Below, piece by piece: positions 1 through 32,289 of a stretch of DNA of 32,289 nt. The first letter of the stretch is position 1; the number at the start of each line of letters is the position of its first letter. The position numbers were made by a program, and so were the translations under genes. The notes under the pieces were generated by a model. It worked only from the letters and a program-made list of their open reading frames with translations, was not told the origin of the DNA and did no database searches. Origin of the DNA: Oscillospiraceae bacterium (lineage in GTDB: Bacteria > Bacillota > Clostridia > Oscillospirales > Oscillospiraceae); the NCBI GenBank assembly GCA_902784305.1, contig CACZUK010000009.1:1-32289 (forward strand), read 5' to 3'.

Positions 1-1
1 C

Positions 2-610
2 GGCGTCAAGGGCATCGGGGAAAAGGGCGCTCTGGGTTTGATTCAGAAATATGGCAGCGTGGCCGCAATCTATGAACAATTCGACGCGCTGGACCTGAAA
101 CCCGCCCAGCGCAGACGGCTGGACGAGGGCCGCGAGGATGCCAGGCGCTCCTATGAGCTGGCCACCATCCGCTGCGACGCGCCCCTCCCCTTCCAGCCGG
201 AGGAGAATCTGCGTCAGGAGCCGGAGCGGGGTCGGCTGTATCAGCTCTTCTGTCAGCTGGAGTTCAACCGGCTGATTGACCGCTTCGGCCTCACGCCGGA
301 GGAGCCTGCCCCGTCTGAGGACGCGCCTCAGGAAGTCCGGGGCAGCTGCACCGTGCAGATGCCCGCCTCGGAGGAGGAGCTGGAACCCCTGCTCTCCCTG
401 TGGCGGGAGGCTGAGGCTGTGTCCGTGCTGGCTCTGCCGGATTTGTCCGCTGTGGCGGTGGACGGTGTGGAGCGCCGCGGCGAAGCCATCGGCGTGGTCC
501 TCGCCCGGAATGTGCTGGGTGAGGAGCGCTATCAGGCGGCGCTGGAAGAGCTCTTCTCCCCCGCCGTGCGCAAGCAGGCCCACAGCAGGCCCACCGCGTC
601 AAGGAGCTGA
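2..610 (+). CDS. polA: DNA polymerase I, 5'-nuclease end and proofreading-like domain (partial, frame-broken)
   Basis: The frame is open from base 2, so the N-terminus lies outside the window. The first residues (GVKGIGEKGALGLI) are the helix-hairpin-helix of the PolA 5'-nuclease domain. An acidic linker follows, then a degenerate 3'-5' exonuclease-like domain in which I see no DxE motif; lack of proofreading is common in Firmicutes PolA. The frame is lost at an exact 11-bp tandem duplication (573-594): after ...VRKQAH it runs through nine foreign residues to TGA 608-610. Removing one repeat copy restores VRKQAHRVKELMNLLL, which continues into the next reading frame. This is therefore one ancestral polA gene now split in two. 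Product identity is certain; whether the break is biological or an assembly error is not. Confidence 0.85.
   Translation, partial: GVKGIGEKGALGLIQKYGSVAAIYEQFDALDLKPAQRRRLDEGREDARRSYELATIRCDAPLPFQPEENLRQEPERGRLYQLFCQLEFNRLIDRFGLTPEEPAPSEDAPQEVRGSCTVQMPASEEELEPLLSLWREAEAVSVLALPDLSAVAVDGVERRGEAIGVVLARNVLGEERYQAALEELFSPAVRKQAHSRPTASRS
573..594 (+). repeat. 11-bp exact tandem duplication inside polA
   Basis: The unit agcaggcccac occurs at 573-583 and again at 584-594 with no mismatch. Eleven is not a multiple of three, so the second copy shifts the polA frame. Deleting either copy rejoins the two polA frames without any other change, which identifies the duplication as the cause of the split. 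Confidence 0.95.
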
Positions 611-2100
611 TGAACCTGCTGCTGGGCGCGGGTCTGGGCACCGAGGGCTTTGTGTTCGACACGGCGCTGGCCGCCTACCTGCTCAACCCCACCGCCGGGA
701 GCTATGAGCTGCCGGAGCTGTTTCAAACCTACTGCGGCGCGCCGCTGAACAGCGCTCAGACCTGGGAGACGTTCCCGGACGAGCCGGAGCAGCGCGGACA
801 GGCCGCCGCGGACCTGCTCAGCGCCGCCGCCGCTGTGGGGGCGCTCCGGGAGAAAATGGAGCCGAAGCTGGCCGAAAACGGCCTGACGGAGCTGTTTCAG
901 ACCGTAGAGCTGCCCCTGTGCCCGGTGCTGGCCGAGATGGAGCGTGCAGGCGTTCTGGTGGACCGGGACGCGCTGGAGCGCTTCGGAGCGACGCTGACCC
1001 AGGGCATCGGAAGCGCCCAGCGGAGCGTCTACGAGCAGGCGGGGCTGGAGTTCAACATCAACTCCACCAAGCAGCTGGGCGAGGTGTTGTTCGACAAGCT
1101 CCAGCTGCCCGCCGGAAAGAAGACCAGCCGGGGCTACTCCACCAGCGCCGAGGTGCTGGACAAGCTCCGGGGCTTCCACCCGGTGGTGGACGGCGTGCTG
1201 GAGTACCGTCAGCTGACCAAGCTCAACTCCACCTATGTGCAGGGCCTGACCAAGGTCATCGCGGACGACGCGCGGATTCACACCAGCTTCCAGAACACCG
1301 TCACCGCAACGGGGCGGCTCTCCTCCACGGAGCCGAACCTGCAAAACATCCCCGTGCGGACGGAGCTGGGCGCGGAAATGCGGAAAATGTTCATCGCCGC
1401 CCCGGGCAATGTGCTGGTGGACGCGGACTACTCCCAGATTGAGCTGCGGCTGCTGGCCCATATGGCCGACGACGCGGCCATGATTGAGAGCTTCCGCTCC
1501 GGCGGGGACATCCACGCCGCCACCGCCGCCCAGGTCTACGGCGTGGCGCCGGAGCTGGTCACCAAACAGATGCGCTCCGCCGCCAAGGCCATCAACTTCG
1601 GCATCGTCTACGGCATGTCCGCCTTCTCCCTGTCTCAGGACCTCCACATCACCGTGGGAGAGGCGAAAGCCTATATGAACGCCTATTTTAAGAACTATTC
1701 CGGGGTGCAGCGCTACCTCAAGGAGGTGGTCGCCCAGGCGAAGGAGCAGGGCTATGCCGTCACCCTGCTGGGCCGCCACCGCTGGCTGCCGGAGCTGAAG
1801 TCCACCAACTTCAACATCCGCAGCTTCGGGGAGCGGGTGGCCATGAACATGCCCATTCAGGGCACCGCCGCCGACATCATCAAGCTGGCCATGATTCGGG
1901 TACAGAACCGCCTCAAGGCCGAGGGACTGGCCGGGCGGCTGGTGCTCCAGGTCCACGATGAGCTGATTGTCGAGTGTCCCGAGGCTGAGGCCGAGCAGGT
2001 CAAGGTGCTGGTGCAGCAGGAGATGGAGCAGGTCATGGAGCTTCGGGTGCCCCTGCTGGCCGAGGCCCAAATCGGCCACAGCTGGTCCGACGCTCACTAG
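610..2100 (+). CDS. polA: DNA polymerase I, polymerase (Klenow-like) part, 496 aa
   Basis: This is the 3' half of the split polA. It holds the end of the exonuclease-like domain (FDTALAAYLLNPT) and the complete family A polymerase domain: motif A DYSQIELRLLAH, motif B RSAAKAINFGIVYG (an O-helix with the Arg, Lys, Phe and Tyr positions) and motif C VHDE near the C-terminus. ATG 610 overlaps the upstream TGA as TGATG. AAGGAG lies at 601-606, only 3 nt before the ATG, which is tight but could support reinitiation. The piece could thus be made as a separate Klenow-like protein without the 5'-nuclease. In an intact homologue it would be continuous with the preceding frame. If the duplication is an artefact, the correct gene is a single polA ending at 2100. 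Confidence 0.9.
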   Translation: MNLLLGAGLGTEGFVFDTALAAYLLNPTAGSYELPELFQTYCGAPLNSAQTWETFPDEPEQRGQAAADLLSAAAAVGALREKMEPKLAENGLTELFQTVELPLCPVLAEMERAGVLVDRDALERFGATLTQGIGSAQRSVYEQAGLEFNINSTKQLGEVLFDKLQLPAGKKTSRGYSTSAEVLDKLRGFHPVVDGVLEYRQLTKLNSTYVQGLTKVIADDARIHTSFQNTVTATGRLSSTEPNLQNIPVRTELGAEMRKMFIAAPGNVLVDADYSQIELRLLAHMADDAAMIESFRSGGDIHAATAAQVYGVAPELVTKQMRSAAKAINFGIVYGMSAFSLSQDLHITVGEAKAYMNAYFKNYSGVQRYLKEVVAQAKEQGYAVTLLGRHRWLPELKSTNFNIRSFGERVAMNMPIQGTAADIIKLAMIRVQNRLKAEGLAGRLVLQVHDELIVECPEAEAEQVKVLVQQEMEQVMELRVPLLAEAQIGHSWSDAH

Positions 2101-2141
2101 AGCAAAATTCAAAAATACGGGCACAAAGGAAGGGATGCAGA

Positions 2142-2243
2142 ATGGTTCACAACGAGGCGGAGGACGCAGGCAGGCTGACGCCTGTCAAGGACGATGAAAT
2201 GCCCTTTGGGTGCAACGAAGTTGTGGGCGATTCTGCGCCCTGA
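2142..2243 (+). CDS. Possible 33-aa small ORF between polA and the recombinase
   Basis: ATG 2142 lies about 11 nt after an AAAGGAAG stretch (2127-2134) and opens a 33-codon frame (MVHNEAEDAGRLTPV...) ending at TGA 2243, 41 nt before the recombinase start. It matches no family I know, and the SD spacing is long. It may instead be plain leader sequence. It is listed only because this stretch has no other assignment. Confidence 0.2.
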   Translation: MVHNEAEDAGRLTPVKDDEMPFGCNEVVGDSAP

Positions 2244-2284
2244 ACTGTGTCAGGATTTTTGAAGATTGCGATAAGGAGGCACAT

Positions 2285-3472
2285 ATGGACTACACTGAAC
2301 TCTCCCCCCTGCTGCGGGACTTTCTGGCCTACCACGAGACCGTGCAGGGGCACTCCCAGCAGACGGTGGACGAGTATTATCTGGATTTGCGCGGCTTCTT
2401 CCGCTACCTCAAGCGCTCCAAGGGCCTTGTGCCCAAGGACACGGCGCTGGAGGACATCTCCATTGCGGATGTGGACCTTGCCATGGTCCGGGAGGTGGAC
2501 CTGAGTCAGGTCTACGACTACCTCTTCTTCCTGTCCAAGGAAAGGCGGCTGAACAATGCCTCCAGAGCCCGAAAAGCGGCCAGTATCCGCTCCTTTTTCA
2601 AGTATTTATCCAAGAAAACCCATCAGATGGACCACAACCCCGTGGAGGAGCTGGACAGCCCCAAGCTCAAACGCGCCCTGCCCCGCTACCTGACGCTGGA
2701 CCAGTGCATGCAGCTGCTGGAGGCCGTTTCCGGGGAGAATCAGGAGCGGGACTACTGCATTCTGATGCTCTTTCTCAACTGCGGACTGCGTATCTCCGAG
2801 CTGGTGGGCCTGAACGTCACGGACCTCCAGGAGAACACCGTCCGCGTGCTGGGCAAGGGCAACAAGGAGCGCATCCTCTACCTGAACAGCGGCTGTCAGC
2901 AGGCATTGGAGGACTGGCTGATTGTGCGCAGCGGCCTGACCCTCATCGACCAGAAAGCCCTGTTCGTCACTCCCCGGCAGCGCAAACGCGTCACCCGGGC
3001 GGGGGTCCACTATATGATTAAAAAGCGGCTGCTGGAGGCCGGTCTGGACGCCAGCCGCTACTCCGCCCACAAGCTCCGCCACACCGCCGCCACGCTGATG
3101 CTGCAAAACGGCGTGGACGTGCGGACGCTTCAGGAGGTGCTGGGCCATGACCACCTGAACACCACGCAAATCTACACCCACATCGACAACGAGAATCTGC
3201 GCCTGGCCGCTCAGGCCAACCCGCTGGGCGGGCGGACGGGCAAGGCCGCGCAGAAGACTGCCGAGGCATCGAACGCTTCGGACGCGAAACAACCGCAAAA
3301 AATGAAGCGGCATCAGACCAGGAATCAGCTGCGCACGCTGACGCGCACGCAAAAGCGGAAGCTGACGCCCAAGCAGCTGCGAAAGCTCAAATGGAAGCGC
3401 ATGCGCAAGCACATTTGGCGCGTAAAGAGTATACACCCCCATCAGGGAGAGAAAAGGAGAGATTTACCATGA
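2285..3472 (+). CDS. Xer-type tyrosine recombinase with a long basic tail
   Basis: Site-specific recombinase of the XerC/XerD type, probably for chromosome dimer resolution. ATG 2285 was chosen because AAGGAGG (2273-2279) sits 5 nt upstream; the longer frame to 2210 has no such site. The N-terminal SAM-like DNA-binding domain (about 1-110) is followed by the catalytic domain with Arg169 (CGLRISEL), a Lys in the GKGNKER beta hairpin, His262-x-x-Arg265 (HKLRH), His288 (LGHDH) and the nucleophile Tyr297 (IYTHI). The domain ends near residue 312; a Xer protein usually stops around 300. Here about 80 more residues follow, the last 57 very rich in Lys/Arg. The stop overlaps the metY ATG (ATGA at 3469-3472), suggesting coupling. 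I cannot tell XerC from XerD, and no phage or att context is visible. Confidence 0.88.
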   Translation: MDYTELSPLLRDFLAYHETVQGHSQQTVDEYYLDLRGFFRYLKRSKGLVPKDTALEDISIADVDLAMVREVDLSQVYDYLFFLSKERRLNNASRARKAASIRSFFKYLSKKTHQMDHNPVEELDSPKLKRALPRYLTLDQCMQLLEAVSGENQERDYCILMLFLNCGLRISELVGLNVTDLQENTVRVLGKGNKERILYLNSGCQQALEDWLIVRSGLTLIDQKALFVTPRQRKRVTRAGVHYMIKKRLLEAGLDASRYSAHKLRHTAATLMLQNGVDVRTLQEVLGHDHLNTTQIYTHIDNENLRLAAQANPLGGRTGKAAQKTAEASNASDAKQPQKMKRHQTRNQLRTLTRTQKRKLTPKQLRKLKWKRMRKHIWRVKSIHPHQGEKRRDLP

Positions 3473-4752
3473 GCAACTACAAACTCGGCACCACCTGCGT
3501 GCAGGGCGGCTACACCCCCGGCAACGGCGAGCCCCGTCAGGTCCCCATCATCCAGTCCACCACCTTTAAATACGACACCAGCGAGGACATGGGCAAGCTC
3601 TTCGACCTGGAGGCCACCGGCTACTTCTACACCCGGCTCCAGAACCCCACCAACGACTATGTGGCGGCCAAAATCGCCGAGCTGGAGGGCGGCACCGCGG
3701 CTATGCTCACCTCCTCCGGCCAGTCGGCCAACTTCTTCGCCCTGTTCAACATCTGCCAGTGCGGCGACCACATCGTCGCCAGCTCCTCCATCTACGGAGG
3801 CACCTTCAACCTCATCTCCGTGACCATGGCGAAGATGGGCATCACCACCACCTTCGTCTCCCCCGACGCCAGCGAGGAGGAGCTGAGCGCCGCGTTCCAG
3901 CCCAACACCAAGGCCATGTTCGGCGAGACCATCGCCAATCCCGCCCTGACCGTGCTGGACATCGAGAAGTTCGCCAAGGTCGCCCACGCCCACGGCGTGC
4001 CCCTGATTGTGGACAACACCTTCCCCACCCCCATCAACTGCCGTCCCTTCGAGTGGGGCGCGGACATCGTCACCCACGCCACCACCAAGTATATGGACGG
4101 CCACGGCGCGGCGGTGGGCGGCGCCATCGTGGACAGCGGCAAGTTCGACTGGGCCGCCCACGCCGACAAGTTCCCCGGCCTGTGCACCCCCGACGAGAGC
4201 TACCACGGCATCACCTATGTGGAGAAGTTCGGCCTGGCCGGCGCGTTCATCACCAAATGCACCGCTCAGCTCATGCGCGACTTCGGCGCGATTCAGTCCC
4301 CCCAGAACGCCTTTTTGCTGAATCTGGGCCTGGAATCCCTCCATGTGCGCATGCCCAAGCACGTCGAGAACGGTCAGGCCGTGGCCGAGTTCTTGAACAG
4401 CCATCCCAAGGTGGCCTATGTCAACTACTCCGGCCTGCCCGGCGACAAGTATTACGAGCTGGCCCAGAAGTACCTGCCCAAGGGCGGCTGCGGCGTGGTC
4501 AGCTTCGGCCTTAAGGGCGGCCGGGACGCCGCCTCCACCTTCATGAAGCACCTCAAGCTGGGCGCCATCGAGACCCATGTGGCCGACGCGCGCACCTGCT
4601 GCCTGAATCCCGCCACCTCCACCCACCGCCAGCTCACCGACGAGCAGCTGCGCGACGCGGGCGTCCCCGCCGAGCTCATCCGCATCAGCCTCGGCATTGA
4701 GGACAAGGAAGACCTGATTGCGGACATCGCCCAGGCTCTTGACGCGATTTAA
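3469..4752 (+). CDS. metY: O-acetylhomoserine sulfhydrylase, PLP-dependent
   Basis: Cys/Met metabolism PLP enzyme of 427 aa that makes homocysteine from O-acetylhomoserine and sulfide (cytoplasmic; may also use other thiols). Recognisable blocks are YTRLQNPT near residue 52, the SGQSANFFAL helix, IVDNTFPTP, and the Schiff-base lysine Lys207 in HATTKYMDGHG; the C-terminal domain has the family's SSHRQL-like stretch, here STHRQL. Length and order fit MetY rather than the shorter MetB/MetC (about 380-400 aa). ATG 3469 is preceded by AAGGAG (3454-3459) and overlaps the recombinase stop by 4 nt. I see no SAM or T-box riboswitch. A hairpin terminator follows at 4781. Confidence 0.93.
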   Translation: MSNYKLGTTCVQGGYTPGNGEPRQVPIIQSTTFKYDTSEDMGKLFDLEATGYFYTRLQNPTNDYVAAKIAELEGGTAAMLTSSGQSANFFALFNICQCGDHIVASSSIYGGTFNLISVTMAKMGITTTFVSPDASEEELSAAFQPNTKAMFGETIANPALTVLDIEKFAKVAHAHGVPLIVDNTFPTPINCRPFEWGADIVTHATTKYMDGHGAAVGGAIVDSGKFDWAAHADKFPGLCTPDESYHGITYVEKFGLAGAFITKCTAQLMRDFGAIQSPQNAFLLNLGLESLHVRMPKHVENGQAVAEFLNSHPKVAYVNYSGLPGDKYYELAQKYLPKGGCGVVSFGLKGGRDAASTFMKHLKLGAIETHVADARTCCLNPATSTHRQLTDEQLRDAGVPAELIRISLGIEDKEDLIADIAQALDAI

Positions 4753-4780
4753 TCCACTTTTTCGCCCGTTTTGTGACATT

Positions 4781-4815
4781 CGGCCCTCAGCCCGCGCTGG
4801 GGGCCGTTTCCCTTG
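4781..4815 (+). terminator. Rho-independent terminator after metY
   Basis: An 11-bp stem (4781-4791 with 4796-4806, one G-T pair) has the loop CCGC and is followed by TTTCCCTT. It lies 28 nt after the metY stop and before the sigV promoter. Confidence 0.75.
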
Positions 4816-4846
4816 CTGAAAAAAACGCAAAAATTTTTGAGTCGTG

Positions 4847-4874
4847 TGAAACTTTTCCCCCCGCCCCAGCGTCT
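4847..4874 (+). promoter_or_regulatory. ECF-type promoter of sigV (likely autoregulated)
   Basis: TGAAAC (4847-4852), a 17-nt spacer beginning with a T/C run, then CGTCT (4870-4874), followed by AA. This matches the TGAAAC...CGTC pattern of Bacillus ECF sigma promoters of the SigV/X/W/M group. It lies 28 nt before the sigV ATG, so the sigma factor probably transcribes its own operon. Confidence 0.75.
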
Positions 4875-4902
4875 AACAGTCAGAACACAGGAGGTGAGCA
4901 AC

Positions 4903-5382
4903 ATGAGAGAGGATTTGCAGCAGCAAATCGAAGAACGCTTGCTGGACCAATACCCGCGGCTGTACCGTCTGGCTTACAGCTATCTGAAAAATGAGTCGGA
5001 CGCCCAGGACGCGGTGCAGAACGGCGCCTGCAAGGCCCTCCGCGGCTGGAGGAGCGTGCAGGACGCCCGATACCTGGACACCTGGCTCTACCGCATCGTC
5101 ATGAACGAGGCCCTGACCCTGCTCCGGGCGCGGCAGCGCTGGAGTCAGGACGAGACGGCTCTGGAGAATGAGAGCGTCGAGGACACCTACGAGGATGTGG
5201 ACCTCCACCGGGCGGTGGAGGCGCTGGGAGAGCCGGACCGCAGCATCGTTACCCTGCGCTACTTTGAGGAGCTTTCCCTCAAGGAGGTAGCCCAGGTGGT
5301 CGATATGCCCCTGAACAGCGTGAAAAGCAGGCTGTACCGGGCGCTGGAGAAGCTGCGCGGCATGTTAAAGGAGGAGAACTGA
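4903..5382 (+). CDS. sigV: ECF sigma factor, SigV type
   Basis: RNA polymerase sigma-70 family ECF protein of 159 aa. Region 2 is at about 12-75 (QYPRLYRLAYSYLKNESDAQDAVQ, then DTWLYRIVMNEAL) and region 4 at about 105-155 (RSIVTLRYFEELSLKEVAQVVDMPLNSVKSRLYRALEKL, a helix-turn-helix). ATG 4903 is chosen because AGGAGGTG (4889-4896) sits 6 nt upstream; the extension to 4813 would be too long and would run through the promoter. It is followed after 1 nt by an RsiV-like anti-sigma gene, which supports the SigV assignment. In Bacillus and Enterococcus SigV is released when lysozyme triggers RsiV cleavage and then turns on cell-wall modification genes. No such target gene is in this window. Confidence 0.9.
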   Translation: MREDLQQQIEERLLDQYPRLYRLAYSYLKNESDAQDAVQNGACKALRGWRSVQDARYLDTWLYRIVMNEALTLLRARQRWSQDETALENESVEDTYEDVDLHRAVEALGEPDRSIVTLRYFEELSLKEVAQVVDMPLNSVKSRLYRALEKLRGMLKEEN

Positions 5383-5383
5383 C

Positions 5384-6280
5384 ATGAAAAATCTGGAAAA
5401 GAGGCTTGAGGAGTTGAAGAACGATTACCAGTCCGTTCCAATCCCCGAGGATGGCCGGGAACGGCTCAAGGACGCGATGCAGAAGGCAAAGGAGGAAATC
5501 GCCATGAACGAGCGCAAGAATCATCAGAACAAGAACCACAGCCTGTTCCGCCGCTTCGGCGCGCTGGCCGCCGCCCTGGCCCTGGTGCTGGCCCTGCCCA
5601 ACTCCAACGCCCAGGTCGCCCGGGCCATGGGAGAGCTGCCCGTGGTGGGCACCTTCTTCCGGGCGGTCACCGTGCGGCAGTTCCAGTATGAGGACGAGGG
5701 CGCCAGCGCCCAAGTGGAGGTCCCCGAGCTGCGCACCAACAGCGACAGCAGCGCGGCGGAGCAGGTGAACGCGGACGTGGCCAGGTATGTGGACGGCCTT
5801 ACCGAGGAGTTCCGCAGCCGCGTGCAGGAGCTGGACGGTCAGGCTCACACCGACCTCACCGTGGAGTATGAGGTCGTCACCGACACCGAAGACTGGCTCA
5901 CCCTGCGCCTGTACGCCGAGACCGTGGAGGCCTCCGGCGCCCAGTTCGAGCGCTACTACAACATCGACAAGGCCGCCGACAAGGTGGTGCAGCTCTCCGA
6001 CCTCTTCTCTGACAAGGACCAGGGCCTGAAGCTGGTCAGCGAGGACATCAAGCGGCAGATGCGCGAGCAGATGAAGGCGGATGACAGCGTCAGCTACTTC
6101 CTGGACAGCGACATCCCCGAGGACGACTTCCACCAGGTGAAGGACGACCAGAACTTCTGGCTGGACAGCAACGGCAATCTGGTGGTCTGCTTCGACGAGT
6201 ACGAGGTGGCCCCCGGCTCCATGGGTCTGGTGCAGTTCACCGTGGAGCGCGGCGTGTTCGCGGACGCTTTGGCGAAGTGA
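5384..6280 (+). CDS. rsiV: RsiV-like anti-sigma factor, lysozyme receptor family
   Basis: Single-pass membrane anti-sigma factor of 298 aa. The N-terminal cytoplasmic part (1-50) should bind SigV. One membrane helix lies at about 57-73, and a signal-peptidase-like site (ARA, ending near Ala81) sits just outside the membrane, as in RsiV. The outer part (about 100-298) is a DUF4163/DUF3298 domain with RsiV signatures: YEVVTDTEDWLTLR, RYYNIDK, IKRQMREQMK and a C-terminal FDEYEVAPGSMG. In B. subtilis that domain binds lysozyme, which allows signal peptidase and then RasP to cleave RsiV. Start ATG 5384 has AAAGGAGG at 5367-5374 and lies 1 nt after the sigV stop. All parts needed for the known mechanism appear present. 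Confidence 0.9.
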   Translation: MKNLEKRLEELKNDYQSVPIPEDGRERLKDAMQKAKEEIAMNERKNHQNKNHSLFRRFGALAAALALVLALPNSNAQVARAMGELPVVGTFFRAVTVRQFQYEDEGASAQVEVPELRTNSDSSAAEQVNADVARYVDGLTEEFRSRVQELDGQAHTDLTVEYEVVTDTEDWLTLRLYAETVEASGAQFERYYNIDKAADKVVQLSDLFSDKDQGLKLVSEDIKRQMREQMKADDSVSYFLDSDIPEDDFHQVKDDQNFWLDSNGNLVVCFDEYEVAPGSMGLVQFTVERGVFADALAK

Positions 6281-6313
6281 GCTGAATTATGAACAAAAAC
6301 TTCCCGTTTCCCC

Positions 6314-6358
6314 GGCGGCGCGGTCCCTTTTGAGGCTGCGCCGCCTCTTTTTGTTTTT
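6314..6358 (+). terminator. Rho-independent terminator after rsiV
   Basis: Stem GGCGGCGC (6314-6321) pairs with GCGCCGCC (6338-6345), with further partial pairing in the loop, followed by TCTTTTTGTTTTT. It separates the sigV operon from the csoR promoter. Confidence 0.85.
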
Positions 6359-6371
6359 CTCCGTTTGCCCC

Positions 6372-6400
6372 TTGACAGATACCCCTATGGGGTATATAAT
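6372..6400 (+). promoter_or_regulatory. Consensus sigma-A promoter of csoR
   Basis: TTGACA (6372-6377), 17-nt spacer, TATAAT (6395-6400): both hexamers are perfect. The spacer is almost filled by the first CsoR-type operator, so repressor binding would block RNA polymerase. Confidence 0.93.
6379..6395. promoter_or_regulatory. CsoR operator 1 (between -35 and -10)
   Basis: A perfect palindrome, ATACCCC-TAT-GGGGTAT. A/T-flanked C runs facing G runs are the known CsoR/RcnR-family operator style. It overlaps the first base of the -10 box. Confidence 0.88.
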
Positions 6401-6415
6401 GCGTGTCAGAAGGAG

Positions 6416-6432
6416 ATACCCCTGTGGGGTAT
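6416..6432. promoter_or_regulatory. CsoR operator 2 (leader, before the SD)
   Basis: A second copy, ATACCCC-TGT-GGGGTAT, with identical arms to operator 1. Its centre is 37 bp downstream, in the transcribed leader just before the csoR SD. Two sites this close suggest tight, possibly cooperative repression. Confidence 0.88.
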
Positions 6433-6447
6433 AGTGGAGGTGGAACC

Positions 6448-6759
6448 ATGGAAGAGAAAGCCTGTCCTCAGTGCTCGGAACGCAAAAAAATGCGCACACC
6501 GGCCGAAAAAAAGGCCCTGATGGTTCGGCTGCGCCGGGCCGAGGGTCAGATTCGGGGCATTGAGAAGATGGTGGAGAACGACGCCTACTGCCCGGACATT
6601 CTGGTGCAGGTCAGCGCCGTCACCAGCGCGCTGAACAGCTTCAGCCGGGAGCTGCTGGCCTGTCATTTGCGCAGCTGCGTGGTGGAGGACATCCGCGCCG
6701 GACGGGATGAGTCGGTGGATGAGCTGGTCAAGCTGGTGCAGAAGCTGATGAAGGGGTAA
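6448..6759 (+). CDS. csoR: Copper-sensing repressor CsoR
   Basis: All-helical metal-sensing repressor of the CsoR/RcnR/FrmR family, 103 aa. Core motif RLRRAEGQIRGIEKMV. The Cu(I) ligand set is complete and correctly spaced: Cys48 (AYCPD), His73 and Cys77 (CHLRSC), the C-x24-H-x3-C pattern of true CsoR rather than FrmR or RcnR. ATG 6448 follows GGAGG (6436-6440) by 7 nt; an earlier in-frame start at 6403 would run through operator 2. The N-terminus carries an extra CPQC pair, which may be a clade feature. The paired operators in its own promoter and copA downstream point to copper-induced autoregulation. Confidence 0.92.
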   Translation: MEEKACPQCSERKKMRTPAEKKALMVRLRRAEGQIRGIEKMVENDAYCPDILVQVSAVTSALNSFSRELLACHLRSCVVEDIRAGRDESVDELVKLVQKLMKG

Positions 6760-6791
6760 AAATACCGGGGTTTTGTGCCGGATGGGTCGGG

Positions 6792-7012
6792 TCGGAGAAT
6801 CCGGTCAAGCTGGTGTGAATGCGAACGAAAGGCTGAAAAGCCGCTGTTTCTTCGCACAGGGCGGGACGGGTCGGAGAATCCGGTCAAGCTGGTGCGAGAG
6901 TGGACGAAATGCTAAAAAGACGCTGTTTCTTCGCGCCGGGCTAAATGAGTCTGAAAATGGGCTGTTTCGCTGGTACAATGTGGATGAAAGGTTGAAAAAA
7001 TGGAACAATTTC
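6792..7012 (+). repeat. Imperfect tandem repeat, period about 79 bp, between csoR and copA
   Basis: Two close copies start at 6792 and 6871 (shared: tcggagaatccggtcaagct, then ggtg, a gacgaa/aacgaa block and gctgtttcttcgc). A third, more diverged copy starts at 6950 and runs into the copA start. A related stretch (ggtcaagctggtgc) also occurs in the last codons of csoR, so the array may have grown from that end. No protein is supported here. Similar units may be dispersed elsewhere in the genome, which cannot be tested from one window. Confidence 0.8.
6951..6979 (+). promoter_or_regulatory. Possible extended -10 promoter for copA
   Basis: CTGAAA (6951-6956), 17 nt, TGG-TACAAT (6971-6979), ending 20 nt before the copA ATG. 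It lies in the third repeat unit; the other two units do not have the -10 box. It has no CsoR palindrome, so it could give a copper-independent basal level. Confidence 0.4.
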
Positions 7013-9897
7013 TTGTCACGGGTATGAGCTGCGCCGCCTGCCAGGCCCGGGTGGAAAAGGCGGTGAATCAGGTCCCCGGCGTGGAATCCTGCTCGGTCAG
7101 CCTGCTGACCAACTCCATGGGCGTGGAGGGCAGCGCGGACCCTGCCGCCATCATCCGGGCGGTGGAGCAGGCGGGCTACGGGGCCAGCGTCAAGGGCGCG
7201 GCACAGGAGCAGAGCGCCGCCCAGCGCCGCGCCGCCGATGAGGACGCGCTGGTGGACCGGGAGACGCCGAAGCTCCGGCGCAGACTGCTGCTCTCCCTGG
7301 GCTTTCTGACGGCGCTGATGTATCTCACCATGGGCCACCACATGCTGGGCTGGCCCCTGCCTCCTCCTCTGGACGGCAACTTTTTGGCTCTGACGTTGAC
7401 GCAGCTGCTGCTCAGCGCCGCGGCCATGCTCATCAACCACAAGTTTTTCACCAGCGGCTTCTCCTCCCTGCTCCACGGCGCGCCGAACATGGACACGCTG
7501 GTGGCCCTGGGCTCGTCCGTGTCCTTCGGGTGGAGCGTGGCGGTTTTCTACCAGATGTGCGGCATTATCGCCGCCGGTGGGAACAATTCCGCGCTGATGG
7601 AGCTGTGTCACAGCCAGCTCTACTTTGAGTCCGCCGCCATGATTCCCGCCCTCATCACCGTGGGCAAAATGCTTGAAGCGCGCTCCAAGGGCCGGACCAC
7701 CGACGCGCTCAAGAGCCTGATGAAGCTCTTCCCCAAGACCGCGGTCGTCCTCAGGAACGGTGAGGAGGTCACAGTGGACATCGACGCGGTGCAGTCCGGA
7801 GACGAGTTCGTGGTGCGGCCCGGCGAGAGCATCCCCGTGGACGGCGTCGTGCTGGAGGGCAGCAGCGCCTTGAACGAGGCCGCCCTCACCGGCGAGAGCA
7901 TCCCCGTGGAGAAGGCCGAGGGCGACGCGGTCAGCGCGGCCACCCTCAACCAGAGCGGCTTTCTGCGCTGCCGGGCCACCCGCGTGGGCGAGGACACCAC
8001 CCTGAGCCAAATCATCCGCATGGTTTCCGACGCGGCGGCCACCAAGGCACCCATTGCCCGCATTGCGGACCGGGTTTCCGGCGTGTTCGTGCCCGCGGTC
8101 ATCGGCATCGCGGCGGTGGTCACTGCCCTGTGGCTGATTGGCGGGCAGAGCTTGAGCTTTGCCCTGGCCCGGGGCATCTCCGTGCTGGTCATCTCCTGCC
8201 CCTGTGCCCTGGGTCTGGCCACGCCGGTGGCCATTATGGTGGGCAACGGGCTGGGAGCCAAAAACGGGATTTTGTTCAAGACCAGCGAGGCGCTGGAGTC
8301 CGCGGGACGGGTCCAAATCGTGGCGCTGGACAAGACCGGCACCATCACCTCCGGCATGCCCCAGGTGACAGACCTGCGCCCCGCTTCGGGCTGCTCCGAG
8401 GAGCGCCTGCTCCGCGTCGCCTACGCTCTGGAGCAGCGCAGTGAGCACCCGCTGGCCCGGGCCATTGTGGACGAGGCTCACAGGCGCGGTCTGGAGGCCG
8501 AGCCGGTCACGCGGTTCCAGGCCCTCACCGGCTCCGGGCTGGTGGGCGAGCTGGACGGAAAGACCGTCCACGGCGGCAGCGACAGCTTCATCCGCACGCT
8601 GGTGCGCCTGCCCGAAGAGGTCGAGCACGCCGCCGCGGAGCTGTCCCAGGCGGGCAAGACGCCCCTGTTCTTCGAGGAGGATGGGGTGCTGCTGGGCATC
8701 ATCGCCGTGGCGGACGTGCTCAAGGAGGATTCCCCCGCCGCCATCCGCCAGCTGCGGCGCATGGGTCTGGAGGTGGTCATGCTCACCGGCGACAACGAGC
8801 GCACCGCCCAGGCCATCGGTGCCCAGGCGGGCGTGGACCAGGTGGTGGCCGGAGTGCTCCCCGACGGCAAGGAGGCCGCCATCCGCGCCCTTCAGCGCCG
8901 GGGCCGCGTGGCCATGGTGGGCGACGGCATAAACGACGCTCCCGCCCTCACCCGGGCTGACGTGGGCATCGCCATCGGCGCGGGCACCGACGTAGCCATT
9001 GACAGCGCCGACGTGGTGCTGATGAACAGCCGCCTCTCCGACGTGGCCGCCGCCGTGCGGCTCAGCCGGGCGACTCTGCGGAACATCCACGAGAACCTGT
9101 TCTGGGCCTTCTTCTACAACCTGATTTGCATCCCGCTGGCCGCGGGGGCCTTCGCGTGGAAGATGAATCCCATGGTGGGTGCGGCTGCTATGAGCCTGTC
9201 CAGCTTCACCGTGTGCATGAACGCGCTGCGGCTGAACCTGTTCCGGCTCCACGACGAGCGCCACGACCGTCCCATGGGCAAGCGCGCCGCTCCGGCGGAG
9301 GCGGTGGAGGCTGAGAGCAGCAATCCGGCGAAATCCGCACCCGCCTGCCCGGTGGAGCCTGAGAGCAGCGGTTCGGCGGAATCCGCGCGTGCCTGCCCGG
9401 TGGAGCCGGTCTGTTGTGCAGCGGAGGCCGCGCCCGGCTGCGCCTGTGACGTGACCGAGCCGTCTGAGGAGCAAATCACCCTGCACATCGGCGGCATGAT
9501 GTGCCCCCACTGCGAGAACCGCGTCAAAACGGCGCTGGAGGCCGTCCCCGGCGTGGTGCTGGCCCGGCCCAGCCACGAGGCGGGCACCGCCGTGCTCACC
9601 CTGTCACAGTCCGTCCCGGAGGAGGCCCTGCGCGCCGCCGTTGAGGGTCAGGATTATGAATATATTTCCCTGGAAAGGAGCAAAACCATGAAGAAAAGCG
9701 TCAAAATCGAGGACATGATGTGCCCCCACTGCGAGGCCAACGTCAAGAAGGCTCTGGAGGCCCTGGAGGGCGTGACCAGCGCCGAGGTCAGCCACAAGGA
9801 GGGCACCGCCGTGCTCACCCTGAGCCAGGACGTGCCCTACGCCGTGATTCAGAAGGCCGTGGAGGACAAGGGCTACACCTTCGTGGGCGTGCTGTAA
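7000..9897 (+). CDS. copA: Cu(I)-exporting P1B-ATPase CopA fused to two C-terminal HMA domains
   Basis: P-type copper exporter of 965 aa, inner membrane. Order: N-terminal heavy-metal-associated (HMA) domain with GMSCAAC at 8-14; paired N-terminal membrane helices; actuator with LTGES; transport-site CPC at 400-402; phosphorylation site DKTGT at 444-448; SEHPLA; GDGINDAP near 641; last helix pair near 705-740. Typical CopA would end there. Here a Cys-rich linker with a 16-residue repeat follows, then two more HMA domains with CPHC at 835-838 and 908-911. The last HMA begins at Met897, preceded by its own SD, and looks like a former separate copZ. No good SD precedes ATG 7000 (ttgaaaaaATGG), but MEQFLVTGMSC fits the family start. 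A hairpin terminator follows. Confidence 0.93.
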   Translation: MEQFLVTGMSCAACQARVEKAVNQVPGVESCSVSLLTNSMGVEGSADPAAIIRAVEQAGYGASVKGAAQEQSAAQRRAADEDALVDRETPKLRRRLLLSLGFLTALMYLTMGHHMLGWPLPPPLDGNFLALTLTQLLLSAAAMLINHKFFTSGFSSLLHGAPNMDTLVALGSSVSFGWSVAVFYQMCGIIAAGGNNSALMELCHSQLYFESAAMIPALITVGKMLEARSKGRTTDALKSLMKLFPKTAVVLRNGEEVTVDIDAVQSGDEFVVRPGESIPVDGVVLEGSSALNEAALTGESIPVEKAEGDAVSAATLNQSGFLRCRATRVGEDTTLSQIIRMVSDAAATKAPIARIADRVSGVFVPAVIGIAAVVTALWLIGGQSLSFALARGISVLVISCPCALGLATPVAIMVGNGLGAKNGILFKTSEALESAGRVQIVALDKTGTITSGMPQVTDLRPASGCSEERLLRVAYALEQRSEHPLARAIVDEAHRRGLEAEPVTRFQALTGSGLVGELDGKTVHGGSDSFIRTLVRLPEEVEHAAAELSQAGKTPLFFEEDGVLLGIIAVADVLKEDSPAAIRQLRRMGLEVVMLTGDNERTAQAIGAQAGVDQVVAGVLPDGKEAAIRALQRRGRVAMVGDGINDAPALTRADVGIAIGAGTDVAIDSADVVLMNSRLSDVAAAVRLSRATLRNIHENLFWAFFYNLICIPLAAGAFAWKMNPMVGAAAMSLSSFTVCMNALRLNLFRLHDERHDRPMGKRAAPAEAVEAESSNPAKSAPACPVEPESSGSAESARACPVEPVCCAAEAAPGCACDVTEPSEEQITLHIGGMMCPHCENRVKTALEAVPGVVLARPSHEAGTAVLTLSQSVPEEALRAAVEGQDYEYISLERSKTMKKSVKIEDMMCPHCEANVKKALEALEGVTSAEVSHKEGTAVLTLSQDVPYAVIQKAVEDKGYTFVGVL
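9304..9399 (+). repeat. 48-bp tandem repeat coding the Cys-containing CopA linker
   Basis: 9304-9351 and 9352-9399 encode VEAESSNPAKSAPACP and VEPESSGSAESARACP; a third partial unit starts VEP at 9400 and leads into CCAAEAAPGCAC. The 16-codon period keeps the frame. Each unit ends in ACP, so the linker gains a cysteine per copy. Confidence 0.85.
9688..9897 (+). CDS. CopZ-like copper chaperone, nested in frame at the 3' end of copA
   Basis: ATG 9688 is preceded by AAAGGAG (9674-9680) with 7-nt spacing, an ideal ribosome site inside the copA reading frame. From it a 69-aa protein, MKKSVKIEDMMCPHC..., would be made: exactly one HMA domain with the CPHC Cu(I) site and the size of a CopZ chaperone. 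The same residues are also the last domain of the CopA fusion. Either copZ was a separate gene whose upstream stop codon was lost, or both fused and free forms are produced. The free product is inferred from the start signal only. Confidence 0.55.
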   Translation: MKKSVKIEDMMCPHCEANVKKALEALEGVTSAEVSHKEGTAVLTLSQDVPYAVIQKAVEDKGYTFVGVL

Positions 9898-9932
9898 GCG
9901 TTTCCCGCTCCATTGTTCCAAAAAGACATGAA

Positions 9933-9976
9933 AACACCCTCCGCTCCCCGGTTTGGGGAGGGAGGGTGTTCGTTTT
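9933..9976. terminator. Bidirectional terminator between copA and the convergent membrane gene
   Basis: Long stem AACACCCTC plus CTCCCC (9933-9949) pairs with GGGGAG plus GAGGGTGTT (9955-9970), followed by CGTTTT on the plus strand and by an A/T-rich run on the other side. It serves convergent transcription units. Confidence 0.8.
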
Positions 9977-10004
9977 GGGTTTCGGGAACGCCCGCGCCGC
10001 AGAG

Positions 10005-11771
10005 TCACCCGGCCGGAGTCAGCGTCAGGCTCTGGGCCTCCAGAATCGAGCCGCTCTCCCCCGGGATGTAGCCCAGCGTGACCTCCTGCCCGGGGTTCAG
10101 CAGCACCGCCATGGGCTCCTGGCTGGCGCTGATGGAGTAGTAGACCCCCTCCTGCCCCTGGAGGGCGAGGAAGTAGACCGTGTTGCCGTTGATGACCGCG
10201 CTGCGCAGGTCCGCAATGACCCCGGTGACGCTCTCCAGCTCCGTGGGCTCCTCCTCCACGTGGTCCGTCACGATGATGCCGTTCTCCTCCAGAAGCTGCT
10301 CGTAGGCGCTCTGACAGGCCTTCACCGTGGAGCCGGTGGCGGTAATCTGGTAGTCGCCCACGTTCACCATGGCGTACATCTTCACCAGCTGCGCCCCGTC
10401 CTTCAGGGCCATGAAGTAGGTCGGCTCGTCGGAGATGTTCAGCAGAATCGGGAAGGTGGCCGAGTAGTTCAGATGCTGCACCGCGCCCTCCGCGCTGCTC
10501 ATGGCCGAGTACTCCTCCGCGCCGGTCACGTGGTAGAACCGCGCCTCCTTGGTGCGCTGATTCACCAGAATGAAGCCCACATTGGACTCGTCGCTGCCCG
10601 CCGAGGTCACGCCGGTGTACATATAGACATCGTCGTTCAAAGCGATGTAGTTGTAGCCGTCCGTGGTGATGGTCACGCCCTTTTGCCCCAGCCAGCTGTT
10701 GAGCCAGCCGCTGACCAGCGTGCCGTGGTAGTTGTACTGCTCCACCAGCAGGTTGGCGCTGTAGACCCGGTCCACCCAGCTGGGCACCTCCTCGTAGTAC
10801 TGGTGCTCACCGGTGACGGCGTTGACCATCACCGCGCCGCGCACGTCCACGCCGCCGAAGAGCCCGATGGTGTGGACCTCCCGGGAGCAGACCCACCAGG
10901 GCTGACCGTCGTCGTCGATTTCAAAGTTCACGTCCCCGAACATCATAGTCGGGTACTGAAAACGGAGGAAACGGTACAGATTGCGGCCAAAATGCTCGCT
11001 GGTGGTGTAGCGCATGCCCTCCTCCAGCTGCACCAGCCTCGTCTCCTGGCTGACCATGTTCACCACCACGTAGGCGGGGATGCCCTCCGCGCGGTTGTTG
11101 AACCACTTGATGAGGTTGCCGTACTCCAGCGGCGAGACCCGCACCGGCTCGCCCCGGTAGTTGATTTGGGAATAGGCGTCGCTGACCTCAAACTGGGAGA
11201 CCAGATTCGAGTTGCTGCTGATGTTGCCCAGGGCGCGGCGGCCCAGCTGGATGGCGGAGTACAAATCCAGCATGGGAATCCGGTTGTAGGAAACCTCCGA
11301 GACCTCCGAGGCGAAGTCGCCGGTCTGCACGTCCAGCAGGTCCCGGTACGCCCCGGCGTGGAAAATCACCATGGAGCTCACGTTCCCCAGCACGCACGCC
11401 AGGCCCACAGCCGCCAGCGCGCCCGCCAGCAGCTTTTGCCACGGGTGCATCCTTCCGGAGCTGCGCCGGGTGGAGCGGGGCCGGAAAAAGCGGTTCAGGT
11501 TTATCCGAAGCCGTCCGCCCACCACCACGAACAGGGGCTCCGACCCCGGGGCGTCGTCCCACTCGACGCTCTGCTCCTCCGGAGCGCGGGAGCCGAAGCC
11601 AAGCAGGGCGGCAACCAGAACCACAATCAAAAAGGCGTAAAACTCTCCGGACATGGGGTTGAGCGGCGGGAGCAGGATGTAGAAATACAATCCGCCCACA
11701 ATGGCTGCCGTGAGCAGGCTGCGCACAACGCGCCCGCCGTTGCCCGGAGCGCTTCGGAATCGTTTGGACAC
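10005..11771 (-). CDS. Uncharacterised membrane protein with a large extracytoplasmic domain
   Basis: 588 aa; I do not recognise a named family. GTG 11771 is chosen because AAGGAGGG (minus strand, 11785-11778) lies 6 nt upstream. The longer frame to ATG 11867 has no SD, its start codon falls in a predicted -10 box, and it adds a low-complexity Gly/Ala/Asn stretch. Three membrane helices are visible (about 17-36, 44-60 and 115-133). The remaining 450 residues should be outside the cell and carry several YxxI/V beta-rich segments and a C-terminal part with an OB-like feel (VTGVIADLRSAVINGNTVYFLAL). There is no catalytic motif I can name. The gene stands alone between two terminators. Confidence 0.75.
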   Translation of the reverse strand: MSKRFRSAPGNGGRVVRSLLTAAIVGGLYFYILLPPLNPMSGEFYAFLIVVLVAALLGFGSRAPEEQSVEWDDAPGSEPLFVVVGGRLRINLNRFFRPRSTRRSSGRMHPWQKLLAGALAAVGLACVLGNVSSMVIFHAGAYRDLLDVQTGDFASEVSEVSYNRIPMLDLYSAIQLGRRALGNISSNSNLVSQFEVSDAYSQINYRGEPVRVSPLEYGNLIKWFNNRAEGIPAYVVVNMVSQETRLVQLEEGMRYTTSEHFGRNLYRFLRFQYPTMMFGDVNFEIDDDGQPWWVCSREVHTIGLFGGVDVRGAVMVNAVTGEHQYYEEVPSWVDRVYSANLLVEQYNYHGTLVSGWLNSWLGQKGVTITTDGYNYIALNDDVYMYTGVTSAGSDESNVGFILVNQRTKEARFYHVTGAEEYSAMSSAEGAVQHLNYSATFPILLNISDEPTYFMALKDGAQLVKMYAMVNVGDYQITATGSTVKACQSAYEQLLEENGIIVTDHVEEEPTELESVTGVIADLRSAVINGNTVYFLALQGQEGVYYSISASQEPMAVLLNPGQEVTLGYIPGESGSILEAQSLTLTPAG

Positions 11772-11865
11772 AGAGGTCCCTCCTTCCTCGTTGGAACCGC
11801 CGTTTGCGCCGGCGTCTTTGCGCGCGTTCGCCGCGGTCCCCTTGCTTTTGTCGAATCCGCTTTTC

Positions 11866-11894
11866 ATTTTACCACATCACAGTGGGAAAGGCAA
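11866..11894 (-). promoter_or_regulatory. Proximal promoter of the membrane-protein gene
   Basis: Minus strand TTGCCT (11894-11889), 17 nt, TGG then TAAAAT (11871-11866), an extended -10. It would start transcription about 90 nt before the GTG start. Confidence 0.5.
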
Positions 11895-12016
11895 ACCCTA
11901 TCGCGTCGAATCGGGTCAACGGGCTGAAAAATCCCGGAAAACGGCCCGGTGACGCTCCGCCGAATGCCGAATATGCTGACAGGGTATTCTCCTTTACATC
12001 AATGTGATTGTTTAAT

Positions 12017-12045
12017 ATAATGCATACTTTAGCGCTTTTTGTCAA
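12017..12045 (-). promoter_or_regulatory. Distal promoter of the membrane-protein gene
   Basis: Minus strand TTGACA (12045-12040), 17 nt, CATTAT (12022-12017). The -35 is perfect. Transcripts from here would have a leader of about 240 nt before GTG 11771. Confidence 0.5.
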
Positions 12046-12143
12046 TTATCTCGCACTCTGAGGCGGGAGTATGGTCAAAGCATTGCCACGTCGCGGCGGG
12101 AGGGCCAAATTCCGCCCCATCGAGCTGTTTCAACGGTCCAAAC

Positions 12144-12200
12144 ACACAAAAACGCCCTGTCACCTCTCCTCCGGAAGAGAAAAAAAGTGACAGGGCCTTT
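12144..12200. terminator. Terminator after the pullulanase gene
   Basis: Perfect 10-bp stem GCCCTGTCAC (12154-12163) with GTGACAGGGC (12187-12196). Read on the minus strand it is followed by GTTTTTGTG; on the plus strand by CTTTTCCTTT. It lies about 45 nt after the minus-strand pulA stop. Confidence 0.85.
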
Positions 12201-12239
12201 TCCTTTACAGTATTTTAAATCCGATAAATGGTGCAAAAA

Positions 12240-14147
12240 TCAGCGCAGCTTGCCCAAAATCGTCACACTTTGAGGCAGCAGCGTGAGGGTGCCCCGGCAG
12301 ACGCTCCGGGTCTTCTCCTTCCAGAGCAGACTGCTTTTGCCGTCGCAGAGCAGCCGCCACTGGCCGGGCAGCAGCGTCACCACCTGCTCCGTTTCGTGGG
12401 GGTTGTAGTAAATCATCGCCTGACGCCAGCGCCGGCAGGTCTGGAGCAGGAAGCCGATGCAGGCTCCCGGCGCGTCCAGGAAGAGGATGTCCAGCGCCTG
12501 CTCCGCCGTCAGGGAGCCGGGATAGAGCTCCCGGCGCAGGGCCAGCAGGCCCTTGTACCACTCCACCAAATCCGAAAACTCCGCCATTCTCGCCCAATCC
12601 AGCCGGTTCAGGCTCTCCGGGCCGGTGTAGCTGTTGCCGTTGCCCAGCTTGGTGCGGCCGAACTCCTCGCCGCTCTGGAAGAAGCCCAGGCCGGGCAGGG
12701 TCAGGTAGATGCCCGCGGCCAGCCGGTTCTCCTGGAGCAGCGCCTCCTCCTTGGCGTAAAAGTCCTGACTGCCCCGCTGCACCACCAGCCGGTCCCACAG
12801 CGTGAAGTTGTCGTGGCAGGAGACATACTGCACCACCTGACCGGGATTCTGCGCATAGCCGCCCCGCTCCCCGTCACACCAGCCGTGGACCGCGCCCAGC
12901 AGCCGCTCCTTCAAATCCTTCGTGGCAGCGCCGCTGGCGTAGCCGCTCTGACGCACGTCAAAGGGGCTGCCCACCAGCAGGTTCCGGGTGTCGTCGCTGA
13001 AGACGCCGATGCGGCGCTCCATCAGGTCCATGGCGTCCTTGTTGGCCGAAACCGCGCCGTTCTTCATCTGCGGCGGCAGGGCCGACCAGGGCTCCCCGTA
13101 CATCAGAATCCCCTCGCCCCCGGGCAGCTTGTCCAGCCGCGCGCGGATGAGGTTCATGGTCTTCACGTCGTGGACGGCCATCAGGTCGAAGCGGAAGCCG
13201 TCGATGTGGTACTCGCTGGCCCAGTAGCACACGGATTCCACCATGAACTGCCGGAACATGGGCCGGTCACTGGCCGTCTCCGTGCCGCAGCCGGAGCCGT
13301 TGGCGAAGCCGCCGTCCTTGAGGTAGCGGTAATAGCTCCCCGGTGCCGTGCGGTGGAACCAGGAGTCCCACACAAAGGTGTGGTTGTACACCACATCCAT
13401 GATGACCCCGATGCCCGCCCGGTGGAGGGCCTGAATCATCTGCTTGCACTCCCGGATGCGCACCGCGCCGTGGAAGGGGTCGCAGGAGAAGCTGCCCTCG
13501 GGCAGATTGAAGTTCTCCGGGTCGTAGCCCCAGTTGTAGACCATCTGCGGGTTGCGCTCGTCCACGGTGCAGAAGTCAAAAATCGGCTGGAGCTGCACAT
13601 GGGTGACGCCCAGGTCCTTTAAGTAGTTCAGGCAGGTGGGCACCTCCCCCTGTCCGTCCAGGGTGGTGTCCGTCTCCGTGAAGGCCAGATAGCGGCCCCG
13701 GTTGCGCTCCGAGACGCCGCTGCGGGGGTCCGAGCTGAAGTCCCGCACGTGGGTCTCCCAGACCACCGGCACCGTCTTGCGGCGGCGCGGACCCCGGTCC
13801 CGCTTCCAGCCGGGCGGGTCCGTGGACTCCAGGTCCACCACCATGCTGCGCTTGCCGTTCACACCCGCCGCCAGCGCCCAGGGGTCCGCCGACCAGGTGA
13901 CAGAGCCGGAGCAGTCCGTCACCTGATACTGATAGAACTGATTCTTCAGATTGCCGTGAATGGTGTGCTCAAAAATCCCATCGCCCTGGGTCTGCATGGC
14001 AATTTCACCCAGAAACCGCGCGCCCGGCTCCTCATCGCTGCCCGTGGCGAAGCGCTGCACCAGCACCTTCACCGCCTGAGGCGCCCAAAGGCGAAATACC
14101 GTCCGATCCGGGGTGTAGTCGGCCCCGAAGGGCATCTTCTTCCTCAT
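12240..14147 (-). CDS. pulA: Type I pullulanase (GH13)
   Basis: Debranching enzyme cleaving alpha-1,6 links of pullulan, glycogen or starch, 635 aa. N-terminal CBM48-like beta domain (about 1-110, FRLWAPQAVKVLV), then the GH13 barrel with the type I pullulanase signature YNWGYDP near 203-209, nucleophile Asp321 (GFRFDLM), acid/base Glu352 (YGEPW), and transition-state Asp446 (SCHDN). There is no signal peptide or surface anchor, so it is likely cytoplasmic and used on stored glycogen or imported dextrins. ATG 14147 is chosen over 14171 because a GGAGG-containing purine run lies about 9 nt before it. No glycogen genes are adjacent. Confidence 0.9.
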   Translation of the reverse strand: MRKKMPFGADYTPDRTVFRLWAPQAVKVLVQRFATGSDEEPGARFLGEIAMQTQGDGIFEHTIHGNLKNQFYQYQVTDCSGSVTWSADPWALAAGVNGKRSMVVDLESTDPPGWKRDRGPRRRKTVPVVWETHVRDFSSDPRSGVSERNRGRYLAFTETDTTLDGQGEVPTCLNYLKDLGVTHVQLQPIFDFCTVDERNPQMVYNWGYDPENFNLPEGSFSCDPFHGAVRIRECKQMIQALHRAGIGVIMDVVYNHTFVWDSWFHRTAPGSYYRYLKDGGFANGSGCGTETASDRPMFRQFMVESVCYWASEYHIDGFRFDLMAVHDVKTMNLIRARLDKLPGGEGILMYGEPWSALPPQMKNGAVSANKDAMDLMERRIGVFSDDTRNLLVGSPFDVRQSGYASGAATKDLKERLLGAVHGWCDGERGGYAQNPGQVVQYVSCHDNFTLWDRLVVQRGSQDFYAKEEALLQENRLAAGIYLTLPGLGFFQSGEEFGRTKLGNGNSYTGPESLNRLDWARMAEFSDLVEWYKGLLALRRELYPGSLTAEQALDILFLDAPGACIGFLLQTCRRWRQAMIYYNPHETEQVVTLLPGQWRLLCDGKSSLLWKEKTRSVCRGTLTLLPQSVTILGKLR

Positions 14148-14162
14148 GCTCCCTCTCCTCCC

Positions 14163-14186
14163 CCCGTCCACAGCCCTGGGGACGGG
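14163..14186 (-). other. Hairpin in the pulA leader next to the SD
   Basis: CCCGTCC (14163-14169) pairs with GGACGGG (14180-14186). Just upstream in the leader a second hairpin, GCGCTGA with TCAGCGC (14195-14213), follows. Neither has a T run, so they look like leader structure rather than terminators. The first abuts the purine-rich ribosome site. Confidence 0.5.
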
Positions 14187-14236
14187 TACATAAAGCGCTG
14201 AACCTGTCAGCGCCTCCGTTTCACTTTTATTTGTCC

Positions 14237-14265
14237 ATTTTAACCCAAATGACCGTTATATGCAA
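14237..14265 (-). promoter_or_regulatory. Promoter of pulA
   Basis: Minus strand TTGCAT (14265-14260), 17 nt, TAAAAT (14242-14237). The leader would be about 80 nt and includes two hairpins. Confidence 0.6.
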
Positions 14266-14500
14266 GCCTTTTTCTCAGATTCTGCAAAGAGAATTGTTTA
14301 CCCTGATGAGAGTAGGGAATTTAGGCCGCATCAGGCAAAAATGAAAACCTTTTCGCACCTTCCCAGTGCAACTATTCCTCTGTCAGAAAGATTTCCGTCT
14401 GTTTTATTTATATCCGGCGCGTTTCCCGCCTGTAAAACGCACTCACGGCGCAACTTCGCCAATTGCCCGCATTGATGCAGAAAAACCGCACATTTTAGGC

Positions 14501-14529
14501 TTGTGTTTTCCCTCCGCGCCGGGTATAAT
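14501..14529 (+). promoter_or_regulatory. Promoter of pyk
   Basis: TTGTGT (14501-14506), 17 nt, perfect TATAAT (14524-14529), 45 nt before the pyk ATG. Confidence 0.65.
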
Positions 14530-14573
14530 GGAGTGGAACAAGCCTTGATTCGCCTCAGAAGGAGTTGAACGTG

Positions 14574-16022
14574 ATGAAACGCACAAAGATTATCTGCACC
14601 ATCGGCCCCGCCTCCGCCACCGAGGAGAAGCTGACCGCCATGATTCAGGCCGGCATGAACGTGGCCCGCCTGAACTTCTCCCACGGCACCCACCCCGAGC
14701 AGCAGGTGAAAATCGACCTGGTCAAGCGCGTGCGGGAGAAGCTCCACGAGCCCATCCCCATCCTGCTGGACACCAAGGGACCCGAGTACCGCATCGGCAC
14801 CTTTGAGAACCATCAAATCGACCTGGCCGACGGTGACAGCTTCGTCTTCACCGTGGAGGACGTGCCCGGCACAAAAGAGCGGGTCAGCGTGTCCTACAAG
14901 GGCCTGGTCAACGATCTGGACGTGGGCGACATCATCCTGGTCAACGACGGTCTGGTCAAGTTCCAGGTCCGCGAGAAGGCCGACACCGACCTCGTCTGCG
15001 ACGTGCTCATCGGCGGCCGCCTGTCCGACCGCAAGAGCATGAGCTTCCCCAACAAGGTGTTGAAGCAGGTCTACCTCAGCGAGCAGGACAAGGCCGACCT
15101 CCTCTTCGGCATCCAGAACGATGTGGACTTCGTGGCCTGCTCCTTCGTCTCCACCGCTCAGGATGTTATTGACGTGCGGACCTTCCTCGATGCCAACGGC
15201 GGCAAGGACATTCAGATTATTGCCAAGCTGGAGAACCGGGCCGGTGTGGACAACGCCGAGGAGATTCTGGAGCACTGCGAGGGCCTGATGGTGGCCCGCG
15301 GCGATTTGGGCGTGGAGATTCCCTACGTGGAGCTGCCCGCCATTCAGAAGAAGCTCATCACCACCTGCCGCCTCAAGGGCGGTCTGGCCATCACCGCCAC
15401 CGAGATGCTGGAGAGCATGATCTCCAAGCCCCGCCCCACCCGCGCGGAGATCTCCGACGTGGCCAACGCCGTCTTCGACGGCACCAGCGCCATCATGCTC
15501 TCCGGCGAGACCGCCATGGGCAAGTACCCTGTGGAGGCCGTCTCCGCCATGGCCAGCATCGCCGTGGAGGCCGAGAAGAACACCCACTACATCGACCGGT
15601 TTAAGCGCTATCAGTTCAACCTCAAGAACCTGAACGACGCCCTGTCTCACTCCACCTGCCAGCTGGCCATCGACACCAACGCCACCTGCATCGTGGCCTG
15701 CACCCGCACCGGCACCACCGGCAAGATGATCTGCCGCTTCCGCGCGCCCATGCCCATCATCGGCATGACCACCAGCGAGAAGGCCTATCGTCAGCTGGCC
15801 CTGAGCTGGAACGTGAAGCCTGTGATGATTCAGGAGTTCTCCTCCACCGACGTGCTCTTCTACCACGCCGTGCTCATGGCCCGCACCACCGGCCTGGCCG
15901 ACACCGGCGACACCATTGTCATCACCGGCGGCATGACCAACGGCCACAGCGGCAACACCAACATGATTAAAATTGAAACTCTGGAGCCGATTCCGGAGCA
16001 CAGCAACCATTATCTGCTCTGA
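14574..16022 (+). CDS. pyk: Pyruvate kinase
   Basis: Last step of glycolysis: phosphoenolpyruvate plus ADP to pyruvate plus ATP. 482 aa, the usual size without the extra C-terminal PEP-utiliser domain found in Bacillus. Visible: KIICTIGPAS at the N-terminus, ARLNFSHG, DTKGPEYRIG, the active-site lysine Lys218 in AKLENRAGVDNAEEIL, metal-binding VARGDLGVEIP, and the signature region ending SGETAMGKYPVEAV. The C-terminal allosteric-type domain (from about 345) is complete. AAGGAG (14559-14564) is 9 nt before ATG 14574; GTG 14571 with 6-nt spacing is an equal alternative. niaR follows after 38 nt with no terminator between, so they may be co-transcribed. Confidence 0.95.
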   Translation: MKRTKIICTIGPASATEEKLTAMIQAGMNVARLNFSHGTHPEQQVKIDLVKRVREKLHEPIPILLDTKGPEYRIGTFENHQIDLADGDSFVFTVEDVPGTKERVSVSYKGLVNDLDVGDIILVNDGLVKFQVREKADTDLVCDVLIGGRLSDRKSMSFPNKVLKQVYLSEQDKADLLFGIQNDVDFVACSFVSTAQDVIDVRTFLDANGGKDIQIIAKLENRAGVDNAEEILEHCEGLMVARGDLGVEIPYVELPAIQKKLITTCRLKGGLAITATEMLESMISKPRPTRAEISDVANAVFDGTSAIMLSGETAMGKYPVEAVSAMASIAVEAEKNTHYIDRFKRYQFNLKNLNDALSHSTCQLAIDTNATCIVACTRTGTTGKMICRFRAPMPIIGMTTSEKAYRQLALSWNVKPVMIQEFSSTDVLFYHAVLMARTTGLADTGDTIVITGGMTNGHSGNTNMIKIETLEPIPEHSNHYLL

Positions 16023-16060
16023 TTTTAAAACTTTTCACCCGAGGAAAGGAGGAAAGCCCC

Positions 16061-16570
16061 ATGACCGCCGCCCAGCGCCGCGCGCGCATCCTGAGCACGC
16101 TTCGCCAGCACAGCGGGCCTCTGAGCGCGTCCGCTCTGGCCAGGGAGTTCTCCGTCAGCCGGCAGATCATCGTCGGTGACGTGGCCCTGCTCCGGGCGGC
16201 GGGCGAGAGCATCCTCGCCACCCCCAGGGGCTACCTCCTCTCCCCCGCCGGTGAGGGCATCCGGCGCACCATCGCCTGCCTCCACACCCAGGAGCAGACC
16301 GGCCGGGAGCTGGAAATCTGCGTGGACCACGGCTGCACCGTTCAGGATGTCATCGTCGAGCATCCGGTCTACGGTCAGCTGGTGGGCGAGCTGGAGCTGT
16401 CCAGCCGCTACGACGTGGCCCAGTTCCTGCGCCGCCTCGAAAAGGAAAGCGCGCACTCCCTCTCCGAGCTCACCGACGGCATCCACCTCCACACCCTCCG
16501 CTGTCCCTCGGACGACGCCTTTCGGCAGGTCCTCAAGCGGCTGGAGGAGGAGAACATTCTGATTCACTGA
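16061..16570 (+). CDS. niaR: Niacin-responsive repressor NiaR (HTH plus 3H domain)
   Basis: 169 aa. N-terminal winged helix (about 3-60, RRARILSTLRQHSGPLSASALAREFSVSRQIIVGDVALLRAAG) followed by a 3H domain with its histidines in CLHT, VDHGC and VEHPVYGQL, the nicotinate and metal site of the NiaR/YrxA family. Family members repress NAD synthesis (nadABC) or niacin uptake genes when nicotinic acid is present. None of these lie nearby, so its targets must be elsewhere. The SD AAAGGAGG (16045-16052) is 8 nt before ATG 16061. It sits 38 nt behind pyk. Confidence 0.88.
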   Translation: MTAAQRRARILSTLRQHSGPLSASALAREFSVSRQIIVGDVALLRAAGESILATPRGYLLSPAGEGIRRTIACLHTQEQTGRELEICVDHGCTVQDVIVEHPVYGQLVGELELSSRYDVAQFLRRLEKESAHSLSELTDGIHLHTLRCPSDDAFRQVLKRLEEENILIH

Positions 16571-16756
16571 CAGAGATTCACAGATGAAATCCGGCAATCG
16601 TGACGGCTGAGATAGTTTTCGTCAAATTCGGCACAAAAGCGAAGGATAAGTGCCCTAAATAGGGTAAATTCTTTTCAGATTTCAAGTTTTTGAGACGAAA
16701 TGTTGGAAGAAACAGCTCTTCAGCACCGAAGCTCGATTTCATCAGGGATTCCATAG

Positions 16757-16800
16757 AAAAACGGAGGCAATCGCGAAAAATTGCCTCCGTTTTTCTCTTT
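16757..16800. terminator. Bidirectional terminator between niaR and the XdhC gene
   Basis: Perfect 15-bp stem, AAAAACGGAGGCAAT (16757-16771) with its complement at 16780-16794, loop CGCGAAAA, and T runs on both strands. It serves the convergent niaR (+) and XdhC (-) genes. The 180 bases between the niaR stop and this stem are lower in GC and hold nothing I can name. Confidence 0.92.
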
Positions 16801-16808
16801 TTTATGAT

Positions 16809-17726
16809 TCAGCACACATCCGCTGCCAGCACGAGCATTTCGCCGCCGCAGGCCATGCCCTGGTCCTGGGCGTCGTCGTCGTTCAGGGAGACCGTCAGTG
16901 TGCGCTGCGTCCCCGTGCCGATGAGCCGCCACGCCTGACGCATGCACGCGCTCTCCGCACAGCCGCCGCCGATGGTGCCCGCGATGCGCAGGCTCCGGTC
17001 CACCGCCAGCAGCGCCCCCGGCTTCACCGGCGTGGAGCCGCGGGTCTCCAGCACCACCACCAGCGCCTTGGGCTCCGGGTCCTCCACGGCGAACTCCAGT
17101 ACGTCCTGTTCCGGGTCTGTCTGGGTCAGCAGGGTGCTGTGGGAGCGCCGGGGCGTGTCCGCGCGCCGTACCTGCACCAGCTCCGCGACGATGGACACGG
17201 CAATCTCCTCCAGCGTGATGGCGTTGATGGGCAGCCCGATGGGACTGTGCAGCTCCGCGAGCCGGGCGGGGTCGAAGCCCTCCGCCTCCAGCGCGCGGCG
17301 CATCTCAATGCCCCGTTTGCGGGAGGACACCATGCCCAGATACCGGGTCGGCTCCGGCCGGGACAGCAGCGCCCTCAGGCACGCGCCGTCTGAGCGGTGG
17401 CCCCGGGTCATGACCGCCACGAAGTCCCCCGGGCCGGGCGCGAGCTGCGCAATCGCCGGGGCGAAGTCCTGACACAGCACCGCCTCCGCGTCCGGAAAGC
17501 GCTGGGGGCTGGCAAAGGCCGCCCGGTCGTCCACCACCGTGACGGCGAAGCCCAGCCGCGCCGCCAGCGTGCAGGTGTGCAGGGCGATGTGCCCGCCGCC
17601 CAGGAGAATCAGCCGCTCCCGGGGCTGAAAGCGCCGGATATAGCTCTGTTCGTTCGCCTCCAGGCTCAGCTCCGCCGCGCGGCCGGAACGAACCTGGGTC
17701 AATACTTCCTTGAGTTTCGATTTCAT
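16809..17726 (-). CDS. XdhC/CoxI-family protein with swapped domain order
   Basis: 305 aa. XdhC-type proteins bring sulfurated molybdenum cofactor to xanthine dehydrogenase-like enzymes. Here the Rossmann XdhC_C domain comes first (about 35-180: LILLGGGHIALHTCTLAARLGFAVTVVDDR, then HSPIGLPINAITLEEIAVSI) and the short CoxI domain last (about 215-300: VVLETRGSTPVKPGALLAVD, GTIGGGCAE, GMACGGEM). Canonical XdhC has the opposite order. Both domains look complete, so this is a stable permuted form, not a truncation. ATG 17726 has GAGG about 8 nt upstream. No molybdenum hydroxylase or cofactor gene lies in the window. Confidence 0.85.
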   Translation of the reverse strand: MKSKLKEVLTQVRSGRAAELSLEANEQSYIRRFQPRERLILLGGGHIALHTCTLAARLGFAVTVVDDRAAFASPQRFPDAEAVLCQDFAPAIAQLAPGPGDFVAVMTRGHRSDGACLRALLSRPEPTRYLGMVSSRKRGIEMRRALEAEGFDPARLAELHSPIGLPINAITLEEIAVSIVAELVQVRRADTPRRSHSTLLTQTDPEQDVLEFAVEDPEPKALVVVLETRGSTPVKPGALLAVDRSLRIAGTIGGGCAESACMRQAWRLIGTGTQRTLTVSLNDDDAQDQGMACGGEMLVLAADVC

Positions 17727-17743
17727 CCTTCTCGCCTCGGCAC

Positions 17744-17769
17744 GCGCCCCGCAGAGAGCTGCGGGGCGC
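17744..17769. other. GC-rich hairpin between the DUF4349 and XdhC genes
   Basis: Perfect 11-bp stem GCGCCCCGCAG (17744-17754) with CTGCGGGGCGC (17759-17769), loop AGAG. No T run follows on the minus strand, so it is more likely an intercistronic stem-loop than a terminator; it ends 17 nt before the XdhC ATG. Confidence 0.6.
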
Positions 17770-17803
17770 TGTTCTAGGGTTCTTTTGGGGAATTTTGGAA
17801 CGT

Positions 17804-19027
17804 TTACTGCCCGTTTTCACCGTCCTGATGCGTCTCAGGGCGGTCCTCAGGCTCAGAGGGCGCGTCCGCCGCTTCGGGTGCCGCGGGAGCGCTCTCGTAC
17901 GGCTGCGCGGGGGCTTCGGGGGCCTCTGGCTGCGCGGGAACCGCGCTCTGGGCCGTGTCGGCGGACTTCCGGCCGGTAAAGGGCGGCGCGAAGGGCGTCT
18001 TCGGCACGGATTTCTTCCCCTTCATCGGCAGCCAGCCGGTCCTTTTGGGCGCGTTGGGGTCGATGCCCTGCTCCCGGAGCCGCTGGGCGCGCTTCTCCCT
18101 CCGGCGGCGGAACACGCGGCGGAGCACCACGATGATGATAGCCAGCACAGCCAGGCTGAACACGTTGCCCACCAGCCAAACCAGCAGCTCCTGCACGCCC
18201 TCGATGAAGTCTTCCAGACCGCCCAGGAAAGAGTTCACCAGGCGCTGGCCGAAGGAAATCGTGTTGGTGTCGCTGATGGTCACCACCTGCTCGATGGTGA
18301 CGCGGAAGGTGGCGTAGCCGATGAGGCTGTCGTAGCGGTTCAGTGTGGAGGTATAGCGCTCGATTTCGTACTCCGTGTCGGTGATGGCCTGCTCCAGGGT
18401 GATGATGTCGTCCATGTGCTTGGCCTGAGAGAGCAGGTCCTGAAGCCGCTCCAGCTTGGTGCGCAGGGTCTTGAGCCGGGTCTCGGTGTCGAAGTAGGCC
18501 TGCCCCACGTCCTCGGTGGACTCGTCCTTGCTGGTCAGGTGGCAGTGCTCCTCGCTGCTCATGCGGCTGAGGAAGTCCCCGTACTTCGCCGCGGGCACCC
18601 GAACGGTGTAGCTGGCGCTGCGGTAGGTGCTGCCGTAGCCGCCCTGGTTCAGGTTGCTCTCCTCCACATAGCCGCCCAACTCGTTGACCAGACCTTCGAG
18701 GCCCTGAACGGCCGCGTCAAACTCCTTCGTCTCAAGGTTCAGACTGGCCCGGCGAATCAGCTTCACCTTCGCGTTCTGATAGGCGCTCTGGGTGTCGCCG
18801 GAGCCGCTGTCGTTGGTGTCCGCGGTGTCAGCGTCATAGGCCTCCTCGGCCTCGGCGGGGTCCTCGTAGCGGTAGGCGTCCTCCGCGGCGGCGGCCGGAG
18901 CGGCCTCTGTGGCGGCGTAGTTGCGCTCTGCCGCCTTCGTGGCTCCGGAGCTGCCTGACGCACCGCATGCGGTCAGGCTCAGCAGCAGCGAGAGGGCCAT
19001 CGTCCACGCAATCATTCTCTTTTTCAT
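17804..19027 (-). CDS. DUF4349 lipoprotein with a membrane helix and proline-rich tail
   Basis: 407 aa. Signal peptide MKKRMIAWTMALSLLLSLTAC with the lipobox LTAC and acylated Cys21. A low-complexity acidic/Ala stretch (about 30-85) leads to the DUF4349 domain (about 88-285) with coiled-coil heptads (ETRLKTLRTKLERLQDLLSQAKHMDDIITLEQAITDTEYEIERY). A membrane helix follows (about 300-320, VFSLAVLAIIIVVL), then a basic stop-transfer (RRVFRRRREKRAQR) and a cytoplasmic Pro/Ala/Glu-rich tail of 70-80 residues. Family function is unknown. ATG 19027 has AAAGGAG 9 nt upstream; ATG 19033 would be too close to it. It lies downstream of the GGDEF-EAL gene on the same strand. Confidence 0.8.
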   Translation of the reverse strand: MKKRMIAWTMALSLLLSLTACGASGSSGATKAAERNYAATEAAPAAAAEDAYRYEDPAEAEEAYDADTADTNDSGSGDTQSAYQNAKVKLIRRASLNLETKEFDAAVQGLEGLVNELGGYVEESNLNQGGYGSTYRSASYTVRVPAAKYGDFLSRMSSEEHCHLTSKDESTEDVGQAYFDTETRLKTLRTKLERLQDLLSQAKHMDDIITLEQAITDTEYEIERYTSTLNRYDSLIGYATFRVTIEQVVTISDTNTISFGQRLVNSFLGGLEDFIEGVQELLVWLVGNVFSLAVLAIIIVVLRRVFRRRREKRAQRLREQGIDPNAPKRTGWLPMKGKKSVPKTPFAPPFTGRKSADTAQSAVPAQPEAPEAPAQPYESAPAAPEAADAPSEPEDRPETHQDGENGQ

Positions 19028-19126
19028 GGTCATCTTCTCCTTTGCGTCGTTTTGGAGCGGACTGACCGGCCGCTTCAACCTATATACAGTGTGTACGCCG
19101 GTTGTGTTGCAGAGAATCTTCTTTTT

Positions 19127-21925
19127 TTAATCCTTGTGGGTGGTCAGCAGCACGGCCAGCAGGGCCACGCTGTCGTTGAAGACGTTGGAGGCCACCTTGC
19201 GCAGGTAACAGGTGTACTCCCGCTCCTCCCCGGAGGCCATGCTGAACTGCACCCAGCCCTCGGCCTGCTCACAGCGCTGCGCCGCCTGGAGCAGCTTCTC
19301 CGGCGCGGGCGAAATGAGGGGCTGGTGCTCCGTGCCGCGCTGGACCTTGTCAATCATCCCCAGCTCGGAGAGCAGGTGGATGAAGCGGTCCTTGCCCCGG
19401 ATGCAGGTGAAAGCCCCGTTTCGGTACTCCAGCACGCCCGCGGGCAGCTCGTTGCTCATCTGGAGCGTGTTCTGCTCGTCGTAGACCAGCGGCTCGTTCA
19501 GGTCGATGCGGCCCACCTCCTCGTAGTAGCGCGACTCCGCGCTGCGCTCGAAGGTGAGCCCGGTGCCCGCCTTGTTGCGCTCCATGATGTAGGTCAGCGG
19601 GTTGGGCCGGTTGAAGAGGAAGCCCTGGAGCTTTTCCGCGCCCAGGCGGCGCAGGATGCGCAGATGCTCCTCCGTCTCCACGCCCTCCACCAGGGTGGTG
19701 ATGCCCATCTGCCGGGCCATGTCGATGATATTGGCCACAATGATGACGTTTCTGCCCTCTTCGCTGAAGTTCTTCATGAACTGCATGTCAATCTTGATGA
19801 GGTCGAAGTTCAGCTCCTGGAGCAGGTTCAGCGTGGAGTACTCGCTGCCGAAGTCGTCCATCCACACCTCGAAGCCCAGGGCCCGGAAGCGCTCCGTCTC
19901 CCGCTTGATGAGGTCCTGGTTGTCGATGAGGGCGCTTTCCGTGATTTCAATCTTGATGTAGCTGTGGTCCACCCCGGACTCGTCCACCAGCTCGCACACC
20001 GCCTGCACGATGTCCGTCTGGGCGAAGTCGTGGCGGGAGAAGTTGATGGACACCGGCACCACCGGCACCCCGTTGGCGCGCCGAATCTCAAAGTCCCGCA
20101 GCACCAGCCGGAGCACGTTCAGATTCACCTTGTAAATCAGGCGCTTCTCCTCCAGCAGCGGCACGAACTGGAAGGGCGGCAGGAAGCCGTACTTGGGGTC
20201 CTCCCAGCGGGACAGGGCCTCCTCGTTGCACACCTCGCCGGTGACCGCCCGGATGATGGGCTGGTAGTACACCTTCAAATAGCCCTTCTCGATGGCCTCG
20301 TCCACATGGCTGACGATGTACTGGCGGAACTTGTCCTCCTCGTCCAGCCGGGTGTCGTAGACGCGGCAGCACAAATCCTTGTCCTCATAGATGCTGTCGT
20401 GGGCCAGCTTCGCCTTGTCCATCAGGAAGATGGCCCGCTCGCTGCCCGTGTAGGGCGCGAAGCCCGCCTTGCAGAAGATGGGGAACTCCGCCTTGTAGCT
20501 CATCAGCTCGTCGTTCACCCGGGTGAGCCCGTCCTCCACCTCGTTCTGGTAGCACAGCACGCCGAACTGGCTGCCGTTGATGTAGCAGATGTGGCGGCCG
20601 GGGAAGTTGGTGCGCAGAGAGGCCGCCATGTGCCGAATCAGCGCGTCGCCCTGGGCGTAGCCGAACTCGTCGTTGAAGGCCCGGAAGTGAATCAGATTCA
20701 CGAAGGCCACGCCGGGCTTGCGCTCCTGGTCCGCCTTGCTGTGAAGCAGCTCGTCCGCCCGGGCGATGAAGTAGGACATGGACGGCAGGCCCGTGAGCTG
20801 GTTCGTCTCAAAGACCCGGGCGTGGGTGGTGATGTTGCTCTCCACGATGCCCGCCCGGAGATGGGCCTTGTCGAAGACCCCGCCCACGGTCTGGTCCCGT
20901 CCGGTGTGCCGGGCCTTGTGGGCGTAGATGTCGGCCAGCTGGAGCATTTCCTGGAACTCCTTCTCGTCCCGGGGCGTGCCCGTGACGTAGCCGAAGGCAC
21001 AGGTCATGGTGATAATCAGGCCGTTGAACTCATTGCGGCGCAGACGCTTGCGGCACCGGTCCAGCAGCTCCGGCTGCTGCTCCTCCGACGCCCCCACCGC
21101 GATGCCCAGCATCTCGTCGCCGCCGAAGCGGTAGGTGTCCGCCTCCCCGAAAGCGCTCAGAATCGCTTGGGAGAAGCTGCACAGCATCTCGTCGCCCACC
21201 TCGTGGCCGTAGAAATCGTTGTAGAGGGTGAGCTGGTCCAGGTCCCCCAGCACCACGAACAGCGGCTTGCCCAGATACCGGTCCAGCCGCCGCAGCAGGG
21301 CGTTCCGGTTCAGCATGCCCGTGAGGCTGTCGTGCTCCAGATGGTAGCGGATGCGCTCGGCGCTGCGCAGGGACTCCAGCCGGATGCTCACCACCACAAA
21401 GGTGATGGACACCATGGCCAGGTAGAACTCCACCGCGTGGAACACATCCACCTGAAAGAGCTCCGGCGACTTCGACACCCGGCACATCCCCGTGAAGAGC
21501 AGTGTCCAGCCGGTGAACACCCCCACCAGCCGCAGCGGCCGGTCCATGATGAACACCGGCAGCGCCATCAGGAACATCAGAAAGGTGACCGCCTGATGGG
21601 TGGGGTCCCAGATGGTGCCCAGCAGCACCGACATCACCATGGGGGGCGCCTCGATCAGGTAGAGAATCAGGGTGCTGTACGGACTCCTTTGGGGCAGTCT
21701 GTCGTCCACCAGCACCATGAGCAGCACAAAATAGAGGGGCAGCCACAGGTTTTTCGCGGCCAGCGCCCCGGTGCCGATGACCACCACCTGGGCGAAGATG
21801 TTCGCCACGCTCAGCAGCACGCCCACCCGGCACAGCAGCCGGATGGCCAGCCGGTTCTCCTGCCTGATCTCGTCCCGACATCGGTCGAATTCCTCCGCCG
21901 TCAGCAGTCTCCATATTTCCTTCAT
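19127..21925 (-). CDS. Membrane c-di-GMP protein: helices, GGDEF, GGDEF, EAL, PAS-like
   Basis: 932 aa. N-terminal sensor with about six membrane helices (about 28-190). First GGDEF domain has GGDEM at 268-272 (Phe to Met). The second is degenerate, NGSQF at 450-454. The EAL domain is complete: EAL at 569-571, Asn in SINFSRHD, Glu in KIEITES, DDFG at 690-693, Lys in IKID, Glu in VEGVET and Gln in QGFLF, so c-di-GMP phosphodiesterase activity is likely. A PAS-like region follows (about 790-930). ATG 21925 is preceded by GGAGG with 8-nt spacing; the frame extends to 22054 without an SD and across the promoter. Likely a c-di-GMP-lowering sensor; the ligand is unknown. Confidence 0.88.
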   Translation of the reverse strand: MKEIWRLLTAEEFDRCRDEIRQENRLAIRLLCRVGVLLSVANIFAQVVVIGTGALAAKNLWLPLYFVLLMVLVDDRLPQRSPYSTLILYLIEAPPMVMSVLLGTIWDPTHQAVTFLMFLMALPVFIMDRPLRLVGVFTGWTLLFTGMCRVSKSPELFQVDVFHAVEFYLAMVSITFVVVSIRLESLRSAERIRYHLEHDSLTGMLNRNALLRRLDRYLGKPLFVVLGDLDQLTLYNDFYGHEVGDEMLCSFSQAILSAFGEADTYRFGGDEMLGIAVGASEEQQPELLDRCRKRLRRNEFNGLIITMTCAFGYVTGTPRDEKEFQEMLQLADIYAHKARHTGRDQTVGGVFDKAHLRAGIVESNITTHARVFETNQLTGLPSMSYFIARADELLHSKADQERKPGVAFVNLIHFRAFNDEFGYAQGDALIRHMAASLRTNFPGRHICYINGSQFGVLCYQNEVEDGLTRVNDELMSYKAEFPIFCKAGFAPYTGSERAIFLMDKAKLAHDSIYEDKDLCCRVYDTRLDEEDKFRQYIVSHVDEAIEKGYLKVYYQPIIRAVTGEVCNEEALSRWEDPKYGFLPPFQFVPLLEEKRLIYKVNLNVLRLVLRDFEIRRANGVPVVPVSINFSRHDFAQTDIVQAVCELVDESGVDHSYIKIEITESALIDNQDLIKRETERFRALGFEVWMDDFGSEYSTLNLLQELNFDLIKIDMQFMKNFSEEGRNVIIVANIIDMARQMGITTLVEGVETEEHLRILRRLGAEKLQGFLFNRPNPLTYIMERNKAGTGLTFERSAESRYYEEVGRIDLNEPLVYDEQNTLQMSNELPAGVLEYRNGAFTCIRGKDRFIHLLSELGMIDKVQRGTEHQPLISPAPEKLLQAAQRCEQAEGWVQFSMASGEEREYTCYLRKVASNVFNDSVALLAVLLTTHKD

Positions 21926-21998
21926 CTTGCCAACCTCCACACGCCCGCGCTCAGAGCCGCCCGCGGGGTCTCTGAGAGGTGCACATGATTTCGTTTCG

Positions 21999-22027
21999 AG
22001 TTTAACACATTTCTGTGCCGCTGGCAA
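21999..22027 (-). promoter_or_regulatory. Promoter of the GGDEF-EAL gene
   Basis: Minus strand TTGCCA (22027-22022), 17 nt, TGT then TAAACT (22004-21999), an extended -10 form about 75 nt before the ATG. Confidence 0.5.
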
Positions 22028-22125
22028 GGATTTGTCGAAAAAAAACCACGGCATTCCCGTTCTGTTTCAACGCAAAGCAGCCCGCCAAAACGGATTTCCC
22101 TGGAAAAGCCGCCGCGCTGAGGGCG

Positions 22126-22176
22126 CGGAAACGGAAAACGGCGCCTCCCACGACCTCAAGCCGTGAGAGACGCCGT
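22126..22176 (-). terminator. Terminator after the trpF-like gene
   Basis: Read on the minus strand: ACGGCG-t-CTCTCACG (22176-22162) pairs with CGTGGGAG-g-CGCCGT (22152-22138), one mismatch and one G-T pair, followed by TTTCCGTTTCC. Confidence 0.75.
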
Positions 22177-22247
22177 CTCAGGGGCAGATGGATGCCACGT
22201 TTCTCCATTTTCCGCCCGATGTGCCTGTCTGAACCCGTGCTCCGGAC

Positions 22248-22850
22248 TCAGCCCAGGGAGCGCACCAAATCCACCGCCTCGTGGACCTTTCTGGGGTCCT
22301 TCACGCAGTCCGTCTCCACGCCGGAGGAGAGGTCCACGCCCCAGGGGTGCAGCTCCCGCAGCGCGTAGGGCAGATTCTCCGTGTTCAGGCCGCCGGAGAG
22401 GATGTAGGGCCGCTGTACATGCCGAATCCAGTTCCAGTCAAAGGGCTCGTCCACCAGATTGGAGAACAGCAGGTAGTTCGCCGCCGTCCGCTCCACCAGG
22501 TCAGGCACCTCCGGCCCGGTGACGTTGCAGCCCTTGATGACCGGCTTGCCGGTGTAGAGCATCAGGTCCCGGATGTAGGTCTCCGACTCCGTGCCCTCCA
22601 ACTGCACCATGTCCACCACACCCCGGCGCAGAGCCGTCATCACGGTGCTGAAATCGTCGTTGACGAACACGCCCACCAGCGGAATGTGGGAGTGCAGCGT
22701 GCGGCGGATGGCGTTGGCCAGGTCAAAGTCCACGCCGCGCCAGAACCGGCGGCAGAGCACCACTCCGGCAAAGTCCGGCTGAATCTCGTTGGCCAGGCGC
22801 ACGTCGGCCATGGAACGCAGTCCGCAGAGCTTGATCTTCGTTGCCATCAT
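22248..22850 (-). CDS. trpF: Phosphoribosylanthranilate isomerase-like protein (TrpF family), altered active site
   Basis: 200-aa TIM barrel clearly of the TrpF family: KLCGL with the catalytic Cys9, VGVFVND, QLEG, GKPVIKG, YILSGGLN, and LSSGVETDCVKDP near the C-terminus. TrpF normally turns phosphoribosylanthranilate into CdRP in tryptophan synthesis. Two key features are altered: the strand that usually reads LLLD, with the general-acid Asp, is LLFS (Ser130), and the following glycine-rich loop (GGxG before FDW) is deleted. Cys9 is kept. There are no other trp genes nearby. It may be a repurposed paralogue. The SD GGAGG lies 5 nt before ATG 22850; ATG 22847 is equally possible. Confidence 0.82.
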   Translation of the reverse strand: MMATKIKLCGLRSMADVRLANEIQPDFAGVVLCRRFWRGVDFDLANAIRRTLHSHIPLVGVFVNDDFSTVMTALRRGVVDMVQLEGTESETYIRDLMLYTGKPVIKGCNVTGPEVPDLVERTAANYLLFSNLVDEPFDWNWIRHVQRPYILSGGLNTENLPYALRELHPWGVDLSSGVETDCVKDPRKVHEAVDLVRSLG

Positions 22851-22894
22851 TGATTCCTCCTCGGCGGGCAGTCCGCCCCTCTTTTCTCAAAGAG

Positions 22895-22923
22895 ATTATA
22901 GCACACTCTCGGCCGGAGCGCAA
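22895..22923 (-). promoter_or_regulatory. Promoter of the trpF-like gene
   Basis: Minus strand TTGCGC (22923-22918), 17 nt ending TGC, perfect TATAAT (22900-22895). An extended -10 promoter about 45 nt before the ATG. Confidence 0.75.
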
Positions 22924-22994
22924 GAGAGCTGGTCCTTCGTACAGAAATTTTTCCGCCGCGCCCGGGTTTTTTCCCGCAATCTCCCGTCACCTCG

Positions 22995-23023
22995 TTGAAA
23001 CCAGCCGCAATCTCATGTATAAT
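22995..23023 (+). promoter_or_regulatory. Promoter of the MgtC pair
   Basis: TTGAAA (22995-23000), 17 nt, TATAAT (23018-23023), about 70 nt before the first MgtC gene. Confidence 0.8.
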
Positions 23024-23038
23024 GGTGGTCAGAATGAC

Positions 23039-23059
23039 GGACGGCCTCCGCGGCCGTCC
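23039..23059 (+). other. Leader hairpin upstream of the first MgtC gene
   Basis: Perfect 8-bp stem GGACGGCC (23039-23046) with GGCCGTCC (23052-23059), loop TCCGC, starting about 8 nt after the expected transcript start. No T run follows. It may stabilise the mRNA 5' end; mgtC leaders in other bacteria are regulated, but I see no specific match. Confidence 0.5.
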
Positions 23060-23091
23060 CCATTCACACAGGAGAAAGAAGGGAATTGTCT

Positions 23092-23826
23092 ATGACTGCC
23101 ACACTGGCCGACCTCAGGCAGTTCACCCTCCTCTCTGTGACCCTGCGGCTGCTCCTGGCCGCGGGCGCGGGAGGCGTGGTGGGCTGGGGGCGGGCGAAAA
23201 AACAGAGAAACGCCGGTCTGCGCACCTATATGCTCATCAGCCTCGGCGCCGCCCTGACCATCCTCATCTCCCTGTACGAGTATGAGCTGCTTCAGGGCCG
23301 CTGGCACTACATCACGGAAATCGAGTCGATGAAGTTCGACGCCAGCCGCTTCGCTGCCCAGGTCATCAACGGCATCGGCTTCCTGGCCGCGGGCACCATC
23401 ATCGCCACCGGACACCAGCAGGTCTCCGGCCTCACCAGCGCCATCGGCCTGTTCGCCTGCGTCACCATGGGCATCGCCGCGGGCGCGGGCTTCTACGAGT
23501 GCGTGCTCATCGCCATGCTGCTCATCATCCTCTCTCTGGAGGTCATGCAGCCCATCAAGCTGGCCTTCAAGCGCAGGCTGCGCAACATCACCCTGCTGGT
23601 GGAGTTCGATGAGCTGGAGTCCGTCAACGTCATCACCGACTACCTCCACAGCCGCGGCGTGCACATCTACGACCTGGACATCGAGCGCACCCGGCGCAAG
23701 GGCGACAAGATGCCCTGCGCGGTGCTCGTACTCAAGCTGTCCCGGGAGAATGCCTCCCACTCCGCCATGCTCTCCACCCTGGCCGAGCTGGATTGCGTCC
23801 ACTCCGTCCAAGAGCTCATTTCCTGA
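23092..23826 (+). CDS. MgtC/SapB-family membrane protein, diverged member
   Basis: 244 aa. Four to five membrane helices in the first 150 residues with the MgtC plan: GLRTYMLISLGAAL, a second block AAQVINGIGFLAAGTII, then GLTSAIGLFACVTMGIAAGAGFY. The usual Glu-Arg of the N-terminal motif (GxER) is replaced here by GWGRAKKQ, so it is diverged. A cytoplasmic ACT-like C-terminal domain covers about 165-244. Family members act in magnesium limitation, acid stress or membrane potential control; the exact role is unclear. ATG 23092 follows AAGGG by 8 nt; TTG 23086 is too near it. The paralogue follows after 12 nt. Confidence 0.85.
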   Translation: MTATLADLRQFTLLSVTLRLLLAAGAGGVVGWGRAKKQRNAGLRTYMLISLGAALTILISLYEYELLQGRWHYITEIESMKFDASRFAAQVINGIGFLAAGTIIATGHQQVSGLTSAIGLFACVTMGIAAGAGFYECVLIAMLLIILSLEVMQPIKLAFKRRLRNITLLVEFDELESVNVITDYLHSRGVHIYDLDIERTRRKGDKMPCAVLVLKLSRENASHSAMLSTLAELDCVHSVQELIS

Positions 23827-23838
23827 GGAGGTGCCACC

Positions 23839-24534
23839 TTGATTCCCCTGCTTGATTCCCTCCGGGACGTGACCACTCTGTCTGTCCTCCTGCGCCTGAC
23901 TCTGGCCTTCCTCTGCGGCAGCGCCATCGGCATCGAGCGCTCCTACAAAAACCGGCCCGCCGGGTTCCGCACCCATATGCTCGTCTGCGTCGGCGCCGCC
24001 ATCGCCGCCCTCACCGGCCAGTACCTCTATCTGGTCATGCACATGCCCACCGACATCTCCCGCCTGGGCGCTCAGGTGGTCTCCGGCCTGGGCTTCATCG
24101 GCGGCGGCACCATCATCGTCACCCGGGACCACACCGTCAAGGGCCTCACCACCGCCGCGGGCCTCTGGGCAGCCGGCGTCATCGGCCTGGCCGCCGGCTC
24201 CGGCTTCTTTGAGGGCGCCGTCCTGGCCACCGCGCTCATCATCATCATTGAGACCTGCTTCGCCGGGCTGAGCAAGCAGCTGCGCTCCAACCCCGAGCTG
24301 CGCTGGGTGGTCCACTACCACGCCAAGGGCGCGCTGGACCAGGTCATGCGCTACTGCAAGGACCGCAGACTCGCCATCACCAACCTCCAAATCACCGGTG
24401 CCAGCGACGGCGCGCAGAGCGCTTACTCCGCCGTCATCACCATGCGCCCCAACGCCGCCGTCAAGCCCCAGCTCCTGCTGGAGCATGTGCGCGCCATGGA
24501 GGGCATCATCTCCGTGGACGATTTGGCCCCCTGA
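23839..24534 (+). CDS. MgtC/SapB-family membrane protein, canonical member
   Basis: 231 aa, TTG start at 23839 fixed by GAGGAGG (23825-23831) with 7-nt spacing, partly inside the last codons of the upstream gene. It keeps the conserved MgtC motifs: IGIERSYKNRPAGFRTHMLVCVGAA, GAQVVSGLGFIGGGTII, VKGLTTAAGLWAAGVIGLA. The ACT-like C-terminal domain (about 150-231) differs from that of its upstream paralogue. The 12-nt gap indicates one operon and perhaps a hetero-oligomer of the two proteins. Confidence 0.88.
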   Translation: MIPLLDSLRDVTTLSVLLRLTLAFLCGSAIGIERSYKNRPAGFRTHMLVCVGAAIAALTGQYLYLVMHMPTDISRLGAQVVSGLGFIGGGTIIVTRDHTVKGLTTAAGLWAAGVIGLAAGSGFFEGAVLATALIIIIETCFAGLSKQLRSNPELRWVVHYHAKGALDQVMRYCKDRRLAITNLQITGASDGAQSAYSAVITMRPNAAVKPQLLLEHVRAMEGIISVDDLAP

Positions 24535-24616
24535 CCCGTTTGAACCAGTTTTTTCTGTCATTTTTGTCGCTTTTTGGGGGATTTTGACCAAGATTTCCGC
24601 AGGCGCCGCCCAGTCA

Positions 24617-24645
24617 TTGACAAGCTCCCCTTTTTCTGCTAGTAT
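24617..24645 (+). promoter_or_regulatory. Promoter of fabH
   Basis: Perfect TTGACA (24617-24622), 17 nt ending TGC, TAGTAT (24640-24645). Extended -10 compensates for the weaker hexamer. Confidence 0.65.
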
Positions 24646-24661
24646 GGGAAACCAGATGGCG

Positions 24662-24686
24662 GGAGCTCCTCCCGTCCCCGTTTTTT
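24662..24686 (+). other. Hairpin with following T run in the fabH leader
   Basis: CGGGAG (24660-24665) pairs with CTCCCG (24669-24674), loop CTC, then TCCCCG and TTTTTT (24681-24686). The T run is 6 nt past the stem, so termination would be weak. It could be a leaky attenuator or the end of upstream transcription. No FapR box is seen. Confidence 0.4.
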
Positions 24687-24717
24687 CGACTGCTTTGACA
24701 CATAAGAGGGTTTTCCT

Positions 24718-25680
24718 ATGAGCTTTCAAATTCTCGGCACGGGCAGCTATCTGCCCCCCAAGGTCGTGACCAATGAGGACCTGACGGTCTTCCTGGACAC
24801 CAGCGACGAGTGGATTGCCTCCCGCTGCGGCATCCGGCAGCGCCATGTGGTCACCAACGAGACCACCTCCGAGCTGGCCACCGAGGCCGCCCGCCGCGCC
24901 CTGGAGAACGCCAACACCGCCCCCGGGGAAATCGACATGGTGCTCTGCGCCAGCGTCAGCGGGGAGTACGTCAGCCCCCTCCTGGCCTGCCTGGTACAGC
25001 GCAACCTGGGCCTCCCCGCCACCACCCGCTGCCTGGACGTGAACGCCGCCTGCACCGCCTGGGTCTACCTGATGGAGACTGCCGCGGCCTTCTTCGCCCG
25101 GGGCGGCATCCGCAAAATGCTGGTCATCGGCGCGGAGAGCATGAGCCGCATTCTGAACTGGCACGACCGCTCCACCTGCGTCCTCTTCGGTGACGGCGCC
25201 GGTGCCGCCGTGCTCGCCCCCGGTGAGAACTATCTGGCCTCCTCCTTCGAAACCCAGGGCGGCGACGATGTCATCGCCGTGCCCACCAAGAAGGGCATCT
25301 CCCCCTGGTACGACCGGGAGGAAAAGCTGCCCCTGGTCCACATGAACGGTCAGGAGACCTACAAGTTCGCCGTGAGCAACTTCCCCAGGCGCGTCAAGGA
25401 GGCGCTGGAGAAGGCCGGGCTGGAGGAGTCCGATTTGGACTGGGTCATCCCCCATCAGGCCAACGAGCGCATCATCATGGGCGCCGCACGCCGCATGAAG
25501 GGCATCCCGAAGGACCACTTCTGCGTCAACATCCAGAAGTACGGCAACACCTCCGCCGCCAGCATCCCCATCGCTCTGGACGAGTGGAACCGGGCCGGAA
25601 AGTTCCAGCGCGGCGAGCTGCTGTGCATGGTCGCCTTCGGCGGCGGCCTGAGCAGCGCGGCCTGCATTGTGCGCTGGTGA
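24718..25680 (+). CDS. fabH: 3-oxoacyl-ACP synthase III
   Basis: Condenses acetyl-CoA (or branched primers) with malonyl-ACP to start fatty-acid synthesis. 320 aa. The triad is complete: Cys112 (NAACTAW), His246 (IPHQAN) and Asn277 (YGNTSAAS), with the usual glycine-rich end GGGLSSA. ATG 24718 follows AGAGGG (24705-24710) by 7 nt. FabH normally opens a fab cluster (fabK, fabD, fabG, acpP); here it is followed only by a DUF1667 gene, 4 nt away, then a terminator. It may be a second FabH or the main one placed outside the cluster. Confidence 0.93.
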   Translation: MSFQILGTGSYLPPKVVTNEDLTVFLDTSDEWIASRCGIRQRHVVTNETTSELATEAARRALENANTAPGEIDMVLCASVSGEYVSPLLACLVQRNLGLPATTRCLDVNAACTAWVYLMETAAAFFARGGIRKMLVIGAESMSRILNWHDRSTCVLFGDGAGAAVLAPGENYLASSFETQGGDDVIAVPTKKGISPWYDREEKLPLVHMNGQETYKFAVSNFPRRVKEALEKAGLEESDLDWVIPHQANERIIMGAARRMKGIPKDHFCVNIQKYGNTSAASIPIALDEWNRAGKFQRGELLCMVAFGGGLSSAACIVRW

Positions 25681-25684
25681 GCAC

Positions 25685-26041
25685 ATGAGCCGACAAATCA
25701 ACTGCGTCTGCTGCCCCAGAGGCTGCGCCGTCACGGTGGACGAGTCCGGCACCGTCAGCGGCAACGGCTGCCGCAATGGGCGCGCCTACGCCCTGGAGCA
25801 GCTGGGCAATCCCCGGCGGCGCGTCACGGGTGAAATTCGCGTCCGCGGCGCGGCGGTGGAGCGCTGCCCCGTGAAGACGGACCGTCCGGTTCCCGTGGAT
25901 TATCTGGAGGAGCTGGAGGCCCTGCTGCGCGCCACGGTGGTGGAGGCCCCCGTTTATGTGAGTCAGGTGCTTCTGCGGGACGTGTGCGGCACCGGGGCGA
26001 ATGTGGTCAGCTGCGCCAGCCTGTCCCGGCGCGACAATTAA
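25685..26041 (+). CDS. DUF1667 cysteine-motif protein
   Basis: 118 aa. N-terminal CVCCPRGC and GNGCRNG motifs give the C-x2-C-x3-C...C pattern of DUF1667, which probably binds an iron-sulfur cluster or metal. It ends with CPVKTDRPVPVDYLEELE and VVEAPVYVSQVLLRDVCGTGANVVSC. In other Clostridia this family usually sits in operons with glycerol-3-phosphate dehydrogenase-like flavoproteins; here it follows fabH by 4 nt, with a weak GGTGA as SD. The function is unknown. A strong terminator begins 9 nt after its stop. Confidence 0.8.
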   Translation: MSRQINCVCCPRGCAVTVDESGTVSGNGCRNGRAYALEQLGNPRRRVTGEIRVRGAAVERCPVKTDRPVPVDYLEELEALLRATVVEAPVYVSQVLLRDVCGTGANVVSCASLSRRDN

Positions 26042-26049
26042 ATTGAGCG

Positions 26050-26087
26050 AAAAGGACCGTTTCCAGTGTGAAACGGTCCTTTTTTTA
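26050..26087. terminator. Bidirectional terminator between the DUF1667 gene and spoIIIAE
   Basis: Perfect 14-bp stem AAAAGGACCGTTTC (26050-26063) with its complement at 26070-26083, loop CAGTGT, T7 on the plus strand and T-rich on the minus strand. The spoIIIAE stop codon lies in its right edge, so the operon ends here. Confidence 0.93.
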
Positions 26088-27185
26088 TCCTACTGCCACG
26101 GAAAGCGTGGCAAAGAGGGAGATGAGCACCAGCAGCGCCGCAGTGGCCGTCATGCCCAGCACCAGCGAAAAGGCCGAGGCGATGTCCCCGATGAGCCGGG
26201 CCACCCGGCTGCCGCTGAGCACCTCCGAGAGCACCGAGGCCAGCCGGTACATCAGATATTGCACCCCCAGCCGCACAAAGGCCCCCAGCGCCAGTCCCAG
26301 CACCGCCACTACCCCGAAGCTGCCCACGATGCCCTTCAGCAGCCCCACCCCGGAGAGCACCGTGTCCGTGGCGTTGGAGAGAATGCCGCCCACCACCGGC
26401 ACCATGGAGGAAATCACCGAGCGGGTCAGCCGGATGGTAACGGCGTCCGCTCCGGCGGCGGCGGCGCTGGTCAGGGACAGGTAGCCGGTGAAGGCCAGCA
26501 GCAGCGCCGAGAGCGTCGCCGTCACACACCAGCGGATGGCCTTGCCAATCTGCTCCAGGCCCTGATTGCCCGTCACCGCGGCGGAGACACAGGCAGCGGC
26601 GTACAGATAGACCATGGGCAGCAGCACCTTGTCCATCAGCGTCACAAGACCGTCCGCGAAGAGGAAGGTGCCCACCTGCCGGGCCGTCGCGCCCGTGAAG
26701 GAGCCGCTGGCCGCGGAGACCGCCGTCATTACGGGGATGAGGAGGGTCGAGAAGGTCCAAATCTCCCCCACCGCCGTGCGGCCCAGACTCATCAGGGAGT
26801 GTACGTCGGTCACGGACACCGCCGCCACCGTCAGGGCGCCCACCAGCACGCCGGGCTGCTCTCCGGCACCCGTCAGCGCCCCCAGAACCCCCATGACCTC
26901 GCTCAGCAGCACCGCCAGCAGCAGCGTCAGAGCCGTCCGGCTGGCCTGGGTGATTGCCTCGCGCAGACGGGTCGAAAGGGCCTCTCCCAGTCGGGAAAGT
27001 CCCTCGTGCAGGTCGAAGTCCCGGTCCAGCTCCAGTTGAACGCCAGAGGCTCCCGCAGCGCGCTCCAGCGCCTCGGTGTCGAGGCTTTCCCACTGGGCGT
27101 CTGTTACATTTACGGCGCAGCAGGGGACGAAACAGAGAGATAATACCGCAAAAACTGCAATCAAACAGCAGATAGTTCGTTTCAT
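26085..27185 (-). CDS. spoIIIAE: Stage III sporulation protein AE
   Basis: 366 aa. Signal peptide or first helix (MKRTICCLIAVFAVLSL), a short outer region, then about seven or eight membrane helices, the SpoIIIAE family plan. Part of the channel between mother cell and forespore needed for late forespore gene expression. ATG 27185 overlaps the spoIIIAD stop as ATGA; the much longer open frame upstream is only a shadow of spoIIIAD. The stop is 2 nt inside a terminator, so no AF, AG or AH follows. Confidence 0.9.
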   Translation of the reverse strand: MKRTICCLIAVFAVLSLCFVPCCAVNVTDAQWESLDTEALERAAGASGVQLELDRDFDLHEGLSRLGEALSTRLREAITQASRTALTLLLAVLLSEVMGVLGALTGAGEQPGVLVGALTVAAVSVTDVHSLMSLGRTAVGEIWTFSTLLIPVMTAVSAASGSFTGATARQVGTFLFADGLVTLMDKVLLPMVYLYAAACVSAAVTGNQGLEQIGKAIRWCVTATLSALLLAFTGYLSLTSAAAAGADAVTIRLTRSVISSMVPVVGGILSNATDTVLSGVGLLKGIVGSFGVVAVLGLALGAFVRLGVQYLMYRLASVLSEVLSGSRVARLIGDIASAFSLVLGMTATAALLVLISLFATLSVAVG

Positions 27186-27568
27186 ATCATGTTCTGAATC
27201 AGGTCGAGTACCGCGTGAAGCAGGGGCAGCGCCGCGTAGAGGGCGCACACCCCGCCGCACAGCTCCAGCGTCAGGGCCAGACCGCCCGCCTGCGCGTCCC
27301 GGCACAGCTGCGCCCCCAGCCCCGTGACCAGCGCGATGCCCGTGGTGCGCAGCAGCGGACCCAGCAGCAGCGGGTCCAGTCCGGCAAGGGTGGAAAGCTC
27401 TTGCATCAGGTCCAGCAGCGTGCCCAGTCCGTGCAGCAGAGACAGGACCAGAAACAGGCTCCCCGCCAGCCCCAGCAGCAGCGCGTACTCCCCCGCCCGG
27501 GGCCGCAGAAACACCGCGAGAATCGCGCACACCAGCGCCGCCGCCGTCAGCCGGAACACCGAGGGCAT
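27182..27568 (-). CDS. spoIIIAD: Stage III sporulation protein AD
   Basis: 128 aa with four hydrophobic helices (for example LTAAALVCAILAVFL and EYALLLGLAGSLFLVLSLL), as in SpoIIIAD. Start ATG 27568 shares its A with the spoIIIAC stop (TGATG), and its stop overlaps the spoIIIAE start (ATGA), so AC, AD and AE are tightly coupled. Confidence 0.9.
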   Translation of the reverse strand: MPSVFRLTAAALVCAILAVFLRPRAGEYALLLGLAGSLFLVLSLLHGLGTLLDLMQELSTLAGLDPLLLGPLLRTTGIALVTGLGAQLCRDAQAGGLALTLELCGGVCALYAALPLLHAVLDLIQNMI

Positions 27569-27762
27569 CACAGTCCGAACAGGCTCTTGACGAGCTCAAA
27601 CAGGGCGCTGATTTGCTGCACCACCATCATCAGCACCACCACCAGCCCGGTCAGCGTCACCATGGTGGCCTGCTCGTCCCGGCCGGAGCGGGTGAGCACC
27701 TGGTTGAGCACCGAGACCAGTATCCCGATGGCGGCGATTTTGAAAATCAGGTCCACGTCCAT
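27568..27762 (-). CDS. spoIIIAC: Stage III sporulation protein AC
   Basis: 64 aa, the normal size. Two helices around LIFKIAAIGILVSVLNQVL and a second from VTLTGLVVVLMMV, with the conserved SGRDEQA between. ATG 27762 is preceded by AAGGGGG with 6-nt spacing; the longer frame to 27900 runs through the tandem repeats and has no ribosome site. About 200 bases separate it from spoIIIAB, more than usual in this operon. Confidence 0.9.
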   Translation of the reverse strand: MDVDLIFKIAAIGILVSVLNQVLTRSGRDEQATMVTLTGLVVVLMMVVQQISALFELVKSLFGL

Positions 27763-27878
27763 ATGTAGCCCCCTTCTTTGCGGTTGCGTTCTTGGATTCT
27801 GCGTATATCTTCCGGTTTTTTGGTAAATCGGTCTGTTTTGTCCGGTTTTCTCCAATTCCGGAGCGATTTTGCAGCGGT

Positions 27879-27994
27879 ACAGGAGCGTCATCACCGCCAA
27901 CGGCGCTACAGGAGCGTCGCCACCGCCAACAGCGCTACAGGAGCGTCACCACCGCCAACAGCGCTACAGGAGCGTCACCACCGCCAGCAGCGCC
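27879..27994 (-). repeat. Four tandem copies of a 29-bp unit at the 3' end of spoIIIAB
   Basis: Units start at 27879, 27908, 27937 and 27966, exactly 29 bp apart, with 1-3 differences from each other. The unit at 27966-27994 is the end of the spoIIIAB coding sequence; the first base of the stop (TAG) falls in the unit and the other two in the adjoining one. The other three copies lie between spoIIIAB and spoIIIAC. The array therefore looks like repeated duplication of the gene's last codons. Confidence 0.93.
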
Positions 27995-28470
27995 GCCGAC
28001 ACACTCAGGGTGTACCACAGCCGCCGACGCTCCCTCAGCGCCGCCTCCCGGGCTTCGGCCCGCTCCCTCAGTTCCCGGCCCACAGAGGCGAGGCACTGGC
28101 ACTGTTCCTCCACGGAGCAGCGGCCCAGCACCCGGCCCGGGCGCTCCAGGAGCCGACGTTCCGCTTGATTCAGATGTAAAGCGGTATCACTTGCCATATT
28201 GTCCCACTGCGTGGAAAAGTCCGCTGTTTCCAGGTTATTTAGGGCAATTCTGCCAAATATACGGGCTAGTTCTTCCCCACCAGCGCGCTGTGCCTCCCGG
28301 AGCAGCACGTCCATGGCGCTGGAGCGCTCCCGCAGCTCCCGCTCCATGGCGCTCAGCGCTTCGCTAAGGCCGCGGAGCTGACGGATGCATTTTCGCTCCC
28401 GCCTCACCTGCTCCTGGCAGGTCCAGACGGCCCCCAGCAGCACCCCCAGCGCGCCCATGGCCCTAATCAT
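27964..28470 (-). CDS. spoIIIAB: Stage III sporulation protein AB
   Basis: 168 aa from ATG 28470. N-terminal helix (MIRAMGALGVLLGAVW), a long helical domain with the SpoIIIAB pattern (LRGLSEALSAMERELRERS... then GRCSVEEQCQCL), and a C-terminal helix ending AALLAVVTLL. ATG 28470 gives the typical family N-terminus and an 8-nt overlap with the spoIIIAA stop; ATG 28488 (6 residues longer) and ATG 28458 are alternatives, none with a clear SD. The last 29 bp are tandemly duplicated downstream. Confidence 0.87.
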   Translation of the reverse strand: MIRAMGALGVLLGAVWTCQEQVRRERKCIRQLRGLSEALSAMERELRERSSAMDVLLREAQRAGGEELARIFGRIALNNLETADFSTQWDNMASDTALHLNQAERRLLERPGRVLGRCSVEEQCQCLASVGRELRERAEAREAALRERRRLWYTLSVSAALLAVVTLL

Positions 28471-29353
28471 CCAGCCGGACCAGCTCATAGCTTCGCCGCC
28501 CGCCCGCCCGGTGGATGAGCACCGCGTGGGAGAAGATGTGCTCCGCCAACAGGCGGCGGTAGAGGGGGCGCTGACGCAGCTCCGCCACGCTGGCGGCGTG
28601 GGCCGTGGCCAGCACCGGCACCGCGCAGTTCGCCGCGCGGGAGAGGGCGTCCAAATCCTCCGGGGCGGTGATTTCGTCCGCGGCCAGCAGTTGGGGACTC
28701 ATGCTGCGCAGGAGCAGCAGCAGGCCCTCCGCCTTGGAGCAGCCGTCCAGCACGTCGGTGTGCTCGCCCACGTCGAACTGGGGGACCCCCTTCCAGAGGC
28801 CCGCCACCTCCCCCCGTTCGTCCGCGAGACACGGACGCAGGCCGTACTCGTCCGAGGCCAGACGCAGCAGCTCCCGCAGCAGCGTGGTCTTCCCGCCGCC
28901 GGGCGGTGAGAGCAGCAGCGCCGAACGAATTTCACCGCCGAAAAGCGGTTCTGCCAGCGCTCCGGCGATATTCCGCACAGGATGGGCCACCCGGAGACAC
29001 AGGGAGGACAATTGCCGAAGGCCGTGGATGCGCCCCTCCCGCACGTCCACAGAGCCAACGACGCCGATACGATGTCCGCCCGGTACGGTCAGGAAGCCGG
29101 AACGCAGCTGCTCCCGCACCGCGTGGAGGCTGGCCCGGGTGGCAAGCTCCAGCGTCAGATGCAGCTCCTCCTCCGTCACCAGCACCCGCGCGCCCCGGCG
29201 GAGCACAGGCCGCTCCCGGCCGTCCGCTCCAGCCGCCGTCAGAGGCCGGAGCGCCCGCAGGTGCAGCTCCTCCGCGTCGATGAGACTCTCCTGCACTGCC
29301 TCCCGCAGCCGCAGCGGAAGGTTCAGCACGGCCTGTTCCAACGCCTTGTTCAC
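28463..29353 (-). CDS. spoIIIAA: Stage III sporulation protein AA (ATPase)
   Basis: 296 aa secretion-type ATPase of the spoIIIA channel. The N-terminal domain carries VPGGHRIGVVG; Walker A is SPPGGGKTT near residues 146-154 and Walker B LLAADEI near 225, followed by the family's ATAHA. GTG 29353 is chosen because it gives the usual N-terminus and an AAAGGGG run lies 10 nt upstream; the longest frame starts at TTG 29413 with a Pro/Gly-rich leader that is unlike the family. A spoIIR terminator lies upstream, so the operon needs its own promoter. A CATAGATT at 29419-29412 slightly resembles a sigma-E -10, but no -35 fits. Confidence 0.9.
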   Translation of the reverse strand: MNKALEQAVLNLPLRLREAVQESLIDAEELHLRALRPLTAAGADGRERPVLRRGARVLVTEEELHLTLELATRASLHAVREQLRSGFLTVPGGHRIGVVGSVDVREGRIHGLRQLSSLCLRVAHPVRNIAGALAEPLFGGEIRSALLLSPPGGGKTTLLRELLRLASDEYGLRPCLADERGEVAGLWKGVPQFDVGEHTDVLDGCSKAEGLLLLLRSMSPQLLAADEITAPEDLDALSRAANCAVPVLATAHAASVAELRQRPLYRRLLAEHIFSHAVLIHRAGGRRSYELVRLDD

Positions 29354-29429
29354 GCCTGTTTGTCCCCTTTCCCGTCCTGGATTGCCCGGACCCGGATTGC
29401 TTGTCTGGGACAATCTATGGCGATGGGCA

Positions 29430-29458
29430 GAAGAAAAGAACCGGTCTTCGCCGGTTCC
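29430..29458 (-). terminator. Terminator after spoIIR
   Basis: Minus strand GAACCGG (29457-29451), loop CGAAGA, CCGGTTC (29444-29438), then TTTTCTT. It starts 4 nt after the spoIIR stop codon. Confidence 0.8.
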
Positions 29459-29461
29459 CTC

Positions 29462-30106
29462 TCAATTGCTCTTTGCACCCTCCTGACGCTCCGCCCGGAG
29501 CGCCGTGCGCAGCTCCTCCCACAGCTCCACACAGCGCCAGCGCAGCTCGCAGCGCGTCTGCGCCTGCTCCATCAGCGCCACGTCGTCCTCGGTGAGGCCC
29601 TGGGCCATGGCAGTTTCGCTCAGCTCCTCCGCACCAACAAGGCACAGGCTGGGAAAGAGCACGCACCACCAGTTGTGCCCCTCGGCTCGGCCCAGCTCCA
29701 CCCGAAGCGCCTGATACGTCCCGGCGGGCAGGGAGAAGCCCTCGTAGGCCGTGGCCGGGAAGGGCGCGTACTCCAGACGCACCCGGACCCGCTGGTCCTT
29801 CCCGCTTTGCCGCACCACCGCCGCGCCAGCCTCGGCCAGCTCCGGAAGGGACGCGCTCAGCCGCTCCCGGGCCTCCGGGAGGCTGTGGACACCTTCCAAC
29901 AGGCTATCGGCGCGTTGGAGCACCGCGTCCCGGACCTCCAGCTTCAGGCTCTGGTCTGCCGCGGCGTCGGAGTTGGCCACCACATGCAGGCGCAGCAGCC
30001 GGGAGGCCAGCTGCGTCTGCCGGTTCACAGCCCAGCCGTAGCTCAGCAGGGAAAGGCTCAGCGCCGCCAGCAGCACCGATGCGGCGATTGTGCGAAAAAT
30101 CCTCAT
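29462..30106 (-). CDS. spoIIR: Stage II sporulation protein R
   Basis: 214 aa. Forespore-made secreted protein that triggers SpoIIGA to process pro-sigma-E in the mother cell. Signal-peptide-like N-terminus (MRIFRTIAASVLLAALSLSLLSYGWA), then the SpoIIR signatures LRLHVVANSDAAADQSLKLEVRDAVL and GHNWWCVLFPSLC. ATG 30106 gives the usual family start; ATG 30121 adds MDGVF. Neither has a strong SD. The start codon follows directly the T run of an inverted repeat that ends the ispE transcript. A sigma-F/G-like promoter lies in the same place. It is next to spoIIIA, which groups two sporulation checkpoints. Confidence 0.9.
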   Translation of the reverse strand: MRIFRTIAASVLLAALSLSLLSYGWAVNRQTQLASRLLRLHVVANSDAAADQSLKLEVRDAVLQRADSLLEGVHSLPEARERLSASLPELAEAGAAVVRQSGKDQRVRVRLEYAPFPATAYEGFSLPAGTYQALRVELGRAEGHNWWCVLFPSLCLVGAEELSETAMAQGLTEDDVALMEQAQTRCELRWRCVELWEELRTALRAERQEGAKSN

Positions 30107-30152
30107 AAAAACACCGTCCATACCGATTTCTACCAGTATGGACGGTGTTTTT
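30107..30152 (-). terminator. Terminator of ispE, ending at the spoIIR start codon
   Basis: Perfect 16-bp stem: AAAAACACCGTCCATA (30107-30122) with its complement at 30137-30152 and a 14-nt loop. Read on the minus strand it ends in GTTTTT directly followed by the spoIIR ATG at 30106, so terminator and spoIIR leader are the same DNA. Confidence 0.88.
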
Positions 30153-30164
30153 GACTTTTATACC
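30134..30164 (-). promoter_or_regulatory. Sigma-F/G-like promoter of spoIIR
   Basis: Minus strand GGTATA (30164-30159), 18 nt, CATACTG (30140-30134). This fits the forespore sigma pattern (-35 near TGNATA, -10 near CATACTA). Its -10 is inside the left arm of the terminator stem, so the spoIIR transcript would begin in the loop and lack the hairpin. Confidence 0.6.
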
Positions 30165-30166
30165 AC

Positions 30167-31039
30167 TCAGAGGGAGGGACCCACCGGCCGCACCAGGAAG
30201 GTCTCCCGATGGGCGGCGCGCAGCAGCTCCCAGGCCCGCTCCGCCGCGGCGCGCTCCTCAAACAGGCCGAACACAGTCGGACCCGTGCCGGACAGGCAGG
30301 CACCCAGCGCGCCCTCCTGAATCAGCGTGTTCTGGATGTCCAGCACCACCGCGGCCCGGTTGGCGGGCAGCGCGTCGGTGAAGACGTTGTAGAGCCGCCG
30401 GGCTACGCCGGGCAAATCCTGCTGCTCCAGAGCGGCCAGCACCCCCGCCGTGTCCGGCCGGCAGCGCAGCTTCACGGAGTCCACCTGATGGAAAAGCTCC
30501 CCGGTGGACACCGAAAAGGCGGGCTTGCTCATGACGATGTGGCAGTCCGGCAGGGAGGGCAGTCGCGTCAGACGCTCCCCGCGGCCCTGGGCCAGCATGG
30601 TGCCGCCCAGCACACAGTAGGGCACGTCCGAGCCCACCTGCTCCCCCAGCCGCGCCAGCTCCTCCGGCGTCAGGCCGGTGCCCAGCAGGTGGTTCAGGCC
30701 CCGGAGCACCGCCGCTCCGTCGCTGCTGCCCCCCGCCGTGCCCGCGCAGACGGGAATGTGCTTTTCCAGTTGGATGTGCAGGCCGTTTAGGTTCGCGCCC
30801 GTCTCCCGGGCAAAGGCCCGGGCCGCGATGACCGCCAGGTTCCGCTCGTCCGTGGGCAGGAACCCCCAGGCCGTGGACAGGCGGATGCCCGCCTCCTCCG
30901 TCAGCCGCAGCGTCACCTTGTCGCACAGGGACACCGACTGCATGACCATGTTCAGCTCGTGGTAGCCGTCCTCCCGGCACCCCAGCACGTCCAGCGTCAG
31001 GTTCAGCTTCGCGTAGGCCGGTTCCATCCACTCTCTCAT
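30167..31039 (-). CDS. ispE: 4-diphosphocytidyl-2-C-methyl-D-erythritol kinase
   Basis: 290-aa GHMP kinase of the non-mevalonate isoprenoid pathway (phosphorylates CDP-ME). N-terminal AYAKLNLTLDVLG with the substrate lysine, GYHELNMVMQSV, ATP loop PVCAGTAGGSSDGAAVL, GSDVPYCVLGG, and the C-terminal LSGTGPTVFGLF. ATG 31039 overlaps the stop of the upstream DUF1015 gene as ATGA and has GAGG about 8 nt before it; ATG 31027 is an in-frame alternative. Terminator and spoIIR promoter follow directly. Confidence 0.93.
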   Translation of the reverse strand: MREWMEPAYAKLNLTLDVLGCREDGYHELNMVMQSVSLCDKVTLRLTEEAGIRLSTAWGFLPTDERNLAVIAARAFARETGANLNGLHIQLEKHIPVCAGTAGGSSDGAAVLRGLNHLLGTGLTPEELARLGEQVGSDVPYCVLGGTMLAQGRGERLTRLPSLPDCHIVMSKPAFSVSTGELFHQVDSVKLRCRPDTAGVLAALEQQDLPGVARRLYNVFTDALPANRAAVVLDIQNTLIQEGALGACLSGTGPTVFGLFEERAAAERAWELLRAAHRETFLVRPVGPSL

Positions 31040-32289
31040 CGAATTTTCCTCGCTTCCAGGTAAAAACGCTTGTCACAGGCCGAGCCCATGGAGAAGGTCT
31101 TGCGGGGCAGCGCGCCGTCGTGAATCACGCCCTTGAACAGCTGCTCCTTGGCCATGGGCTGGAGCAGGAAGCCGATGTTGCCCTCCTGCGTGCCCAGCGT
31201 CCGGGTCACGTCCTCGCCGTGGACGTAGTCCACATAGCCCTTGCCGGGGTTTTTGGCCGCGAAATAGTCCAAAAAGCCCTGAAGGGTGCCCACCGCCAGC
31301 TGGGAATCCGGGTTCGGAACGGTGATGTCCCCCTCGCCCCGCGCCCAGACGTAGTGGATGACGTGGCCCTCCCCCACGCCCGCGTAGGTGCCGGGGTAGT
31401 AGTCCAGAAACTCCCGCAAAAGCTCCTCCGGGTCCGTCTGGAAGAACACCCGGTGGATGGCCTCGAACTCCAGACTCTCGTCGTGGAGGTTGTTCAGCTC
31501 CACCATGGCCCAGCGGCTGGGGTGATGGCTCCAGTCCTGCTCCGGGTGCTGCTCCTTGCGCTCCTGATAGACCGCCTTGGCCGTGGCCAGAGAGTGGTTG
31601 CCGTCCCCCACCGCGAAGAGCATGGGCGCGGAGCCCCTGGGGGCGTCGTAGAGCTGTTCAAAGCGCTCCTGGTCGTCCAGCTCCGCAAGCAGCTCCCGCA
31701 CGTCCTCCTTCTGCTCCTCCGTGAGCAGGTAGCCGGTGATGTGGCCGCCCTCCTCCATCAGGTCGAAGTCGTAGAGCAGCTCCATGTCTTCCGTCTCGTA
31801 GGTCAGGTGCTCGATGATGCGCTGCTCCGGGTCGTCCACCAGCAGCATGACATGGCTCAGCTCCAAAGCCGCGTCCCGGCGCACCGCCATCCGGGGCGGG
31901 ATGCGGGAGAGCACCGTGCCCTCCGTGGCGCGAATCAGGGGCTGCTCCATGCCGTGGTAGTCGTACTCCTCCAAATCCACGCCGCCCACGATGCCCCGGC
32001 GCAGCCTGCCGTTGGAGAGCCAGCGCTCCACATAAATCAGCGCGTCGGGACAGCGCCGGAACAAATCCTGACGCAGATAGGCCTCCATGGTCTCGTGGGC
32101 CCTGCGGCTGTTCTCCACCATGTGGCCGTCGCTGAGAAAGGCCTCGGGCAGAATCAGCTTGCGGGCCGAGGGAGCATCCCCGACGAAGGCGTCCACCCGG
32201 CGCCAGTAGTCCGGCTGTGAGGTGTACTGGTCGCAGGCCACCACGCTCCACTTCGTCATGTCGCAGTCCTTCGGCACCAGCAAGTCCAC
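31036..32289 (-). CDS. DUF1015-family protein (N-terminus outside the window)
   Basis: At least 417 aa; the frame is still open at the window edge and probably lacks only a few residues, since MTKWSVVACDQYTSQPDYW is close to the usual start of the clostridial short form. Conserved SRIPPR, VGDGNHSLATAKA and the C-terminal SMGSACDKRFYLEARKI are DUF1015 features; the function of the family is not firmly known. GTG 32289 happens to be the last codon of the window and need not be the start. It overlaps ispE by 4 nt, so the two are co-expressed. Confidence 0.85.
   Translation of the reverse strand: MDLLVPKDCDMTKWSVVACDQYTSQPDYWRRVDAFVGDAPSARKLILPEAFLSDGHMVENSRRAHETMEAYLRQDLFRRCPDALIYVERWLSNGRLRRGIVGGVDLEEYDYHGMEQPLIRATEGTVLSRIPPRMAVRRDAALELSHVMLLVDDPEQRIIEHLTYETEDMELLYDFDLMEEGGHITGYLLTEEQKEDVRELLAELDDQERFEQLYDAPRGSAPMLFAVGDGNHSLATAKAVYQERKEQHPEQDWSHHPSRWAMVELNNLHDESLEFEAIHRVFFQTDPEELLREFLDYYPGTYAGVGEGHVIHYVWARGEGDITVPNPDSQLAVGTLQGFLDYFAAKNPGKGYVDYVHGEDVTRTLGTQEGNIGFLLQPMAKEQLFKGVIHDGALPRKTFSMGSACDKRFYLEARKIR

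Follow-up and report, generated by a model that had tools for sequence, protein, structure and literature searches.

The polA gene of an Oscillospiraceae draft genome is broken by an exact 11-bp tandem duplication that lies 3' of the region for the 5'-nuclease. The explanation that we favor, and that we regard as probable though far from secure, is a private and recent truncation allele in which the 5'-nuclease half is kept. The duplication, having arisen in an ordinary polA, would shift the frame after about residue 391, and the product would be a truncated Pol I made of the complete 5'-nuclease and an unfinished exonuclease-like piece, without the polymerase; the carrier cell could be viable, since several bacteria require PolA for its 5'-nuclease and tolerate disruption elsewhere in the protein. 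We infer that the sampled cells really carry the two-copy molecule, that they do not make useful amounts of the polymerase half, and that the duplication allele is recent. Should the allele be real, it would be a natural counterpart of the laboratory mutants in which polA has lost its polymerase and kept the essential 5'-nuclease; otherwise, the case calls for caution over core-gene frame breaks in draft genomes, even those that come with a neat stop-start overlap. The weights given below to the competing readings are matters of judgement.

An 11-bp tandem duplication in polA

The sequence analyzed here (hereafter the window) is a stretch of 32,289 nucleotides, contig C9 of a draft genome of 168 contigs and 2.4 Mb (completeness 96.82%, contamination 0.06%). 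A repeat search found the unit AGCAGGCCCAC exactly two times in the window, as identical direct tandem copies at 573-583 and 584-594 of the forward strand, and the frame changes across the pair. The frame that is open from base 2 runs through both copies and, after 8 off-frame residues, stops at the TGA of 608-610. The second frame is open over 523-2097 (stop codon 2098-2100), its first ATG, GTG or TTG being the ATG of 610-612, and the two frames overlap over 523-610. The upstream stop and the downstream ATG share bases in TGATG (608-612, forward strand), and AAGGAG, a Shine-Dalgarno (SD) look-alike, lies on the same strand at 601-606, three bases 5' of the ATG. The first-pass annotation of this locus had reported an exact 11-bp repeat that breaks the frame, which was borne out to the base at 573-594, and a stop-start overlap with AAGGAG 3 nt upstream, which is present as described.

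The same annotation had held that the frame is continuous once one copy is removed, and continuity of the two halves with an intact PolA was confirmed when the pieces were matched apart, by tblastn with the intact PolA of the relative G030 (locus L036, a frame of 896 aa). Query residues 195-391 matched window 2-583 with 65% identity, and residues 391-896 matched window 592-2097 with 83% identity. The two matches meet at residue 391 of 896, a single histidine in whose codon each repeat copy ends, and the joint lacks no residue of this intact protein.

The 5' part of polA (2-610, forward strand) holds the end of the 5'-nuclease, a linker and the beginning of the 3'-5' exonuclease-like domain; PF01367 matches its residues 1-75, as translated from window 2-583. 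The 3' part (592-2097, forward strand) completes the exonuclease-like domain and contains the family A polymerase domain in full. PF00476 matches residues 126-499 of its 502 aa with 535 bits, over profile positions 2-380 of 381, and four motif strings that we take to be those of family A polymerases are present. The N-terminal 5'-nuclease domain, PF02739, is matched at 18382-18888 of another contig of the same draft genome, C64. The gene therefore has the 5'-nuclease (PF02739, PF01367) and family A polymerase (PF00476) domains of a bacterial PolA, not in one open frame but with a frame shift at 573-594. Profile searches of the draft genome gave one match to PF02739 and one to PF00476, and these searches revealed no spare polA and no stand-alone 5'-nuclease.

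The 3' neighbors, of which ten proteins were scanned, include an O-acetylhomoserine sulfhydrylase, other ordinary genes and an Xer-like tyrosine recombinase, for which the best models stay below their curated cut-offs. The window also encodes a copper-type P-type ATPase (7000-9897); metallochaperone-like (CopZ) matches occur both at the N-terminus of this protein and near its C-terminus.

Position of the joint and possible translation of the second frame

In one rival reading, -1 ribosomal frameshifting between the two frames, which do overlap, would join them into a full-length Pol I. The overlap at 523-610 contains no X-XXY-YYZ slippery heptamer in phase, and its only homopolymer of at least five bases is CCCCC at 558-562. 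Programmed -1 frameshifting was rejected for want of such a heptamer, and we give it next to no weight.

Separate synthesis was the proposal of the first-pass annotation: translation would stop at TGA 608-610 and restart at ATG 610, giving the cell a working split enzyme composed of a separate 5'-nuclease and a 496-aa polymerase. This reading would matter more if true, and little that we found singles it out; we consider it unlikely. The wholeness of the polymerase domain, its preserved motif strings and the lack of excess changes in it (see below) are in its favor, and so is the TGATG overlap with AAGGAG just 5'. How often such a context arises by chance was estimated from relatives: of 109 loci entered, 96 gave a frame and 13 gave none, a single strand being read, and after a 15-aa fragment (L024) was dropped, the remaining 95 were reduced to 87 distinct loci by merging 8 identical pairs. 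In these 87 relatives, the first stop of the shifted frame would fall in TGATG at 3.5% of codon positions, and in TGATG with an SD-like 5-mer within 16 nt at 0.9%. The latter coincidence is mild evidence for a split enzyme, weighed after the fact, and the rarity of a restart-like context, only 0.9% per position, counts against the truncation that we prefer.

The origin of the signals points the other way. In the downstream frame AAGGAGCTGATG reads Lys-Glu-Leu-Met: AAGGAG, which encodes the Lys-Glu, and TGATG are together the ordinary codons AAG GAG CTG ATG. At the joint position, AAGGAG is found in 19 of the 87 relatives, TGATG in 10 and both in 3, namely in the intact polA genes of L036 and L005, the two nearest relatives, and of L021. 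The signals thus most likely predate the 11-bp duplication, and what had been taken for restart signals is equally a property of unbroken genes; a translation start of the polymerase's own, over and above this coding sequence, was not found. In addition, the gap of 3 nt between the SD look-alike and the ATG is short.

The position of the joint within the protein is a further argument against a split enzyme. When the 3' part is compared with Klenow-type chains, the alignment starts near position 97 of the chain: residue 1 of the part corresponds to position 97 of 6vdc and to position 400 of the full-length 6vde, and residue 8 to position 103 of E. coli Klenow chains. The profile of the exonuclease-like domain, PF22619, gives a weak match, below its cut-off, that starts at position 58 of its 140 and at residue 5 of the downstream piece. 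Judging from these alignments, the joint interrupts the exonuclease-like domain some 97 residues past the start of the Klenow-equivalent part, rather than marking the transition from the 5'-nuclease to the exonuclease-like and polymerase region. The earlier description of a nuclease part and a polymerase part therefore has to be amended, the joint lying off any domain border. The upstream product would retain the 5'-nuclease. A product started at ATG 610 would, like the Klenow or large fragment, hold the whole family A polymerase domain. It could not be called a Klenow fragment, since it would begin mid-domain, with the opening portion of the exonuclease-like domain (about the first 97 to 103 residues of the fragment) missing.

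polA in the genus and the family

A match to polA was obtained in 30 of 32 genomes of the genus. In the comparison with close relatives suggested in the first-pass annotation, 26 of the 29 other genomes with a match have the whole gene in one frame of at least 886 aa, and in the three others a contig end truncates it. G025, one of the three, has one frame across the joint and reaches its contig end later, and G008 and G012 stop short of the joint. Among 80 named loci the frame is at least 886 aa long in 78, the exceptions being L063 (827 aa) and L081 (698 aa), which begin at a contig edge.

With the intact PolA protein as query, 300 genomes of the family (completeness of at least 90%, sampled from a larger group) were then compared. 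A match was present in 294, and the six without one are outside the counts. polA is in one frame in 278 of the 294, and in two frames on one contig in two, the window genome and G122; in the remaining 14 it is cut or spread over contigs. Within the 278, the match starts late in three genomes, at query residue 29 in G249, 40 in G197 and 82 in G317, and six genomes with one stop in the alignment and a frame of 852-878 aa (G098, G126, G140, G173, G269 and G312) were counted as having one frame. The 14 set aside are G025, G042, G047, G069, G077, G138, G139, G154, G210, G260, G278, G288, G290 and G300, of which four were compared with contig ends (G210, G278 and G290 by their sequence, G025 by the length of its contig) and the other ten may hide further breaks. 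In G042 and G288, polA is matched on two contigs, and the query ranges share about 108 and 286 residues, respectively, which may reflect strain mixtures. The frames of G122 meet at residues 246/247 of the intact protein, another place than the joint in the window; this break is in locus L138 (G122:C43:1-8000), with its joint at about 4468-4477 of the contig.

Few genomes of the family have a broken polA frame, and their breaks are scattered, a pattern that private mutations or errors would give; frequent breakage is ruled out by the count of 2 in 294. These numbers also weigh against a working split enzyme: the 278 one-frame genomes are unsplit at the joint and the G122 break lies elsewhere, the 14 cut or spread genomes being outside this count.

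They bear as well on the reversible on/off state that had been raised for this locus, in which the exact repeat would contract and expand and so toggle the polymerase of Pol I. Exact tandem repeats can contract, and the polymerase half still looks functional, as a switch would have it. Phase-variable repeat tracts in coding genes are built of tandem units that are not a multiple of three, and the window polA resembles them in its non-triplet unit; unlike them it has two copies only, and no variation in repeat number was seen among its species-level relatives, nor any copy-number series among those aligned. None of the other 29 genus genomes shows the split state (G008 and G012 stopping short of the joint), and the only other two-frame case among the 294 family genomes is the unrelated break of G122 at residues 246/247. 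A switch therefore seems very improbable. We are equally skeptical of a self-resetting mutator switch, in which the duplication would remove the polymerase and keep the essential 5'-nuclease. Tetranucleotide repeats in Haemophilus are reportedly destabilised when the Klenow part is lost, so the duplication might hasten its own contraction, and a subpopulation would be transiently polymerase-less and mutable. In a weaker form of this reading, a single transcript would yield both halves through restart at TGATG.

Selection on the two halves

Relative to L036, dN/dS is 0.27 for the upstream piece and 0.22 for the downstream piece; three further relatives gave 0.32-0.50 and 0.19-0.38, respectively, and for the whole gene in three pairs of intact relatives it is 0.17-0.34. 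In the downstream piece, with L005 as the outgroup, 26 changes fall on the window lineage since its split from L036 and 22 on that of L036 (p 0.67); other settings gave 14 versus 8, 10 versus 6 and 18 versus 29, with a lowest p of 0.144. None of the four relative-rate settings thus shows an excess of changes in the window lineage for this piece, and, with a dN/dS of 0.22, decay of the polymerase half is ruled out as a visible effect. It follows that the break is recent, as we propose, or is absent from most cells, or that the half is still used; the lack of decay would be equally expected of a gene that is intact in most cells and of continued synthesis of the polymerase half.

The upstream piece gave a less uniform picture. 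In some outgroup settings there are more window-only than L036-only changes (12 versus 2, p 0.013; 8 versus 1, p 0.039), which counts against the truncation reading. No excess was found elsewhere, with 24 versus 15 changes (p 0.2) and, against the sister L005, 14 versus 12 (p 0.85).

Assembly context

The contig starts inside polA, and the start of the gene is on contig C64. Bases 1-99 of the window are identical to the last 99 of C64, where polA continues, and this shared overlap ends 474 nt 5' of the 11-bp repeat. A fixed exact overlap between contig ends is a typical trace of de Bruijn assembly at a branch.

The two-copy form may be an assembly error or a minority-strain variant picked by the assembler, with most cells carrying an intact polA. 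We take this to be a real possibility and the chief rival of the truncation allele, albeit the less likely of the two. The genome is a draft of 168 contigs, the assembly stops 474 nt from the repeat, the polymerase half is free of decay, and a second family genome, G122, has an unrelated break in polA. Many frameshift pseudogenes in public genomes are moreover assembly errors, according to Cooley and Wright (2024, PMC11017572), who found that on average 21.6% of frameshift pseudogenes differ between nearly identical genomes. The window polA resembles such artefactual pseudogenes in being an isolated break in a conserved gene that is whole in relatives; it differs in that the break is an exact 11-base duplication. 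Such a duplication is unusual as a short-read error, and the array of 22 bases is much shorter than the 99-base overlap, so that some molecules probably carry it.

A probable truncation 3' of the 5'-nuclease

The truncation allele that we favor has counterparts among laboratory mutants. In C. difficile, transposon mutagenesis yielded insertions in the exonuclease and polymerase domains of polA and none in the 5'-nuclease domain; the same study reports restricted essentiality of polA in Streptococcus and Haemophilus too, and dispensability of all of polA in B. subtilis (PMC12548448). In H. pylori, the 5'-nuclease is essential and the rest of PolA replaceable, five sequenced disruptants all retain the first kilobase of polA, and strains without the polymerase part are highly sensitive to DNA damage (PMC3121766). 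Since the 5'-nuclease is the essential half in C. difficile and H. pylori, a break past the nuclease domain would be tolerable, and restart would not be needed. The window polA resembles the C. difficile Tn-seq and H. pylori mutants in that the break lies 3' of the 5'-nuclease and the polymerase part would be lost, and here too the nuclease part could suffice for life. It differs from them as a natural 11-bp duplication in a draft genome, with no transposon or cassette.

Tandem repeats in the genome and origin of the duplication

To place the duplication among other repeats of the genome, a sample of 431,338 bases was analyzed, comprising 19 stretches of 20 kb, contig C64 and the window. It yielded a list of 42 exact tandem repeats with units of 8-60, of which 27 have a unit that is a multiple of three; in 11 of the 42 the unit is at least 11, two of these 11 entries overlapping at one place. 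Three first-order Markov resamplings gave 36 repeats in total (unit 8-40), and none with a unit of 11-40, so the polA repeat is not explained by base-order chance. Tandem duplication marks this genome, and is mostly of frame-keeping kinds.

The polA array has exactly 2.0 copies and no matching bases at either edge, features that led us to consider end joining and transposon excision as its origin. The draft genome gave no match to Ku (PF02735), and none to DDE_Tnp_1 (PF01609), the one transposase family searched.

Other non-triplet repeats with a unit of at least 10 occur at L119, L123, L125 and L129 and at window 27920. A Pfam scan of eight frames, drawn from the first four of these places, gave a single match, to a response regulator at L129. 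With respect to these eight frames at four other places, the polA repeat is the only non-triplet one of this size shown to split a recognised gene, which argues, weakly, against an assembly artefact. The repeat at L129 (2133-2163) is likewise an exact 11-bp tandem repeat, of 2.8 copies, and lies at the upstream edge of the minus-strand response-regulator frame. The one at window 27920-27986 is an exact 29-bp tandem repeat of 2.3 copies; it overlaps the end of a minus-strand open reading frame (27964-28488) and is near a spoIIIAA-like gene at 28466-29413, whose match is below the cut-off of the model.
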